From Leeuwenhoekiella nanhaiensis (GTDB lineage Bacteria; Bacteroidota; Bacteroidia; Flavobacteriales; Flavobacteriaceae): a stretch of 64,000 nt of DNA. The stretch lies in the NCBI RefSeq assembly GCF_002744755.1, contig NZ_KZ319289.1, positions 1 through 64,000 of the forward strand, given 5' to 3'. Shown here piece after piece: positions 1 through 64,000 of this stretch (its first letter is position 1; each line of letters begins with the position of its first letter). The position numbers and the translations under genes were made by a program. The notes beneath the pieces are model-generated. The model did no database searches and had not been told where the DNA came from. It saw only the letters and a list, made by a program, of their open reading frames with translations.

Positions 1-97
1 CGCAGCTCATGTGTGAAGGGATTTTCTTTTTTCCGGTTTCTTTGCTGCCAAAGCATCTTTGGGAAAATCGTATTTTTAAGCCTAAAAGAATTTGATT
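1..97. other. window edge, no confident gene
   Basis: This stretch precedes the first gene. Two forward frames are open from the window edge for part of it, but none encodes anything I recognise, so I cannot say whether the end of an upstream gene is present. Confidence 0.4.
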
Positions 98-634
98 ATG
101 CCAATTGCAAAACCTTTTAATCTTACCCGTTGGGTAGAAGAAAACCGTGAATTACTGAAGCCGCCGGTAGGAAATAAAAATCTGTATAAAGACGCCGATG
201 ATTATATCGTGATGGCTGTTGCCGGCCCCAACGCCCGTAAAGACTATCACTACAATGAGACCGAAGAGCTGTTTTACCAGCTTGAAGGAGAGATTGAAGT
301 GCATATACAGGAAGATGGTGAGAAGCGTACGATGAAGCTGGGCCCGGGCGATATGTATCTGCATCCGGCAAAAGTGCCGCATTCTCCTGTACGCAAGCCG
401 GGTTCTATAGGTCTGGTGGTAGAGCGTAAACGCGCTGATCTGGAAGGTAAAGACGGTCTCTTGTGGTTTTGCGACAATTGCAACAACAAACTGTATGAGG
501 TTTATTTTCCACTAAATGATATCGAAAAAGATTTTTTAAAGCACTTTAAAGAATTTTACGGAAGCAAAGAACTGCGCACCTGCGACAATTGCGGTACGGT
601 GATGGAAGCAGACCCTCGATTTGTGCAGGATTAA
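98..634 (+). CDS. nbaC: 3-hydroxyanthranilate 3,4-dioxygenase
   Basis: This cytoplasmic Fe(II) cupin enzyme opens the ring of 3-hydroxyanthranilate with O2 to give 2-amino-3-carboxymuconate semialdehyde, in tryptophan/kynurenine breakdown or de novo NAD synthesis. The 178-residue protein is full length. Counting from the ATG at 98, the iron ligands are H51, E57 and H95. The C-terminal rubredoxin-like metal site is made by C125/C128 and C162/C165, as in the bacterial enzymes of known structure. An in-frame TTG at 92 would add two residues; the ATG is preferred. A strong hairpin follows the stop, so it is probably transcribed separately from the aldehyde dehydrogenase downstream. No other kynurenine-pathway gene is visible; the rest may lie upstream of the window. 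Confidence 0.95.
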   Translation: MPIAKPFNLTRWVEENRELLKPPVGNKNLYKDADDYIVMAVAGPNARKDYHYNETEELFYQLEGEIEVHIQEDGEKRTMKLGPGDMYLHPAKVPHSPVRKPGSIGLVVERKRADLEGKDGLLWFCDNCNNKLYEVYFPLNDIEKDFLKHFKEFYGSKELRTCDNCGTVMEADPRFVQD

Positions 635-655
635 GTTTACTTTCAATAATGAGCC

Positions 656-682
656 AATGCACCTTAAGGAGGTGCATTTTTG
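656..682 (+). terminator. intrinsic terminator after nbaC
   Basis: A 9-bp perfect stem (656-664 with 670-678), a 5-nt loop and a short T run lie 22 bp after the dioxygenase stop. Confidence 0.75.
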
Positions 683-775
683 GTTTATGAATCTGTCAAT
701 AAATGCTTTAATTACCTCTTTTGATTTACTAACTTCGTAGAATTGAAACTTAATTAATACGAAAAGCACAAAATA

Positions 776-2329
776 ATGGCCGAAACTCTAGCAAATACAG
801 CAATCTCTGAAGCATTAAAAGCTTTAGCTATAGAAGCTCAAAATCCGGGCACTTCTACCGGTACAAAATCTATGAATGGCGGAAGCCTTTTAGACTCTGT
901 TTCTCCGGTTGATGGTTCGCACATTGCCAGCGTCACCCAGACCACTCCTGAGGAATACGAGCAGGTGGTGCAAACTGCTCAGGAAGCTTTTAAGGTTTGG
1001 CGTCAAATGCCGGCTCCCCAACGCGGTGAGGTGGTGCGCCAGTTTAATGAAGAGTTGCGTCGCCTAAAAGAACCTTTGGGAAAATTGGTTTCCTACGAGA
1101 TGGGTAAGAGTTATCAGGAAGGTCTGGGCGAAGTGCAGGAGATGATTGATATCTGCGATTTTGCGGTGGGACTATCGCGTCAGCTTCATGGTTTGACCAT
1201 GCACAGCGAGCGCCCCGGGCATCGTATGTACGAGCAATACCACCCGCTTGGGATTGTGGGTATTATTTCGGCATTTAACTTTCCGGTAGCTGTATGGTCC
1301 TGGAATACGGCTTTGGCCTGGGTTTGTGGCGATGTGTGTATCTGGAAACCTTCCGAAAAAACACCGCTTACCGGAATCGCCTGTCAAAAAATAGCCGCTC
1401 GTGTTTTTGCTAAAAACAACCTGCCTGAAGGTATTTCGTGCTTAATAAATGGGGATTATAAAGTGGGCGAGCTGATGACTCAGGACGAGCGCGTACCTTT
1501 AATCTCCGCCACAGGTTCTACCCGAATGGGAAAACAGGTCGCGCAAACGGTGGGTGCCCGTCTGGGCAAATCCTTGTTGGAGTTGGGCGGAAACAATGCG
1601 ATCATCGTCACTCCAGATTCTGATTTAAAGATGACGGTAATCGGGGCGGTGTTTGGAGCGGTTGGAACTGCCGGGCAGCGCTGTACGTCTACCCGCAGGT
1701 TAATCATTCACGAAAGTATTTACGATAAAGTTAAAAATGCGATTGTTGATGCCTATGGTCAATTGCGTATTGGGAATCCGCTGGACGAAAAAAACCACGT
1801 AGGACCCTTAATTGATACCGACGCGGTTAAGAACTATCAAAAAGCCTTAGAAAAAGTTGTTGAAGAAGGCGGAAAAATCATCGTGGAAGGCGGAGTCCTT
1901 GAAGGCGAAGGCTACGAAAGCGGTTGCTACGTTAAACCTGCTATCGCCGAAGCAGAAAACCATTTTGAGATTGTGCAGCACGAGACTTTTGCACCTGTTT
2001 TATACCTGATGAAATACAGCGGAGATGTGGGAAATGCCATCGCCCTGCAAAACGGCGTGCGTCAGGGACTGTCTTCAGCGATAATGACTAACAATCTACG
2101 TGAAGCCGAGCGCTTTTTGAGTGTTGCCGGTAGTGACTGCGGTATCGCTAATGTAAATATAGGTACCAGCGGAGCCGAAATTGGCGGTGCTTTTGGTGGT
2201 GAAAAAGAAACCGGAGGTGGCCGCGAGAGCGGTAGCGATGCCTGGAAGGTGTATATGCGCCGACAAACCAATACCATTAATTATACGACTGAGCTTCCGC
2301 TGGCGCAGGGGATTAAGTTTGATTTGTAA
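776..2329 (+). CDS. ALDH7-family aldehyde dehydrogenase
   Basis: NAD-dependent aldehyde dehydrogenase of 517 residues that resembles the antiquitin/ALDH7 group, typically alpha-aminoadipate semialdehyde (piperideine-6-carboxylate) dehydrogenase of lysine breakdown. The general base E269 sits in ELGGNNAII and the catalytic nucleophile is C303 in GQRCTSTRRL; both motifs are typical of ALDH7. The start at 776 gives a family-typical length. It follows the 3-hydroxyanthranilate dioxygenase, so a role on aminomuconate semialdehyde is conceivable, but the motifs fit ALDH7 better than the aminomuconate enzyme and a terminator separates the two genes. Substrate is inferred from family only. Confidence 0.85.
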   Translation: MAETLANTAISEALKALAIEAQNPGTSTGTKSMNGGSLLDSVSPVDGSHIASVTQTTPEEYEQVVQTAQEAFKVWRQMPAPQRGEVVRQFNEELRRLKEPLGKLVSYEMGKSYQEGLGEVQEMIDICDFAVGLSRQLHGLTMHSERPGHRMYEQYHPLGIVGIISAFNFPVAVWSWNTALAWVCGDVCIWKPSEKTPLTGIACQKIAARVFAKNNLPEGISCLINGDYKVGELMTQDERVPLISATGSTRMGKQVAQTVGARLGKSLLELGGNNAIIVTPDSDLKMTVIGAVFGAVGTAGQRCTSTRRLIIHESIYDKVKNAIVDAYGQLRIGNPLDEKNHVGPLIDTDAVKNYQKALEKVVEEGGKIIVEGGVLEGEGYESGCYVKPAIAEAENHFEIVQHETFAPVLYLMKYSGDVGNAIALQNGVRQGLSSAIMTNNLREAERFLSVAGSDCGIANVNIGTSGAEIGGAFGGEKETGGGRESGSDAWKVYMRRQTNTINYTTELPLAQGIKFDL

Positions 2330-2342
2330 GATTTTGAAATAC

Positions 2343-2392
2343 TATAAGCAAAACAGGCTGTCTTGGTTTTAAGACAGCCTGTTTTGCTTATA
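2343..2392. terminator. long bidirectional hairpin between convergent genes
   Basis: Two 22-nt arms (2343-2364 and 2371-2392) are perfectly complementary around a 6-nt loop. The hairpin lies between the ends of the convergent aldehyde dehydrogenase and collagen-like genes, so it probably stops transcription from both sides. The T-rich part is inside the arm rather than after it. Confidence 0.7.
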
Positions 2393-2408
2393 GACCTCGT
2401 ATTTAAAC

Positions 2409-3056
2409 CTAGTCGGTTATATCAAAATAGCGTTTTACAGCTTCGTAATCAGAATAATCAAGCTTATTCTTTCCTTCTTTAGACTTGACATTCACCGTTG
2501 GTGGAATAATTACGTAACGAAAACGGTTACCGCGATCGGGGCTTATGGCAAACTCGCTCAAAGGTGAGCTTGAGGTTGATCGGGCGGTGATATTAATATC
2601 TGCTGATGCTCCAGAACCGCTACCAAAACCGGCGGTAAACTGAGCCCCCCTGAAATTGAGTACCGGTAATAAATACACATTGCCATCACCATATCCTGTA
2701 AAGTAAACCAGAACGACGTGCGTGTTTTTTATGCTTGTGGCACTGGGCAAAGATGCGGGAAAATCAATACCCATAAATTTTACAGTAGCTGATGAACCGG
2801 TAAATGCTGCAGGAATCCAGTCGCTGTAATAGACTTCGGCATTGCCATCTTCACCGTCCTGACCATCAGCGCCATCCTGACCTGCGGGTCCCTGAGTACC
2901 TTGAGGGCCGGCCGGTCCCGCAGGACCTTGTTCTCCTTGAGGCCCCTGCGGCCCGATTTCTCCATCTTCCGGAGAGCAGGAGTGCAATCCGATAGTGAGT
3001 ACTAAGGCCAGCATAAGTTTAGTGGCCAGTTTCATGTGTGTGTTGCTTGTTTTCAT
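2409..3056 (-). CDS. collagen-like repeat lipoprotein
   Basis: Predicted surface or periplasmic lipoprotein of 215 residues. A hydrophobic N-terminal segment ends in a lipobox-like site (IGLHSC), followed by about a dozen collagen-type G-x-y triplets rich in proline, glutamine and aspartate (roughly residues 32-72). The C-terminal domain of about 140 residues matches nothing I recognise. In other bacteria G-x-y repeats form triple-helical stalks that display a C-terminal head. An alternative start seven codons downstream (3035) gives a more compact signal peptide. No obvious operon partner; the convergent neighbour is separated by a long hairpin. Function unknown. Confidence 0.75.
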   Translation of the reverse strand: MKTSNTHMKLATKLMLALVLTIGLHSCSPEDGEIGPQGPQGEQGPAGPAGPQGTQGPAGQDGADGQDGEDGNAEVYYSDWIPAAFTGSSATVKFMGIDFPASLPSATSIKNTHVVLVYFTGYGDGNVYLLPVLNFRGAQFTAGFGSGSGASADINITARSTSSSPLSEFAISPDRGNRFRYVIIPPTVNVKSKEGKNKLDYSDYEAVKRYFDITD

Positions 3057-3148
3057 AATAGAGTATTTAAGTTTTACTCTTTATGATCACATCCGGGCTA
3101 AGGTTAACACAAAAACTTATTTTTTTATTTAATTGAACCTTTTCAGAT

Positions 3149-4240
3149 TTAATTACTGAAAAGATAAAGGGCTGCAAATACCAAAAGTCCCGCCAATACC
3201 GCAAAAAATATTTTCCAAAAGGAATACGGGCGCTTGCCTGAAATGCTTCCGTTTTCGCCATTTACAAAAAAGCTGTATTCCTTGTTTTTATAACGATAGG
3301 CGCTTATGTACACCGGAAGCAGAATGTGTTTAAAGGTTTCCTCCTCAAGCTGAATATTGAGCTGGTTAACGCGCTGCTCGTCGCCGCCAATATCACGTCT
3401 TGCCCAGACCGTGGCTATATTTCGCATTTCGTCCTGAGCTTCCAGATGCCCCTGATTTAAGGGGATGGTATATTTTTCGGTAACAAAACCGGAGAGGAAA
3501 CCGCTTTCAAAAGGCTGTAGCTTTTTTAAGTCCCAACGGCTTACGCCACGCGGCACTTTACCGGTGTGTTGTTTTGACGCATTGATCAGGGTGTCGTCTA
3601 TAAAACCCTGTATGTTTCCGGAGACCGGAGACCAGCGGGTCTTACGTACGCGACGGGTTTGTCTTCGGCCTTTAGAATCGCGGTAAGTTTCGGTTTCATA
3701 ATAATAATCGCCTCTCGATCCGGTATATCGGCCGTAAAGCTGTGCGTCAAAAGTCCAGTATGGCAAATACAAACCTTTTGTAAACTGCGGATCAAGGCTG
3801 GCTTTTTGTAAATCATTAGGCGCCCACCACAGGCCTTTTACCCATTTTTTAAAGCGCACGAGTGCTTCCTGTTGCGTGAGCTGAAAAGGCAATACCCCTC
3901 CCGGAAGAATCCATTGCTCGGTTACCGCATCTTCCCGAATGAGCGGAGTGCCGCAATACACGCAGTGCAGGGACTTGTAATTTTCTTCTACATGCTGATT
4001 TGCACCACAGTTTTTGCAATGCAGCAGGCTTATTTCTACTGAATTGGCCTGAGCTCCCATTTCGCGCAGATACTCGCGCAAGGGTAATTCTTTTAGAGTA
4101 TCTAGACTCAGGTTGAGTTCTTCTTGGTGACCGCAATAGTCACAGGTAATCTGGGTAGTGCCGGGCTTGTAGGTAAGCTCGGCACCACAGTTTTTACAGG
4201 CTTTTTTAAGTTCCGATTTTTGAATGACAGAATCGCTCAC
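3149..4240 (-). CDS. TFIIB-type zinc-ribbon membrane protein (YdjG-like)
   Basis: Protein of 363 residues with two tandem zinc ribbons at the N-terminus (CKNCG...CDYCG near residues 16-37 and CKNCG...CVYCG near 75-97), a middle region rich in aromatic residues and one C-terminal transmembrane helix (about 341-361). This layout resembles Bacillus subtilis YdjG, which is encoded with an SPFH protein (YdjI) and PspA in an envelope-stress operon. The SPFH gene lies just upstream on the same strand, 18 bp away, so the pair is probably one operon. No PspA gene is seen here. Family call is confident; the role at stressed membranes is inferred by analogy. Confidence 0.8.
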   Translation of the reverse strand: MSDSVIQKSELKKACKNCGAELTYKPGTTQITCDYCGHQEELNLSLDTLKELPLREYLREMGAQANSVEISLLHCKNCGANQHVEENYKSLHCVYCGTPLIREDAVTEQWILPGGVLPFQLTQQEALVRFKKWVKGLWWAPNDLQKASLDPQFTKGLYLPYWTFDAQLYGRYTGSRGDYYYETETYRDSKGRRQTRRVRKTRWSPVSGNIQGFIDDTLINASKQHTGKVPRGVSRWDLKKLQPFESGFLSGFVTEKYTIPLNQGHLEAQDEMRNIATVWARRDIGGDEQRVNQLNIQLEEETFKHILLPVYISAYRYKNKEYSFFVNGENGSISGKRPYSFWKIFFAVLAGLLVFAALYLFSN

Positions 4241-4258
4241 CGTGTGGTTGTTGTCAAA

Positions 4259-5383
4259 TTATTGAGCCGGTAATGGAGGTGGTGTGTTTCCACCTAAAAA
4301 GGGCTTCAATTCGTCTAACTCCTGCAGGGCTTTCCATTCGCTCATACCCTGTTTCCAGATCAGCGAATTACGATTTATGGTACGTGACGCAAATAAAGAC
4401 TGCAATTGCTCAAAGCTTACCGGGCCCTGCTGCTGGTTGTTAAGGGCGAAATAATACTGCGTGGCTGCAGGCATAGGGGGTGGCGTTGCGGCCTGAGTTG
4501 CGGGTTGATGCGCCTGAGGTTTTGCCATTGCTGCACCCATTTGCTGGGCGAGGGCAAAGCCCATTCCCATTCCCATTCCGGCGCCGGCCGTGCCTCCTTC
4601 ATTGTTTGCCGCTGCTTCGATAGCTTTTGCGGTTTTAAACTTGGTAAGCTTATCCAAATCCAGTTTATCGATACGACTGTACTCAAAGATTTCCTTTTTG
4701 AGCTCTTCGGGCATCGACACGTTTTCGATAAAGAATTTTTCGAGTGAAATCCCCACGCTGCTAAACTCGGGCTGCATAACCTCTTTACAGGTTTCTGAAA
4801 GCTCAGTTGTGTTTGCCGCGTACAATTCAATAGGCAATTTGGCTTCGCCCACGGTATCGGTAAAGCGAGTGGCAATGAGGCTTTTTAGGTGCTCGTTGAT
4901 TTCGAAATTGGTAAAGTTGGCATCGGTGCCCACGATATCTTTAATGAATTTTCCGGCATCGCCAATGCGGAAGGCATAAGTACCAAACGCGCGTATTTCT
5001 ACCAAACCAAAGCGCTCGTCGCTCAGCGTAATGGGGTTTTTAGTTCCCCACTTTTCGTCGGTAAACAGATGGGTGTTTACAAAATAAACTTCGGCCTTAA
5101 ACGGACTGTCAAAACCGTATTTCCAGCCTTTAAGTGTCGTTAAAATCGGAAGGTTTTGTGTGTTAAGTGTATAGGTACCGGGCCCAAATACGTCTGCAAG
5201 CTGCCCTTCATTGACAAAAACAGCAGTCTGACCCTCACGTACGATGAGTTTTGCGTTGTTTTTAATTTCGTTTTGATACCGCTCAAACCGGTGGGCAATG
5301 GTGTCTTCCGTATAATCGAGCCACTCGATGATGTCTATAAATTCGTGGCTGAGTTTTTCTTTGATTTTGTCAAATAGTCCCAT
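4259..5383 (-). CDS. SPFH-domain protein with C-terminal GYF_2 domain (YdjI-like)
   Basis: Protein of 374 residues. The N-terminal 250 residues form an SPFH/band-7-like domain of the 'virion core protein' type (YdjI in Bacillus) with no N-terminal membrane helix. A Met/Gly/Ala-rich, then Pro/Ala-rich linker follows (about 265-312). The end is a GYF_2 domain with the pattern YYFALNNQQQGP...W (about 313-365), usually a peptide-binding module. It is first in a two-gene operon with the zinc-ribbon membrane protein and probably acts with it at the inner membrane face. The 319-bp region upstream is divergent with the HhH membrane protein gene. Confidence 0.85.
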   Translation of the reverse strand: MGLFDKIKEKLSHEFIDIIEWLDYTEDTIAHRFERYQNEIKNNAKLIVREGQTAVFVNEGQLADVFGPGTYTLNTQNLPILTTLKGWKYGFDSPFKAEVYFVNTHLFTDEKWGTKNPITLSDERFGLVEIRAFGTYAFRIGDAGKFIKDIVGTDANFTNFEINEHLKSLIATRFTDTVGEAKLPIELYAANTTELSETCKEVMQPEFSSVGISLEKFFIENVSMPEELKKEIFEYSRIDKLDLDKLTKFKTAKAIEAAANNEGGTAGAGMGMGMGFALAQQMGAAMAKPQAHQPATQAATPPPMPAATQYYFALNNQQQGPVSFEQLQSLFASRTINRNSLIWKQGMSEWKALQELDELKPFLGGNTPPPLPAQ

Positions 5384-5702
5384 AATTGATGTTTTACCGG
5401 TTATTGAATTTGGTTATTAGTTGTTAGAATTCGGAATTTGTTTCAAACTACTCAATTTTTTTTGATATACCCTTTGCTGTTTTAAGAGTATGCGTTTCAA
5501 TTTTATGCCTTGTCAGAGAGGAGGGGATTGGCTTGCGAACTAGGATTTTTAAAGTTTGCAATAGAATTATAAAACGATTATTTATCTTAAAATTAACTGA
5601 TTATCAACGGGTTGATTTGGGTTTTGTTTAACCCGGTGTACTGAAATTTTAAGAGATCATCCTGTTAGCTTTACATTTATTAACTAAACAAACATAATAA
5701 TC
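5384..5702. other. divergent intergenic region
   Basis: This 319-bp AT-rich stretch lies between the divergent SPFH and HhH genes and presumably holds both promoters. I see no gene, no strong hairpin and no full match to the flavobacterial -33/-7 consensus. A weak TACATTTA lies about 30 bp before the HhH start. Confidence 0.5.
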
Positions 5703-6305
5703 ATGGAAATAAATTGGATGATTGCAGGCCCGGTATTAGCCGGAATTTTAGGTATTGTGATTGGGTATCTTATGGGATATGCCACTAAAAAATCACCTGA
5801 TTCAAAGAAGGAATTAGAAGCCTGGGAAAACAAATATGAAGCGAAGAATCGCGAACTCAATACTTCTCTTGAGAAGCGTAAAGAACTAGAGAATACCATA
5901 TCAAATCTACAAACCCGTTTGAGCAATGTAGAATCTGAATTGGCCAGTTCAAAATCTAAACTGAATGCGGTTCAGAATATTGCCAGCGGAACTACGGAAA
6001 CCCCGAATAACTTTCGGTCAGAAGAAGCCAAAGCTGCATATGGTCAGGATGTGATTCAGGATGATCTGACTATCGTTGAAGGCATAAACATAGAAATTGC
6101 TTCGTTATTAAAACAAAATGGTATAAATACCTGGAAAGAACTGTCAACTACTTCAGCTGAACGATGCCGTGAAATTCTTACCGGTAGCGGGCGTGCAACA
6201 GATGCGCATCAACCGGCTACCTGGCCTGATCAGGCTCGCTTGGCCTATGAAGGAAAATGGGAAGAATTGCGCGAGTGGCAAAACAAGCATAAGGTGGTAG
6301 CCTAG
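5703..6305 (+). CDS. membrane-anchored coiled-coil protein with helix-hairpin-helix tail
   Basis: Protein of 200 residues. One transmembrane helix (about 6-27) is followed by a coiled coil (about 35-95, rich in E, K, L and N). The C-terminal domain (about 118-195) resembles the helix-hairpin-helix 'flap endonuclease-1-like' module (COG3743 type), with the pattern DDLTIVEGIN...LKQNGINTWKEL typical of that fold. Such modules may bind DNA or act as structural units; no nuclease residues can be assigned. It is monocistronic, with divergent neighbours upstream and a terminator downstream. Role unknown. Confidence 0.7.
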   Translation: MEINWMIAGPVLAGILGIVIGYLMGYATKKSPDSKKELEAWENKYEAKNRELNTSLEKRKELENTISNLQTRLSNVESELASSKSKLNAVQNIASGTTETPNNFRSEEAKAAYGQDVIQDDLTIVEGINIEIASLLKQNGINTWKELSTTSAERCREILTGSGRATDAHQPATWPDQARLAYEGKWEELREWQNKHKVVA

Positions 6306-6324
6306 TCGCATAATTGACTAACTG

Positions 6325-6357
6325 AAAAAACCGAAGTTTTATGCTTCGGTTTTTTTT
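6325..6357. terminator. bidirectional terminator
   Basis: A 12-bp stem (6325-6336 with 6344-6355) with an A run on one side and a T run on the other lies between convergent genes. The stop codon of the minus-strand phosphatase (6356-6358) abuts it. Confidence 0.85.
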
Positions 6358-7087
6358 ATGCGTTTCTGCCATCTTCATCAGGATACAATTTGTAAAGCGG
6401 GTCACTTTGCCAAAATTCTTTGGTATCCACATCAATGACGGAAAGTTTTCCGTAGAAAGCCGCACCCGTATCTACATTCCACACATTAGCCATTTGAGTG
6501 GGCACGTCTCGGTTGATTCGGGTAACGGGAGTGTGACCTATGAAAATCTCTCGGTGATGCGTAAGGCGCTTGGGATACTCCAGATCATCTGGCTTTAGGC
6601 TTTTGTCGAGACCTACTGCCATTTCCCAAAAGGTACGATCCCAGTAAAAAGCCGTGCTGTGATGCTCATACTCGGGTCCATTGTGGTTTTGAAAACCCGC
6701 GTGCACATACATACGATTGGCTACATCTATGTGATAATTCTCAAGAGCCTCGTAAAACTCCAGGTGCTCCTTCCGCTGTGCTTCAGAATAGGATTGATAC
6801 GATTTTATACTGCTTATTCCGCCGTGATTGAGCCAGGTTTCATTGGTTTTATGGGTTTTAAGCCAGTCTGAAACGAGCTCGTCATGATTCCCTCTAATAA
6901 AGATGCAGTTTTGCCTGGTTTTAAGGTCGATCAAAAAATCTATGGTCTGTGCGCTGTCGCTCCACCCGTCAACATAGTCGCCCAAAAAGACGAGCAAATC
7001 ATCGGATTGTACTGCTGCCCGTTCTAAAACCTGTTTTAAGCCTTTGAGTCCGCCGTGTATGTCACCAATAGCCAGTGTACGTGCCAT
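6356..7087 (-). CDS. PPP-family metallophosphatase
   Basis: Serine/threonine protein phosphatase-type metallophosphoesterase of 243 residues. The conserved metal and catalytic motifs are GDIHG (8-12), GDYVDG (36-41) and GNHDE (66-70), with histidines downstream in HAGF and GHTPV. The group includes bacterial PrpA/PrpB-like phosphatases and diadenosine tetraphosphatases, so the substrate could be a phosphoprotein or a nucleotide. Its ATG shares one base with the stop of the upstream AlbA_2 gene (TAATG), so the two are translationally coupled. Target unknown. Confidence 0.9.
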   Translation of the reverse strand: MARTLAIGDIHGGLKGLKQVLERAAVQSDDLLVFLGDYVDGWSDSAQTIDFLIDLKTRQNCIFIRGNHDELVSDWLKTHKTNETWLNHGGISSIKSYQSYSEAQRKEHLEFYEALENYHIDVANRMYVHAGFQNHNGPEYEHHSTAFYWDRTFWEMAVGLDKSLKPDDLEYPKRLTHHREIFIGHTPVTRINRDVPTQMANVWNVDTGAAFYGKLSVIDVDTKEFWQSDPLYKLYPDEDGRNA

Positions 7088-8223
7088 TAATTGTATTTTA
7101 CTTTACGCAGAATGCGTATGTTTTCTTTATAGGATTGATATAATTTACTGTCAAACTTACGCAGAAATGGCCGTATACTTTCCAGTTTTTCGAGAGCCGG
7201 TTCAAAACCGTTTAGGTAACATAGCAAATATGTTGCAGGCAGGTTATACAAATCTGCAGTTTCCCCTTTATTCAGTTCAATTCCCGCCAAGACTTTATTT
7301 AGTATAGTATTGTTGTTATTGTAGATGTGGTGCAACAATTTTTTGTCGTATTTCGGAGGTTCAAAAACCAGATCGCTGTCAATAGAATAGGAGCCGTTTT
7401 CGTTAAAATGAAGCGTCAATTCTTCAAGCGGATAGTATTTGTAGTTGCCCTGAAGCCCCAACAACACATATTCTAAGATGGTAAACGAATCTTCTGTCAT
7501 CGTGATTGAGACTTCGTCGAGTGCCGAATAAAAAATACGCACCTGCTCGTTGATGAGTTCAATATCTACCCGGCTAAAGTAGGTTTCTCCCTTTACTTCC
7601 TTTTTGTTTCCGGCCCAGCAGACTACAAACTGTTCTTTAAAAACCTTGTATTGGGTGTGCAGATCGGCGTGGCGCACATTTATAAAGTCAATAACTCCAT
7701 TAAGTGTATGCTCAATGCTGTTGTGCGAATGTTTTTCAATAGTAGCTACGATTTCGCTGTTAACGTCTAAGATTTCGCTTTTAAAAGACTTCGGCATAGA
7801 AATGCTTCCGTCCCGGTAGAAAACCGTTCCTCCCCAATATTTCCAGATGTTTTTTTTGAGCGCTGTAAGCTTGTTTAGAGCTCTAATGGTCACCAAACCC
7901 ACAACCAAATCTGCTGGCAGATGTGGAAACGGAATGTTTTCGTAAGAAACAATAGGCGGATTATCGAGATACGCGTTAATCAGGTTCTGAATCTTGCTGT
8001 CATCAAAAAACGGAACCCCCACAATCTCATTGCTTTCGTCCTCAACCCCAATGACGATATAGCTGTTGTTTTTAGGATTGGAGTTTGAAAGTGCACAGAT
8101 GTGCTTTAAAAATTTGGCTTTGCCCTCTTTGTTGCTGATATCCACTTTACGCTTCTTGTCATAAAAACTGTTCTCGTCATTGTGCGCGAGCAGGTTTTTA
8201 ATAAGAAGGCGTTTGTTGATCAT
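7087..8223 (-). CDS. AlbA_2 (Schlafen-type) domain protein
   Basis: Protein of 378 residues. The N-terminal 130 residues form an AlbA_2/Schlafen AlbA_2 domain, shown by the pattern F-L-K-H-I-C-A-L-S-N then YIVIGVEDESNEIVGV, typical of 'ATP-binding, divergent AAA-4' proteins. The remaining 250 residues are charged and unfamiliar. AlbA_2 proteins range from putative regulators to nuclease-like effectors in defence or stress. It overlaps the phosphatase by one base, which suggests that the two products work together. The gene is followed upstream by a small S23-type gene flanked by inverted repeats. Confidence 0.75.
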   Translation of the reverse strand: MINKRLLIKNLLAHNDENSFYDKKRKVDISNKEGKAKFLKHICALSNSNPKNNSYIVIGVEDESNEIVGVPFFDDSKIQNLINAYLDNPPIVSYENIPFPHLPADLVVGLVTIRALNKLTALKKNIWKYWGGTVFYRDGSISMPKSFKSEILDVNSEIVATIEKHSHNSIEHTLNGVIDFINVRHADLHTQYKVFKEQFVVCWAGNKKEVKGETYFSRVDIELINEQVRIFYSALDEVSITMTEDSFTILEYVLLGLQGNYKYYPLEELTLHFNENGSYSIDSDLVFEPPKYDKKLLHHIYNNNNTILNKVLAGIELNKGETADLYNLPATYLLCYLNGFEPALEKLESIRPFLRKFDSKLYQSYKENIRILRKVKYN

Positions 8224-8235
8224 TGGCTTATTGCA

Positions 8236-8255
8236 ATTATTATTTTTATTGCTAT
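8236..8255. repeat. left arm of inverted repeat around the S23-type gene
   Basis: This 20-nt AT-rich sequence is the reverse complement of 8681-8700 with one mismatch. Together the arms bracket the four-helix gene at 8260-8649. The low complexity of the sequence lowers its weight. Confidence 0.5.
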
Positions 8256-8259
8256 TCGG

Positions 8260-8649
8260 TTAATCAAATTTATTTCCGCGTTTATCAGAATGTTTAAGGT
8301 AGTTTGAAAATTTACTCAATTGATCTATTAAATCCTGAGTTTCCTCATTAAACTTATAAAAGGAATTTTCATCAAGATACCCTCGATCTAAACATCTTAA
8401 TAATTGCGATTTGACTTCGCAACACGAGCCTCTGGCAATACCTAAGAAATGAATAAATTCCTTGTTACCTCCTCTTCCGAATCCTTCAGCAATATTATCC
8501 ATCACCGACCCTGAAGAAGCATTTATTTGATTTCTGAGTTCAAAATCGTGTCTCAATTCTGTGGTTTGAATAATCACCCAAACTTTTTGTGAAACTTCAC
8601 GGGCTTTTTTAAAAACCTCGAGATCTTCAAATGAATTATAATGCGCCAT
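8260..8649 (-). CDS. four-helix bundle protein (23S rRNA intervening-sequence type)
   Basis: Protein of 129 residues of the S23/IVS four-helix bundle family (TIGR02436 type). The diagnostic pattern LRNQINASSGSVMDNIAEGFGR appears in two parts near residues 38-59, followed by EFIHFLGIARGS and later a helix rich in Q and L. Members were first found in open frames inside 23S rRNA intervening sequences and form pentamers; in Bacteroidota they are common as isolated genes. Function is unknown, with RNA or nucleic-acid binding suspected. It is bracketed by a 20-nt inverted repeat. Confidence 0.9.
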   Translation of the reverse strand: MAHYNSFEDLEVFKKAREVSQKVWVIIQTTELRHDFELRNQINASSGSVMDNIAEGFGRGGNKEFIHFLGIARGSCCEVKSQLLRCLDRGYLDENSFYKFNEETQDLIDQLSKFSNYLKHSDKRGNKFD

Positions 8650-8680
8650 TATTCAGTACCTTATCAAAAAGTAAATAATA

Positions 8681-8700
8681 ATAACAATAAAAATAATAAT
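8681..8700. repeat. right arm of inverted repeat around the S23-type gene
   Basis: This is the partner of 8236-8255 (19 of 20 positions complementary). It ends two bases before the stop codon of the short-chain dehydrogenase gene. Confidence 0.5.
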
Positions 8701-8702
8701 AG

Positions 8703-9458
8703 TTACTTCTTATTCACCACCGTACTCGAAGCCTGGTCAACACTCATAACCACGAGATCTGCGATGTTTACGTGATAGGGTCTGGTCACGACAAAATGGA
8801 TGATGTCTGCAACGTCTTCGGCCTGTAAGGGTTTAAAGCCCTGGTACACCTTGCCTGCTTTATCAGCGTCCCCTTTAAAACGCACTTCACTGAATTCGGT
8901 TTCTACCATTCCCGGGTTTACGGCGCCCACACGTATGTTGTAGCCATTCAGGTCGAGTCGCATCCCCTGATTGATGGCATCTACAGCGTGCTTACTTGCG
9001 CAATACACGTTGCCTTTGGGGTAAACCTCTTTCCCGGCGGTTGAACCAATATTGATGATATGGCCGCTGTTTGCCCTGATCATTTTGGGGATGATGGCAT
9101 CGCTCACATAAAGCAAACCTTTTACGTTGATGTCGAGCATGGCATCCCAATCCTCGGTACTTCCGTCCTGAATGGGATCAAGGCCGTGAGCATTACCGGC
9201 GTTATTGATGAGAATGTCTATTTGCTGAAAATCTTCGGGTAAACCGGCTATGGCTTGCTGTACCGCTTCTTTATTGCGTACATCAAAATTAAGAGTATGA
9301 ACCTTAACGTGTCTCCTTAAAGCTGCCTGAAGCGCGTCGAGGCGATCCTGCCTTCTTCCGCAAAGAATGAGGTTAATGCCGTTAGCTGCAAAATGCGTGG
9401 CCGTTGCCTTGCCAATCCCGCTGGTGGCGCCGGTTATAAATGCTGTTTTTCCTTTCAT
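8703..9458 (-). CDS. SDR-family oxidoreductase (YdfG-like)
   Basis: Classical short-chain dehydrogenase/reductase of 251 residues. It has the cofactor motif TGATSGIG (9-16), NNAG near residue 88, an active-site Ser (NIGSTAG), and the catalytic pair in YCASKHA. An Arg after the glycine motif (CGRRQDR) favours NADPH. The sequence resembles the YdfG group, which oxidises serine, allothreonine and other 3-hydroxy acids. The substrate here is not defined. It appears monocistronic. Confidence 0.88.
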   Translation of the reverse strand: MKGKTAFITGATSGIGKATATHFAANGINLILCGRRQDRLDALQAALRRHVKVHTLNFDVRNKEAVQQAIAGLPEDFQQIDILINNAGNAHGLDPIQDGSTEDWDAMLDINVKGLLYVSDAIIPKMIRANSGHIINIGSTAGKEVYPKGNVYCASKHAVDAINQGMRLDLNGYNIRVGAVNPGMVETEFSEVRFKGDADKAGKVYQGFKPLQAEDVADIIHFVVTRPYHVNIADLVVMSVDQASSTVVNKK

Positions 9459-9608
9459 AATTTGATTTTTTTTGGTCGTATGAAAATAAGGTTTTACCTA
9501 CGCGGCATTCCTTAAAGCAATACTAAACTTCGTTAATTGCCGTTAAAGGATTTGATAATGAGCCCGAAGCACATCATCTTTGGGAAATCTAATCTTAATA
9601 ATCAAACA

Positions 9609-10448
9609 ATGAAAACAATATTCAAATTAAGTATGCTCTTTGTAGCATTTATAGCATTTACTTCGTGTAGTGATGATTCTAACTCTTCAGACCGCGGTAC
9701 CGCGGGAATGTCTGTGCGACTGGTAGACGGTCCCGGTGATTACGATCACGTTTATATAGATGTTGAAGCTGTGGTTGTAAAGTACAATGAAGATCTTGAC
9801 GATATAGATGATGCTACAGACGATGATGATTTCGAAAGAGATGAGTATGAACTACTGGTAGATCCGGAAATTTATGACCTTCTTGAGCTAACCGGAGGTA
9901 CTTACGCGTTACTTGCCGACGAAGACATTCCTGCCGGAGCGATTAACCAAATCAGACTTATCTTAGGTTCAGATAATACAGTGGTTGTTGATGGTGAAAC
10001 GTATCCATTGCAAACCCCAAGTGCACAACAATCAGGTTTAAAAGTACAATTCAATCAAACCCTTGAGGCTGGTGTATTTTACACCGTAGTTCTTGACTTT
10101 GATGTTGACAAATCAATCGTAACTCAGGGTAATGGTGGTTACAGTCTTAAACCGGTTATTCGCGCGACTGCGATAGAGGCAACCGGAGCCGTTTCGGGTA
10201 GTGTATTTACAACCGGAGATGTTGTGATTCCAGCAACGGTAAGTACCTTAGTTGGAACAACTGAAGTTACCACTTCTACTAACGCTGATGGAGACTTTGA
10301 ATTAGTAGGTCTGCCTGAAGGAACTTATGATTTAACCGTAAGAGCTGAGATTACGGAAGGTGTTATCACCACCTTTATTGTGGAAGACGTTGTTGTTGAA
10401 AACGGACAAACAACCAGTGTTGGTGCGGTTGTCGTAGTTGAAGAATAA
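9609..10448 (+). CDS. DUF4382-type lipoprotein with carboxypeptidase-regulatory-like domain
   Basis: Predicted lipoprotein of 279 residues from the ATG at 9609; an in-frame upstream start at 9537 would put 24 residues before the signal peptide. The lipobox is FIAFTSC. Residues of about 35-190 match the DUF4382 pattern (GMSVRLVDGPGDYDHVYIDV) common in Bacteroidota and are strongly acidic, with Asp-rich runs. The last 85 residues form a beta-sandwich like CarboxypepD_reg domains (VSGSVFTTG...VGLPEGTYDLTV). It is a surface or periplasmic protein, possibly binding cations or sugars. A terminator follows it. Confidence 0.8.
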   Translation: MKTIFKLSMLFVAFIAFTSCSDDSNSSDRGTAGMSVRLVDGPGDYDHVYIDVEAVVVKYNEDLDDIDDATDDDDFERDEYELLVDPEIYDLLELTGGTYALLADEDIPAGAINQIRLILGSDNTVVVDGETYPLQTPSAQQSGLKVQFNQTLEAGVFYTVVLDFDVDKSIVTQGNGGYSLKPVIRATAIEATGAVSGSVFTTGDVVIPATVSTLVGTTEVTTSTNADGDFELVGLPEGTYDLTVRAEITEGVITTFIVEDVVVENGQTTSVGAVVVVEE

Positions 10449-10469
10449 GTCTTAAATACTGTATATTTG

Positions 10470-10501
10470 AAAAGCAATCTGAGAAGATTGCTTTTTTTTT
10501 T
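10470..10501 (+). terminator. terminator after the DUF4382 lipoprotein
   Basis: An 11-bp perfect stem (10470-10480 with 10485-10495), a 4-nt loop and a long T run. Confidence 0.9.
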
Positions 10502-10656
10502 GCAACACTTTATTTTAAAACCAGTCATTAGAAGCACTGCAGCTAAGTGGTTTCTAATGCGTGCTCTGGCTGGGGTTTTAACGATAGCTTAACGCAATCG
10601 TTTTGAAGAAAAGTTAACCTTTAGAATGTAAAATATACATTAATAGCATATAAATT

Positions 10657-11661
10657 ATGGAAAATACCGGCGCATCTGTTGATATTGGAGCCATCAATGA
10701 AAAGATTGAAAGAGAAAGTGCTTTTGTAAAAATCCTGACGATGGAGATGAATAAGGTCATCGTAGGTCAAAAACATATGGTCGAAAGACTTTTGATAGGC
10801 CTTTTGGGTCGGGGACATATTCTGCTTGAAGGGGTTCCCGGTCTTGCAAAAACGCTGGCGATCAACACGCTTTCACAGGCTGTTCACGGGAGTTTTAGCC
10901 GTATTCAGTTTACGCCCGATTTGCTTCCGGCAGACGTTGTGGGAACACTCATTTACAATATGAAGCTGAATGATTTCAGCATTAAAAAAGGACCCATCTT
11001 TGCCAACTTTGTACTGGCAGATGAGATCAACCGTGCTCCGGCAAAGGTTCAGAGTGCCCTGCTTGAGGCGATGCAGGAAAAGCAGGTGACCATTGGTGAC
11101 GAGACGTTTAAACTGGACGCTCCGTTCCTGGTAATGGCAACTCAAAACCCGGTGGAGCAGGAAGGTACCTATCCACTGCCCGAAGCTCAGGTTGACCGTT
11201 TTATGTTGAAAACCGTTATTGACTATCCCAAACACGCCGAAGAACAACTCATCATTCGCCAAAATCTAAAAGGTGCATATGAGAAGGTGAATCCGGTGGT
11301 TTCTATAGAGCAGATTTTACGTGCTCAGGAAGCGGTGCGTGAGGTTTATATGGACGAAAAGATCGAAAAATATATTTTGGACATCATCTTCGCTACCCGT
11401 TATCCTGAAAACTACAAACTGGCCGATCTAAAACCTCTTATCAGTTTCGGTTCGTCTCCACGGGGTAGTATCAATCTGGCTACAGCAGCAAAATGCTATG
11501 CATTTATCAAAGGCCGCGGCTATGTAATTCCGGAAGATGTACGTGCCATCGTACACGACGTGTTGCGCCACCGTATCGGGATCACCTACGAGGCAGAGGC
11601 CGAAAACGTCACCACCGAAGAAATCATCAACAAGATCGTAAACGAGATCGAAGTACCTTAA
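10657..11661 (+). CDS. MoxR-family AAA+ ATPase of the bat cluster
   Basis: Cytoplasmic AAA+ chaperone-like ATPase of 334 residues. Walker A is GVPGLAKT (59-66), Walker B is LADEINR (119-125), and a sensor region follows (MATQNPVEQEGTYPLPEAQ-D). MoxR ATPases are thought to insert cofactors or help assemble protein complexes together with VWA-domain proteins. It is the first gene of the bat (Bacteroides aerotolerance) operon, followed by DUF58, BatA, BatB, BatC, BatD and BatE. About 150 bp upstream, after the previous terminator, probably contains the operon promoter. Confidence 0.93.
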   Translation: MENTGASVDIGAINEKIERESAFVKILTMEMNKVIVGQKHMVERLLIGLLGRGHILLEGVPGLAKTLAINTLSQAVHGSFSRIQFTPDLLPADVVGTLIYNMKLNDFSIKKGPIFANFVLADEINRAPAKVQSALLEAMQEKQVTIGDETFKLDAPFLVMATQNPVEQEGTYPLPEAQVDRFMLKTVIDYPKHAEEQLIIRQNLKGAYEKVNPVVSIEQILRAQEAVREVYMDEKIEKYILDIIFATRYPENYKLADLKPLISFGSSPRGSINLATAAKCYAFIKGRGYVIPEDVRAIVHDVLRHRIGITYEAEAENVTTEEIINKIVNEIEVP

Positions 11662-11743
11662 ACCAGACCGCAGTCTCAGTTTTCAGTTTATACAGCATAT
11701 CGCGATAAACTGCCTGCTGCTACTGCCTGCTGATTGCTGAATT

Positions 11744-12610
11744 ATGGATACTAAAGAACTTTTAAAAAAAGTACGCAAGATAGAGATCAAGACCAGGCGA
11801 CTGTCTGATCATATTTTTGGAGGGGAATACCATTCTACCTTTAAGGGACGGGGTATGACCTTTAGTGAAGTGCGGCAGTATCAGTTTGGCGATGATGTGC
11901 GTAATATAGACTGGAATGTCACCGCCCGCTACAGCGAGCCCTTTGTAAAGGTTTTTGAAGAGGAGCGCGAACTCACCATGATGCTTATTGCAGATGTGAG
12001 CGGCTCCGAATTTTTCGGTACAGACCAGCAGTTTAAATCGGAAATTGTAACCGAAATCGCAGCGACGCTTGCCTTTTCGGCACTACAAAACAATGATAAA
12101 ATCGGTTTGATTTTGTTCTCAGACGGCATCGAGCTCTACATTCCGCCTAAAAAGGGAAAGTCACACGTATTGCGCATCATTCGCGAACTGCTTGAATTTA
12201 AGCCGAAAAGTAAGCGCACCGATGTGGCTCAGGCGCTTAAGTTTTTATCGAGCGTGATGAAGAAGAAAGCCATTGTTTTTGTGCTTTCAGACTTTATCGC
12301 AGACGATTATAACGATACGATGAAAATTGCCGCCAAGCGTCACGACATTACCGGCATTCGCATTTACGATCGCCGGGAAGAAGAAATCCCTAGTTTGGGT
12401 GTGGTGCAGATGGAAGATGAAGAAACCGGCGAGTTGCTTTTGGTCAATACCACTTCGCGAAAAGTGCGCGACAACTACGCCAAATATTACCGCGACCGCG
12501 TAGGCTATTTTAAAGAAAGCTTTACCCGCAGCGGGGCAGGCGTTATCGATGTGCGTACCGATGAAAGTTATGTAAAAAAATTACTAGGTTATTTTAAAAG
12601 AAGAGGATAG
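11744..12610 (+). CDS. DUF58 domain protein of the bat cluster
   Basis: Cytoplasmic protein of 288 residues with the DUF58 signature GRGMTFSEVRQYQFGDDVR followed by IDWNVTAR (residues about 31-60). It has a VWA-like fold with a MIDAS-like DVSGS at about 84-88. DUF58 proteins accompany MoxR ATPases almost invariably, and probably act as adaptor or substrate. An 80-bp spacer separates it from moxR and only 7 bp from the next gene, consistent with one operon. Confidence 0.9.
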   Translation: MDTKELLKKVRKIEIKTRRLSDHIFGGEYHSTFKGRGMTFSEVRQYQFGDDVRNIDWNVTARYSEPFVKVFEEERELTMMLIADVSGSEFFGTDQQFKSEIVTEIAATLAFSALQNNDKIGLILFSDGIELYIPPKKGKSHVLRIIRELLEFKPKSKRTDVAQALKFLSSVMKKKAIVFVLSDFIADDYNDTMKIAAKRHDITGIRIYDRREEEIPSLGVVQMEDEETGELLLVNTTSRKVRDNYAKYYRDRVGYFKESFTRSGAGVIDVRTDESYVKKLLGYFKRRG

Positions 12611-12617
12611 ATATACG

Positions 12618-14303
12618 ATGAACGATAAGCCTAAAACAACCCTAATTTTTGGCAACCTGAAGACCAGATTTTCCTATTTGGGACTTTTTATATTGCTTGT
12701 TTTAAGCGGAAGTGATTTACAGGCGCAGCAGGTAAAAGCTGCGGTTGACAGCACAGACATTCTCATTGGCGAGCAAATCACCTATACTGTAAATGTAGAG
12801 GCAGACTCTACAGACCTCGTTATGTTTCCCGAAGGTCAAAGCTTTGTTCCGCTCGAGTTAATCGAAACCTACAAAACAGACACCTCATTTGCGGGAGCCA
12901 AAATGAACCTGATCAAACGCTACGGGCTTACCCAGTTTGACAGCGGAAGTTATACTATTCCGCGACAGGTAATCAGCATCAATCAGCAGCCTTTTTATAC
13001 TGATTCGATTCGGGTTGAGGTTAATAATGTTGCTATAGACACCACCAAACAGGGTCTTTATGATATTAAGGAAATAGTAGAGGTAGAACGTGCTACCAGT
13101 AAAATCTGGGAGTATTTGTTGTACTTTTTAATACTTGCTATTGTAATTGGTGTTTTCCTGTTTTTCATCATTAGACGCAATCGCAAAAAAGCGGAAGCCG
13201 AGCGCAAACTGCCTCCTTTTGAGCAGGCAATGGTTTCACTAAAAGCGCTTGATGAGGAATACAAAACTCCGGTTCGCGGACTTTCTGATCAGGAGGTTTC
13301 AAAAGCCTATTATTCCAAACTTACCGATATCGTACGGCATTATCTGGATGAGGAAGTCTATGATCGTTCGATGGAAAGTACCTCGGGCGAACTTATTGAA
13401 CGCCTGCTTGAAGAGAAGCAGAAGGGTAAAATTGACCTGAGCAAAGAGACTATCCTCAAACTTGATCAGATCTTAAAGCGTGCCGATCTTACCAAATTCG
13501 CCCGTACTGCACCCGGTGAAGGCCAGGCACAGGCAGACCGTATTGTGGCTGAAGAAATTGTTAAGGAAACTAAAGAATCAATTCCCGAGCCTACCGAAGA
13601 AGAACTGATGCGCCATGCTGCCTACCGCGAGGCTTTGGCCAAGCGTCGCAAGCGCAAATTGATTCTTACCGGCGTGCTGGGAGTCTTTGCCATTCTGGTA
13701 ATCTCTACAGGAATTTTAATCGCCACCAAAGGCTTTGATTTTGTAAAAGACAACTTCATAGGTCATCCTTCTAAAGATTTACTGGAAGGCGACTGGGTGC
13801 GCAGTGAGTACGGCTATCCACCCATTATCGTAAGCACGCCCCGCGTGTTGGAGCGCACCGTAGTGCCTCTTCCCGATTCCATTGCGATGCAGGTTAATAT
13901 GAATTCATTTGCCTACGGAAGCCTTATTGATCAGTTTTACGTGGTCGTTAACAATGCGCGTTTTAACAGCAAGGAAGAAGCCAATTTGGATGGCGCGGTT
14001 CAGGGAATGATTAGCACTCTTGAAGCCAGCGGCGCTAAGAATCTGATTGTTAAAACCGAAAAATACACCACCCCTGAAGGGACGGAAGGTTTGCGTGTCT
14101 TTGGCTCGGGTGAGTTCCCGCAGACCTTAAATAAGAAAAACTTTGATGCCGGTGAATATGAACTCCTGCTTTTCACAACTCCGGGAGTGCTTCAGCAGGT
14201 GCTGGTAGCCTGGCGTGAAGACGATCAGTATGCCGCTCAGATGGCGCAACGCATCATCAATTCAGTAGAACTTCAAAAAACAGTACCTACTAATGTTAAG
14301 TAA
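12618..14303 (+). CDS. bat-cluster membrane protein (BatD-like N-terminus)
   Basis: Protein of 561 residues with an N-terminal signal segment (about 16-36), an extracytoplasmic beta-rich region resembling the oxygen-tolerance/BatD N-terminus, a transmembrane helix (about 165-187), a charged cytoplasmic helical part and a second helix (about 349-370) with a further C-terminal domain of about 190 residues. It lies between DUF58 and batA; its last 11 bases overlap the batA start. The position is that of a DUF4381-like gene found in flavobacterial bat operons. The C-terminal domain is one I do not recognise. Confidence 0.75.
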   Translation: MNDKPKTTLIFGNLKTRFSYLGLFILLVLSGSDLQAQQVKAAVDSTDILIGEQITYTVNVEADSTDLVMFPEGQSFVPLELIETYKTDTSFAGAKMNLIKRYGLTQFDSGSYTIPRQVISINQQPFYTDSIRVEVNNVAIDTTKQGLYDIKEIVEVERATSKIWEYLLYFLILAIVIGVFLFFIIRRNRKKAEAERKLPPFEQAMVSLKALDEEYKTPVRGLSDQEVSKAYYSKLTDIVRHYLDEEVYDRSMESTSGELIERLLEEKQKGKIDLSKETILKLDQILKRADLTKFARTAPGEGQAQADRIVAEEIVKETKESIPEPTEEELMRHAAYREALAKRRKRKLILTGVLGVFAILVISTGILIATKGFDFVKDNFIGHPSKDLLEGDWVRSEYGYPPIIVSTPRVLERTVVPLPDSIAMQVNMNSFAYGSLIDQFYVVVNNARFNSKEEANLDGAVQGMISTLEASGAKNLIVKTEKYTTPEGTEGLRVFGSGEFPQTLNKKNFDAGEYELLLFTTPGVLQQVLVAWREDDQYAAQMAQRIINSVELQKTVPTNVK

Positions 14304-15297
14304 TTTTGAATTTCAAAATCCTGAATTTTTCTGGCTGCTTTTGGCTTTGCCAATTGCTGCGGTTTGGTATTTCCTGAAACGAAATAAACTCACGGCACAG
14401 GTAAAACTTTCTAGCCTCAAAGGTTTTAAAGCAGGAAGTGGTTTGCTGGCAAAGCTGCGCCCCGTTCTATTTATTTTGCGATTACTCGCTTTAGCCTGTC
14501 TCATAACCGCTCTGGCGCGCCCGCGCAATGTTGATGTATCTACCCGTACAAAAACCACTCGAGGTATAGATATCGTGATTGCGATTGACGTTTCGGCGAG
14601 TATGCTTGCACGTGATTTACGCCCTAACCGGCTTGATGCATTAAAGGATGTGGCTGCAGAATTCATCCGCCAGCGCCCCAACGACCGTATTGGTCTGGTG
14701 GAATATGCGGGCGAAAGCTACACGCGTACACCCATCACCAGCGACAAGGCCATTGTGTTGAGTTCGCTCGAAGATGTACAGTATAACAGCATCATTGAAG
14801 GCGGTACGGCCATCGGGATGGGTCTGGCAACTTCCGTTAACCGATTAAAAGACAGTAAGGCCAAAAGCAAGGTGATCATTTTGATGACCGATGGGGTGAA
14901 TAACGCCGGTTTTATTGAACCTGCCATTGCCAGCGAGCTTGCGCAGGAATACGGTATTAAGGTCTATACCATAGGTCTGGGTACGAATGGAACTGCGCTT
15001 TCGCCTACCAATATGCGTGCTGACGGAAGTTTTATTTACGGCAGAATCCCGGTTGAGATAGATGAAGAGCTGCTTAAAACCATTGCAGATGAGACCGGCG
15101 GACTCTACTTTCGGGCGACTGATAATGAAAAACTGGAGCAGATTTATGCCGAAATCAACAAGCTTGAAAAGACTGATGTGGAAGAATTTAAGTACACCAA
15201 TTATGAAGAAAAGTACCGTCCGCTGGTGATTTTGGCAGGGCTGTTGCTTTTGTTTGAATTGCTATTGCGCTACACGGTTTTCAGGAGTTTTGTTTAG
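14293..15297 (+). CDS. batA: BatA, VWA-domain membrane protein
   Basis: Inner-membrane protein of 334 residues. Two N-terminal transmembrane helices (about 10-26 and 57-75) precede a periplasmic von Willebrand A domain with a complete MIDAS: DVSAS near residues 97-101, the Thr in IEGGTAIG and the Asp in MTDGVNN. A C-terminal helix anchors it (about 310-327). BatA and BatB are required for aerotolerance or envelope-stress survival in some Bacteroidota and spirochaetes. Start overlaps the previous gene by 11 bases. It is paralogous to the next gene. Confidence 0.93.
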   Translation: MLSNFEFQNPEFFWLLLALPIAAVWYFLKRNKLTAQVKLSSLKGFKAGSGLLAKLRPVLFILRLLALACLITALARPRNVDVSTRTKTTRGIDIVIAIDVSASMLARDLRPNRLDALKDVAAEFIRQRPNDRIGLVEYAGESYTRTPITSDKAIVLSSLEDVQYNSIIEGGTAIGMGLATSVNRLKDSKAKSKVIILMTDGVNNAGFIEPAIASELAQEYGIKVYTIGLGTNGTALSPTNMRADGSFIYGRIPVEIDEELLKTIADETGGLYFRATDNEKLEQIYAEINKLEKTDVEEFKYTNYEEKYRPLVILAGLLLLFELLLRYTVFRSFV

Positions 15298-15401
15298 AAG
15301 ATTTTATAAGGGCTGCTGAGTGAAATTCAAATGTTGTAACAAGCTGAATTTGGTATCGAAGCAGATTCAAAAAAATAAATAATAACAATAGATAAGTTTC
15401 T

Positions 15402-16451
15402 ATGTATTTATTGGAAGAAAAAATATGGTTTTGGGCCTTGCTTGCCATTCCGGCGGTGGTACTGCTGTTTCTGGCAGTAAGCCTCTGGAAACGCAACGCG
15501 CAAAAACGCTTTGTGGCTAACCGCGAGTTGCTGGGTGCCCTTACGCCGCAGCGCTCGGTTTTTAAGCCGGTTTTCAAACTGGTTTTGATTTGCCTGGCTA
15601 TTGCCCTGATGGCGGTTGCATTGGTAAATCCCAAGATAGGCACCAAGCTCGAGACGGTAAAACGCGAGGGAGTTGATGTGGTATTTGCTGTTGACGTGTC
15701 TAAAAGTATGGATGCCGAAGATATTGCGCCCAGCCGTATGGAAAAAGCAAAGCAGCTGGTAACCCAAATCATCAACAATCTGGGAAGCGACCGCGTGGGA
15801 ATTATTGCCTATGCCGGTAGCGCGTATCCCCAGTTGCCCATCACCACCGATTACAGCAGTGCAAAAATGTTCCTCAACGCGATGAATACCGATATGCTTT
15901 CGAGTCAGGGAACGGCAATCAAAGACGCTATTGAGTTGGCCAAAACCTATTACGACGATGACGAGCAGACTAACCGGGTTTTGGTAATCATTTCAGACGG
16001 AGAAGATCATGCGGGCAATGCCGCCGGGATTGCAGAATCTGCACAGGAGGAAGGCATTCGCATTTTTACCATAGGCGTAGGTACCGAAGCCGGAGAGCGC
16101 ATTCCAATAAAGCGTAACGGTGTGGTGCAGTCCTACAAAAAAGATCAGGAAGGCGAGACTGTGATTACCAAGTTAAATCCCGAAACCTTGAAGGAAATCG
16201 CCAATGAGGCGAATGGAGAATACATCAATGGCAACAGCACTCAGGAAGTGGTTGACAAGATGAGCACCGCCTTTGGGCAAATGGATAAAAAAGAGTTTGA
16301 GGCCAAGCAATTTGCCGACTTTAAAGACCAGTTTCAGTGGTTTGTAGGCGCGGCATTATTCTTGTTATTTCTGGATGTGTTTCTGCTTGAGCGTAAAACC
16401 GCCTGGGTACGTAAACTCAACTTATTTAACGAAAATAAAAAAGACAAATAG
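15402..16451 (+). CDS. batB: BatB, VWA-domain membrane protein
   Basis: Protein of 349 residues with the same architecture as BatA: two N-terminal helices, a VWA domain with MIDAS residues DVSKS, the Thr of SSQGTAI and the Asp of ISDGEDH, and a C-terminal helix (about 312-330). A longer stretch (about 220-290) follows the VWA core. The 104-bp spacer from batA is the largest within the cluster but contains no terminator. BatB is expected to form a complex with BatA and the TPR proteins. Confidence 0.93.
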   Translation: MYLLEEKIWFWALLAIPAVVLLFLAVSLWKRNAQKRFVANRELLGALTPQRSVFKPVFKLVLICLAIALMAVALVNPKIGTKLETVKREGVDVVFAVDVSKSMDAEDIAPSRMEKAKQLVTQIINNLGSDRVGIIAYAGSAYPQLPITTDYSSAKMFLNAMNTDMLSSQGTAIKDAIELAKTYYDDDEQTNRVLVIISDGEDHAGNAAGIAESAQEEGIRIFTIGVGTEAGERIPIKRNGVVQSYKKDQEGETVITKLNPETLKEIANEANGEYINGNSTQEVVDKMSTAFGQMDKKEFEAKQFADFKDQFQWFVGAALFLLFLDVFLLERKTAWVRKLNLFNENKKDK

Positions 16452-16461
16452 GATTTTGAAG

Positions 16462-17307
16462 ATGAAGAGAGCGATTAAACTAATAGCAATTTTTGCAGTA
16501 TTGATGAGCGGTAGTCTTTTCGCGCAAAGCGAAAAGCCCAACCCTGCAATTCTGGAAGCTCAGGATTTTGTTGCTGAAGGTAATGAGGAGTTTGTGTCTG
16601 AAGAATTTTCTGCTGCCGAAACCTCCTATCGAAAAGCCATCGCTAAAGACCCGGCCAATGTGGCGGCAAAATACAATATGGGTAACAACTACTACCGAAA
16701 CAAAAAGTACGATGAAGGTATGACGCGCTACCTTCAGGCAGCTGAAGTAGCCACTACCAAAGCCGAGAAACATAAAGCCTATCACAACCTGGGCAATGCG
16801 TTCTACCAACAAAAAGATTATAAAAAGGCTGTTGAAGCCTATAAGAATGCCTTGCGCAACGATCCCACAGATGACGAGACCCGTTACAATTTGGCCCTGG
16901 CCAAAAAAGAAGAAGAGAAAAACGGTGGCGGCGGTGACGATAATAAGGATGATGAGAATCAGGACCAAAATCAGGATCAAAAAGATCAGAATGGAGAAGG
17001 CGATGACAAGGAAAGCGATGATGGTAAGCCTAAAGAGGGTGACGGAGACAAAGAGAGCGACAAAGGCGAGGATAAGGAAGAAGATAAAGGAAAACCTAAA
17101 GATGGAGAAGGCGATCAAAAAGATCAGGGAGAAAACGGGGATAAACCTAAAGAGCAGCCTAAGCCTCAGCCCGGTCAGGGACAGCTTTCACCCCAGCAGG
17201 TAAAAAGCTTACTCGAAGCCATGAAGAATGAGGAGAACAAAGTGCAGGAAAAAATTAACGCCGAGAAAGTTAAAGGCGCTAAAGTAAAAACAGATAAAGA
17301 CTGGTAA
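16462..17307 (+). CDS. batC: BatC, TPR protein with charged tail
   Basis: Exported protein of 281 residues from the ATG at 16462 (an upstream in-frame start would overlap batB by 77 bases and hide the signal peptide). The signal peptide ends near LFAQS. TPR repeats cover about 30-150 (AKYNMGNNYYRNKKYDEG, AYHNLGNAFYQQKDYKKA). A low-complexity tail of Asp, Glu, Lys, Gln and Gly spans about 155-240, then a short helical end. It lies 10 bp after batB. The charged tail is probably flexible and cation-binding. Confidence 0.9.
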   Translation: MKRAIKLIAIFAVLMSGSLFAQSEKPNPAILEAQDFVAEGNEEFVSEEFSAAETSYRKAIAKDPANVAAKYNMGNNYYRNKKYDEGMTRYLQAAEVATTKAEKHKAYHNLGNAFYQQKDYKKAVEAYKNALRNDPTDDETRYNLALAKKEEEKNGGGGDDNKDDENQDQNQDQKDQNGEGDDKESDDGKPKEGDGDKESDKGEDKEEDKGKPKDGEGDQKDQGENGDKPKEQPKPQPGQGQLSPQQVKSLLEAMKNEENKVQEKINAEKVKGAKVKTDKDW

Positions 17308-17330
17308 TTACGTTTAAGGTAAAAGCAGCA

Positions 17331-19079
17331 ATGATGATGAAGATGCAGATAAAACTTTTGCTGATCCTGATTTTCACAGGATTTACCGCCTGGTCTCAGG
17401 TAAAATTTGATGCCCGGGTGAGCAAGGAGACGCTTGGAGTCAATGAGCGTCTGCGTGTAGATTTTGAGATGAACCAGGACGGGGATAATTTCAGACCACC
17501 TGGTTTTCAGGGTTTTACCGTCGTGGGCGGTCCTAACCAAAGCATCAGCAAACAATGGGTAAACGGGAGGGCTAGTTTTTCGAAGACCTTCTCCTACTTC
17601 TTACAGCCTAATGCCACCGGAAAATTAAAAATTGGCCAGGCCGAGATTGATATTGAGGGTACAACGTATAAAACGCTTCCGGTAGAGATTACCGTGACAG
17701 GAGCCGTTGATGTACCCAAAGACCCAAATGATCCGGCGGTTGCAGCGGCAGAAAATGTGCATTTGGTGGCTGAGGTTTCCAAATCTGATCCCTATCTCAA
17801 TGAGGCTTTTACTGTTGTTTACAAACTGTATGTTTCCCGCGAAACATCGGTAACCGGCTGGAATGAGGTTGAGGCTCCAAAATTTTCAGACTTCTGGAAT
17901 CAAAGTATTGATGAAAAGCAGTTTAAAATTTACGATGGCAGCTACAACGGTAAGCCCTATCGCTATGTGATTTTAAGACGTACGCTGTTGTATCCTCAAA
18001 AAACCGGCGAACTGACCATAGAGCCGCTTGCGCTTAATATCAATGTGGAAGCGCCTACCAATCGCCGTGATATATTTGGGATGCGCATTCTGCGTCCCGC
18101 GCAGATTAAGGTTACCGCGCCTACACGAAAAGTTAAGGTCAAGCCGCTTCCTGAAGCAGGCAAGCCCGAAAGCTTTACCGGAGCCGTAGGAACTTTTGAC
18201 TTTGACGTTACAGCCAGCAAAACCAAATTGGATGCGCAGGAAGCTTTAGACCTTACGATAAGTGCCAAAGGTAATGGCAACCTGAAACTGTTTAATCTGC
18301 CTAAGCCTAAATTACCCAGTTCCCTGGAAGTTTACGAGCCCGAAAACGAGCAGGACGTTCGGGTTTCTGTTAATGGGATGAGTGGTAAAAATGCACAGCG
18401 TTATACCATCGTGCCTCAGCAAAAAGGGAATTATCCTATTCCGTCTATAAATTTCTCCTATTTCGATCCTGCCACCGAGCAATACAAGACCCTGAGCAGT
18501 GATGAAATTATCATTGATGTGGAGAATGGTCCCGCTACTCTTGCGCAAAATAACAATAAAGTGCCGGTTGAAGCGCAAAAGCAATTTAGTTATATCAAGT
18601 CTGATGCTAACCTTATTCCCAGAAACCGGGAAAGCTTTTTTGGTACTACCCTGTTTTGGAGTATGCTGGGCACGCCGGCTTTATTGATTCCGTTGCTGAT
18701 ATTCTTTGGTCGTAAGAGACGCGAATATCAAAATGACATTAAGGGCAACAGGTTGCGCAAGGCAGATAAGTTGGCGCGTAAATACCTAAGCGATGCCAAA
18801 AAGAATTTGGGCGACCAGACTGCGTTCTATCTGGCTCTTGAAAAGTGCCTGCACAACTACCTTAAGGCCAAGCTCAATATTCAAACCAGTGAGATGAGTA
18901 AAGAACGCATCAGCCAGTTGTTGAAGGAACGCGGCGTAACGGTTGAAACTACGGCAAGCTTTCTTAAACTCTTAGAAAGTTGTGAATTTGCCCGTTACAC
19001 CCCGGCAAGCAGCGATGCGATGCAGCACGATTATGAGCAGGCTTCACAGGTTATTTCAGATATTGATAAGCAATTGTAG
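17331..19079 (+). CDS. batD: BatD, oxygen-tolerance protein
   Basis: Protein of 582 residues with an N-terminal signal peptide (cleaved near AWSQV), several beta-sandwich domains in the periplasm (about 20-420), one transmembrane helix (about 441-461) and a cytoplasmic helical end of 120 residues. This is the usual BatD layout. Start: three ATG codons in a row at 17331; the first is used here. It is 23 bp after batC and 19 bp before batE. Confidence 0.92.
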   Translation: MMMKMQIKLLLILIFTGFTAWSQVKFDARVSKETLGVNERLRVDFEMNQDGDNFRPPGFQGFTVVGGPNQSISKQWVNGRASFSKTFSYFLQPNATGKLKIGQAEIDIEGTTYKTLPVEITVTGAVDVPKDPNDPAVAAAENVHLVAEVSKSDPYLNEAFTVVYKLYVSRETSVTGWNEVEAPKFSDFWNQSIDEKQFKIYDGSYNGKPYRYVILRRTLLYPQKTGELTIEPLALNINVEAPTNRRDIFGMRILRPAQIKVTAPTRKVKVKPLPEAGKPESFTGAVGTFDFDVTASKTKLDAQEALDLTISAKGNGNLKLFNLPKPKLPSSLEVYEPENEQDVRVSVNGMSGKNAQRYTIVPQQKGNYPIPSINFSYFDPATEQYKTLSSDEIIIDVENGPATLAQNNNKVPVEAQKQFSYIKSDANLIPRNRESFFGTTLFWSMLGTPALLIPLLIFFGRKRREYQNDIKGNRLRKADKLARKYLSDAKKNLGDQTAFYLALEKCLHNYLKAKLNIQTSEMSKERISQLLKERGVTVETTASFLKLLESCEFARYTPASSDAMQHDYEQASQVISDIDKQL

Positions 19080-19098
19080 GTTTTAAAATCGCTATAAA

Positions 19099-19908
19099 AT
19101 GATTAAGAATATAGAATTTTTTAGACCGAAAACATCAGGCATTAGCTTAGATAGGATTAGAATACTGCCTGTATTTGTTATGCTTTTAACCCTATTTGGG
19201 TTACAGGCACAAACACCAGAACAGCTTTTTGAGACCGGTAATTCGCAGTATGCGCAAAATAATTACGAGGAGGCCATTAAGAACTACGAAAAAGTTTTGG
19301 ACGCAGGTTATGAGTCTGCAGCCGTATATTACAATCTTGGGAATGCCAATTACAAGCTCAATCGCATAGCGCCCAGTATTTACAATTATGAGAAAGCGCT
19401 CCAACTGAAGCCCAATGATCAGGAAATAAAAAACAATCTGGAGTTCGCGCAGAATATGACAGTAGACGCGATAACTCCTTTACCTCAAAATACCTTTAAA
19501 AAATGGTATCGTGCAGTGCTTGGATTATTCAGTCTCAACGGCTGGGCGATTTTAACCGTAGTGCTTTTGGGCGTTTTTACCCTGTGTTTTCTGGTTTATT
19601 ATTTTAGTACTTCAACTTCCCTGAAACGAGGGTTTTTTACGGTTTCATTTTTGGCTTTGGGGCTGGGTTTGTTGAGTCTTACCATGGCCTTTCAGGCTCA
19701 GGCTGATGCTCAAAACCGAAACTTTGCCATTGTTTTTTCGCCGGAGGCCGAAATAAAAAATGCCCCAAACCTGGCAGGGGAAAGTAGTTTTGTACTTCAC
19801 GAAGGGACAAAGGTCAGAGTGCTTGAACAGGATGTCAATTGGGCCCGTATTCAGCTGGCAGATGGTAAAGAGGGATGGATTCCTGCTTCAGATCTTAAAA
19901 TTTTATAG
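19099..19908 (+). CDS. batE: BatE, TPR and SH3-type protein
   Basis: Protein of 269 residues. After a hydrophobic start (signal or anchor, about 15-37), TPR repeats cover about 40-120 (AAVYYNLGNANYKLNRIAPSIYNYEKAL). Two transmembrane helices follow (about 143-170 and 177-195), and the end is a bacterial SH3 domain (about 205-268; VLHEGTKVRVLEQDVNWARIQLADG in part). It closes the bat operon. Confidence 0.9.
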   Translation: MIKNIEFFRPKTSGISLDRIRILPVFVMLLTLFGLQAQTPEQLFETGNSQYAQNNYEEAIKNYEKVLDAGYESAAVYYNLGNANYKLNRIAPSIYNYEKALQLKPNDQEIKNNLEFAQNMTVDAITPLPQNTFKKWYRAVLGLFSLNGWAILTVVLLGVFTLCFLVYYFSTSTSLKRGFFTVSFLALGLGLLSLTMAFQAQADAQNRNFAIVFSPEAEIKNAPNLAGESSFVLHEGTKVRVLEQDVNWARIQLADGKEGWIPASDLKIL

Positions 19909-19980
19909 ATTTAAAAACTTTATCAGTACTAATTTGCTATAACTTTTATAAATTTATAGTTGTTAACAAAATTTTCACTT

Positions 19981-20271
19981 TTGAAAGGCAACTGTATTTT
20001 TCTGCTCGCGCTGTTTCTGTTTTTTTTGAACAGTCCGGCCTTTGTGCGCGCTATGGAAACCCATGACGACCTCTGTATGATAGATGGTATAGATGGGGAG
20101 CACAGTTGTTCCAATCTCTTAGATTTAAAAGACACCTTCAAAAAAAACACCCATCTTTTTGATTTTGAAGCTATACCTGCCGAAAACCTTCGGGCCGCGG
20201 TAGCTTCACGAGATGAGGTACTCAGCCTTATTTATCTCGATTTGATTTCGCCGCCTCCAAAAAAAGACTAA
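19981..20271 (+). CDS. small exported protein of unknown function
   Basis: Small predicted secreted protein of about 96 residues from the TTG at 19981; an upstream TTG at 19960 gives 103. No ATG suits, so the start is uncertain. The N-terminal hydrophobic stretch (LLALFLFFLNSPAFVRA) looks like a signal peptide. The mature part has two Cys (DLC, HSC) and ends in SPPPKKD. Prolines near the C-terminus are common in small flavobacterial exported proteins. It sits between batE and the carbonic anhydrase. I do not recognise it. Confidence 0.5.
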   Translation: MKGNCIFLLALFLFFLNSPAFVRAMETHDDLCMIDGIDGEHSCSNLLDLKDTFKKNTHLFDFEAIPAENLRAAVASRDEVLSLIYLDLISPPPKKD

Positions 20272-20377
20272 TTTCCTTCTTAGATCCTGAATACCGGCAG
20301 CTTTAAAACAAAGCCTGGGATTCCTGACTCTTACATGCTCATAATTAGTATTTCGCAACCACAAACCAATTTTATCT

Positions 20378-21010
20378 ATGGATATTCAGCAAATCTTTGA
20401 AAATAACAAAGAATGGGTGGCACAACGCTTAAAAGCGGAGCCCGATTATTTTAAAAAGCTATCAGAAGGACAATCGCCCAAGATTCTGTACATAGGCTGC
20501 AGCGATAGCCGTGTAACTTCAGAAGAACTCATGGGTATGGGACCCGGCGATGTGTTTGTACATCGCAATATTGCTAATATGGTGCCCAATTCAGACCTGA
20601 GTTCGATGTCTGTAATTAATTATGCCGTTGAACATCTTAAAGTAGATCACGTGGTGGTCTGCGGGCATTACTACTGCGGGGGTGTAAAAGCCGCTATGCA
20701 ATCTGCAGATCTGGGCTTGTTGAACCCATGGTTGCGAAATATACGTGACGTGTACCGCATTCATAAAGATGAGCTTAATAGCATCAAAGATGAAGAAGCG
20801 CGTTATAAAAAGTTTGTGGAGCTCAACGTTCAGGAGCAGTGTGTTAATGTGATTAAAACCGCAGATGTTCAGAAAGCCATTCGCACGCGTAAACTCACGG
20901 TTCACGGCTGGGTGTTTGACATTCATTCAGGCAAGTTGATAGACCTCAATATTGACTTTGAGAAGATTCTTCAGAATATCATGGAAATATACAGACTGGA
21001 CGCCCTTTAA
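20378..21010 (+). CDS. can: beta-class carbonic anhydrase
   Basis: Zinc enzyme of 210 residues that interconverts CO2 and bicarbonate in the cytoplasm. The zinc ligands C41, H97 and C100 and the catalytic dyad D43/R45 are all present (CSDSR; GHYYCGG). No signal peptide. It is 57 bp upstream of a SulP transporter gene on the same strand, a common pairing that suggests bicarbonate uptake or pH control. Confidence 0.95.
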   Translation: MDIQQIFENNKEWVAQRLKAEPDYFKKLSEGQSPKILYIGCSDSRVTSEELMGMGPGDVFVHRNIANMVPNSDLSSMSVINYAVEHLKVDHVVVCGHYYCGGVKAAMQSADLGLLNPWLRNIRDVYRIHKDELNSIKDEEARYKKFVELNVQEQCVNVIKTADVQKAIRTRKLTVHGWVFDIHSGKLIDLNIDFEKILQNIMEIYRLDAL

Positions 21011-21067
21011 TGAGCGGCAATCAGTCCTGACCTTACAGATTTAAAACAACCTTAAAACCAAAACATC

Positions 21068-22666
21068 ATGTTTAAACATTTAAAAAATGATTTCCCTGCA
21101 GCGGTAGTGGTCTTCTTTGTGGCCATACCGCTCTGTCTGGGAATTGCGCTGGCGAGTGGCGCCCCGTTATTTTCGGGGCTCATAGCGGGTATCGTAGGCG
21201 GTATCGTGGTGGGCGCAATAAGTGGCTCAAGCCTGGGTGTTAGTGGGCCGGCAGCCGGACTTACCGCAATTGTTCTTGCGGCAATTACAACTTTAGGAGG
21301 CTATGAAAACCTATTGGTGGCCGTGGTGCTGGGCGGGGTGATTCAGTTGCTGTTTGGAGTACTGAGAGCCGGAATTATAGGATATTACTTTCCTTCTTCG
21401 GTAATTAAAGGAATGCTTACTGGTATCGGTATCATCATCATTCTGAAGCAAATACCACATTTCTTTGGCTATGATGCAGATCCTGAAGGCGACTGGAGCT
21501 TTTTTCAGGTAGATGGCGAGAATACCTTTTCAGAACTGGGAAACATTGTGGGTAACATCAGTCCGGGAGCGACACTCATCGCCTGTATTGGTATGGGGAT
21601 CTTGATTTTATGGGAATCTGTACTCAGCAAAAAAGGAAAGATTTTTAAACTGATTCAGGGCCCTCTGGTGGCTGTCGCTGCCGGAATCATCTATTATCTG
21701 GTTACTCAGGGTTCAGAGTCTTTGGGTATTGAAGCAGCGCATTTGGTTTCGGTACCGGTGCCGCAGAATTTTGATGATTTTATCAGGCAGTTTACCTTTC
21801 CCAACTTTTCCATAATTGGACAACCGGCGGTTTGGGTTACTGCCTTTACGCTCGCATTAGTTGCCAGTCTGGAGACTTTGCTTTGTGTAGAGGCTACAGA
21901 CAAGCTTGATCCCCGAAAACGCACCACCCCTACTAACCGGGAGTTGTTTGCGCAGGGAACCGGTAACATCATTTCCGGTTTAATAGGTGGTCTTCCCGTG
22001 ACTCAGGTTATAGTGCGCAGTTCGGCTAATATTCAGTCGGGCGGACAAACCAAGATGGCTGCTATTTTGCACGGTTTTCTATTGTTGATCTCGGTGATTT
22101 TAGTGCCAAATATTTTAAACCTGATCCCACTTTCGGTTTTAGCTGCGATCCTGTTTTTGGTAGGTTATAAACTGGCAAAACCGGCTACCTTTAAACGGAT
22201 GTTTTCTTTAGGTTGGAAGCAATGGGTACCGTTTATGATTACAGTTTTGGGCATTGTCTTTACCGATTTGCTCATAGGTATCAGTATGGGTCTGGCTGTA
22301 GGTATTGTAGTTATTCTCATCAAAAACTATCAGAATTCGCACTTTCTGCACATTCGTGATGAAAAGGAAACTGGAATAAAAGTCGTGAAAATGACCCTGG
22401 CCGAAGAAGTTACCTTTATCAACAAGGGCGCGATTTTGAAAGAGCTTGATAAACTGGAGCCCAACTCGTATCTGGAAATAGATGTGTGCAAAACCCGCTA
22501 TCTGGATCACGATATTATTGAAATTCTGGATGATTTCCGCTTTAGGGCCAAAGACAAAAACATCAACGTTAAGATTATCTCAGAGCGCGGAACTGTTGAA
22601 AACCCCGAGAGTTACGAGGCATTTTTTAAAGAAGTCAAGATTGAAGAATACCGTACAACCGGTTAA
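21068..22666 (+). CDS. SulP-family anion (probably bicarbonate) transporter
   Basis: Membrane protein of 532 residues, with 10-14 transmembrane helices over the first 420 residues and a cytoplasmic C-terminal STAS-like domain (about 440-525). The SulP family carries sulfate, bicarbonate and other anions. The preceding carbonic anhydrase favours bicarbonate, as in BicA-like systems, but direct evidence for the substrate is absent. A terminator follows. Confidence 0.88.
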   Translation: MFKHLKNDFPAAVVVFFVAIPLCLGIALASGAPLFSGLIAGIVGGIVVGAISGSSLGVSGPAAGLTAIVLAAITTLGGYENLLVAVVLGGVIQLLFGVLRAGIIGYYFPSSVIKGMLTGIGIIIILKQIPHFFGYDADPEGDWSFFQVDGENTFSELGNIVGNISPGATLIACIGMGILILWESVLSKKGKIFKLIQGPLVAVAAGIIYYLVTQGSESLGIEAAHLVSVPVPQNFDDFIRQFTFPNFSIIGQPAVWVTAFTLALVASLETLLCVEATDKLDPRKRTTPTNRELFAQGTGNIISGLIGGLPVTQVIVRSSANIQSGGQTKMAAILHGFLLLISVILVPNILNLIPLSVLAAILFLVGYKLAKPATFKRMFSLGWKQWVPFMITVLGIVFTDLLIGISMGLAVGIVVILIKNYQNSHFLHIRDEKETGIKVVKMTLAEEVTFINKGAILKELDKLEPNSYLEIDVCKTRYLDHDIIEILDDFRFRAKDKNINVKIISERGTVENPESYEAFFKEVKIEEYRTTG

Positions 22667-22691
22667 TTTTTCTAGAAAATGTTCATTTTAT

Positions 22692-22729
22692 AATCCGTTA
22701 GATTCCTCGCAATCTGACGGATTTTTTTT
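22692..22729 (+). terminator. terminator of the carbonic anhydrase-SulP operon
   Basis: A 13-bp stem with one G-U pair (22692-22704 with 22711-22723), a 6-nt loop and an eight-T run, 26 bp after the SulP stop. Confidence 0.9.
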
Positions 22730-22834
22730 GGCGTCGTCAAAGGGATTCGACAAGTCGGCCCGATAGTCACTAGGACGGCTCCAAATCAGGATTTTGTTTC
22801 TTTTGAATACCTCTTGCGCTTGCTCCGAGGTAGT

Positions 22835-23383
22835 TTACAGGGTTTCCGTTGCGTCCACTTCGATTGGTTCCCTGTTTTCCTTTTCGTCCCGAAGTTTTTC
22901 GAGTTCGTTTAAAACATTAGGCAAGATTGCGGGAGCTAAAGGTTTTACAATGGGATATAAAACCGATGATTCTTTGGTTTCCTCGTCGATGAGATTAAAG
23001 CGTTCCGTTATTGAAGAAATAAACATCAGCAAGACGCTCAATATAAAAGCTGTTTTTAAAAGCCCGAAGGCTCCGCCCAATAGTTTATTTAGAATTCCTA
23101 ACATGATGATGCTGGCCAGTTTGGTAAGTAATTTACCCGCCAGCGTAATGATAAGCACAATGACTAAAAAGGTGATCGCAAAGGCAATGAGATTAAGCGT
23201 TGCAGGCTCCCAGTCTGTGCGGTCATTTAAATAATCTGCAGCATAAAATGAAAAGTGAATAGCACCGTAAACACCCAAAACCAAAGCGAGTAAAGATGCG
23301 ATTTCAATAAGCAATCCGTTTTTGATGCCTTTATAAAGACCTATGAGCAGTATAACGCCCAGAATAATATCTAAATAGTTCAT
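22835..23383 (-). CDS. cvpA: CvpA-family membrane protein
   Basis: Inner-membrane protein of 182 residues with four predicted transmembrane helices (about 5-22, 26-48, 63-86, 104-125), the N-terminal signature YLDIILGVILLIGLYKGIKNG and a cytoplasmic tail. CvpA proteins are linked to colicin V production in E. coli and to envelope stability. It is convergent with the SulP gene and divergent from the next small gene. About 100 bp downstream of the stop contains no feature. Confidence 0.85.
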   Translation of the reverse strand: MNYLDIILGVILLIGLYKGIKNGLLIEIASLLALVLGVYGAIHFSFYAADYLNDRTDWEPATLNLIAFAITFLVIVLIITLAGKLLTKLASIIMLGILNKLLGGAFGLLKTAFILSVLLMFISSITERFNLIDEETKESSVLYPIVKPLAPAILPNVLNELEKLRDEKENREPIEVDATETL

Positions 23384-23485
23384 GGGTTTAAAGATACATT
23401 TTTTCTAAAGTCAGGAAATATGCTAAAATTTTGCGAAACCCGGGCTTAACTGCATTAAGGATAGTCAATACTAGGGCTTCTTGAT

Positions 23486-23493
23486 TATATTTG
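23486..23493 (+). promoter_or_regulatory. possible flavobacterial -7 element
   Basis: A perfect TATATTTG lies only 5 bp before the ATG at 23498. No TTG box at the usual spacing is seen, so the match may be chance. If it is used, the transcript would be nearly leaderless. Confidence 0.3.
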
Positions 23494-23497
23494 CGGC

Positions 23498-23854
23498 ATG
23501 GCACGAGATGAACAACTTAAAGAACGCTGGGAGCAGATAGTGCACAAATTATCAGCGCGTTTTGCAGACGGTGAGCAGCTAGACCTGGACGCAATAATCT
23601 ATTTGATAGGCGTGCAGGAGCTGGGACAACCGGGCAAACGTTTTAAAAAAGATGATAAGGTCAATTTAATGCATATCGCCATTTGCCGCTTGCTAGAGCC
23701 ATTTGGCTTTTACCGTTTTGATTATCAGGACGAAGATGGGTGGCCTCATTATGAAATGCTTGAGCAACTGCCTGCTTTAAAAGCGGGAGAGCAATCGGTG
23801 CTTATGAAAGAGGCTATTGTGACCTATTTTTTAGAGAAAGAATTGATTCATTAA
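23498..23854 (+). CDS. conserved small protein of unknown function
   Basis: Soluble, mainly helical protein of 118 residues with no signal peptide and no motif I recognise. It contains an acidic pattern (DYQDEDGWPHYEML) near residues 73-88. The next gene starts 11 bp downstream, so the two are probably co-transcribed. Similar small proteins occur in related flavobacteria from general knowledge, but no function is known. Confidence 0.65.
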   Translation: MARDEQLKERWEQIVHKLSARFADGEQLDLDAIIYLIGVQELGQPGKRFKKDDKVNLMHIAICRLLEPFGFYRFDYQDEDGWPHYEMLEQLPALKAGEQSVLMKEAIVTYFLEKELIH

Positions 23855-23864
23855 TCCGATAGAC

Positions 23865-24563
23865 TTGCTGCTATTCAATCTGTTACAGAATACGTTTCCT
23901 AACGATTCCGGGCCTATCTACAAAGAGACGGTTGCCGGCAGATTTCCTGTGGAGCCTTTTAACACCTACAGCAATTTTATTTTTCTGTTTATCGTCCTGT
24001 ATTTCTTTTTGAAGATTTACAAAAAACCAAAACGGCACTGGTTTTTAATGATCACAATCCCGCTCATTTTTGTAGGGTATGTGGGCGGTACGCTTTATCA
24101 CGGTCTGCGCAGTGCAGAGCTATGGCTGTTGTTAGACTGGGTGCCTATACGCGGACTGAGTTTTCTGGCTGTTCTCTATTTTATTTTTAAGTGGAAAGAG
24201 ACCTGGCCTCAGCGCATAGTGTTTATCGTCGCTATTGGAGCGGCTTTTATAGGTTTACGCTATTTACCGGTCCCCGAAAATATTGAACATAACCTGGGTT
24301 ATCTTATTAACGCGCTTTCCATTCTAATACCGGTTGTAGGCTATTTAAGCAAAACCAACTGGAAACACGCTGCGTGGGCTTTTTCAGGCTTTTTTATCTT
24401 TGGCTGTGCCATTGGTTTTCGGTTTATAGATCAGCGTCTTGAGTTTGATATCTTCTGGATGGGAACGCACTGGCTGTGGCATCTTCTGGGCGGAATGGCC
24501 GTGTTTTGCATTCTCAACTATATTTTTCTGGACAACAAAGCACAAGCCGAAGGGATTTCCTAA
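23865..24563 (+). CDS. CREST-superfamily (alkaline ceramidase-like) membrane hydrolase
   Basis: Membrane protein of 232 residues with about seven predicted helices. It carries the spread-out residues of the CREST group (alkaline ceramidases, Per1, PAQR receptors): E30-x2-N33-x2-S36-N37 in VEPFNTYSN, H79 in GTLYHG, D91 in LLDWVPI and H202/H206 in THWLWHLL. These match the zinc and catalytic positions in order, though the usual Ser four residues before the first His is Gly here. Start is a TTG at 23865. Bacteroidota make sphingolipids, so amide hydrolysis of a ceramide is plausible but unproven. Confidence 0.7.
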   Translation: MLLFNLLQNTFPNDSGPIYKETVAGRFPVEPFNTYSNFIFLFIVLYFFLKIYKKPKRHWFLMITIPLIFVGYVGGTLYHGLRSAELWLLLDWVPIRGLSFLAVLYFIFKWKETWPQRIVFIVAIGAAFIGLRYLPVPENIEHNLGYLINALSILIPVVGYLSKTNWKHAAWAFSGFFIFGCAIGFRFIDQRLEFDIFWMGTHWLWHLLGGMAVFCILNYIFLDNKAQAEGIS

Positions 24564-24662
24564 ATTTGTGCCTTCAAAAGTCCTAAGGACATTTTATAAA
24601 TAAGTCACTATCCACTTCAGCTCTGATGCTGAAGAAAGGGCATTAGATTGAACTCTTAAACT

Positions 24663-25679
24663 ATGTTAGATAAAATAAAAGAGCGCATTGCCGAAGCAAA
24701 AAGCTTTACCACAAATTCATTAGATGAGGTGGAAGCTTTCCGCATTAAGTATTTGGGAAAGAAGGGTCTGTTTAATGAGTTTTTTGCAGAATTTAAAAAC
24801 ATCCCAAACGAGCAGAAAAAAGAGTTTGGTCAGACCATAAATAAACTCAAAGCCGTTGTTCAGGAGCGTATAGATGCTTTAAAAACCGATTTGGAAACCG
24901 TTGAGGAAAAAGGGGTTTACGGTGATCTTACACGTCCCGGCGATATTGTTTCATTGGGTTCAAGACATCCTATATCGATCGTTAAAAATCAAATCATAGA
25001 CATTTTTGCCCGAATAGGTTTTAATGTGTCGGAAGGGCCTGAGATAGAGGATGACTGGCACAATTTTACCGCGCTTAATCTGCCCGAATACCATCCCGCA
25101 CGCGATATGCAGGATACCTTTTTTATTCAGACAGATCCCGATATTTTATTGCGTACGCACACCTCATCAGTTCAGGTGCGATATATGGAAGCCAATAAGC
25201 CGCCTATACGTACCATTTCACCGGGTCGTGTATTTCGTAATGAGGCGATCTCTGCACGCTCACATTGCTTCTTCCATCAGGTAGAAGGTTTGTACATAGA
25301 TAAGGATGTTTCGTTTGCAGATTTAAAGCAAACCCTACAGCATTTTACTACCGAAATGTTCGGGAAGAGTAAGATACGCCTGCGTCCTTCGTACTTTCCG
25401 TTTACAGAGCCCAGTGCCGAGGTAGATGTGTACTGGGGGCTTGAGACCGAAACCGATTACCGTATGACCAAAGGAACCGGATGGCTTGAGATTATGGGCT
25501 GCGGAATGGTAGACCCTAATGTATTAACCAATTGCGGTATAGACCCTAAAGAATACAGCGGTTTTGCCTTTGGTATGGGGATAGATCGTATTGCACTGCT
25601 ACTGCATCAGATATCAGATATTCGCCTACTGAGCGAAAATGACCTAAGGTTTTTGGAACAATTTAAGAGTGCCCTATAG
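24663..25679 (+). CDS. pheS: phenylalanyl-tRNA synthetase alpha subunit
   Basis: Catalytic alpha subunit of the alpha2beta2 enzyme that charges tRNA-Phe; 338 residues. An N-terminal coiled-coil tRNA-binding arm (about 1-85) precedes the class II core. Motif 2 is in [24 protein letters not shown] in two parts and motif 3 is [10 protein letters not shown] near the end. Full length. The partner pheT is not adjacent, as in many Bacteroidota. A small membrane protein and a conserved unknown gene follow. Confidence 0.96.
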
Positions 25680-25725
25680 CTTTTAAAGCGACTTTTGTAC
25701 CGGATGTATTCTTAAAATTCCGGTT

Positions 25726-25893
25726 ATGAAAAAGTATGGCATTATAGGTTTCCTCATTTTTGTCGCAGTGGTAATTGCCGTGTTGACTTTTGCAATTGGT
25801 GTTATTAAAATTATGATTGGTAGCGTTTTTCTGGTCATTATGGCCATAGCGATACTGGCATTATGGATAATGTGGAAGGTTAAAACAGATTAA
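25726..25893 (+). CDS. small membrane protein of 55 residues
   Basis: Short open frame starting ATG at 25726 and ending with TAA at 25893. The product is almost entirely hydrophobic, with two predicted transmembrane helices (about 5-24 and 29-48), and ends in WKVKTD. The next gene starts 2 bp later, which supports translation. It is too short to assign to a family. Confidence 0.55.
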   Translation: MKKYGIIGFLIFVAVVIAVLTFAIGVIKIMIGSVFLVIMAIAILALWIMWKVKTD

Positions 25894-25895
25894 TT

Positions 25896-26291
25896 ATGCG
25901 AAAGGATATCGATATTCCAAAAAGCGATGGCGTTTATGTAGCTGCTGTAAAGGAGTTTAATGAAACCCACCGCACTAATGACTGGAATGCCTATATCATT
26001 AACGATCTCAACGAACCACTGGAACTGGTTCTTGTTGTTTCTAACGGTTATAACGATCAAAAAGTAACCAGCCAGATGCGGCATAAACTGCAACTGCTTC
26101 CGGCTAAGGGCTACGCTAAAATCGAATTTATAGAAGATAGTGTGCTCGAGTTGACTAATGAATTTGCAGTCACCTATTTTCTGGGGGGAACCCTTTTTGA
26201 AAAGAAATTTGTCTTTGAAGCTTCATCCATTTCTGATGAAACCGCAGGGCCAATTCCGGTGATGCCCAAAGAAGGGGTGCTGGCATCCTAG
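25896..26291 (+). CDS. conserved protein of unknown function
   Basis: Soluble protein of 131 residues, beta-rich in prediction, with no signal peptide. It begins MRKDIDIPKSDGVYVAAVKE and contains NDLNEPLELVLVVSNGY. I recognise it only as a lineage-conserved hypothetical near pheS in flavobacteria. It is tightly linked to the 55-residue membrane protein. Confidence 0.65.
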   Translation: MRKDIDIPKSDGVYVAAVKEFNETHRTNDWNAYIINDLNEPLELVLVVSNGYNDQKVTSQMRHKLQLLPAKGYAKIEFIEDSVLELTNEFAVTYFLGGTLFEKKFVFEASSISDETAGPIPVMPKEGVLAS

Positions 26292-26313
26292 TTTATTTCT
26301 TAACTTTAGTGAT

Positions 26314-26499
26314 ATGAATATCACATTCACTACAAAAGCGGAAAGTAAAGCCTTACAGGAGCAAGCATTTCTTAAGTTGAGTCCTTCGCAACGTTTTTAT
26401 TCTTTTTTAAAACTTTGCAGTGATGTAAACCAATTTCCTGTGGCGCAGAGACGACAGCCAAATCCGTCTAATTTCATTTTAGAAAAGAAATCAAAATGA
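26314..26499 (+). CDS. small partner of a nucleotidyltransferase
   Basis: Protein of 61 residues, helical and basic, with no known motif. Its stop overlaps the ATG of the following gene in an ATGA junction (26496-26499), which implies coupled translation. Two-gene layouts of this kind with MNT-type nucleotidyltransferases are often toxin-antitoxin modules, but nothing here proves that. Confidence 0.5.
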   Translation: MNITFTTKAESKALQEQAFLKLSPSQRFYSFLKLCSDVNQFPVAQRRQPNPSNFILEKKSK

Positions 26500-26975
26500 A
26501 TAATTTATGGGATTATGAAATACATGATTTCTTAAGGCTATGTATGAGTAAAAGAGTCAGGCTGATAATGGTGGGAGGCGGAGCGGTAAATTTCCACGGC
26601 TACCAGAGGCATTCGGCCGATGTCGATTTTTGGATAGAAACTTCTGAGACTAATTTTAAAAATTTAGTTCAGGTTTTTAATGAAATGGGATACGATCTGG
26701 AAGATTTTCCGGAGGCTGTAAAAAAGCAACAGCAAAATATTTCGGTAAAGTTTTCTCCAGAATCTTTAAATCTTGAGCTAATCACGAATTTTTCAGTCAA
26801 TAAATCTTTTGATGAGGCTTATGAAGATTCTATAGTTGCTACTTCTGAAAATGATTTTGAACTCAACTGGAGGGTTTTGGCATTTAAAGATTTAATTACC
26901 AGCAAAGTGAAATCCGGAAGGCCTAAAGATTTGTTAGACATACAGGAACTGCGAAGAATCAAGGATAAAGATTGA
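26496..26975 (+). CDS. MNT-type nucleotidyltransferase-fold protein
   Basis: Protein of 159 residues with the nucleotidyltransferase pattern GGGAVNFHGYQRHSADVDFWIE (split: GGGAVNFHG near 28-36 and ADVDFWIE near 42-49). The D-x-D pair is the expected metal site. Related to AbiEii/DUF6036-type proteins that act as toxins or antitoxins by transferring nucleotides to RNA or protein. Its start overlaps the previous 61-residue gene. Convergent with gpsA, whose stop lies 2 bp away. Confidence 0.75.
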   Translation: MNNLWDYEIHDFLRLCMSKRVRLIMVGGGAVNFHGYQRHSADVDFWIETSETNFKNLVQVFNEMGYDLEDFPEAVKKQQQNISVKFSPESLNLELITNFSVNKSFDEAYEDSIVATSENDFELNWRVLAFKDLITSKVKSGRPKDLLDIQELRRIKDKD

Positions 26976-26977
26976 TT

Positions 26978-27967
26978 TCAATCCAATTTTTCCGTTAACT
27001 TTTTAAAAGTCTTTTTAGGATCTTTCCTTTTGTATAAAACCTCGTAAACGGCATCTATTATAGGGGTTTTGGCTCCGGTTTTCTCCTTGATTTTATAGGC
27101 GCTTTCGGCTGCATAATACCCTTCGGCCACCATACTCATTTCCATCTGCGCGCTTTTTACGGTGTAACCTTTACCTATCATATTTCCAAACATACGGTTG
27201 CGGCTAAATACCGAATACCCGGTCACCAGCAAGTCTCCCAGGTAGGCAGAATCGTTGATGTTGCGTTTCATCTTGTGTACTTTTTTGATGAATTTTTTCA
27301 TCTCGCGTATGGCATTACTCATCAATACGCTCTGAAAATTATCTCCATACCCCAAACCATGGGCGATTCCGGCAGCAATGGCGTAAATGTTTTTAAGCAT
27401 CGCGGCATATTCGGTGCCTATGGTATCATCAGTGATTGTCGTGTTGATGTAGTCGCTGCCCAGATGTTTGGCCATAACTTTTGCGTGCTCCTCATCTGCA
27501 CAGGCGATGGTCAAATACGAAAGCCGCTCGAGGGCAACTTCTTCTGCGTGGCAAGGCCCGGTGATGACACCAATATTTTCGTAGGGTATTTCATAAGCGT
27601 CGTGAAAGTGCACGCCAACAATTTTTCCGCTTTCAGGGACGATACCTTTTATAGCCGAGAAAACAATTTTGTTTTTAAAATGGCTGCTTACTTTTTCAAG
27701 TTCTTTGCCCACAAATGCAGAAGGTATAGCAAAAATCAAATAGTCCGCATAATCAATAATGGTATTGATATCATTGCTCAGTTTGAGCCGGGTGGTGTCA
27801 AACTCCACAGCACTCAGGTAATTGGGGTTGTGTTGTTCTTTTTTAAGATGCTCCAGGGCATAAACGCTGCGCATATACCAGCCTACCTCATCCAGATTTT
27901 CAGAAAGCATTTTTACAATGGCGGTAGCCCAGCTACCTCCTCCAATAACACCAAATTTTAAGGCCAT
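26978..27967 (-). CDS. gpsA: NAD(P)H-dependent glycerol-3-phosphate dehydrogenase
   Basis: Cytoplasmic enzyme of 329 residues that reduces dihydroxyacetone phosphate to sn-glycerol 3-phosphate for phospholipid synthesis. The N-terminal Rossmann motif is GVIGGGSWATA (6-16); the central GPCHAEEVA and C-terminal catalytic region (AAMLKNIYAIAAGIAHGLGYGDN, in parts) match the family. Full length. Its first 286 bp upstream are divergent from a lipoprotein gene. Confidence 0.95.
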   Translation of the reverse strand: MALKFGVIGGGSWATAIVKMLSENLDEVGWYMRSVYALEHLKKEQHNPNYLSAVEFDTTRLKLSNDINTIIDYADYLIFAIPSAFVGKELEKVSSHFKNKIVFSAIKGIVPESGKIVGVHFHDAYEIPYENIGVITGPCHAEEVALERLSYLTIACADEEHAKVMAKHLGSDYINTTITDDTIGTEYAAMLKNIYAIAAGIAHGLGYGDNFQSVLMSNAIREMKKFIKKVHKMKRNINDSAYLGDLLVTGYSVFSRNRMFGNMIGKGYTVKSAQMEMSMVAEGYYAAESAYKIKEKTGAKTPIIDAVYEVLYKRKDPKKTFKKLTEKLD

Positions 27968-28190
27968 AACGCGTAAAGATTTACCTCAAAAGAGGTGTAG
28001 ATTACAAACGAAGTACCTTCCTTAAAATCAATTTTATACCTGTGATTTTTAAGGAATTTCTTCTCCCTAAATGTACAGATTTTAAAGCGTACCTAAAATC
28101 TTGAAAAACATCGCTTTAATTTTTTGGCACAGCCTTTGAATATCTGTTAATACAATTCAGGCAAGACGTCAAGGCTAAGAATTAGTTAAG

Positions 28191-28228
28191 CTGAAAGACT
28201 TTCGCGCTAAGCGCAAAGAAGATTTCAG
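28191..28228 (+). other. leader hairpin before a lipoprotein gene
   Basis: An outer 6-bp stem (28191-28196 with 28223-28228) encloses an inner GC-rich stem (28199-28207 with 28211-28218, one bulged C). It lies 27 bp before the ATG of the gene at 28255 and may form in the mRNA leader. Confidence 0.4.
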
Positions 28229-28254
28229 AGGTAATAACTTAAAGAAGAACAATT

Positions 28255-29178
28255 ATGAAAGCAATACAATTACTTGGAGGCCTGGCTCTGTTTTTTAGTG
28301 TATTTACTTCGTGTGTGAGCGATATTTATATTGAAGATGAAATTATAGAACCGGCAGTACCTTTATCTGTAGTACTCAGTGACTACGAACTTTGGTACGT
28401 AGACATCAACCAGACACAAGGTAACGGCAACATTCCGTTTATGGAGAAGGCCTTTACGCTTTCATTTTTGAGCGGCGATGTCTGGGCAAATAATAACCTT
28501 GCCGGTATAGGTAATCAGGGTGCGGGTTATGGTATTGAAGTGGGGTACTATGATATTTTTGATTACGATCTGGATATTAGTCACGATATAGATGGTTTTT
28601 ATTCTTTTGAAGTAATCCCGGTTAATAGAAATACAATTGAACTCTATCACAGGCCTACGCAGACTTCCTTTTTCTTAAAAGGCTATCAGCGTTCTAACTT
28701 TGATTACGACCGTATTTTTTACGATAACATCCATTTCTTCTTGCAGGAATATGCTGCCTGGGAAAAGATTTATACTTCGGCAAGTGGCGTGTCAAATGAG
28801 TTTGATGCAGAAAACTTTCTGAGCTTTTATCCGGCTAATGGGGGTGGAAACTTTCAGAGTTCGCAGGATGCCAGAGGGACTTCAGTAGGTAATCTGTATT
28901 GGGATTATACCGGAATTTACGATGTGCAAAATGTTGCCGGAAACGCGCTCTTAAAGACGCTTACGCTGGATTATGACTATTTTGAAAATGAATTCTTTGA
29001 ATTATCAATTCTGGATGATAGCACAATCTCCCTGTATCACCCAGCATCGGGAAGCGAATACCGCTTTAGAGGAAAAGGATATATGCCCTATAAAACGCCT
29101 GAAGAAGGCAAGAGCAGATTAAAGCAAAGTGTGATTGAGCAAGGTATAAAGCAATTGCAAAAAGCAAAGAGTAAGTAG
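28255..29178 (+). CDS. lipoprotein with two similar beta domains
   Basis: Predicted lipoprotein of 307 residues with lipobox FTSC. Two beta-rich halves each end in a similar pattern (TIELYHRPTQTSFFLKGY at about 126-143; TISLYHPASGSEYRFRGKGY near 261-280), which suggests an internal duplication. Both halves are rich in Tyr, Phe and Asp. A short basic helix ends the protein. Such lipocalin-like surface lipoproteins are typical of Bacteroidota, with ligand unknown. Confidence 0.65.
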   Translation: MKAIQLLGGLALFFSVFTSCVSDIYIEDEIIEPAVPLSVVLSDYELWYVDINQTQGNGNIPFMEKAFTLSFLSGDVWANNNLAGIGNQGAGYGIEVGYYDIFDYDLDISHDIDGFYSFEVIPVNRNTIELYHRPTQTSFFLKGYQRSNFDYDRIFYDNIHFFLQEYAAWEKIYTSASGVSNEFDAENFLSFYPANGGGNFQSSQDARGTSVGNLYWDYTGIYDVQNVAGNALLKTLTLDYDYFENEFFELSILDDSTISLYHPASGSEYRFRGKGYMPYKTPEEGKSRLKQSVIEQGIKQLQKAKSK

Positions 29179-29198
29179 ATTTTTTGGTTGGTTAGTTG

Positions 29199-29234
29199 AA
29201 ATCGTCCTGTCGTGTAAATGGCAGGGCGATTTTG
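29199..29234 (+). terminator. probable terminator
   Basis: A stem of about 12 bp with two G-U pairs (29199-29210 with 29221-29232) and an interrupted T run follow the lipoprotein stop by 20 bp. Confidence 0.55.
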
Positions 29235-29392
29235 TGTTTTAAGTAGCATTAGATACGATAAATGGAACTTCGGGAGCTTAAATATTCACATAGTTTTACC
29301 GAAGTCTTGGCCCGGTCTTAAGTGTTGATTTTGTAATTTTCAATTCATTTAAGACTAACTAATCCCGGGAAACCGGAAAGAATTTAAAAATT

Positions 29393-29887
29393 ATGGGATT
29401 ATTTTCATTTATTAAAAATGCCGGAGCCAAAATAGGCATAGGTAAAAGTACAGCTGAAGAAGCTGCCGAAAAGAAAGCGGAAGCAGCAGCTGCCGCAGAA
29501 GCTGCAAATCGCAAAGCGGAAGCCTCATTAAAAGAAACCATTCAGGATTTAGGTCTTGAAGTAGAAAATCTACAGGTTGATATTAATGGTGAAACAGTGG
29601 TTGTAAGCGGAAAGGCTAAAGATCAAACGACTAAGGAAAAAGTAGTTCTTGTGGTGGGTAATGTGGAAGGCATCGCTCAGGTTGACGACCGTATGGATGT
29701 GGAGCACAAAGAACCTGAAGCGCAATTTCACACGGTTGAATCTGGAGACACCCTGAGTAAGATTGCCAAAAAATTCTATGGAAACGCGATGAAATATCCG
29801 GTGATTTTTGAGGCCAATAAGCCTATGCTTAAAGATCCGGACAAAATTTATCCGGGGCAAATGCTGCGCATTCCCAAGCTTGACTAA
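29393..29887 (+). CDS. kbp: BON-LysM protein (Kbp/YgaU-like)
   Basis: Protein of 164 residues with an Ala/Glu-rich helical N-terminus (about 18-45), a BON domain (about 45-105) and a C-terminal LysM domain (about 114-162; FHTVESGDTLSKIAKKFYG). The same layout is found in E. coli Kbp (YgaU), a cytoplasmic K+-binding protein with no signal peptide. None is seen here either. Monocistronic, followed by a strong terminator. Confidence 0.88.
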   Translation: MGLFSFIKNAGAKIGIGKSTAEEAAEKKAEAAAAAEAANRKAEASLKETIQDLGLEVENLQVDINGETVVVSGKAKDQTTKEKVVLVVGNVEGIAQVDDRMDVEHKEPEAQFHTVESGDTLSKIAKKFYGNAMKYPVIFEANKPMLKDPDKIYPGQMLRIPKLD

Positions 29888-29905
29888 CACCTTGAAATGG
29901 TATTG

Positions 29906-29940
29906 AAAAACTCTGAGACTAAGACCTCAGAGTTTTTTTT
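29906..29940 (+). terminator. terminator after kbp
   Basis: A 12-bp perfect stem (29906-29917 with 29926-29937) flanked by A and T runs, 18 bp after the stop. Confidence 0.92.
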
Positions 29941-30055
29941 ATGTTAAACTTTCAGGTTAAGGCGTTTGCACTCAGAAGGCTATATAATACGGCTATTTGT
30001 TAAGAAAACCACAGTGCCACATAGCTCGTAAATACAAGTATAAAACCAATTTGCT

Positions 30056-30652
30056 ATGATATTTAAAAACCTATTTACGAAGGCAGGAGCTATAGTCCTG
30101 ACTTCACTTTTATTTATAAACTGTTCAGACGACACTGAAACACTTAATGAGCCTGACGATGCAGTTGTTGCTGCTTATACCGTTGCCGACTTTAAAGCTT
30201 CCCTTTCAGGTGCAGAAGAAGAACCCGAAGAAGCTTGCTTTTCTAGAGATTTAATTGCAGGTCAAAATGAGGTAGTGGGCCAGGTAACTATAAATGTAAA
30301 TCAGGATGGTAGCTGGACGCTTACTTACCAAACCCTTGAGGGTTGGTCTTTGCAGGAAACGCATTTGAGCTTAAGTCCTGATTGTGAAAATCCAACATTT
30401 CCGGTGACCAAAACAGGCAACCCTAAGGTTGGAAAGTTTGAATATGCAGCCTCGCACGAAAACAACATTGATACTGTAGAATATACAATCTATCAGGATT
30501 CGTTCAGCTGGGAGTTTTGCTTTGCTGCTCACGCAGTGGTACAGGGGCCAAAAGGTAAAGAAACCGCCTGGGCCGAAGGAGAGTCATTTGGAGGTAAGAA
30601 CTGGGCAATGTACGTACACGCCTTCTTATTGGGTTGCTTACAACAAACTTAA
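30056..30652 (+). CDS. lipoprotein of unknown function
   Basis: Predicted lipoprotein of 198 residues. The signal peptide ends in SLLFINC, giving lipid attachment at the Cys. The mature part contains several Cys and Trp and a pattern WTLTYQTLEGWSL; no known domain is recognised. It is convergent with nadD, with only 4 bp of overlap between the stops. A hairpin inside the end of nadD (30701-30733) could serve as terminator. Confidence 0.65.
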   Translation: MIFKNLFTKAGAIVLTSLLFINCSDDTETLNEPDDAVVAAYTVADFKASLSGAEEEPEEACFSRDLIAGQNEVVGQVTINVNQDGSWTLTYQTLEGWSLQETHLSLSPDCENPTFPVTKTGNPKVGKFEYAASHENNIDTVEYTIYQDSFSWEFCFAAHAVVQGPKGKETAWAEGESFGGKNWAMYVHAFLLGCLQQT

Positions 30653-31236
30653 GAGCGGTAGAAGTTCATCTCGTCAATATACCGCCATACCGATGGTGGT
30701 AATAAAGGCTGGCAATTTTTGCCGGCCTTTATTGCTTTACGAATAAAAGTAGCTGAGATTTCTACCACAGGAGCATCTACGATATGTATATTATTATGCT
30801 CTAAAAGCTTATGACGATCTGGATTAGCCTGCTCTGCTATACGCGGGTACACATAGATCGCGTGGTTTTCAAGAAGTATCTCGTAGTTTTTCCACTTATG
30901 CAGTGTACGCAGATTATCTTCACCCATAATCAGGCTAAATTCATAATCAGGATATTTTTCCTGCAAATGCGCCAGGGTGTTTGAAGTATAATTGGGCTGA
31001 GGTAGATTAAACTCGATGGTGCTCGCTTCAATTTTAGGATAGTCTTCTACGGCTTCAAGCACCAGTTGATAACGATGATGGTTGTCTAAGAGTGTTTTTT
31101 TCTTTTTAAATGGATTATGGGGTGTAATCACCATCCAGATTTTATCAAGATCGCTGTATTCGGCAAAGTGGTTTGCAATGATGAGATGCCCTATATGCAC
31201 CGGATTGAAAGTGCCAAAATACAGACCTATCTTCAT
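30649..31236 (-). CDS. nadD: nicotinate-nucleotide adenylyltransferase
   Basis: Cytoplasmic enzyme of 195 residues that joins nicotinate mononucleotide and ATP to make deamido-NAD. The nucleotidyltransferase signature GTFNPVHIGH (8-17) and the C-terminal ISATFIR-type motif are present. Last gene of the yicC-gmk-nadD operon (2-bp gap from gmk), a common order in Bacteroidota. Stop overlaps the convergent lipoprotein gene by 4 bp. Confidence 0.95.
   Translation of the reverse strand: MKIGLYFGTFNPVHIGHLIIANHFAEYSDLDKIWMVITPHNPFKKKKTLLDNHHRYQLVLEAVEDYPKIEASTIEFNLPQPNYTSNTLAHLQEKYPDYEFSLIMGEDNLRTLHKWKNYEILLENHAIYVYPRIAEQANPDRHKLLEHNNIHIVDAPVVEISATFIRKAIKAGKNCQPLLPPSVWRYIDEMNFYRS
30701..30733. other. 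hairpin within the 3' end of nadD
   Basis: A 15-bp stem with one G-U pair (30701-30715 with 30719-30733) lies inside the coding region of nadD, about 50 bp past the stop of the convergent lipoprotein gene. It lacks a T run after it, so any terminator role is uncertain. Confidence 0.45.
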
Positions 31237-31238
31237 AG

Positions 31239-31814
31239 CTACTCCTTTACAAAATTGCGTACCAGGGCATAGGCCTCCTCTAACGCGGTATCCAGATCGT
31301 TGTTCTCGATGATATGGTCAAACTGCGGAGCCGTTGCCAGTTCAATACTCGCCTTGGCAACGCGCATATTGATGCGGTCTTCACTTTCAGTCTTGCGCTT
31401 TTTAAGCCTGATTTTTAATTCTTCGATACTGGGAGGTTTCACAAAAACCGCCAGCGTACGTTCAGGATATAGTTTTTTGATGTCCAGACCGCCAACTACG
31501 TCAATATCAAAAATCACGTGTTTGCCCTGCTTCCAGATGCGTTCAACTTCACTTTTTAGCGTGCCGTAAAAGTTATCGCGGTATACTTCTTCCCATTCGA
31601 GAAATTCATCGGCTTTAATGCGTCTTTTAAATTCCTTTAGTGATAAAAAATAATAATCTACTCCATCTTTCTCGTTTGGTCTGGGTTCGCGTGATGCAGC
31701 CGATATACTAAACTCCAGATTGAGTTCTTCTTTGGCCAAAAGCCAGCGCACAATGGTTGTTTTACCACTTCCGCTAGGCGCCGAAAAAACAATGAGTTTG
31801 CCTGAACCTTCCAT
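31239..31814 (-). CDS. gmk: guanylate kinase
   Basis: Phosphorylates GMP to GDP; 191 residues. The P-loop is APSGSGKTT (12-20), followed by the GMP-binding region SREPRPNEKDGVDYYF and the lid. Full length. It lies between yicC (one base of overlap) and nadD (2-bp gap). Confidence 0.96.
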   Translation of the reverse strand: MEGSGKLIVFSAPSGSGKTTIVRWLLAKEELNLEFSISAASREPRPNEKDGVDYYFLSLKEFKRRIKADEFLEWEEVYRDNFYGTLKSEVERIWKQGKHVIFDIDVVGGLDIKKLYPERTLAVFVKPPSIEELKIRLKKRKTESEDRINMRVAKASIELATAPQFDHIIENNDLDTALEEAYALVRNFVKE

Positions 31815-32674
31815 TAGAGTACGTTTAAGAGTTGTTCTTTGATCTTTTCGAGTTCGTCTTTCATACGCACTACAACCTGCTGCATAGGCGCGTAATTTGA
31901 TTTAGAGCCTATGGTATTGATCTCACGACCCATTTCCTGACTTATGAAAGCCAGTTTTTTTCCGTTAGAGTCTGGAGAGTTAAGGCTTTTAGAAAAATAC
32001 TCCAGGTGATTACGCAGGCGTACTTTTTCTTCGGTGATGTCATATTTCTCCAGGTAGTAGGTAAGTTCCTGTTCAAAACGGTTCTCATCAACCGTTGTTT
32101 TAAGGTCTGCAACGGCCTTGTTGAGGCGCTCACGTACACCTTCCACACGTTCGGGGTCTAATTTCTTAACCTCGTCGAGATATTTGGAAATGTTATTGAT
32201 GCGTAGTTCAAAATCTTCCTTTAAAACCTGACCTTCATCAGCTCTATAGTTGTCGATGCTTTGCAATGCTTCTTCAACACCCTTTAAAATCGCCTTATAT
32301 TCAGCTTCGTCGATCTCATCCTTTTCGGTCTTAAGCGCATCGGGAAGTCGTATAGCCATTTTTAAGAGCTCAACCGCATCGGCATCGGGAGTAACCTCAC
32401 GCAACTGCTTGATGTACTGTTTAACGACATCTGCATTGATTGCGGTAGAGGTTTCTTCGCCATTCAATTCCACATAAAGACTGAAGTCAATCTTACCGCG
32501 CTCAAGTCTTTGGGCTATTAGATTGCGTAATTCCAATTCTTTTTCACGGTAGAACGAAGGGATTCGCGCATTGAGATCCTGATTTTTACTGTTGAGCGAT
32601 TTAATCTCAATAGTAATTTTTTTGGAAGGCAATTGGGTTACAGATTTCCCAAAGCCGGTCATTGATTTAATCAT
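31814..32674 (-). CDS. yicC: YicC-family endoribonuclease-type protein
   Basis: Protein of 286 residues with the YicC N-terminal signature (MIKSMTGFGKS...IEIKSLNSKNQDLNARIP) and the C-terminal DUF1732 domain (about 200-286; GREINTIGSKSN). YicC proteins act as endoribonucleases or RNA-decay adaptors (for example on RyhB in E. coli). First gene of the yicC-gmk-nadD operon; its stop shares one base with gmk's start. Confidence 0.94.
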   Translation of the reverse strand: MIKSMTGFGKSVTQLPSKKITIEIKSLNSKNQDLNARIPSFYREKELELRNLIAQRLERGKIDFSLYVELNGEETSTAINADVVKQYIKQLREVTPDADAVELLKMAIRLPDALKTEKDEIDEAEYKAILKGVEEALQSIDNYRADEGQVLKEDFELRINNISKYLDEVKKLDPERVEGVRERLNKAVADLKTTVDENRFEQELTYYLEKYDITEEKVRLRNHLEYFSKSLNSPDSNGKKLAFISQEMGREINTIGSKSNYAPMQQVVVRMKDELEKIKEQLLNVL

Positions 32675-32850
32675 GAGGCTACATTAGACGGCAAATATAG
32701 CAAATCAGCGCGGGCTTGGAAACCCTGAAATTATCCAGGCATGATTGTTAAAATTTTAAGCTTTGAATTAAATTATTTTAAATAATGACCGTTATTATTG
32801 TTAAGTATTTATAAATTCACCGCAACATTAACCCTAATAACAAATATTTT

Positions 32851-33942
32851 ATGAAAAAAGCAGCACTAGCTTTTGGAATAGCATGTGTAACCATGTTATC
32901 CTGTGCAGACAACGTTGAGGAGTCTAACGAAGTTCAAAAAAGTGTAGATCAGGAAGTTGCTGTAGACATGAGTGACTTTTATTTATATACCGACGATTTT
33001 ACTAACGGTAAATCAAGTGTAGGAAAAAGTCCTAAGGTGTGTTTTACAATGGCAAATCTTAACAGGCAACTGGATGAGGATGATAAATTATACGATAAAA
33101 TGTATAACATTGAAAAAAACTCCAGAGCTTTTATCGCGGCTAAATCTTCTAATGGGAAAGGAAAACCCGGTTCCGGTGGTGGAGACGGCGGCGGTACGAC
33201 TCCTCCTGTTGATGATGGTCTTGGTGTAATCAACATACCCGTAGTAGTACACGTTATTTACAGCAACAGTCAGGAAAACATTAGCGATGCTCAAATAGCA
33301 TCTCAGATTGCTGTTCTAAACGATGACTTTAATGCTACCAACTCTGATGTAAGCCAGGTTCCTTCTGAGTTTGCAGGTGTAGTTGCAGACTCTGATATCA
33401 ATTTTACTTTGGCACAAACCATTCGTGTGTCTTCTACTCGTACTTCCTGGGGTACGCGTGACGAAATGAAGTTTTCTTCAAACGGAGGTTCCGATGTAGT
33501 AAGTCCTTCTACGCACCTTAACATCTGGGTATGTAATATAGGTGGTGGAATATTGGGTTATGCGCAGTTCCCCGGAGGACCTGCTTCTACAGATGGTGTT
33601 GTAGTTGGTCCTCAGTATTTTGGAAGCACTGGTTTTGTAGCTGCTCCTTTTGACGAAGGTCGTACTACAACTCACGAGGTAGGCCACTACTTAAACCTGC
33701 GTCATATTTGGGGAGATGGTCGTTGCAGACAGGATGATTTTGTTGCAGATACTCCATCATCAGACGGCCCTAACTACGGTTGCCCATCGTATCCAACTGT
33801 AAATTGCCGTTCAAACGATATGACGATGAACTATATGGATTACGTGAATGATGCGTGTATGTATATGTTCTCTGAAGGTCAAAAGGTGCGTATGCGTGCT
33901 CTTTTTGCAAGCGGAGGACCTCGCGCTGCGTTTTTGAACTAA
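32851..33942 (+). CDS. M43-type (pappalysin-like) zinc metalloprotease lipoprotein
   Basis: Secreted metalloprotease of 363 residues. The lipobox is CVTMLSC (Cys18). After a pro-region and a Gly/Ser/Pro-rich linker (about 100-125), the catalytic domain has the metzincin zinc motif HEVGHYLNLRH (H275, E276, H279, H285) and the Met-turn MNYMDY (Met327). Several Cys near the active site (C292, C311, C319, C336) match disulfides of ulilysin/pappalysin relatives. No type IX sorting domain follows. Terminator downstream. Confidence 0.9.
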   Translation: MKKAALAFGIACVTMLSCADNVEESNEVQKSVDQEVAVDMSDFYLYTDDFTNGKSSVGKSPKVCFTMANLNRQLDEDDKLYDKMYNIEKNSRAFIAAKSSNGKGKPGSGGGDGGGTTPPVDDGLGVINIPVVVHVIYSNSQENISDAQIASQIAVLNDDFNATNSDVSQVPSEFAGVVADSDINFTLAQTIRVSSTRTSWGTRDEMKFSSNGGSDVVSPSTHLNIWVCNIGGGILGYAQFPGGPASTDGVVVGPQYFGSTGFVAAPFDEGRTTTHEVGHYLNLRHIWGDGRCRQDDFVADTPSSDGPNYGCPSYPTVNCRSNDMTMNYMDYVNDACMYMFSEGQKVRMRALFASGGPRAAFLN

Positions 33943-33967
33943 GCCAAAAACATCTTAAAACTATCTG

Positions 33968-33998
33968 AAAAGGTGCTCTTCAAGAGCACCTTTTTTTT
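33968..33998 (+). terminator. terminator after the metalloprotease
   Basis: A 10-bp perfect stem (33968-33977 with 33983-33992) with an eight-T run. Confidence 0.93.
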
Positions 33999-34021
33999 AC
34001 CTTGATCTTAAAATAAAACTT

Positions 34022-34432
34022 ATGAATTATATACTTGGGTTTTTTATGGTTCTCTTTGCTGCGAAAGGTTGTGAGGAGCAATTTAATTACAGTAGCATTG
34101 ACTATGAGGCTGCTTCCCGCGGGGTCTATCATCACGTACGTATAGAAGGAAATACCCTGATCTCTGAGCATTCCCGTGACGGAAGCGATAGAACTACCAA
34201 AGAGCTTACAACTGCACAGGTAAGCGAACTCAATCGTCTGGCACAAACTTTTGTCGCTACAACTGCAGATGATATTGAGAATGCTTCTGACGCGGCTGAC
34301 CGTGATGCAGCAGTACCGGTTAAAATTCTTGTTGTAGGCGGCACCTATAGCCGCAGCGCCTCTTTTGACCGCGGAAATCCACCGGCACGGGTGACGCCTT
34401 TAGTGGGCAGATTACTGCTATTGGCAGAATAG
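34022..34432 (+). CDS. small exported protein of unknown function
   Basis: Protein of 136 residues with a hydrophobic N-terminus ending in AAKGC, which may be a lipobox or a signal peptide. The rest is soluble and mixed alpha/beta; no family recognised. It stands alone between two terminators. Confidence 0.6.
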   Translation: MNYILGFFMVLFAAKGCEEQFNYSSIDYEAASRGVYHHVRIEGNTLISEHSRDGSDRTTKELTTAQVSELNRLAQTFVATTADDIENASDAADRDAAVPVKILVVGGTYSRSASFDRGNPPARVTPLVGRLLLLAE

Positions 34433-34460
34433 ACCTAAAATAGAAATGCGTTAAAAAAGA

Positions 34461-34497
34461 AAACCCCGCACGTCATCGTGTGGGGTTTTTGTTTTTT
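34461..34497. terminator. bidirectional terminator
   Basis: A 12-bp stem with one G-U pair (34461-34472 with 34477-34488), an A run before it and a T run after it, between convergent genes. Confidence 0.88.
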
Positions 34498-34509
34498 AGG
34501 TTTTGCCGG

Positions 34510-35313
34510 TTACAGCTTACGTACCCAAATATTACGGTAGCTTACAGGATTCCCATGATCCTGTAATTTTAAAGGAGCCTCACCGTGAGCCTCATTTTTA
34601 GGTTTCCCAATATATTCGGTCGTGCCCTGTATTTCTACGTGATCCTGTACCAAAACACCATTATGCATTACCGTTACGGTTGCAGATTTGGTTTTGTTCC
34701 CATCGGCATCAAATTCCGGCTGATGGTAAATAATGTCATAAGCCTGCCATTCGCTGGGAGCTTTTGTAGCATTTACCAGCGGAATACTTTGCTTATAAAT
34801 CGCAGTCGCCTGCCCGTTTGAATAGGTGCGGTTATCGTAACTGTCTAAAACCTGTACTTCATAACGATTCTGAAGAAAAATACCACTGTTACCGCGTCCC
34901 TGTCCTTCTCCTTCAACAACTTGTGGTGCACGCCATTCTACGTGCAATTGGATGTCGCCAAAGCTTTCTTTGGTCTGGATATCCCCGGTTCCGCCAGCAA
35001 CAGTCATTGAGCCGTCGCTGTTCACCAGCCAGGGCGCATTTACGATAGAATCTTTAGTGCTTTCCCAGGCGTTCAGATTTTCACCATTAAACAATACGAT
35101 CGCGTCAGAAGGTACCCCCGCTTCGTTAAAAGTGACCACTTCAGGTTCCGGTTCCCATACTTCGGTTGCGGCAGGATCTGTAATAGGAGCTTCTTCAACT
35201 ACTGCTGTGGTATCTGTTGCCGGTGCGGTTTCATCTGCGCTTTTTTCTGTGGAAGTATTACAGGAAAAAAGTAAACCTGTAGCCAGAAGCGGAAGGATAA
35301 ATTTGGTATTCAT
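34510..35313 (-). CDS. DUF1080 lipoprotein (3-keto-glycoside cleaving family)
   Basis: Predicted periplasmic lipoprotein of 267 residues (lipobox LLFSC). An acidic/Thr-rich spacer (about 22-60) precedes a single DUF1080 beta-sandwich domain: IVLFNGENLNAWES at the start, GRGNSGIFLQNRYEVQVLDS in the middle and LQDHGNPVSYRNIWVRKL at the end. The family contains hydrolases or 1,2-lyases that cleave 3-keto-glycosides. It lies 2 bp after a second DUF1080 gene and is last in the minus-strand operon. Sugar specificity unknown. Confidence 0.87.
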   Translation of the reverse strand: MNTKFILPLLATGLLFSCNTSTEKSADETAPATDTTAVVEEAPITDPAATEVWEPEPEVVTFNEAGVPSDAIVLFNGENLNAWESTKDSIVNAPWLVNSDGSMTVAGGTGDIQTKESFGDIQLHVEWRAPQVVEGEGQGRGNSGIFLQNRYEVQVLDSYDNRTYSNGQATAIYKQSIPLVNATKAPSEWQAYDIIYHQPEFDADGNKTKSATVTVMHNGVLVQDHVEIQGTTEYIGKPKNEAHGEAPLKLQDHGNPVSYRNIWVRKL

Positions 35314-35315
35314 AA

Positions 35316-36056
35316 TTAAAGTTTTTTGATTTTAATATCCCGGAATGTAACCATATTGCCGTGATCCTGCAGCGCGATGTGTCCGGTTTGAGATTTGCCA
35401 AAAAGAGGCCAGTCTGCAAACTTAGATTCTGCAACCATAGCATCCCATTCAGGGCCACTCACCGGAAAGCTTACCACTTCGGTGTCATTCAAAACCACAA
35501 CACCTTTGTTGTTTTCATAATCTATGGTGATGACGTAGCTGTTCCACTCACCGGCGGGTTTTACAACGCCTTCAGGAGCAGCGATCATATCATAAAGTGC
35601 TCCTGCGCGGTGCGTGGTGCCTGCTTTAGCATCAGGATGACGCTCGTCATCCAGAATTTGGATTTCCGGTCCGGTCAGATAGGGTTCGCTTAAGGAATCA
35701 TTCTCCTGAACAGCCCACATAATCCCGCTGTTTCCACCTTCCGATATTTTCCAGTCGAGGCTTAGTTCAAAATTTTCAAAGGTCTCGTTAGTAACCAGAT
35801 TTTGACTCCCCTGCTGATTTTCAGCGGGAGTAAAAACCAGATTTTCTCCTTCTATTTTCCACTGTGTGGGAGCTTCGCCATTATAGGCGTGCCAGCTGTC
35901 GAGATTGCTTCCGTCAAAAAGGGTAATCCATTCGTTTTCGGGTTGTGGAGTTTCTACAGTTTCTTCGGCAACCGGTTCTTCGGTTTTCTCTGCTTTTTCC
36001 TTACAGGCAGTAAGCGCCAATAGTGTAAAGGCAGAAAGATAAATGAGTTTTTTCAT
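35316..36056 (-). CDS. second DUF1080 lipoprotein
   Basis: Protein of 246 residues with lipobox ALTAC. DUF1080 signatures: ITLFDGSNLDSWHAYNGE, EGGNSGIMW, GPEIQILDD and LQDHGNMVTFRDIKIKKL. It is clearly related to its neighbour but quite diverged, so the two probably act on different anomers or different substrates. It starts 7 bp after the TIM-barrel gene upstream. Confidence 0.88.
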   Translation of the reverse strand: MKKLIYLSAFTLLALTACKEKAEKTEEPVAEETVETPQPENEWITLFDGSNLDSWHAYNGEAPTQWKIEGENLVFTPAENQQGSQNLVTNETFENFELSLDWKISEGGNSGIMWAVQENDSLSEPYLTGPEIQILDDERHPDAKAGTTHRAGALYDMIAAPEGVVKPAGEWNSYVITIDYENNKGVVVLNDTEVVSFPVSGPEWDAMVAESKFADWPLFGKSQTGHIALQDHGNMVTFRDIKIKKL

Positions 36057-36063
36057 GAGTTGT

Positions 36064-37119
36064 TTAGTTTATTCCAAGTATGCGTTTCAGTTTAGCTTCA
36101 TCGGTTTTCGCCCCTGCGAAATCATCAAATTTCTTTTGAGTAGCTTCAATAATATGACTGGCGATAAACGGTGCGCCTTCACGAGCTCCCTGCTCGGGAG
36201 ATTTAATGCAGCACTCCCATTCCATCACGGCCCAGACATCGCATCCGTATTCGGTTAGTTTGGTAAAAATGGTTTTAAAATCTATCTGGCCATCACCCGG
36301 CGAGCGATAACGGCCTGCGCGGTCAATCCAGTCGCCATAGCCTCCAAAAGCTCCTTTTTTTCCGGTAGGATTGAATTCAGAATCCTTAACGTGAAACATT
36401 TTGATAAACTCGTGGTAATTGTCAATGTATTCTATATAATCCAGCTGCTGCAGTACAAAGTGACTGGGATCGTACAGAATATTGGCTCGTTTGTGATTTC
36501 CGGTGGCTTCACGGAAACGCTCAAAAGTCACCCCATCGTGAATGTCTTCTCCCGGATGTACTTCATAACACACATCAACACCCTGCTCATCAAAGGCATT
36601 GAGAATTGGCGTCCAGCGATTGGCCAGCTCTTTAAAGCCCAGTTCTACAAGCCCCGGTGGGCGTTGCGGCCATGGATGCCAGGTATGCCAAAGTAAGGCA
36701 CCGCTAAACGTGCCGTGCACATCTATACCCAGATTTCTACTTGCTTTTGCTGCGCTTAGGAGCTGATCTACTGCCCATTCCTGTCTTTTTTTAGGGTTGT
36801 TTTTATAGCCATCCGGTGCAAAGTTGTCAAACATCTCGTCGTATGCGGGATGAACAGCTACGAGTTGGCCTTGCAGGTGCGTACACAGTTCGGTAATCTC
36901 CAGACCGTAGCTGTTTACTTTTCCTTTGAGTTCGTCGCAATAGGTCTTGCTTTCTGCTGCTTTTTTAAGGTCTATCAGTCGGCTCTCCCAAGTAGGGATC
37001 TGTATGCCCTTATACCCTAAATCACTGGCCCATTTGCACAGGCCATCCAGAGAATTGAAAGGTTCTTTATCGTCCATGAACTGAGCCAGAAATACGGCCG
37101 GTCCTTTTATGGTTTTCAT
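36064..37119 (-). CDS. sugar phosphate isomerase/epimerase-like TIM barrel (cytoplasmic)
   Basis: Protein of 351 residues without a signal peptide. Metal-binding positions expected for the xylose-isomerase-like/AP_endonuc_2 fold are visible: Glu in CYEVHPGE, Asp-His in DPSHF, His in FHVKD and Glu in VMEWE. Similar proteins in 3-keto-glycoside loci act as isomerases, epimerases or hydratases of keto-sugars. It lies between the Gfo/Idh/MocA gene and the DUF1080 pair in the same operon. Confidence 0.85.
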   Translation of the reverse strand: MKTIKGPAVFLAQFMDDKEPFNSLDGLCKWASDLGYKGIQIPTWESRLIDLKKAAESKTYCDELKGKVNSYGLEITELCTHLQGQLVAVHPAYDEMFDNFAPDGYKNNPKKRQEWAVDQLLSAAKASRNLGIDVHGTFSGALLWHTWHPWPQRPPGLVELGFKELANRWTPILNAFDEQGVDVCYEVHPGEDIHDGVTFERFREATGNHKRANILYDPSHFVLQQLDYIEYIDNYHEFIKMFHVKDSEFNPTGKKGAFGGYGDWIDRAGRYRSPGDGQIDFKTIFTKLTEYGCDVWAVMEWECCIKSPEQGAREGAPFIASHIIEATQKKFDDFAGAKTDEAKLKRILGIN

Positions 37120-37144
37120 AGTTGTTTAATTTTAAATTAGGATT

Positions 37145-38299
37145 TTAGTCTTCTTTTAGACTCACCCAGGCTGCGTTATTATCATTTGAGGCTACCGAAG
37201 CATAAATAAACTGCATGCCTCTTAAACCGTCGTGGATGGTAGGAAAATCGGGTCGCTCTGAAATGGCGTTACCCTCCATTACTGAGACCACTTCTTTTAC
37301 GAAGCTTCTGTAAATAGTGGCAAAACCTTCCAGATAGCCTTCCGGATGACCGGGAGGAACGCGGGTGTAAGCTGTAGATTCTTCGTAGGTGCCGTTGCCG
37401 CCGGGCGTATAAATCTGTTTTGGTTTATCAAGCCAGTAAGCCGTTAGTTCATTCGGATTTTCCTGATACCAGGCAATACTTCCTTTGCTTCCGTATACGC
37501 GTATGCCCAGGTTGTTTTCTTCACCGGTTGCAATTTGCGAAATGGTCATACAGCCTTTAGTATTACCCTCCAGACGCAGCAAGATATTGCCGTCATCATC
37601 CAGCACGCGCCCCGCGCCAAAACTGCTGAGGTCTGCCGCCACTTTCTCAATTTTTTTACCAGTGATGTATTCGGTAAGGTTTTCGGCATGCGTACCAATA
37701 TCTCCAAGAGCACCCCCTATTCCTGATTTTTTAGGATCAACCCGCCAGGAAGCCTGTTTGTTTTCGGTCTCCTCAACCGCAGTCGACAGCCAGCCTTGCA
37801 GGTATTGAACCACCACTTTGCGAATTTCGCCCAGCTCTCCGTTTTGAATCATCAAGCGGGCCTGTTTAACCATAGGATAGCCGGTGTAGTTGTGGGTAAG
37901 GGCGAACACTTTTCCGCTTTTTTTGACCACTTTTTGCAGGTCAAAAGCCTCATCAAGCGTTAGGGTTACCGGTTTATCGCAAATCACGTGAAACCCGTTT
38001 TCAAGCGCCAGTTTTGCCGGAGGAAAGTGCATATGGTTTGGCGTTACGATAGAAACAAAATCCATACGCTCGCCTTCGGGAAGTTCTTTTTCTTTGGTGA
38101 TCATCTCCTCAAAACTCTTGTAAGCCCGCTCAGGAGCTACACCCAGTTCTTCGGCAGACTCAAGGCTGCGTTGTGGGTCGCTGCTAAAAGCGCCACACAC
38201 GAGGTCAACCATTCCGTCTATACGGGAAGCCCTGCGGTGCACATCGCCTATAAACGAGCCTTTACCGCCGCCTACCATTCCCATTTTCAGTTTTTTCAT
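37145..38299 (-). CDS. Gfo/Idh/MocA-family oxidoreductase
   Basis: NAD(P)-dependent sugar dehydrogenase-like protein of 384 residues. Rossmann motif GMVGGGKGSFIGDVH (about 7-21), the family Lys in CDKPVT and the catalytic region GDIGTHAEN are present; no signal peptide. In related loci such enzymes oxidise the C3 hydroxyl of a glycoside or reduce the 3-keto-sugar after cleavage. It is separated from the transporter gene by a hairpin and is 25 bp before the TIM barrel. Confidence 0.9.
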   Translation of the reverse strand: MKKLKMGMVGGGKGSFIGDVHRRASRIDGMVDLVCGAFSSDPQRSLESAEELGVAPERAYKSFEEMITKEKELPEGERMDFVSIVTPNHMHFPPAKLALENGFHVICDKPVTLTLDEAFDLQKVVKKSGKVFALTHNYTGYPMVKQARLMIQNGELGEIRKVVVQYLQGWLSTAVEETENKQASWRVDPKKSGIGGALGDIGTHAENLTEYITGKKIEKVAADLSSFGAGRVLDDDGNILLRLEGNTKGCMTISQIATGEENNLGIRVYGSKGSIAWYQENPNELTAYWLDKPKQIYTPGGNGTYEESTAYTRVPPGHPEGYLEGFATIYRSFVKEVVSVMEGNAISERPDFPTIHDGLRGMQFIYASVASNDNNAAWVSLKED

Positions 38300-38327
38300 T
38301 GTAGTTGTTTTTTGGTCAGAGAAATTG

Positions 38328-38364
38328 AAAAGGCACCTAATAGTTTACGTTAAGTGCCTTTTAA
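38328..38364 (-). other. hairpin within the minus-strand sugar operon
   Basis: A 9-bp stem (38328-38336 with 38356-38364), extendable with one mismatch, lies between the transporter and oxidoreductase genes. T run on the minus strand is only four, so it may partly terminate or stabilise the transcript ends. Confidence 0.45.
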
Positions 38365-38367
38365 GAG

Positions 38368-39597
38368 TTATACTTTTTCTCCTTTATATTCTATTTTTTC
38401 ATTTTTAAATGCGATCAGGAAGAACAGGAATACCAGCGCGGCAAAACCTGCGGGGTACACCCAGATCGTTCTCCAATCGTGCAACTCGCCAATAAGATAC
38501 GTATCTGTAATCTGGCCTGCAACCCAGAAACCAATCAGCATCCCTACGCCATAGGTAGCCAGCGTGATGAGTCCCTGTGCGGCACTTTTGTTATCTGAGC
38601 CTGCTTTTGAGTCGGTATAAATTTGGCCCGAAACGAAAAAGAAATCGTAGCAAATACCGTGAAGAGCGATACCTATTATTAACATAAACGACAACTCGTC
38701 AGCGTTACCAAAGGCGAACAGCAAATACCGAAGCACCCAGGCGATCATTCCGAAAAGTAGGGTTTTTTTAATGCCGAAACGTAGCAGGAATACAGGTAGC
38801 AACAGCATAAACAATACTTCGGAAATCTGACCTATCGACTGCTTGAGGGTTGGGTTTTCCATTTTCAATTCGGTTAAAAATGGATTGGTGTTTTGGTAGT
38901 AAAACGCAAGCGGAATACAGATCAGGATCGAAGAAATAAAGAAAATCAGGAAGTTTTTGTTCTTCAACATCGTGATTGAACTAAGTCCTGTTTTCTCAAT
39001 AAGAGATTGTTCTTTATCTGATTTAACGGGCGGGGTTTTAGGCAGCAGGAAGCTGAACACTCCAAGAATCGCCGAAGCAATCGCGGTCATTGTAAACGTG
39101 TTGCTTAGCAGTCCTTCCTGAATTCCTTCCTGAGAATCCCAGCCTAAAAGGCTTATGGCAAAACCGGCAACAATCCAGCCTATGGTTCCAAAAACGCGGA
39201 TCCACCCAAAATCTTTGGAAGGGTTTTTCATCTGTCTGAATGCAACCGAGTTTACCAGCGCCAGAGTTGGCATATAAGCAATCATATAACCCAAAACGTA
39301 GGGGTAGAAGGCCGCGAAGTCTGTGGTTTGACTCATTTGGTACATCAAGAATGCACCGGCCAGGTGCAAAACACCTAAGATGCGCTCTGCATTAAAAAAT
39401 TTATCGGCAATAAGACCTATAATAAAAGGCGCGATGATGGCACCCCACGATTGTGTTGAAAAAGCCATCGCACTTTGTGCTCCGGTGGCTTCCAGGTTGT
39501 TTCCTAAAAATGTTCCTAATGTCACAAACCAGCCTCCCCAGATAAAAAACTCGAGGAACATCATTAGTGACAGTTGAAATCGAACGTATGGTTTCAT
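38368..39597 (-). CDS. MFS transporter of the nucleoside:H+ symporter type
   Basis: Membrane protein of 409 residues with 12 predicted helices. The N-terminus (YVRFQLSLMMFLEFFIWGGWFVTLG) and the ADKFFNAERILG loop match NHS/NupG-like transporters. In sugar loci of Bacteroidota these often import glycosides rather than nucleosides. It lies between the lipoprotein TIM barrel (6-bp gap) and the oxidoreductase, so sugar or keto-sugar import is likely. Confidence 0.85.
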   Translation of the reverse strand: MKPYVRFQLSLMMFLEFFIWGGWFVTLGTFLGNNLEATGAQSAMAFSTQSWGAIIAPFIIGLIADKFFNAERILGVLHLAGAFLMYQMSQTTDFAAFYPYVLGYMIAYMPTLALVNSVAFRQMKNPSKDFGWIRVFGTIGWIVAGFAISLLGWDSQEGIQEGLLSNTFTMTAIASAILGVFSFLLPKTPPVKSDKEQSLIEKTGLSSITMLKNKNFLIFFISSILICIPLAFYYQNTNPFLTELKMENPTLKQSIGQISEVLFMLLLPVFLLRFGIKKTLLFGMIAWVLRYLLFAFGNADELSFMLIIGIALHGICYDFFFVSGQIYTDSKAGSDNKSAAQGLITLATYGVGMLIGFWVAGQITDTYLIGELHDWRTIWVYPAGFAALVFLFFLIAFKNEKIEYKGEKV

Positions 39598-39603
39598 AAA
39601 TAA

Positions 39604-40593
39604 TTAGTTAAGCTCTTGAGCAGATTTAAGTAGTAATTCTTTGGTGTGTTTAATGCCTTCTTCTTCGCTAAGGTCATCTCCTTCATATTCTACACCTATA
39701 AATCCGGTGTAGCCCGCATCTTTAACGATCTGGAGAATTTTAGAATAATCCATCGAGGTTTCCTCGCCTTTCTCATTAAAGTCATAGGATTTTGCACTAA
39801 CCGCAAGTGCTTTTGGCATCAACTCTTCGATACCCTGATAACGTGGATATTCCTTCACGCAGGGAGCACCCCACATTTCGCCGTTTTCACGCTCCATACA
39901 GAAATTTCCAAAATCAGGTAACGTTCCACAATTAGGCTTGTTGATCGCATTGATAATTTCCATTAAAAAAGCAGCGTCAGAGGAGTAGCCACCGTGATTT
40001 TCAACAATCACTTCAATATTTTTGGAAGCGCCGTATTCGGCCAATTTGCCCAGTCCATCAATGGCACTTTGTTTAAAAAGCTCTTTGTCTTTAGGGCCAA
40101 TAAGGTTTACGCGAATGGCGTGACAACCCAAATAAGCTGCAGCATCTACCCATTTTTTATGATCATCAACAGCGGTATTGCGCTCTGTTTCATCTTCTGA
40201 AGCCAGATTGCCCTCGCCATCAACCATGATTAAAACATTTTGTACGCCGTATTGCTCACTACTGGCTTTGAGTTTGGGTAAAATGGAATCTAGTGCAACC
40301 TGAGCACTCTCGTATTTTTCCATTTCGGCATTGTAAAGCTGGCTTACATATTCGATGCCCTCAAAACCCATTTCATTTGCCTTTTTGGCAAAATCCATAG
40401 GGCTTAAATCCCCGCTTTGAAATGCCCGGTGCAGCGACCATTGAGCCAGTGAAATATTGAAAAAAGGTTCGGTTTGAGCGGTTTCAGTAGGTGATTCAGC
40501 CGGATTTTCAGCTTTTTTTTCATTTTTACAGCCTGCCAGTATAAAAAGGAATAGCAGGGCTGCGTAGAGTTTACTTGTCATTAGATTAGTCAA
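39604..40593 (-). CDS. TIM-barrel (sugar isomerase-like) lipoprotein
   Basis: Protein of 329 residues with lipobox FILAGC, so it is periplasmic. The barrel has the metal-site patterns VENHGG, LPDFGNF and a C-terminal GVEYEG typical of the AP_endonuc_2 fold. It is the first gene of the minus-strand operon and shares a 155-bp upstream region with the divergent GMC operon. A second in-frame Met (MTSK...) four codons in is an alternative start. Confidence 0.85.
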   Translation of the reverse strand: MTNLMTSKLYAALLFLFILAGCKNEKKAENPAESPTETAQTEPFFNISLAQWSLHRAFQSGDLSPMDFAKKANEMGFEGIEYVSQLYNAEMEKYESAQVALDSILPKLKASSEQYGVQNVLIMVDGEGNLASEDETERNTAVDDHKKWVDAAAYLGCHAIRVNLIGPKDKELFKQSAIDGLGKLAEYGASKNIEVIVENHGGYSSDAAFLMEIINAINKPNCGTLPDFGNFCMERENGEMWGAPCVKEYPRYQGIEELMPKALAVSAKSYDFNEKGEETSMDYSKILQIVKDAGYTGFIGVEYEGDDLSEEEGIKHTKELLLKSAQELN

Positions 40594-40699
40594 TTAGGTG
40601 TTTGAGAATAGGGTCGAAAATCGCTCAAGAAGCGACTAAAACCTATTAGTTCCCTAAATTATACTTTTTTTGGTTTACCAAAAAATAACTTAAAATTTA

Positions 40700-40707
40700 T
40701 ATATTTG
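40700..40707 (+). promoter_or_regulatory. possible -7 element of the GMC operon
   Basis: TATATTTG, a perfect TAnnTTTG match, lies 41 bp before the GTG start. The nearest upstream TTTG is 27 bp away, longer than the usual 19 or so, so only the -7 part is supported. Confidence 0.4.
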
Positions 40708-40748
40708 ATAGCATAGGCTAGATTATATTATCAAAAACTAAATAAAGC

Positions 40749-42458
40749 GTGAGTAGTATTAAACCAGAAGAAATGTACGATGCCATTGTGGTGGGTACAG
40801 GAATCAGTGGTGGCTGGGCTGCCAAAGAATTGTGTGAACAGGGTCTTAAAACCTTAGTTCTTGAGCGGGGCCGTATGGTAAAACACATTGAAGATTACCC
40901 TACAATGAATATGGATCCCTGGGATTTTAAGTTTAAGGGCCGGCCTACCGAAGAAGAAAAAGCCAAGCAATTTAAACAGGCACGTACCGGTTATACTATA
41001 GACCGTGCGCACAGCCATTTCTTCGTTAATGATTTAGAACACCCTTATAATGAAACCAAGCGTTTCGACTGGATGCGCGGCTATCACGTAGGAGGTCGTT
41101 CTATCATGTGGGGGCGTCAAAGTTACCGTCTAAGCGATATCGATTTTGAAGCAAATCAAAAAGAAGGTGTTGCCGTAGACTGGCCTGTGCGTTATGCAGA
41201 TATTGCGCCCTGGTATGACAAGGTTGAAGAATATATTGGTGTAAGCGGTGAAAATCTGGGTCTTCCTCAATTACCGGATGGTAAATTTGGACCGCCTATG
41301 GAACTGAATTGTGTGGAAGAGCACCTCAAGAAAAATATGGCGCAGAACTACAAAGACCGTTTACTTACTATTGGTCGTACTGCTCATATTACTTCTACAG
41401 AAAAAACGTATGAGGGTCGTTCTGCCTGCCAATACCGTAACCGTTGTATGCGCGGTTGTCCGTTTGGAGCTTATTTTAGCAGTAACTCTTCTACCTTGCC
41501 GGCTGCTGAGCGCACCGGAAATATGACGCTGAGACCTTTCAGTATTGTAAGTGAGGTTATTTATGATGATACTACCAAGCTGGCTACCGGAGTTAAGGTG
41601 ATTGATGCCGAAACCAAGGAAGAAATGACTTTTAACGCTAAGGTAATTTTCTTGTGTGCTTCTGCAATTGCTTCCGCTTCCATTTTGATGCAATCCAAAT
41701 CAGATCGTTTTCCTAATGGTTTAGGAAATGACAGCGGTGAATTGGGTCACAATATTATGGACCACCACTTTAGAGTAGGTGCTTCTGCCGTAGTAGATGG
41801 TTTTGATGATAAATATTACAAGGGTCGTCGCGCAAACGGTTTATACATTCCACGTTTTAGAAATTTAGGAGGTGAGACTGAACAGCCTAACTTTAAACGC
41901 GGATACGGGTATCAGGGAGGTGCAAGCCGTGGTGACTGGACTGAGGCTATTTCTGAAATGTCTTATGGTGCAGACCTTAAAAAGGCTATATCAGAACCCG
42001 GTAAGTGGACCATTGGTCTCACTGCTTTTGGAGAATGTTTACCGTATCACGAAAACAAAATGACTTTGGATTACGATAAACTCGATAAATGGGGTCTTCC
42101 TACAGTAACTTTTGACGCGGAGTGGAAAGAAAACGAGTGGGAGATGCGTAAAGATATGAAGGCGCAAGCTGCAGAAATGCTTACCAAAGCCGGTTATAAA
42201 AATGTAAGTACCTACGATAGCCCTGGAGCTCCAGGCTTGGGTATTCACGAGATGGGAACTGCCCGTATGGGAAGAGATCCCAAGACTTCAGTGCTTAACG
42301 GAAACAACCAGGTGCACACCGTGCCTAACGTTTATGTTACAGACGGTGCATTCATGACTTCTGCAAGTTGCGTGAACCCGTCGCTTACGTATATGGCATT
42401 TACCGCCCGTGCAGCGAAGCACGCCGCAGAACAACTTAAGAACGGAAAATTTGCATAG
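40749..42458 (+). CDS. GMC oxidoreductase (sugar dehydrogenase large subunit)
   Basis: FAD enzyme of 569 residues starting at GTG 40749 (an ATG at 40773 lies just before the FAD motif). FAD-binding GTGISGG (16-22), GGRSIMWGR (115-123), catalytic His in GIHEMGTARMG (H500) and Asn in NPSLT (N543) are in place. C227, C233 and C237 (CQYRNRCMRGC) resemble the [3Fe-4S]-binding Cys of FAD-glucose dehydrogenase large subunits. It has no signal peptide; export is probably by piggy-back on the Tat-type subunit encoded next. Likely oxidises a glycoside at C3 or C1. Confidence 0.9.
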   Translation: MSSIKPEEMYDAIVVGTGISGGWAAKELCEQGLKTLVLERGRMVKHIEDYPTMNMDPWDFKFKGRPTEEEKAKQFKQARTGYTIDRAHSHFFVNDLEHPYNETKRFDWMRGYHVGGRSIMWGRQSYRLSDIDFEANQKEGVAVDWPVRYADIAPWYDKVEEYIGVSGENLGLPQLPDGKFGPPMELNCVEEHLKKNMAQNYKDRLLTIGRTAHITSTEKTYEGRSACQYRNRCMRGCPFGAYFSSNSSTLPAAERTGNMTLRPFSIVSEVIYDDTTKLATGVKVIDAETKEEMTFNAKVIFLCASAIASASILMQSKSDRFPNGLGNDSGELGHNIMDHHFRVGASAVVDGFDDKYYKGRRANGLYIPRFRNLGGETEQPNFKRGYGYQGGASRGDWTEAISEMSYGADLKKAISEPGKWTIGLTAFGECLPYHENKMTLDYDKLDKWGLPTVTFDAEWKENEWEMRKDMKAQAAEMLTKAGYKNVSTYDSPGAPGLGIHEMGTARMGRDPKTSVLNGNNQVHTVPNVYVTDGAFMTSASCVNPSLTYMAFTARAAKHAAEQLKNGKFA

Positions 42459-42460
42459 TT

Positions 42461-43099
42461 ATGAATAGAAGACAAGTCCTTAAAAATATTGGCCTGGGAG
42501 CAGGTTACGTGATGGTAGCTCCTGCCGCTTTCAATTTATTGCAAAGCTGTAAAAGTGAACCTAAGAATGAGTGGCAACCTGTTTTTCTAAATGCGACAAA
42601 CGGAATGGCACTAACCCATATTCTGGATGTAATTTTACCAAAAACCGATACTCCGGGAGCTTCTGATTTGAATATAGCTCAATTTATTGATTCCTATATG
42701 AGTGAAGTTGCAGAGGAAGGTCAGAAAAAGGAATTTGAGTCTGGTGCAAACGCGTTTGCCCTAAGCTTTAAAGAAAATTTCGATAAGAATTTAGAAGATG
42801 GCGAGCATGAAGATTTTGAAAAAGCAGTTGCTAAATATTTAGGCGCTGATAAAGAAACGCGTGATGCCTACGTAAAAGTAGTATCAGCCACACAGGACCC
42901 TGAAGCTCCTGAGGTTGATTTTGACGCTCACGCTGGTTCGTACGCATATCTTTCAGCTGTACGTGATTTAGGAATCTGGGCCTGGAAGAACAGCGAGGAA
43001 GTAGGTGAAAATGTACTTTGGTACGATCCCATTCCAGGAGTTTATCAAGGCTGCCTGCCTCTTGAGGAAGCCGGAGGCGGTAAAACGATGTCCTTATAA
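42461..43099 (+). CDS. gluconate 2-dehydrogenase subunit 3-like protein
   Basis: Protein of 212 residues. The twin-arginine-like start MNRRQVLKN and hydrophobic segment end in LLQSC, so it may be a Tat-exported lipoprotein. The mature part contains the subunit-3 pattern (LTHILDVILPKTDTPGASD). It is encoded 2 bp after the GMC subunit and is needed in related dehydrogenases for maturation and export. Stop overlaps the next start by one base. Confidence 0.88.
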   Translation: MNRRQVLKNIGLGAGYVMVAPAAFNLLQSCKSEPKNEWQPVFLNATNGMALTHILDVILPKTDTPGASDLNIAQFIDSYMSEVAEEGQKKEFESGANAFALSFKENFDKNLEDGEHEDFEKAVAKYLGADKETRDAYVKVVSATQDPEAPEVDFDAHAGSYAYLSAVRDLGIWAWKNSEEVGENVLWYDPIPGVYQGCLPLEEAGGGKTMSL

Positions 43100-44028
43100 T
43101 GAAACGCAGATCATTTATACAAAAAGGAGCCTTAAGTGGCTCTTTTTTCGCTTTAGGCGGAACGGGGCTGTTTGCCTTAAACGCTGCAGGAGCGGGAAAC
43201 CGGGAGCCTTTGCATGAGTTTAATCTCAACTACGCCCCACATTTAGGAATGTTTAAAAACATGGCAGGTGATGATCCTGTAGATCAGCTTAATTTTATGG
43301 CTGATCAGGGTTTTACGGCTTTTGAAGATAATGAGATGCGCAACCGTCCCGTTGAATTGCAGCAAAAAATGGCCGATACCATGCAAAAGCGTGGCTTGCA
43401 AATGGGTGTTTTTGTGGCGCATAAAATCTACTGGACCGAAGGTAACCTGACCAGCGGAAATCTTGATAAGCGGGCTGAATTTCTTGAGGATATCAAACAA
43501 TCTGTAGAAGTTGCAAAACGGGTCAATGCCAAATGGATGACCGTCGTACCCGGTTATGTAGATCAAAGACTTGACGCCAATTATCAAACTGCCAATGTGA
43601 TTGAAAGCTTGAAGCAGGCGTCCGCAATCCTGGAGAAGGAAAACCTGACCATGGTACTTGAGCCGCTTAATTTCTTTAATCATCCCGGTTTGTTTTTGAA
43701 AGAAAGTCCACAGGCCTATATGATTTGTAAAGCGGTTGACAGCCCGGCCTGTAAGATACTTTTTGATATCTACCATCAGCAAATTCAGGAAGGCAATTTA
43801 ATCCCGAATATTGATGCCTGCTGGGATGAAATCGGGTATTTTCAAGTAGGTGATAACCCCGGAAGAAAAGAACCTACCACCGGCGAAATCAATTATCTGA
43901 ATGTATTTAGACACCTGCACGATAAAGGCTTTACTGGAATCGTGGGTATGGAGCACGGCAACTCAATGCCCGGTGCTGCGGGAGAGCAGGCAGTTATAGA
44001 CGCATACGTGACCTGCGATGATTTTTAG
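43099..44028 (+). CDS. Tat-exported TIM-barrel isomerase-like protein
   Basis: Protein of 309 residues, similar to hydroxypyruvate isomerase-type AP_endonuc_2 barrels. The N-terminus KRRSFIQKG followed by a Gly/Ala/Phe-rich stretch is a twin-arginine signal. Metal-site Glu in VLEPLNF, Asp-His in FDIYHQ and the C-terminal GMEHG pattern are present. It completes the plus-strand operon (one-base overlap) and is the third TIM barrel of the locus. Confidence 0.85.
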   Translation: MKRRSFIQKGALSGSFFALGGTGLFALNAAGAGNREPLHEFNLNYAPHLGMFKNMAGDDPVDQLNFMADQGFTAFEDNEMRNRPVELQQKMADTMQKRGLQMGVFVAHKIYWTEGNLTSGNLDKRAEFLEDIKQSVEVAKRVNAKWMTVVPGYVDQRLDANYQTANVIESLKQASAILEKENLTMVLEPLNFFNHPGLFLKESPQAYMICKAVDSPACKILFDIYHQQIQEGNLIPNIDACWDEIGYFQVGDNPGRKEPTTGEINYLNVFRHLHDKGFTGIVGMEHGNSMPGAAGEQAVIDAYVTCDDF

Positions 44029-44048
44029 CATACCGAATATTCGTAATT

Positions 44049-44083
44049 AAAAAAGGCTGATTATTTAAAATCAGCCTTTTTTG
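44049..44083. terminator. bidirectional terminator
   Basis: A 14-bp perfect stem (44049-44062 with 44069-44082), loop of 6, with A and T runs, between convergent genes. Confidence 0.9.
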
Positions 44084-44090
44084 TGAGTGT

Positions 44091-45704
44091 TTATTCAGAG
44101 TCTTTTTTAAGATCTAGGTAGACCCCGTTGGTCCAGCCAAAACCATCCTGATTGGGATATTCACCACCACCCGCAACCAGGGTAGTATCAACCACATTAT
44201 ATTTTTCAAGCATTTTGCCGGTACGTTTGTACACGCGTTCATTGAGCTGAATCCAGCGGTCACTGATTTGCCCTGCCAAATCGTTCAGTCCGTAGGTTTG
44301 TAAACCTCTTACCGCCATCCACTGATGCGGAGGCCAGCCGTTAGGGCTGTCCCACTGCTGACCATTGTTATTAAGCGTGGTCACCAGACCGCCAGGCTTT
44401 AAAAAGTCGCGCTGTAGAACCCCTGCGACCTGCTCAGCCTGAGCCGGTGAAGCGGCTTTGAAGTACAACGGATATACCATCGCAAGTGAAAGTGTTTCAG
44501 AAGGACTCTGAGACTTGAAATTATAATCGGTATACGTCTTTTGATCTGCATTCCACAGATAGGCATCAATAGCGTCTTTACGGGCAGAAGCGGCTTCAAC
44601 CATCTTCTGAGCGCCTTCCGGATCATCGTTAAAGCGTCGCGCCACAGCAAGAATTTCTTCCATATTATACAGCAGCGCATTTAAATCTACCGGAATAATT
44701 TCGGTAGTTTGAATAGTGGCCAGCTCATCGGGATTAGAAAACCATCTGCTGCTAAAATCCCACCCGCTTTCGCAAGCGGCTGTGATGTTGAGGTACACTG
44801 CTTCAGGAGACTTGCCTGTTGCTTCTTCAGCTGTAAGAATATCTTCCCGGTAACTTTCGGCACGAGGCTCGGCGCGATTGCTGTAAAACCGGTTTAAAAC
44901 AGAACCATCAGGCATTTTAACTACGCGCGCTGCGGCTTCACCTTCGGCTAAATTTTCAGCGCCTTTCATCCAAAATGCGTATTCTTTTTCCAGAGGTTCC
45001 AAATACTTCAGGTAGATGTCTTTTTCGGTTCCGGTTGAGGCGTAGAGGCGCACCATTTCTGCGAAAAACGGCGGTTGTGAACGGTTGAGGTAATAGGTGC
45101 GGTTTCCGTTAGGGATAAAACCAATGGTATTAATCTGGTAGGCAAAATTGTCCAGGATATTTTCAATGAGTTTAATCTCTCCGGATTCTTTCAGCCCCAG
45201 CATAATAAAAAACGAATCCCAATAGTAAACCTCTCTAAAACGACCTCCCGGCACAATATAGGGATTGGGTAATGCAATGCGCGACCCGTTTTCCTGAGCG
45301 TCTGCATCACGTTTCAGGTAAGGCCAAAGGGCTTTGATGTGCTCTGCTGTGGTGCGTGTGGTATCTGAAGTAAAACTGGCAGTAGGCGATTCGGGCAGAT
45401 TAAAATGTTCAAGCACAAAAGCTTTCAGATCAAATTCTGTTTCTTTTGAAGCGCTTTGATATCTGGCCAAAATGGTGTCAGCAGGAAACAGGGGCTCGCA
45501 GTCTACAAAGGTTTTTCCATCTTCAAAAACACTTTGCATTTGTACATCAACCAGCAAATCGCCATAGCGGTCAATGGGATTTTCATTTTTCTTCGGAAAA
45601 TCAAAAGTCTGTTGATCAACAGATTCAGACTTGTTTTCTTCTTTACACGAGGATAGGGATAGGATCACTAAGGCAGCGAGAATTTGAGAATACAGGGTTT
45701 TCAT
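44091..45704 (-). CDS. treA: GH37 trehalase lipoprotein
   Basis: Hydrolyses trehalose to two glucose. 537 residues from the ATG at 45704, which gives a signal peptide with lipobox SLSSC; an in-frame start at 45734 would lie inside the terminator of the azurin gene. Both GH37 signatures are present: PGGRFREVYYWDSFF (152-166) and QWDSPNGWPPHQWM near 450. Placement in the periplasm agrees with the sugar locus next door. Confidence 0.92.
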   Translation of the reverse strand: MKTLYSQILAALVILSLSSCKEENKSESVDQQTFDFPKKNENPIDRYGDLLVDVQMQSVFEDGKTFVDCEPLFPADTILARYQSASKETEFDLKAFVLEHFNLPESPTASFTSDTTRTTAEHIKALWPYLKRDADAQENGSRIALPNPYIVPGGRFREVYYWDSFFIMLGLKESGEIKLIENILDNFAYQINTIGFIPNGNRTYYLNRSQPPFFAEMVRLYASTGTEKDIYLKYLEPLEKEYAFWMKGAENLAEGEAAARVVKMPDGSVLNRFYSNRAEPRAESYREDILTAEEATGKSPEAVYLNITAACESGWDFSSRWFSNPDELATIQTTEIIPVDLNALLYNMEEILAVARRFNDDPEGAQKMVEAASARKDAIDAYLWNADQKTYTDYNFKSQSPSETLSLAMVYPLYFKAASPAQAEQVAGVLQRDFLKPGGLVTTLNNNGQQWDSPNGWPPHQWMAVRGLQTYGLNDLAGQISDRWIQLNERVYKRTGKMLEKYNVVDTTLVAGGGEYPNQDGFGWTNGVYLDLKKDSE

Positions 45705-45722
45705 GGGTTTGTTTTTAAAGCC

Positions 45723-45763
45723 AAAAAAGCCCAAAAATTGATCGGCAAAGATAATTTTTGGGC
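45723..45763 (-). terminator. terminator of the azurin gene
   Basis: On the minus strand an 11-bp stem (45753-45763 with 45729-45739) is followed by a run of six T. It ends azurin transcription and supports the 45704 start of the trehalase. Confidence 0.75.
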
Positions 45764-45793
45764 CTTAATGTGTGTTAGAAGTAGATGTTAAAA

Positions 45794-46306
45794 TTACTCT
45801 ACTATAAATTTACCTTTCATCACACTGTAGTGACCGGGAAAGCTACAAATGAAGTCGTAGGTTCCGGGAGCAGGAGGGTCAAACTCAATAGTGTCAGACT
45901 GGCCACCGCCCAGCATTTTAGTATGTACAATCACAGCGTCTGTATCTGCAGGGATGTAACCGTTGTCGCGTGCGGCAGAAGCTTTAGCTCCAAAAGCAGG
46001 AATTTCGGTTCCCTGAGTAAGCAACACGAAATTGTGACCCATTACTTCAACAGCTTGTTTACCTACGTGTCTTAGCGTAAGTCTTACTTTTTTACCTGCA
46101 GGAACTTTAATCTCGTTCATATTGAACTTCATCATATCGTCTGCCAGTAATACAATCTCGGTTACGTTTTCATCGGTTTTCTTTTCAGTGTCAGAGCTTT
46201 TGGCACCAATGGTAACGGTTTCTTTTTCTTCTTTCTTTTTGTCGTCACCACAAGCGCTTAGTGATACAGCGAAAAGAAGTGCAAGGGTTATTTTTAATAG
46301 TTTCAT
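45794..46306 (-). CDS. azu: azurin (cupredoxin) lipoprotein
   Basis: Blue copper electron carrier of 170 residues from the ATG at 46306. Lipobox SLSAC, a charged spacer (about 20-45), then the cupredoxin fold. Copper ligands H91 (GHNF), C154, H159 and M163 (CSFPGHYSVM) match azurin spacing exactly. It would sit in the periplasm and shuttle electrons to or from a cytochrome. The sugar dehydrogenase 4 kb away is a possible donor. Confidence 0.93.
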   Translation of the reverse strand: MKLLKITLALLFAVSLSACGDDKKKEEKETVTIGAKSSDTEKKTDENVTEIVLLADDMMKFNMNEIKVPAGKKVRLTLRHVGKQAVEVMGHNFVLLTQGTEIPAFGAKASAARDNGYIPADTDAVIVHTKMLGGGQSDTIEFDPPAPGTYDFICSFPGHYSVMKGKFIVE

Positions 46307-46361
46307 TTTTAAAATTTTAATTGGAGGACTAATATACATAAGATTTTAGCGCAGTACAATA

Positions 46362-47330
46362 TTATGTATGCTCTTGAATAAATTGCAGGCTGCGTTTCTC
46401 ACAGTAGGTGTGGCGCTCAAAAAGCATAAAGCCAACGTGTCCACCTGTTTTGGGCATTTCCAGGAAGAGCTGGCTATTGTTTTGAGCAGCTTCAACCGGA
46501 TAGCAACTCGCGTTGAGAAAGGAGTCGTCTTTGGCGTTTAAAATCAAGGTGGGAACTTTAATATCTTCTAAAAACTGCTTGCTGCTGCTTTGGGTATAAT
46601 AATCCATCGCATCTTTAAAACCGTTGGCAGGCGCCGTATAAAGTTCGTCAAAGAGCCGTAGAGATTTGATGTTTTTGTAATCCTGTTTGCTGAGTTCTTC
46701 AGGATAACGCCCCAGCTTTTGACGGTATTTGTCGCGCAATCCTTTAAGAAAAGACCAGCGGTACACCCAGTTTTGTTTTTGTTGTAAAGCTTCCAGCGAA
46801 TCATACAGATCTACCGGGGTTGAAACGGCGACTCCCGCCCTGATGCTTTCCGGCCGGCTTCGGTTTTCGCCCAGGTATTTCAGGACCAAATTTCCGCCCA
46901 GACTAAAACCACATAAAAAAATTTGATCGTAATCTTTAGCAGATTCTACAAAAGCAACCACATCTGCAACATCATCTGTAGCGCCCGAATGGTACGAACG
47001 CAGATGCAGGTTAGTCTCGCCGCTGCAGCCTCTAAGGTTAACAGCAGCACAGTCAAAGCCGTGAGCATTTAGAATTTTTGTGGTGCCTGCCATATAGGGC
47101 CTTTTAGCATGGCCTTCAAGACCGTGAAAAAGCAATACCACCTGTTTTGCTTTGCTTTCGCCCTGCGAAAAACTCCAGTCAATGTCCAGAAAGTCCCCGT
47201 CTTGCAGGTTAATGCGTTCGCGCTCGTAGCGAAGACCGGTTACCGTTCTGATCTTTGCAGCAAAAATCGTGTTGAAATGCGCATTCTTAAAGGGAGCAGG
47301 AGCTTTATAGGTAGATTTAACAACAGGCAT
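46362..47330 (-). CDS. YheT-family alpha/beta hydrolase
   Basis: Cytoplasmic hydrolase of 322 residues. The nucleophile Ser is in GFSLGGNLVLKYLGE, the Asp near NAKDDSFL and the catalytic His in TGGHVGF. YheT/ABHD1-3-like proteins act on esters or lipids, substrate unknown. Not in an obvious operon; divergent from the thioesterase gene. Confidence 0.88.
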   Translation of the reverse strand: MPVVKSTYKAPAPFKNAHFNTIFAAKIRTVTGLRYERERINLQDGDFLDIDWSFSQGESKAKQVVLLFHGLEGHAKRPYMAGTTKILNAHGFDCAAVNLRGCSGETNLHLRSYHSGATDDVADVVAFVESAKDYDQIFLCGFSLGGNLVLKYLGENRSRPESIRAGVAVSTPVDLYDSLEALQQKQNWVYRWSFLKGLRDKYRQKLGRYPEELSKQDYKNIKSLRLFDELYTAPANGFKDAMDYYTQSSSKQFLEDIKVPTLILNAKDDSFLNASCYPVEAAQNNSQLFLEMPKTGGHVGFMLFERHTYCEKRSLQFIQEHT

Positions 47331-47446
47331 TTCAGGGCTAATAAAGGCTTGATTTTGCTGTCGAAGATACCCTAAATATCACAATTGGGAGGTTTTCTCG
47401 ACTATTAAGGTTTTTGTAAAGTCTTATGCGCGCACAAGATATTATG

Positions 47447-47454
47447 TAATTTTG
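47447..47454 (+). promoter_or_regulatory. possible -7 element
   Basis: TAATTTTG matches TAnnTTTG 17 bp before the thioesterase ATG. A TTTTTG 30 bp further up is too far for a normal -33 box. Confidence 0.35.
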
Positions 47455-47471
47455 CAATCTAAATTGAGCTT

Positions 47472-47948
47472 ATGTACACCAAAGAATTTGAAATACGCTG
47501 GAGTGATATAGATGCTAACCGCCATCTGGCCAACAGTGCTTACATCAATTTTATGAGTCATACTCGTATGGCTTTTTTAATGGAAAACGGTTTTGGACAG
47601 GAGGAAATGGCTAAGCATAACATAGGGCCCGTTGTGTTTTACGAGCATATGTATTATTTCAAGGAAGTGTTTGCGGGTAAGCCTGTAAAGGTGTCTTTGC
47701 AATTAAAAGGCCTCGCTGAAGATGGAATGTATTTTGAATTTGTACACAATTTTTACGATCAAAAAGGTCGAAATTTTGCAAGCTGCGAAATGATGGGCGC
47801 CTGGATTGATCTTAAGGAACGTAAACTTACCGCACTTCCGGAAGAGCTGTTCAAAAACCTATCTTCCTTAGAGCATACCGAAGATTTTAGAACCCTTACC
47901 AAAGAAGATACCCGTAAATACGGCAAAAAGCCACAGGATCTTAGCTAG
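47472..47948 (+). CDS. acyl-CoA thioesterase (hotdog fold)
   Basis: Protein of 158 residues of the 4HBT/YbgC group. The active-site region is IRWSDIDANRHLANSAYINFM (in part), with Asp16-like acid in the expected place, and a strand GPVVFYEHMYYFKEV. Hydrolyses acyl-CoA thioesters in the cytoplasm. Stop overlaps the convergent transporter gene by 8 bp. Confidence 0.88.
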   Translation: MYTKEFEIRWSDIDANRHLANSAYINFMSHTRMAFLMENGFGQEEMAKHNIGPVVFYEHMYYFKEVFAGKPVKVSLQLKGLAEDGMYFEFVHNFYDQKGRNFASCEMMGAWIDLKERKLTALPEELFKNLSSLEHTEDFRTLTKEDTRKYGKKPQDLS

Positions 47949-48840
47949 TTTTGGCGGTCTTTTTTGTGCGTGTCGAAAGGTAAACGCCTGTAAAAATCAT
48001 CAGACCGGCGATTAAACGTACCGGAGTGATTCGGTCTGCGCCTGTAAGAACAGCAAAGAGCACAGCAATAAGCGGTTGCAGATAAATAAAGGCACCTACT
48101 GTAGAAGCTTTTAGCGTTCGCAAGGCATACAGATTGAGGAAATAGGTTGAAAACGTAGTCCCTACCACCACAAATATCATAACCCAGATTGCCCAGGCTG
48201 GTAGATTTAACCAGTCTACCGCGGCAAAATCGCCATAGGTAAACGGAAGGTTTAAGAAGACACCGGTTAGAAACAACCACTTCATCATCGTGACCGTGTT
48301 GTACTTTTTGGTGAGTGGTTTAATCAAAACCAGATACACGGCATAAGCCGAACTGTTGATCAAAAACATAATATTCCCCAGTGGAATATTTGGTGCGTTT
48401 TGCTGGGTTGAAGCGCCAAAAAGTACCAAAACCAAAGCCCCAAGCATACCAATCGCGATACCCAGAATCTTTAAAGCGGAAATTTTTTCTTTTAGAAATA
48501 GCGCCGAAAGCACCAGCAAAATTACGGGGCTGAGCGTGATGATGACCGAACTGTTAACCGGTGTAGAAAGCTGTAAACCGGTAAAAAAGGCTAGCATATT
48601 GATAAACATGCCAAAAAAGGCGCAGCCCAGCAGGCGCCAGTAATCGCTGCGGTCAATTTTTTCCGATTTGGTAAACAGACTTACAATCCAGAACAGGACC
48701 GAAGCTCCCAAAACCCTAAGTAAAATAAACCCAAACGGACTTATAAACTGAGGCATAACGCCTTTGGCCAGCGTGTGGTTGATACCGTAGATCGTTCCGG
48801 CCAGGGTTGCTGCGACGAGCGCCAGCGTGCGTTTGCTCAT
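47941..48840 (-). CDS. EamA/DMT-family transporter
   Basis: Inner-membrane protein of 299 residues with ten predicted helices in two EamA repeats (about 8-140 and 155-290). Family members export amino acids or metabolites; the substrate is unknown. It probably forms an operon with the ArsC-like gene 9 bp upstream. Confidence 0.88.
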   Translation of the reverse strand: MSKRTLALVAATLAGTIYGINHTLAKGVMPQFISPFGFILLRVLGASVLFWIVSLFTKSEKIDRSDYWRLLGCAFFGMFINMLAFFTGLQLSTPVNSSVIITLSPVILLVLSALFLKEKISALKILGIAIGMLGALVLVLFGASTQQNAPNIPLGNIMFLINSSAYAVYLVLIKPLTKKYNTVTMMKWLFLTGVFLNLPFTYGDFAAVDWLNLPAWAIWVMIFVVVGTTFSTYFLNLYALRTLKASTVGAFIYLQPLIAVLFAVLTGADRITPVRLIAGLMIFTGVYLSTRTKKTAKTS

Positions 48841-48849
48841 AGCCGGGGC

Positions 48850-49203
48850 TTAATTGTGGATGGCTTCTTTGGCCGCTTCAACCGTTTTTTTACTGTTACC
48901 TATAAAAATCTGATCGTTGTTTACAATTACCGGTCTTTTGAGAAAGGTATAATGCTCCAGAATCAATTCGGCATACTTCTCTTCATCAAGCGGCTCATTG
49001 TTGAGGCCGCGCTCGCGGTAGAGACGGGCGCGTTTGTTGAAAAGCGCTTCGTAGCTTCCGCTAAGGTTGTAAAGCTCGTCAAGTTGTTCTTCGGTAAGCG
49101 GGTCTGTTTTAATGTCCTGCTGTATAAAGGCCGAAGGCAATTCGATTTCCTTCATAATACGGGTACAGGTATCACAGGTTGAGAGGTAATATATTTTTTT
49201 CAA
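48850..49203 (-). CDS. ArsC/Spx-family thioredoxin-fold protein
   Basis: Protein of 117 residues with the N-terminal CDTC redox pair (STCDTCTRI, residues about 9-13) and the C-terminal pattern LKRPVIVNNDQIFIG typical of ArsC/Spx. The CxxC resembles Spx/YffB members more than arsenate reductase, which usually has C-x5-R. It may be a reductase or a regulator. Confidence 0.85.
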   Translation of the reverse strand: MKKIYYLSTCDTCTRIMKEIELPSAFIQQDIKTDPLTEEQLDELYNLSGSYEALFNKRARLYRERGLNNEPLDEEKYAELILEHYTFLKRPVIVNNDQIFIGNSKKTVEAAKEAIHN

Positions 49204-49377
49204 AACTCAATTTTTTAGAATTTCTGCTCTGCAAAGTAATCGCATTTTGGGCTAAAACGGTACTTTTATCGGCGTAGCCAAAGGTATAATGTCTGAGGCT
49301 TGTCTTAAAATTTAAAAATGGTTCCCAACAACGACCCCGAAGGCTTGTCCCGAGGTAGATTTTTCCAAATTAAAACT

Positions 49378-49854
49378 ATGACTCCAATTCTCGATTTCAC
49401 CCTTACAAACACCTATAAAACCCGTGCGATCCTTAAAAATTACCTGGAAAACATTTCTCTAGAAGATCTCAATAAAATACCCGAAGGTTATAACAACAAT
49501 ATCTTTTGGAATATCGCGCATCTTGTGGCTACCCAGCAGATTTTGGTGTATAAATTTTCAGAGGTTCCGGCTTTGGTTTCAGATGCAATCATAAATGCCT
49601 ACAGAAAAGGCACAAAGCCCGAAGGCGATGTCACTCAGGCCGAAGTTGATGAAATCAGGGAACTGCTTTTTAGCACGCTAGATCAAACCAAAAAAGATTA
49701 CGAAGCCGGTACGTTTAAAACCTACAACAGCATCACCACGTCTATGGACAGCACGCTGACTAATGTTGACGAGGCTATTGCCTACAATAACTTTCACGAA
49801 GGCATCCACTTGGGGTCTGTACTGGCTTTACGCCACGCTATAGGTTTGGTTTAA
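49378..49854 (+). CDS. DinB-family protein
   Basis: Four-helix bundle protein of 158 residues from the ATG at 49378. The three metal-site His of the family are at NIAHLVATQQ, NNFHEGIHLG and LRHAIG. DinB/YfiT-like proteins act as thiol-dependent transferases or are of unknown function. An upstream in-frame ATG at 49318 adds 20 residues that do not look like protein. Convergent with the DUF3298 gene, overlapping by 17 bp. Confidence 0.85.
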   Translation: MTPILDFTLTNTYKTRAILKNYLENISLEDLNKIPEGYNNNIFWNIAHLVATQQILVYKFSEVPALVSDAIINAYRKGTKPEGDVTQAEVDEIRELLFSTLDQTKKDYEAGTFKTYNSITTSMDSTLTNVDEAIAYNNFHEGIHLGSVLALRHAIGLV

Positions 49855-50596
49855 GAAAGTCTTTAACCTCAGCAAGATCAAACTTCAGGATCAGTTGCCC
49901 GTCTGCGTAAGAGGCAATTTCATACGGATTGTAGAGCAGAATGAGTTGCTCGTTTTTAAAACCGATGTTTTGAGGCAACGTAAAGGTGTCTTCGGCAAAG
50001 AAATAACCGGTTTCGCTTAAATCTTCCTCAGGCTGCAGCTGGTATTGACTTCTGAAACGTTTTTCAGCTAAACGCTTAAAACCTTCTAGATCCTGAAAGA
50101 GCATTTCGGGGCTAAGAACCTGTTGTAAATCTTTGTCAAAATTAAGAAAATGGGTGCTGCCGTATCCGTGAGCACCCCCGTAATACGTGTAATCATCAAA
50201 AGTCAGGCAGAGTATCTTGCCGTTGTCAAAACCAATAGAACAGGTGCTGTTTACCTCATATTCGGGAATGGCGTCAGGGAAATCATTTCGATAAACCCGG
50301 TAATTCTGTACAAAATTTTCAAGCGCCTCATCCAGGGTATGTGATTTTTTAGCTTCGTCAGGGTCCATAATAAGTAAATCAACGAGGTGTTGGTCTACAG
50401 CCTTATTGATGGTGTCTGCAAAAGCACCGCCGCCCATGGTTACCCGGTCAATGGAGATATCCGGACACAAACCGGTATCGCAAAGAGCCAAATTTTCGGT
50501 TTTGATAACCTTTAAATCATAGGTTAGCTTGGCCTCTTCTTTCTTACAGGCAACTAAAATCATAAAAAAACTCAGGATCAGACTTACTTTTTTCAA
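49838..50596 (-). CDS. DUF3298/RsiV-like lipoprotein
   Basis: Predicted lipoprotein of 252 residues (lipobox ILVAC). It has a DUF4163-like N-terminal part and DUF3298 C-terminal part, shown by the pattern TFDDYTYYGGAHGYGSTHFLNFD. This resembles the extracellular domain of RsiV, which binds lysozyme in firmicutes. Here it lacks an anti-sigma part, so it is a stand-alone lipoprotein. Confidence 0.85.
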   Translation of the reverse strand: MKKVSLILSFFMILVACKKEEAKLTYDLKVIKTENLALCDTGLCPDISIDRVTMGGGAFADTINKAVDQHLVDLLIMDPDEAKKSHTLDEALENFVQNYRVYRNDFPDAIPEYEVNSTCSIGFDNGKILCLTFDDYTYYGGAHGYGSTHFLNFDKDLQQVLSPEMLFQDLEGFKRLAEKRFRSQYQLQPEEDLSETGYFFAEDTFTLPQNIGFKNEQLILLYNPYEIASYADGQLILKFDLAEVKDFLKPNL

Positions 50597-50701
50597 ACCA
50601 GATTTATTTCGTGTTAAACATAAAATAAAGGTACACCCAATTTTGGGAATGGAGCTTGGGCTTCCTACATTTACGTGCTAGATACTGAAATTTTAGAGGA
50701 T

Positions 50702-51844
50702 ATGAAATTCAATACCAAAACCATTCACGGAGGACAACACAATACAGATCCCGCTTACGGAAGTGTAATGCCTCCTATATATCAAACTTCAACCTACAGC
50801 CAGACGACTCCGGGTGGGCATAAAGGTTTTGAGTATTCGCGTAGCGGAAACCCCACGCGTAAAGCTCTTGAAGATGCATTGGCTAGTATTGAAAACGGCG
50901 AGTTTGGTCTTGCTTTTGGTTCGGGTCTTGCCGCTATTGATGCAGTGTTGAAACTGTTTAAACCGGGAGACGAAATCATTTCAACTAACGACTTATACGG
51001 AGGTTCGTATCGTTTGTTTACCAAAATTTTTGAAGATTTTGGTCTGAAATTCCATTTTGTAGCTATGCAGGATACTTCAAAAATTGAAGCTGCAATAACC
51101 GATAAAACCAAACTCATTTGGGTAGAGACTCCTACTAACCCGATGATGAATATTATAGATATTGAAGCCGTCTCTAAAGTGGCTAAAGCACACAATCTGC
51201 TCCTTGCGGTTGATAATACCTTTGCAACACCCTATTTGCAGCAGCCTTTAGATTTAGGTGCAGATATCGTGATGCACAGTGTGACTAAATACCTGGGCGG
51301 TCATAGCGACCTGGTGATGGGAGGTCTGGTTGTTCGGGATAAGGAATTGGCAGATAAATTGTATTTTATTCAAAATGCAAGCGGTGCCGTTTGTGGCCCA
51401 CAGGATAGTTTTCTTGCGCTTCGCGGAATTAAAACCTTACACGTGCGTCTGCAAAGACATTGTGAGAATGGCAAAGCCGTCGCACACTTCTTAAAGAGCC
51501 ATCCCAAAGTTGACAAGGTCTACTGGCCCGGTTTTGAAGATCATCCCAATCACGATGTGGCTAAAAAGCAAATGAAAGATTTTGGGGGAATGGTTTCTTT
51601 TACAACTAAAAATGATTCGCTTCAGGGAGCGGTTGAGGTTGTTGAAAAGTTAAAAGTATTTACCCTTGCTGAAAGTTTAGGTGGGGTTGAAAGTCTTGCG
51701 GGCCATCCGGCAAGTATGACACACGCCAGTATTCCTAAAGAAGAACGTCAAAAAACCGGAATTAAAGATTCACTCATTCGTCTGAGTGTAGGTATTGAAG
51801 ATGCAGAAGATCTTTTAGAAGATTTAAAGCAGGCTTTAGGTTAA
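50702..51844 (+). CDS. metB: cystathionine gamma-synthase/lyase-type PLP enzyme
   Basis: Cys/Met metabolism PLP-dependent enzyme of 380 residues from the ATG at 50702. The PLP Lys is in HSVTKYLGGHSD; the YSRSGNPTRKALE and SLGGVESL regions match gamma-synthase and gamma-lyase members. Acts in trans-sulfuration; choice between synthase and lyase cannot be made from sequence. An upstream start at 50675 adds nine residues. Confidence 0.88.
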   Translation: MKFNTKTIHGGQHNTDPAYGSVMPPIYQTSTYSQTTPGGHKGFEYSRSGNPTRKALEDALASIENGEFGLAFGSGLAAIDAVLKLFKPGDEIISTNDLYGGSYRLFTKIFEDFGLKFHFVAMQDTSKIEAAITDKTKLIWVETPTNPMMNIIDIEAVSKVAKAHNLLLAVDNTFATPYLQQPLDLGADIVMHSVTKYLGGHSDLVMGGLVVRDKELADKLYFIQNASGAVCGPQDSFLALRGIKTLHVRLQRHCENGKAVAHFLKSHPKVDKVYWPGFEDHPNHDVAKKQMKDFGGMVSFTTKNDSLQGAVEVVEKLKVFTLAESLGGVESLAGHPASMTHASIPKEERQKTGIKDSLIRLSVGIEDAEDLLEDLKQALG

Positions 51845-51854
51845 GAGCAGTTTA

Positions 51855-52661
51855 TCAGAAGTTGAGGTAGTAGATATAGCCTACATTGAGCCATACGATA
51901 GAGTCGTCGTATTTATTCGGAGGATAAAATTGGGGGTCAGGATTGAGACCATCTACCCAGTTTGAAAAATACCGGTGATAGCGCAACTCCAGGTTGATGT
52001 CGCTTAAAACATTCAATTTATAACGTATACCTACACTGCTTGTTATCGCCCAGGTATTGCCGGGGCTGTCATCTAAACCGCCTAACTCTCCATCTCCTAC
52101 CAGAAATGGATTAAAATAAATATCCTCGGGTAGTGCCCCGGGAGTATCAAGGCTCGATTTATATTTAGGCTGGTAGCCCACGTAATGTGCTCCTAAGGAG
52201 ATATAAGGTGCTACTTTATAAGCCCCTGCCTGAAAATCTCTAATGCTCAGCGGAAAGTACTCCAGTTGCATCCCCAGCTCAAAAACCAAGGAGCTTCCGG
52301 TGTGGGAGCGTAATTGTAAACCTCCTAAAGATTGTTTCTCAGACTCATAACCCTCATGGGTAAATTCAGTATAATGCAAATCGGCTTCAGAACGCAGCTT
52401 AAAGTGATCATTAAAATAGGTGTCGCGTGAGTAGCAGTTACAGTCAGCGCGATAAGCAAAGTTCATATAATGCACAATCCCAACACCCACACCCTGATTG
52501 TTGATGTTGGTATCATAATCATTTCGCAGTCCAAAGTCAGATTGAAACAATAAGGGTCCGGCAATAATCCCCACCTCATGTGAAAAGCCCAATTGTGCTT
52601 TACCGGAGATTGGCATGAAAAGCCAAAAGGACAATACCACAAGTAAGATTTTGGTATTCAT
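51855..52661 (-). CDS. outer-membrane protein of the THC0290_0291 type
   Basis: Predicted outer-membrane beta-barrel of 268 residues from the ATG at 52661. Signal peptide cleaved near GKAQ, then alternating strands ending in the aromatic LNVGYIYYLNF typical of outer-membrane proteins. The start GFSHEVGIIAGPLLFQSDFG is the pattern of a flavobacterial family known only by this label. An upstream in-frame start at 52706 adds 15 residues that blur the signal. Confidence 0.75.
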   Translation of the reverse strand: MNTKILLVVLSFWLFMPISGKAQLGFSHEVGIIAGPLLFQSDFGLRNDYDTNINNQGVGVGIVHYMNFAYRADCNCYSRDTYFNDHFKLRSEADLHYTEFTHEGYESEKQSLGGLQLRSHTGSSLVFELGMQLEYFPLSIRDFQAGAYKVAPYISLGAHYVGYQPKYKSSLDTPGALPEDIYFNPFLVGDGELGGLDDSPGNTWAITSSVGIRYKLNVLSDINLELRYHRYFSNWVDGLNPDPQFYPPNKYDDSIVWLNVGYIYYLNF

Positions 52662-52815
52662 TAGGTTTGGGGAAATATTCGTGCACAAATATAGGAAAAC
52701 TTGCAATTTAACCTAAAATTGTGTTTATCGTCTATTTTTTATTTGAAATTTGATAAAAATGGATTTTCAATATTAAGAATATCCAAAAATATGAAGGTCA
52801 TTTTTGACGATATCA

Positions 52816-52823
52816 TATATTTG
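52816..52823 (+). promoter_or_regulatory. possible -7 element of gdhA
   Basis: A perfect TATATTTG lies 47 bp before the ATG. The nearest upstream TTG is only 9 bp away, so the -33 partner is not clear. Confidence 0.4.
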
Positions 52824-52870
52824 TGCAGAATTAGAGCCTTAAAAATTATAATTTCTAAAAAAACTTAAAA

Positions 52871-54214
52871 ATGACAGATAGCATAAAAAAGTTTGTCGAC
52901 TCTGTTGAAAAGGCAAATCCTAATGAACCCGAATTCATTCAGGCGGTTCAGGAGGTCGCAGAGACGGTTATTCCATTTATAGAAAACAATCCTAAATATC
53001 AGGGCAAAAAACTTTTAGAACGCATGGTTGAGCCAGAGCGTGCTATTCTGTTCAGAGTTCCCTGGGTAGATGATAATGGCGAAACTCAGGTCAACAAAGG
53101 GTATCGCATAGAGTTCAACTCGGCGATAGGTCCCTATAAAGGTGGTTTGCGTTTTCACCCTTCGGTAAACCTGAGTATTTTAAAGTTTTTAGGTTTTGAA
53201 CAGGTTTTTAAAAACAGCCTTACCTCATTGCCTATGGGCGGAGGTAAAGGAGGTTCAGATTTCAACCCCAGAGGAAAGAGCGATGCAGAAGTAATGCGCT
53301 TTTGCCAAAGCTTTATGACGGAATTGTACCGCCATATAGGTCCTAATACCGACGTACCTGCGGGTGACATAGGTGTTGGTGGTCGTGAGATTGGCTATAT
53401 GTTTGGTCAGTACAAGCGCATTCGCAATGAATTTACCGGCGTTTTAACCGGAAAAGGATTGTCTTATGGCGGTTCTAAAATTCGTCCGGAAGCAACCGGT
53501 TACGGTAACGTGTACTTCACCAAGTATATGTTGAATAATATCGGTGAGAAGATTTCAGGTAAAACCATCGTGATTTCAGGATCGGGTAACGTGGCGCAGT
53601 ATGCTGCCGAAAAAGCCACACAGCTTGATGCTAAGGTGGTGACCCTTTCTGATTCAGACGGATTTATTTATGACGAAGCCGGAATAGGTAAAGAAAAACT
53701 GGCTTTCATCATGGAAATCAAAAATGAGCGTCGCGGTCGTATCAAAGAATATTTAGATAAATATCCTGATGCAGAATACCACGAAGGCAAAGCGCCGTGG
53801 GGTATAAAATGCGATATTGCTCTGCCTTGTGCCACTCAAAATGAGTTGGATAAGGAAGATGCAGAACTTCTGGTTAAAAACGGCGTGATGAGCGTAGGAG
53901 AAGGAGCCAATATGCCTTGTACTCCCGAAGCTATTGAGGTGTTTCTTAAAGCTAAAATTTTGTTCTCTCCAGGTAAAGCTTCTAACGCTGGTGGAGTGGC
54001 AACATCAGGTCTTGAGATGTCTCAAAACAGCATCCGCTACAACTGGTCTGCAGAGGAAGTTGATAAAAAGCTTCACGAGATTATGTACGATATTCACAAA
54101 TCATGTGTGGAGTATGGGAAGCAGGAAGACGGTTTTGTTGACTATGTAAAAGGAGCAAATATTGCCGGTTTCGTTAAAGTGGCAGATGCTATGCTGGCAC
54201 AGGGAATCGTATAA
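52871..54214 (+). CDS. gdhA: NADP-type glutamate dehydrogenase
   Basis: Interconverts 2-oxoglutarate plus ammonia and glutamate; 447 residues, full length for the hexameric NADP enzyme. The catalytic Lys is in LPMGGGKGGSDFNPRGKS, the nucleotide fold in VISGSGNVAQYAAEKA. A terminator follows 27 bp after the stop. It is a housekeeping gene of nitrogen metabolism. Confidence 0.96.
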   Translation: MTDSIKKFVDSVEKANPNEPEFIQAVQEVAETVIPFIENNPKYQGKKLLERMVEPERAILFRVPWVDDNGETQVNKGYRIEFNSAIGPYKGGLRFHPSVNLSILKFLGFEQVFKNSLTSLPMGGGKGGSDFNPRGKSDAEVMRFCQSFMTELYRHIGPNTDVPAGDIGVGGREIGYMFGQYKRIRNEFTGVLTGKGLSYGGSKIRPEATGYGNVYFTKYMLNNIGEKISGKTIVISGSGNVAQYAAEKATQLDAKVVTLSDSDGFIYDEAGIGKEKLAFIMEIKNERRGRIKEYLDKYPDAEYHEGKAPWGIKCDIALPCATQNELDKEDAELLVKNGVMSVGEGANMPCTPEAIEVFLKAKILFSPGKASNAGGVATSGLEMSQNSIRYNWSAEEVDKKLHEIMYDIHKSCVEYGKQEDGFVDYVKGANIAGFVKVADAMLAQGIV

Positions 54215-54241
54215 ACAGACTCTTGCTCATAAATCAAATAG

Positions 54242-54269
54242 CCCCGGGAAATGCACCCGGGGTTTTTTT
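54242..54269 (+). terminator. terminator after gdhA
   Basis: A GC-rich 7-bp stem (54242-54248 with 54256-54262), a 7-nt loop and a seven-T run. Confidence 0.92.
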
Positions 54270-54309
54270 ATGTCAGAAATTGTACTTTTAGCTTGCTTCA
54301 AAACCGGTT

Positions 54310-56577
54310 ATGAAACCTAAATTGCTCACATTTCTTTGTTTGGTACTGGTGACTCTGGCCAGAGCTCAGGATTATTCAGATTCCTGGACCGGTTATTTTT
54401 CCTATAGTTCGATCACGGCGGTGACTCAGGGTGGTGAGCGGGTTTTTGCCGCGGCTCAAAACTCGGTTTTTAGTTACGACCTTAATGCCGATGAAATCAC
54501 AACCTATTCCACCATTCATGGGCTTACGGGCGAGCAGATAAGCGCTTTGCATTATTCGGATGCTCAGGATATTCTCTTTGTGGGTTATGCTTCGGGACTT
54601 CTGGATCTGGTTCTCCCTGATGGAAACGTACGAACGCTGGTCGCCATACGTGATAAACCGGTAATCCTTCCTCAGGAGAAAATCATCAACGGCTTTCAGG
54701 AATTTGAAAACACACTCTACATAGCAAGCGGCTTTGGTATTTCCTTATTTGATTTGCAACGTCTGGAATTTGACGACTCTTATTTTATAGGTCCTAACGG
54801 GTCTCGCATTCCTATCGCACAAACCGCCATTTTTGATGGATTTATTTATGCCGCCTCGCCTACGGCCGGTTTACAACGCGCTAATGCCTCAAACGCAAAT
54901 TTGATTGATTTTCGCAATTGGGAACGTCTCGACGCCGCAGGTTGGCTAGGGATACAGGTTTTGGGCGAAAAGCTGGTGGGAGTAAAAACAGACCGAAGCC
55001 TTCAGGAATTCGATGATACCGGTTTTGCAACCCTTGAAACGCTTCCGGCACTTCCGGTTGATTTTCAAAGTAACGGCACTCATCTGAGTATTAGCCTTGC
55101 TGATGGTATTTTGGTCTACGATCAAAATGGAGTGCGAAGTGCGACCATTCCGCTATTTTCTGAATTTCCTGGGCTTTATACTTCGGGACTTTTTAGCGAC
55201 GGTCAGGTTTATGCCGGGACTTCGCAAAGCGGAATGTTGCTTGTTCCATCAAATGCTTCCGCTCCTTTACAAATTTTGCCGGACGGCCCATTACGCAACG
55301 ATCCTTTCAGTATTGAAGCGGCACCGGGTCAGCTTTGGGTAGTTTACGGGGATTATTCCGCAAATTATAATCCGTTTCCCTTAAAACAGCGCGGCGCTTC
55401 GCATTTGACTTCTGAAAATGGCTGGCAAAATATACCGTATGACGAACTTTTGGGCGCTAATAATTTGACTAACATCACCTACAATCCGGAAGACTTTTCG
55501 CAGGTATTTTTAAGTTCGTACAATCAGGGTTTGCTTGAAGTGGTCGAAGAAGTAGCGGTAAAAATTTTTGATGAAACCAATACCGGCCTGAGTGATATTC
55601 CGGTCAACCCAACCGATGTGCGTATCAACGGCGCTGCTTTTGACCGGGAAGGAACGCTGTGGATGACCAACAGCCAGGTTGAAAATGCCCTGGCACGAAA
55701 AACCGGAGACAAGATTCAGGGTTTCTCCATTGCTGAGCTAATTCCCGATTTCCCGATGGTTGAAGGCTACACCGAACTCGTTATAGGCAGGCAGCAAAAT
55801 GTGTATTTTGGCTCTTCAAACCGCGGTCTCATTGCTTATGATCCGGATGCCAATCGGTTTGCACGGCTGGATGCCGAGCGTTCAAATTTACCTTCAAATG
55901 CGGTGCAGGCGCTTGCTGTTGATGCTAACGGAAGTCTCTGGATAGGGACCGCTCAGGGCTTACGGGTGCTTTTTTCACCGGGACAAATCTTTGAAAATCC
56001 TGATTTGCAGGCACGACCCATAATCATAGAAGAAAACGGTGTGGCGGTCGAGCTGCTCAACGATCAGGTTATTCGTTCTATAGCCGTTGATGGCAATAAC
56101 AACAAGTGGGTGGGAACCATTTCCAGCGGTGTATTTTACTTCAGCGCCAATGGTCAGGAAACCTTATTACAATTCAATACATCAAATTCTCCGCTCCCCT
56201 CTAATAATATTCAGGACATCACGATAGATGACGAAAGTGGCGAAGTCTATTTTGCAACTCCGCTGGGACTGGTTTCTTATTCCGGTTTTGCGGTGGCACC
56301 TAATGAAACCCTCGAGGAAGCTCGTGTTTTTCCTAATCCGGTAAGGCCGCAGTTTACCGGGCAGGTAACTGTAGACGGCTTAACCGAACGCGCCAATGTG
56401 AAGATTACCGATCTCAACGGTAATTTGGTGCACGAAGCCGTTTCTGAGGGTGGAAGCATTCAGTGGGATACGGCGGTTTTTGGAGGCAATAGGGTAGCTT
56501 CAGGGGTGTATTTTATTTTGATTACCGCGGAAGATGCGGTGGAGACGAAAGTGGTCAAACTAATGATTATACGCTGA
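54310..56577 (+). CDS. porZ: PorZ-like type IX secretion component
   Basis: Protein of 755 residues with a signal peptide (cleaved near ARAQD), a beta-propeller of about 650 residues with regulator-propeller repeats (LWIGTAQGLRVLF, NKWVGTISSGVFYF) and a C-terminal sorting-type domain of about 80 residues (VFPNPVRPQFTGQVTV...VYFILITAEDAVETKVVKLMI in parts). This is the PorZ layout; PorZ acts at the cell surface in attaching A-LPS to T9SS cargo. It overlaps recO by one base, a known pairing in the group. Confidence 0.88.
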   Translation: MKPKLLTFLCLVLVTLARAQDYSDSWTGYFSYSSITAVTQGGERVFAAAQNSVFSYDLNADEITTYSTIHGLTGEQISALHYSDAQDILFVGYASGLLDLVLPDGNVRTLVAIRDKPVILPQEKIINGFQEFENTLYIASGFGISLFDLQRLEFDDSYFIGPNGSRIPIAQTAIFDGFIYAASPTAGLQRANASNANLIDFRNWERLDAAGWLGIQVLGEKLVGVKTDRSLQEFDDTGFATLETLPALPVDFQSNGTHLSISLADGILVYDQNGVRSATIPLFSEFPGLYTSGLFSDGQVYAGTSQSGMLLVPSNASAPLQILPDGPLRNDPFSIEAAPGQLWVVYGDYSANYNPFPLKQRGASHLTSENGWQNIPYDELLGANNLTNITYNPEDFSQVFLSSYNQGLLEVVEEVAVKIFDETNTGLSDIPVNPTDVRINGAAFDREGTLWMTNSQVENALARKTGDKIQGFSIAELIPDFPMVEGYTELVIGRQQNVYFGSSNRGLIAYDPDANRFARLDAERSNLPSNAVQALAVDANGSLWIGTAQGLRVLFSPGQIFENPDLQARPIIIEENGVAVELLNDQVIRSIAVDGNNNKWVGTISSGVFYFSANGQETLLQFNTSNSPLPSNNIQDITIDDESGEVYFATPLGLVSYSGFAVAPNETLEEARVFPNPVRPQFTGQVTVDGLTERANVKITDLNGNLVHEAVSEGGSIQWDTAVFGGNRVASGVYFILITAEDAVETKVVKLMIIR

Positions 56578-57293
56578 TGCTGGTAACGACAAAGGCATTG
56601 GTGATTTCAGCTCTTAAATACGGGGAGGCAGACCTTATTGTGAAATGTTATACCCAGGAGGCGGGGCTTAAATCCTATTTATTACGCGGTATTCTTAAAT
56701 CGAAAAAAGGAAAATTGCGCACCGCGATGTTTCAGCCTGCGATGCAGTTAGAGCTTGTGGCGGTGCACAAAGACAAGGGCACGCTAGAGGGTATCAGGGA
56801 GGCCAAAGTCATACAGCCTTACGTGAGTTTGCACACCGATATTCTGAAGTCGAGCATTGTATTGTTTCTTTCCGAAATGCTGCGCAACTCCATTCAGGAA
56901 GAAGAAACAAACCGGCCGTTATACGCGTTTTTGGAGCACGCTTTCTTATGGCTCGACCTGCACGGGCATTCGGCTAATTTTCATTTGTTGTTTTTGCTGG
57001 AATTGACCAAATACCTTGGTTTTTACCCCGACACTTCTACTACTGAATACGAATACTTCAATCTCGAGACCGGCATTTTTGAAACCACAGAGAGCCGCTA
57101 TAGCATTTCCGAAGAAAATTTAGACACTCTTAAAGCTTTGTTGGGTACAAATTTTGATGCTCTATCTGAGATTAAATTGAACCAAAAACGAAGAACGAGC
57201 TTTGTAAATATGCTGCTGGCGTATTATGAATTACATTTGCACGGCTTTAGAAAACCAAAGTCTCTGGCGGTTTTAAGCAGCTTGTTCAACTAA
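56577..57293 (+). CDS. recO: DNA repair protein RecO
   Basis: Cytoplasmic recombination mediator of 238 residues. N-terminal OB fold (about 1-78; TKALVISALKYGEADLIVKCYT), then a helical domain. It loads RecA on gaps together with RecR/RecF. The zinc-binding Cys found in some RecO proteins are not seen. Start codon shares one base with the porZ stop. Confidence 0.92.
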   Translation: MLVTTKALVISALKYGEADLIVKCYTQEAGLKSYLLRGILKSKKGKLRTAMFQPAMQLELVAVHKDKGTLEGIREAKVIQPYVSLHTDILKSSIVLFLSEMLRNSIQEEETNRPLYAFLEHAFLWLDLHGHSANFHLLFLLELTKYLGFYPDTSTTEYEYFNLETGIFETTESRYSISEENLDTLKALLGTNFDALSEIKLNQKRRTSFVNMLLAYYELHLHGFRKPKSLAVLSSLFN

Positions 57294-57302
57294 AAATCCA
57301 CT

Positions 57303-59708
57303 ATGCGGATTCTTTTTACGCTTCTTTTTTTTACCTCTTTCAGTTTCGGCATTTTTGCCCAGCAAGTACGCATTTTTGATCTTCAAACCGGTGAACCTAT
57401 TGAAAATGCCAGCCTTTACAATACCGAAAAAAGCCATTCTGCAGTTTCTGACGCAGCGGGTTTTGTAGACGTTTCGGCATTTACCAATGGGGAAACCATT
57501 TTTATTTCGCACGTATCGCACCTTACCAAAAAAACGACAAAAGCTGCCCTCATTGCAGCCGGGAATGTGGTTTATCTTGCAGATGACGAAAACCTGCTGA
57601 ACGAGGTGGTGCTTTCGGTATCTAAGTTTGAGCAAAAAGAACGCGAAGTGGCTCAGAAAATCATTTCGCTTGACGCTGAAGATGTAGAACTGAAAAATCC
57701 GCAGACCGCCGCCGATTTATTAGACCAAAGCGGGCAGGTGTTCGTTCAAAAAAGTCAGTTGGGTGGCGGCAGCCCGATGATACGCGGGTTTTCAACCAAT
57801 CGCCTGCTGATTACGGTAGACGGAGTGCGAATGAATACGGCGATTTTTCGCAGCGGAAATCTTCAGAATGTAATCAATATTGATCCGCTTACCGTAGATC
57901 AAACCGAAGTTATTCTGGGTCCGGGCTCAGTAATTTACGGGAGTGATGCGGTAGGCGGGGTGATGAATTTTTACACTAAAAGACCTGCGTTTTCTTTTGA
58001 GGAAACAACCAGTTTCAGCGGGCAGGCATTAACGCGTTATGCCACGGCAAACAACGAAAAAACGGGTCACGTTGAGTTCAATATCGGCCGGAAGAAATGG
58101 GCTTTTTTAAGCAGCATCAGTTATTCTGATTTCGATGATCTTAGAATGGGTAGTCACGGGCCCGACGACTACCTGAGACCGGAATATGTGGTTACCCAAA
58201 ACGGTGTGGATGAAGTCGTTGAAAATGAAAATCCTCTGGTGCAGGTGCCCACCGGTTTTGACCTGTTGAACCTGACTCAAAAAGTGCGTTTTATGCCTAA
58301 TGCGGTTTGGGATTTTAATCTGGGATTACATTACAGCACGACCTCAGATTATGCACGTTACGACCGCCTTACCCGTAAGCGCGATGGTCAGTTGCGGGCA
58401 GCCGAGTGGTATTACGGACCACAAACCTGGTTTATGGGGAATTTTCAGATTGACAAAAAGGGAAATGGTGATTTTTACGATGAAGCCCGATTAAATGCCG
58501 CCATTCAGTATTTTGAAGAAAGCCGAAACGACCGCGATTTCGGAAAAACCGATTTATTTACCACTCAGGAGCAGGTAAATGCCTATTCATTGAGTGCAGA
58601 TTTTACTAAAAAACTACGAGAGCATCGCCTGTTTTACGGTTTAGAATATGTTTTAAACAGAATTGGTTCGTACGGCAAGCAGACCGATAGTACTAACGGA
58701 TCAGAAACGCCAACGGCCAGCAGGTATCCCGATGATTCGAGTTGGCAGTCGTTTGCCGCTTATGTGAGCGGCCAGTTCGATATAGCCGAAGCGCTTACAC
58801 TGCAAACCGGATTGCGCTACAATCAAATTTTAGTAAACGCTACTTTTGACGATGCGTTTTATGATTTTCCGTTCGAGGAAGCCGATTTGAATTTTGGGAA
58901 TGTCACGGGTTCTGCAGGCTTAAACTGGCAGACCAATGAAACCCTAAATTTACGCCTCAATCTGGGTACCGCTTTTCGCGCACCCAATATTGACGATATT
59001 GGGAAAATCTTTGACAGCGAGCCCGGTTCTGTTGTTGTCCCCAACCCCGATTTAAAAGCGGAATATGCCTATAATGTGGAGATTGGCGCCGGTTTACGTC
59101 TGGGCGAAAAATTGCGTTTAGACTTCGCAACCTATTACACCAAATTGAATAATGCGCTAGTGCGCCGCGATTTTAATCTGAATGGCGAAACCACGATTGA
59201 CTATCAGGGTGAGCCCAGCACGGTGCAAGCCATACAAAATGCGGCAAGTGCAGAAGTTTATGGTCTGGAAGCCGGTTTGGAATATCTCTTTACCAAAAAT
59301 CTGAAACTTACCTCCCAAATCAATATTACCGATGGCAGTCAGGAAGAAGATGATGGCAGCGAGGCTCCATTGCGTCACGCTGCGCCCACTTTTGGGAACA
59401 CCCACCTCATTTACCGCATGAAGCGCTGGAAGTTTGATGCTTCTGCAGTTTACAACGGGCAGTTTGATTTTGATGAACTCGCCCCGTCTCAGGTAGGCAA
59501 TGCCTATTTGTACGCACTTGACGCTAATGGGAACCCCTATTCGCCGCGTTGGTACACACTTAACCTGTACAGCGAATACCAGATCGCCAAAAACTGGAAA
59601 GCCACCGCCGCTTTAGAAAATATTACTGATCAGCGCTACCGCCCGTATTCTTCAGGAATATCAGCTCCCGGAAGGAATTTTATCTTGGCGTTGAAGGTTG
59701 GGTTTTAG
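57303..59708 (+). CDS. TonB-dependent outer-membrane receptor
   Basis: Receptor of 801 residues. Signal peptide (cleaved near IFAQQ), a CarboxypepD_reg-like domain (about 20-95), the plug (about 115-230; QVFVQKSQLGGGSPMIRGFSTNRLLITVDGVRMN in parts) and a 22-strand barrel ending in ALKVGF with a terminal Phe. The plug resembles receptors for siderophores or cobalamin more than SusC. It lies 9 bp after recO. Its last 56 codons recur at 62232-62402 with only silent changes. Confidence 0.93.
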   Translation: MRILFTLLFFTSFSFGIFAQQVRIFDLQTGEPIENASLYNTEKSHSAVSDAAGFVDVSAFTNGETIFISHVSHLTKKTTKAALIAAGNVVYLADDENLLNEVVLSVSKFEQKEREVAQKIISLDAEDVELKNPQTAADLLDQSGQVFVQKSQLGGGSPMIRGFSTNRLLITVDGVRMNTAIFRSGNLQNVINIDPLTVDQTEVILGPGSVIYGSDAVGGVMNFYTKRPAFSFEETTSFSGQALTRYATANNEKTGHVEFNIGRKKWAFLSSISYSDFDDLRMGSHGPDDYLRPEYVVTQNGVDEVVENENPLVQVPTGFDLLNLTQKVRFMPNAVWDFNLGLHYSTTSDYARYDRLTRKRDGQLRAAEWYYGPQTWFMGNFQIDKKGNGDFYDEARLNAAIQYFEESRNDRDFGKTDLFTTQEQVNAYSLSADFTKKLREHRLFYGLEYVLNRIGSYGKQTDSTNGSETPTASRYPDDSSWQSFAAYVSGQFDIAEALTLQTGLRYNQILVNATFDDAFYDFPFEEADLNFGNVTGSAGLNWQTNETLNLRLNLGTAFRAPNIDDIGKIFDSEPGSVVVPNPDLKAEYAYNVEIGAGLRLGEKLRLDFATYYTKLNNALVRRDFNLNGETTIDYQGEPSTVQAIQNAASAEVYGLEAGLEYLFTKNLKLTSQINITDGSQEEDDGSEAPLRHAAPTFGNTHLIYRMKRWKFDASAVYNGQFDFDELAPSQVGNAYLYALDANGNPYSPRWYTLNLYSEYQIAKNWKATAALENITDQRYRPYSSGISAPGRNFILALKVGF

Positions 59709-59744
59709 AAAAAATTTTCTCTTTCTGCGAAAAAAGGGTGTTTA

Positions 59745-59753
59745 CCCCCCCCC
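59745..59753. repeat. nine-C homopolymer
   Basis: A run of nine C between the receptor and the HExxH lipoprotein gene. No other such tract was noticed in the window. It lies outside coding sequence, about 50 bp before the next start. Confidence 0.8.
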
Positions 59754-59805
59754 TGTAATTAGTTAAGGTTATTTAGATTGCTACAAATAATTTTAAATAA
59801 GTGTT

Positions 59806-61605
59806 ATGAAACAGTTTTACGTTTTAGTCTGGGTCTTTTTTCTGGTTTTTGTTTTAGGATTTTTCTCTTGTGAAAAAAACGAAGAATTTATTTCTACAGA
59901 AACTGCAGTGGTAAATGATATTTCTGAGAGTGGATTGAAAGTTCCTGACCTTCAAGATGTAAAGATTAATTTTAAATCGAAAACATCCATAAATAAACTT
60001 TTTCAGTCTTCAAATAGTTCAAAGTCTAGTACAGGTAGTGATTTGAATTTCAGTATTGATTGGGAAAGCTCTTTCCCTACTGAATTCAATCCCGAAATGA
60101 ATTTAGATGTCCTATATACACCTGTTCATTTTAACAGTACAAAACGTATTAAAAGTTTTATCGCCTCGGCAACAATCAATGACACATTGGTTTCGCAAAT
60201 TGTTACTTTGGCCTATGTGGGTAAACCCAGTCTAGAGTATTTCAATGGCTATATCTTTTTTCATGATTTAACTGGAGCGTTTAAATCCAGTTCCTATTAT
60301 GAGTTTGGAGAAAAAATAAAAACTTCTTATGCTTTAAATACAAAGCGAAATTCAACAAATAAAGGGAGTTGTGCAGCAGCACAATTTGAGTATATATTGG
60401 AATATGGTCTTGATGGATACGAGGACTTTTTTGGCCCGGGTTTGTGTACAGAAGTTACAGTAGTTGCTGAGATAAGCAGTTCAGATGGTGGCGGTGGTGG
60501 CGGAAGTAATAGCGATTTCCCATCATCTGGAGGGATGTACATTCCAACCTATAGCGGTGGCGGTGGCGGTGGCGGATCGGGTGGTGGAACTTCAACTCCT
60601 TCTCCTACGTCAACTCCATCAGTTGATGACGGTTCTAATGAACCAGTAAGTACTTTAGAGCCTGATCCTTATTGGCAAGAAATTATTGCTCCTAATGAGT
60701 CTATGATAGCGACACTTGCTACTGAATTGAATCTCAATTCCACCCAAGCGGAATGGTTGCAGAATACCCAAAATAATGTTAATCTAAGGCTTTTACCTTT
60801 TCAGATAATTAATTTTTTAGACCAGAATTTATGGGGCATTGAAGCCAAAAACTTTGCCCAAGAGGCGATAGGGGTTTTGATGGATGATGGTAAGGTTTTC
60901 TGGGAAGAAGGTATAATTATAACGAAAGATGTAGAGAAATGTGCTCCTGGCATTATTTCAAAATTAATTATTGATAAGACATACCTGGATTTAGGAGATA
61001 TGGATCAGAGTGTAGTTGAACAACTTAACCTAGCAGGACATATTCTAGATATTTTTAATAGTTCCAATAAGTATAATTTGATTTTTGACGCTGCATATCT
61101 GCCTTTGAATAGTGCTGGCCAAAAAAGAAATGCAATGACAACACCTGAAAGAGATCCAAATAATCCGTACATTATAAATTTTCGTATTACTTTAGACAAA
61201 GGTTTGATAAATAATGCTACTGACCTTGCTATTGCAAGAACAATAATTCATGAATCGTTACATGCTTATTTATCATATAAATACCAAGATCAACCATTTT
61301 CGGATTTATCATCATCTTTGAGAAAACTCTTAGAAGCTAGTGGGTTTAGTAGTGATAAGGCACAGCATAACCTTATGTCGCAAGAATTTGTAAATGCTAT
61401 TTCAAATTCGTTGGCAAATTGGGATAATAATCAAATTAATCCTAATTATTATGATTATCTATCTTGGTCGGGAGCTATGTTAGCAAGTCCAGCTTACCAA
61501 TCATTAAGTACAGACTTTCAAAAAAATGTATTTGACGCGAATGTTGCAGAAGGTGATGCGCAAAATTCATTTACATCAAAAGCAAAAGGTAGTGTATGTC
61601 AATAA
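59806..61605 (+). CDS. lipoprotein with HExxH motif and Gly-rich linker
   Basis: Predicted lipoprotein of 599 residues (lipobox LGFFSC, Cys22). The first 200 residues are beta-rich; residues of about 225-280 are a Gly/Ser/Thr/Pro linker with Gly runs. The C-terminal 300 residues are helical and contain HESLH (482-486) in a helix IARTIIHESLHAYLSY, a possible zinc-metallopeptidase site. It resembles no family I know. The base composition is more AT-rich than that of its upstream neighbours. It overlaps the next gene by 10 bp. Confidence 0.7.
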   Translation: MKQFYVLVWVFFLVFVLGFFSCEKNEEFISTETAVVNDISESGLKVPDLQDVKINFKSKTSINKLFQSSNSSKSSTGSDLNFSIDWESSFPTEFNPEMNLDVLYTPVHFNSTKRIKSFIASATINDTLVSQIVTLAYVGKPSLEYFNGYIFFHDLTGAFKSSSYYEFGEKIKTSYALNTKRNSTNKGSCAAAQFEYILEYGLDGYEDFFGPGLCTEVTVVAEISSSDGGGGGGSNSDFPSSGGMYIPTYSGGGGGGGSGGGTSTPSPTSTPSVDDGSNEPVSTLEPDPYWQEIIAPNESMIATLATELNLNSTQAEWLQNTQNNVNLRLLPFQIINFLDQNLWGIEAKNFAQEAIGVLMDDGKVFWEEGIIITKDVEKCAPGIISKLIIDKTYLDLGDMDQSVVEQLNLAGHILDIFNSSNKYNLIFDAAYLPLNSAGQKRNAMTTPERDPNNPYIINFRITLDKGLINNATDLAIARTIIHESLHAYLSYKYQDQPFSDLSSSLRKLLEASGFSSDKAQHNLMSQEFVNAISNSLANWDNNQINPNYYDYLSWSGAMLASPAYQSLSTDFQKNVFDANVAEGDAQNSFTSKAKGSVCQ

Positions 61606-62153
61606 ATTATAGAAACCTCTGTTTTTTACTTTTAGTCTCGTTTATAGTTGTTACTTCGTGTAGAGCACAGAACAATGCCTCGGGAAGCCATTATGTAGAC
61701 TCTTTAGTGGTAAATGTATCCAATAAAATTATTCAAGATTATATTTTAAAAGATTTTAAAATTAGTAATCAAATTTTAGAAGTTACATCATATAATTCAG
61801 ACAAATGGTATAAAATTACTGATGAATTTCATTTAGGGCTGATAAAACCTTTACATTTAAGCAAAACGAACGATATAATTGATTTCAATGAAATTTATTC
61901 ACAAGACTATTTACTTGAGAAGGAGAAAGTTTCGCATAAAATATCGAAATGGTCGATAATTAGTCCTAATCTTGATTTCAATGAATCTGAGGAAAATGAC
62001 TTGATTTTTATTTCATTACCTGTTATAGATAGCTCGGAGATGTACGCGATGTTTTATATAGAAACGAAATATTCAGGAGACTTAGTAGTTTATAAAAAGC
62101 AATATAAAAATTACTGGGAATTTTATGCAATTGGAAACATTTGGATAGAATAG
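61596..62153 (+). CDS. small lipoprotein overlapping the HExxH gene
   Basis: Protein of 185 residues with lipobox VVTSC. The mature part is rich in Lys, Ser, Ile and Asp and shows no known domain. The 10-bp overlap with the upstream gene implies coupled expression. It may be a partner, regulator or immunity protein of the HExxH lipoprotein, but that is a guess. Confidence 0.6.
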   Translation: MSINYRNLCFLLLVSFIVVTSCRAQNNASGSHYVDSLVVNVSNKIIQDYILKDFKISNQILEVTSYNSDKWYKITDEFHLGLIKPLHLSKTNDIIDFNEIYSQDYLLEKEKVSHKISKWSIISPNLDFNESEENDLIFISLPVIDSSEMYAMFYIETKYSGDLVVYKKQYKNYWEFYAIGNIWIE

Positions 62154-62646
62154 AAGCATTGAACAATTAAATTCGATTCTGACGAAAATTTTTCCTAAAA
62201 TACAAGCTGCGCGTTTATTCATTTAAGCTCCTATTCGCCGCGTTGGTATACCTTGAATCTGTATAGCGAATACCAAATTGCCAAAAACTGGAAAGCCACC
62301 GCCGCTTTAGAGAATATTACGGACCAGCGCTATCGACCTTATTCTTCAGGAATCTCAGCTCCCGGAAGGAATTTTATCCTGGCCTTGAAGGTTGGGTTTT
62401 GAGAATTATTTAGATTACGCTAGTTAATTTTGATTAATTTAGAATCAGCCTAGCACTTAATACTTTTTAATAGTGCGATTATTTTGTTGAAAATGTTTTC
62501 GTCGGAAGGATATGTCTAAGTTTAATGATAGATAACCTTTCGCTTAAAATCCTGTTTAACTTACACTTGTCAAAAACTTTAACAACGCTCCATTCTTTAT
62601 TTAGAGGTGTTTTTTCTAAATTCCTGTTATACTAATACTTGACCTG
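62154..62646. other. accessory intergenic region with a receptor-tail remnant
   Basis: This 493-bp gap contains no gene. The first 75 bp show nothing. From 62229 to 62402 it holds a second copy of the end of the TonB receptor gene (listed separately). The remaining 244 bp are AT-rich, presumably including the promoter of the next gene. Confidence 0.7.
62229..62402 (+). pseudogene. orphan second copy of the TonB-receptor 3' end
   Basis: This stretch aligns without gaps to 59535-59708. Over 56 codons (62232-62399) the encoded protein is identical (YSPRWYTLNLYSEYQIAKNW to ALKVGF) while 16 codons differ, all silently; the stop is TGA rather than TAG. It has no start, signal or plug and cannot be expressed as a receptor. 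It looks like the tail of an allele or paralogue that was itself under protein-level selection until recently. Confidence 0.9.
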
Positions 62647-63366
62647 TTGAATTTCTATAACTCGATCATATTCTTATTATTTCTTAATGTTGCTCTTGGT
62701 TTAGCTCAAAAATCTTCATTGGAAAGCACCTATTACGAACTTTTTGATTCGAATATAGGTCCTGAAAATACTAATCTTTATAAAGGCACCGTATACACTT
62801 CAAAGTACAGAAGTATAAATGAATTCACTCCAAGGCTTTATTTTGATTACATTGATGGGTCAATACTTTATGATGGTCAATGGTATTTCAGAGTGTCAAT
62901 CAATTATAATGTTTATGACGATCTTATCTTGATGCGTCTGCCGATGGCTTCCAGAAATGTTTTAGTACAGCCATTGCAACAGCAAGTTGAATGTTTTCGC
63001 TTGGAGGATAGATTTTTTGTGCATATTGACTGGGAAGAATTAAAAGGTTTTTACGAGCAGCTTGTTCAATTTGAAGATTTGGATTTAGGTCTTTATAGAA
63101 AACTTAGAAAAAATCGCAATGATAAAAATAATAAAGTATACGAGTATTCAGAATTCAATGATCGAAAACCTATTTATTACCTTAAGTACGATGGAAAATA
63201 TTACAATTTGAAAAGTTATAAAATTCTGAAGCAACTTTTTCCACAGCTAAGCGAAGTTATTGTTCAGGGGCATAAAGAAAGTCGAAATTTATCAAAAGTA
63301 GATGTTGCAGCTTATTATTCTCGACTTCTACAAATCATTTATAAAAATATTTCGATACACTCTTAA
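62647..63366 (+). CDS. exported protein next to an STN receptor
   Basis: Protein of 239 residues from a TTG at 62647. Signal peptide cleaved near LGLAQ. The mature protein has a beta-rich N-terminal half (NYNVYDDLILMRLP) and a basic C-terminal half with repeated Lys/Tyr patterns. No known domain. Its stop touches the ATG of the STN-receptor gene with no gap, so the two are surely co-transcribed and likely work at the outer membrane together. Confidence 0.65.
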   Translation: MNFYNSIIFLLFLNVALGLAQKSSLESTYYELFDSNIGPENTNLYKGTVYTSKYRSINEFTPRLYFDYIDGSILYDGQWYFRVSINYNVYDDLILMRLPMASRNVLVQPLQQQVECFRLEDRFFVHIDWEELKGFYEQLVQFEDLDLGLYRKLRKNRNDKNNKVYEYSEFNDRKPIYYLKYDGKYYNLKSYKILKQLFPQLSEVIVQGHKESRNLSKVDVAAYYSRLLQIIYKNISIHS

Positions 63367-64000
63367 ATGAAGAAACTTCTATCTCTTTTAGTCTATATAT
63401 TTTTTCTGCAAGTACTGGAAGCGCAAACAGCAACAGAAATGGTACATGTAACATCCAAAGAGCAGTCTCTATTTGATATTTTTGAATCTATTGAATCACA
63501 GGTAGAAGTTTCTTTTTTTTATGCAGATTCTTGGATAGAAGGTGTGACTGTGACCGGAGATTTTAAAGGAACTCTGTATAATGTGCTTTCCGGTATTTTG
63601 GAAGATACGCCCCTAAATTTTTTCATAACTCAGGACAGGAGGGTCATCATAACCAAAAACAATTTAATATATAGCTCCCTGCCAGAAGGTTTTTTTTCAA
63701 AACAAAAAGATAGTATTCAAGTTTTAGCATTAGAACAACCTCGAGCAGACCCATTTTTTTATGATAGTCAAAAAATAGAGGATACACGATTTGTTAATAC
63801 CGTTCGTATCGGCAAAGAAGTTCTCGGTCGTACCAAGCAGTCTTACACGGTTTCTGGGATAGCAATTAATCAGGATAGTGGCAACCCCCTTCAGGATCTC
63901 TCTATTCTTGTTGAAGATCTCGGTATTGGCACGAGCACTGATGAGAATGGGTATTATGAAATAAACCTACCGCAGGGAGAGCACACTGTTAAGTCAAGTT
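63367..64000 (+). CDS. STN/CarboxypepD_reg-domain receptor, cut by the window edge
   Basis: Open to the window end (211 residues seen). Signal peptide ends near LEAQT. Residues of about 25-100 match a secretin/TonB N-terminal (STN) domain (LFDIFESIESQVEVSFFYADSW, in part). From about 153 a CarboxypepD_reg-like beta-sandwich begins (VSGIAINQDSGNPLQDLSILVEDLGIGTSTDENGYYEI, in parts). The rest is probably a TonB-dependent or related outer-membrane protein. The start is immediate after the previous stop. Confidence 0.75.
   Translation, partial: MKKLLSLLVYIFFLQVLEAQTATEMVHVTSKEQSLFDIFESIESQVEVSFFYADSWIEGVTVTGDFKGTLYNVLSGILEDTPLNFFITQDRRVIITKNNLIYSSLPEGFFSKQKDSIQVLALEQPRADPFFYDSQKIEDTRFVNTVRIGKEVLGRTKQSYTVSGIAINQDSGNPLQDLSILVEDLGIGTSTDENGYYEINLPQGEHTVKSS

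What the first reader, a model, noticed from the sequence alone, without database searches (positions are those of the whole stretch)
62229..62402. Orphan tail of a TonB receptor gene with only silent differences from the intact copy
The last 56 codons of the receptor at 57303-59708 recur 2.7 kb downstream. The two copies encode the same 56 residues, yet 16 codons differ, all at synonymous positions, and the stop codons differ (TAG versus TGA). A local duplication that decayed would collect replacement changes and indels; this pattern says the orphan tail came from a receptor gene under purifying selection, such as an orthologue in another strain or a lost tandem paralogue. The simplest reading is that a foreign segment carrying the HExxH lipoprotein pair entered by recombination within the conserved receptor end, leaving two tails around the insert. 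An 11-bp AT-rich match (59769-59779 and 62406-62416) downstream of both tails is weak extra support.
Basis: partly seen in the sequence, partly recalled or inferred. Interest (0 to 1): 0.72.

Follow-up and report, generated by a model that had tools for sequence, protein, structure and literature searches.

The report
Receptor gene tail stranded by insertion
In marine Leeuwenhoekiella bacteria the end of one membrane-receptor gene is repeatedly left behind as a small leftover piece where foreign gene cassettes, one of them a toxin-like pair, have entered the spot just after it, so the leftovers record past gene swaps.

Summary
The last 56 codons plus stop of the TonB receptor (59536-59708) recur at 62230-62402 with 16 synonymous codon changes, a different stop and no amino-acid change. 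The nearest relative, L. parthenopeia, is the predicted empty site: one tail, followed directly by the homologue of the sequence after 62402. The pattern recurs. Five of 13 genomes of the genus carry an orphan tail of this receptor (16 to 79 codons), as do 2 of 63 loci outside it, one around a restriction-modification system; 79 further family loci gave none, and 1,047 other ORFs gave none. Orphans can be foreign (G001: 86% to another clade's receptor end, 76% to its own), and a receptor end has moved together with the next gene between species. Best reading: the stretch after the receptor is a gene-exchange hotspot; incoming DNA recombines in the conserved receptor end, its other end joins with little homology, and one receptor end stays as an orphan. 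The cassette here looks like a surface effector (HExxH) with an exported immunity-like partner; both roles are inferred. Whether this orphan is the resident or the donor allele is unresolved. Known kind of event, unusual site.

The parts
57303..59708 (+). TonB-dependent receptor (plug + beta barrel), 801 aa; left homology arm of the exchange site
   Evidence: Pfam; orthologue beside recO in 13 of 13 genomes of the genus
59536..59708 (+). receptor tail, intact copy
59709..62229 (.). inserted cassette, 33% G+C, absent from L. parthenopeia
59806..61605 (+). lipoprotein (signal judged by eye), 599 aa: N-terminal part with relatives in G001 and G003, Gly-rich linker, middle segment also in G008, C-terminal HExxH domain (HESLH at 61249-61263); effector-like
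61596..62153 (+). small lipoprotein (signal judged by eye) whose gene overlaps the effector gene by 10 nt; immunity-like by position and export signal (inferred)
   Evidence: comparable ORFs elsewhere; no Pfam or NCBIfam match
62230..62402 (+). orphan receptor tail, 56 codons + stop
62403..62640 (.). flank after the orphan; its first part is homologous to the flank after the intact receptor of L. parthenopeia (328-nt match incl. the tail, 84%)
62647..63366 (+). first gene (c24) of the neighbour block that G000 and L. parthenopeia share before ileS; marks the right side of the insertion

Best explanation
The orphan tail is the stranded end of a receptor allele. Foreign DNA carrying a toxin-like lipoprotein and its immunity-like partner was taken up and recombined with the resident chromosome, anchored by homology in the conserved 3' end of the receptor gene. 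The other end of the incoming DNA joined, without extended homology, inside the receptor end of the other parent, leaving an intact receptor, the cassette, a truncated second receptor end, and then the old neighbours. In the genus this has happened repeatedly after this receptor, and finished blocks (cassette plus tail) probably also spread between species by ordinary recombination. Shown: the two tails, the silent divergence, the empty site, recurrence, orphans from other clades in relatives, co-transfer of receptor end and cargo. Inferred: the one-homologous-end mechanism, the toxin and immunity roles, and which tail is resident here.
For: Empty site in the sister genome. Orphan tails of this receptor in 5 of 13 genomes of the genus (79, 57, 29, 24 and 16 codons compared); without the window's own genome 4 of 12. 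Orphans close to other clades: G001 86% to G000, G002 and G004 and 76% to its own receptor; G003 85% to G010 and G011 and 79% to its own (72 nt); G008 87.5% to G000 and 71% to its own (48 nt). G008's cassette is 94% identical to G000's over 237 nt although the receptors are 71-72% identical, and it joins the receptor stop at a short shared TTTAG. G002-G003 identity climbs inside the receptor from 76% to 96% at its last 25 codons, is 94% in the next gene and 60-84% in four genes beyond. G003, 99% identical to G009 in the two upstream genes, drops to 75-81% at receptor codons 726-776. G003 has a probable further mini-tail just before its cassette.
Against: No donor with the G000 cassette was found in 299 family genomes. 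The two G000 tails are not distinguishable as resident and donor. Illegitimate joints elsewhere in the 2.4-kb receptor would leave longer tails, and none above about 80 codons is seen. The cassette-side joint of the G000 orphan cannot be read without the donor. G003's orphan is only 82% like the receptor end of its sister G009, so it is not simply the old G003 tail. The mini-tail in G003 scores no better than shuffles when the whole gap is scanned (21 of 30, background maximum 21); it stands out only in the 209-nt interval before the cassette. Outside the genus orphan tails are rare: 2 of 63 and 0 of 79.
Confidence: 0.72

Rival explanations
1. Insertion with long target duplication: the cassette inserted and duplicated the resident receptor end, both copies starting identical and diverging later.
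For: Direct long duplication flanking an insert; in locus L146 the insert is a restriction-modification system, a cargo class for which such insertions are described (PMC3031569, passages read).
Against: 16 silent and no replacement codon differences in a copy that would be free to decay; in G001 the two tails are only 76% identical and the orphan is closer to another clade.
Confidence: 0.1
2. Site-specific integration into the receptor 3' end by an element that carries its own copy of that end, as recalled for the phage-like e14 in icd.
For: The result (restored gene, displaced native end) has the same shape.
Against: The two cassette ORFs of the window match no recombinase family. The other four genus inserts were viewed as ORFs and scanned only in part. 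Left ends of the orphans vary from 16 to 79 codons.
Confidence: 0.06
3. Lost tandem paralogue: a second complete receptor gene decayed down to its end.
For: Would explain silent divergence if the loss was recent.
Against: No second full-length receptor beside the first among the matches listed for 60 genomes, weaker matches not being listed; L. parthenopeia has one tail at the joint.
Confidence: 0.06
4. The orphan tail is kept for a function, for instance as a homology arm or regulatory end for cassette exchange.
For: Silent-only divergence; tails recur; a block with its tail may have moved from the G000/G004 clade into G008.
Against: The G011 orphan has a stop codon and G008's has replacement changes; recent origin explains the silent pattern without function.
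Confidence: 0.06

Closest known systems
Stepwise displacement of effector-immunity modules in Vibrio cholerae T6SS clusters, proposed to occur by homology-facilitated illegitimate recombination (PMC5361080, passages read)
   Same: Incoming module anchored in a conserved upstream stretch; displaced 3' ends pushed downstream; toxin-immunity type cargo
   Different: There the displaced end belongs to the effector itself; here it belongs to an unrelated receptor gene upstream of the cargo, and the cargo is mixed
Insertion with long target duplication (Nobusato et al. 2000, seen only as a cited title; described in passages of PMC3031569)
   Same: Long direct duplication around an insert; R-M cargo in L146
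   Different: At least in G001 and probably in G000 the two tails are different alleles, not one duplicated target
e14/icd type integration into a gene 3' end (recalled; only a search listing was seen)
   Same: Intact gene plus displaced end with mostly silent differences (recalled)
   Different: No integrase seen, variable joint
Polymorphic toxin systems (PMC3482391, search listing only)
   Same: Shared N-terminal region, variable C-terminal part, exported partner gene directly downstream
   Different: No known trafficking domain recognised; toxicity and immunity untested

Membership tests
Displacement by homology-facilitated illegitimate recombination | One end of the import joined by homologous recombination in a conserved gene | tested here: met
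   Met in relatives: receptor end and next gene co-transferred between G002 and G003, drop at codon 726 in G003. In G000 itself inconclusive
Displacement by homology-facilitated illegitimate recombination | Other end joined with little or no homology | tested here: inconclusive
   Tail left ends differ in each of the five genomes; only in G008 was a joint read, with TTTAG microhomology, and there it is the joint on the receptor side of the cassette
Displacement by homology-facilitated illegitimate recombination | Displaced old 3' end remains downstream | tested here: met
   Orphan tails in 5 of 13 genomes; orphan next to the resident neighbours in G000
Insertion with long target duplication | Both copies derive from one resident target | tested here: not met
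   G001 tails 76% identical with the orphan nearer to another clade; in G000 the silent-only pattern argues against it
Site-specific integration at a gene end | Recombinase in the element | tested here: not met
   Neither G000 cassette ORF matches a recombinase family in Pfam or NCBIfam; a helper elsewhere is not excluded
Site-specific integration at a gene end | Constant crossover point | tested here: not met
   Orphans of 16 to 79 codons; later trimming cannot be excluded
Polymorphic toxin-immunity pair | Common N-terminal region with exchangeable C-terminal domains | tested here: met
   G000, G001 and G003 share the N-terminal and middle part, G008 the middle part, and the C-terminal parts differ; the HExxH domain occurs elsewhere. 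Relatives are broken or truncated
Polymorphic toxin-immunity pair | Toxin domain of a known kind | tested here: inconclusive
   SprT-like in 9 of 16 homologues (best 8e-5), Metallopeptidase toxin 3 in 2 of 16 (best 2e-3); the window protein reaches only 0.09 for SprT-like
Polymorphic toxin-immunity pair | Partner neutralises the toxin | not testable with these tools
   Needs expression experiments

The most novel reading that the evidence does not exclude
The conserved end of a core TonB receptor works as an integrase-free docking site: each cassette travels with a copy of that end, which then serves as the homology arm for the next exchange, so receptor tails act like the repeats of a cassette array and record the order of acquisition.
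Probability: 0.15. Interest if true: 0.65.

Novelty: new variant of a known kind. Interest (0 to 1): 0.42.

Why it matters
Stranded gene ends can date and polarise acquisitions at a hypervariable site and show how cargo without its own transposase, such as effector-immunity pairs and R-M systems, enters a fixed chromosomal slot. The end of one core gene being used repeatedly in a genus makes the one-sided recombination model testable by sequencing more strains.

Tried and rejected
Ancestral receptor/c17 convergence: I first took the 848-aa gene c17 beside the G003 orphan for the 855-aa convergent gene of other genera; the search found c17 only in G003, G010 and G011 of 171 loci and the idea was dropped. 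Structure models of the effector C-terminal part (2 sequences) and of the partner (1 sequence) had mean pLDDT 36 and 33 and were not used. A PDB profile search gave weak matches only, two SprT-like chains at 0.035 and 0.05, many antibody linkers and one uncharacterised protein. The tail trees do not place the G000 orphan (support 28 and 45 at its branch). The 11-bp match is not independent support. Alignment A2 used 14 of the 17 resolved loci (L071, L169 and L176 left out; L071 has no HExxH, the other two were left out without a test) plus the window and L083. Paper searches for related reports in flavobacteria found nothing on point in their listings. One R-M mobility paper is not held.

Full report
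WHAT IS THERE. The receptor at 57303-59708 ends in a 173-nt stretch that recurs at 62230-62402. 19 positions differ. In the 56 full codons 17 nt and 16 codons are changed, all silently, and TAG is replaced by TGA. A free copy would be expected to show about 74% replacement changes; none in 17 has probability about 1e-10. A path-averaged count over 57 codons gives 16 silent and 2 replacement changes because it includes the codon at the left edge and one leucine codon with two changes. The whole genome, 4.37 Mb in 49 contigs, gives two matches to the tail. Because the copies differ by 11%, an assembly artefact is unlikely (inference).

WHERE. The nearest named genomes are Leeuwenhoekiella. In 10 of 13 genomes of the genus the order is PorZ-like, recO, receptor, a gap, ileS; in G006, G007 and G012 no ileS was seen in the stretch (the names PorZ and ileS are recalled from length and sequence, recO is from Pfam). 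In the outgroup G019 ileS starts about 140 nt after the receptor. In the ten genomes the gap is about 1.2 to 9.7 kb and its content differs.

EMPTY SITE. In L. parthenopeia the receptor tail is followed by sequence homologous to that after the G000 orphan, and then by the same genes c24-c27 and ileS. G000 and L. parthenopeia are 91% identical over the receptor, 90% over the intact tail and 87% for the orphan. So the insert is 59709-62229 plus one of the two tails.

RECURRENCE. A search with each genome's own last 110 residues found a receptor tail downstream in 5 of 13 genomes of the genus: G000, G001, G003, G008 and G011. G008 is the weakest (16 residues, E 0.002); G011's copy has a stop codon. 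Leaving out the window's genome, where the pattern was first noticed, it is 4 of 12. Among the loci, 72 of 80 had at least 1.5 kb downstream; of these 9 are in the genus and 2 of the other 63 had a tail: L128, and L146, whose copy ends four residues short of the receptor end. A further 79 of 80 family loci gave none; these overlap in part with the 63. As a control, the same test on ORFs of at least 150 codons gave 5 of 13 receptors against 0 of 135 other ORFs in the genus (Fisher p 2e-6), and 2 of 70 receptors against 0 of 912 other ORFs elsewhere (p 0.005). One search used a stricter threshold on the same loci, 1130 ORFs: 6 hits, all receptors. The receptor was chosen because of the finding and the genomes are related, so the p values are optimistic.

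ORIGIN OF THE TAILS. The G001 orphan is 86% identical to the receptor ends of G000, G002 and G004 (86% also to G003) and 76% to its own; G008's is 87.5% to G000 and 71% to its own (48 nt only); G003's is 85% to G010 and G011, 82% to its sister G009 and 79% to its own (72 nt); G011's is 88.5% to G010 and 82% to its own (87 nt). Receptor ends and cargo travel together: G002 and G003 are 66% and 74% identical in the two upstream genes, 76% at receptor codons 676-701, 96% at the last 25, 94% in the next gene (beta-lactamase-type serine hydrolase family), 84% in ileS and 60-76% in three genes further on. G003 and its sister G009 are 99% identical in the two upstream genes but 75-81% at receptor codons 726-776, and also diverge around codons 565-670, so the receptor is a mosaic with more than one replaced stretch. 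G008's cassette is 94% identical to that of G000 over 237 nt and joins the receptor stop with a shared TTTAG. The 50 nt before G008's ileS are 98% like G000 and G004, against 92-96% for the other genomes, a difference of one to three bases, and its ileS start is closest to G001, so block transfer into G008 rests mainly on the cassette. In G003 a further probable tail remnant, 24 of 33 positions, lies just before the cassette leader; 0 of 300 simulated sequences of that 209-nt interval reached it, but in a scan of the whole gap it is no better than the background maximum.

THE CARGO. Within the genus the 599-aa lipoprotein (query: its first 391 residues) has relatives only in G001, G003 and G008, at this site, broken or truncated. 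So 4 of the 5 genomes with an orphan tail carry it and none of the 8 without. Two distant relatives of that part were found among 299 family genomes. Its C-terminal 220 residues have relatives in 32 of 299 family genomes, this one included. The HExxH residues and a later histidine are invariant in a 16-sequence alignment. SprT-like matches 9 of 16 and Metallopeptidase toxin 3 matches 2 of 16, weakly. In 8 of the 17 loci where the script resolved the main ORF (31 looked at), another ORF starts between 34 nt before and 3 nt after its end, as in the window; in one of the eight, L071, the C-terminal part has no HExxH. Effector and immunity roles are inferred. L146 carries a C5 cytosine methylase and an EcoO109I-type endonuclease piece between its tails; L128 carries a small ORF without a Pfam match and a protein with a T9SS sorting tail. 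So the site is not tied to one cargo.

MECHANISM. The data fit one homologous end in the receptor and one illegitimate end, as proposed for Vibrio effector-immunity arrays (PMC5361080, passages read), perhaps followed by block exchange. In G000 I cannot say which tail is resident: the orphan keeps the resident neighbours, but both tails are about as far from L. parthenopeia as the rest of the gene, and no donor was found.

VERDICT. A real, recurrent footprint of recombination at a core gene end. The kind of event is known; the use of this receptor end as an acceptor site across a genus I did not find described in the listings of the searches made.

Noticed in passing
window 59745-59753: A run of nine C lies 52 bp before the lipoprotein gene; G001 has ten and G003 five C at the matching place, so a length-variable tract that could switch expression is possible.
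   Followed up: no
L146:12706-14396: A restriction-modification system (MerR-C5 methylase and EcoO109I-type endonuclease piece) sits between the receptor and an orphan receptor tail.
   Followed up: partly
L052 (G003) ileS and receptor: Both genes flanking the site are mosaics: different stretches are closest to G009, G010 or G002.
   Followed up: partly
L050, L052, L057: The effector-like lipoprotein genes at this site in G001, G003 and G008 are broken or truncated while the one in the window is open.
   Followed up: no
window 62647 onward, L049 to ileS: A block c24-c27 (c25 with carboxypeptidase-regulatory-like and weak FecR_C-like matches at its start) lies between the site and ileS only in G000 and L. 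parthenopeia among the 13 stretches seen.
   Followed up: no
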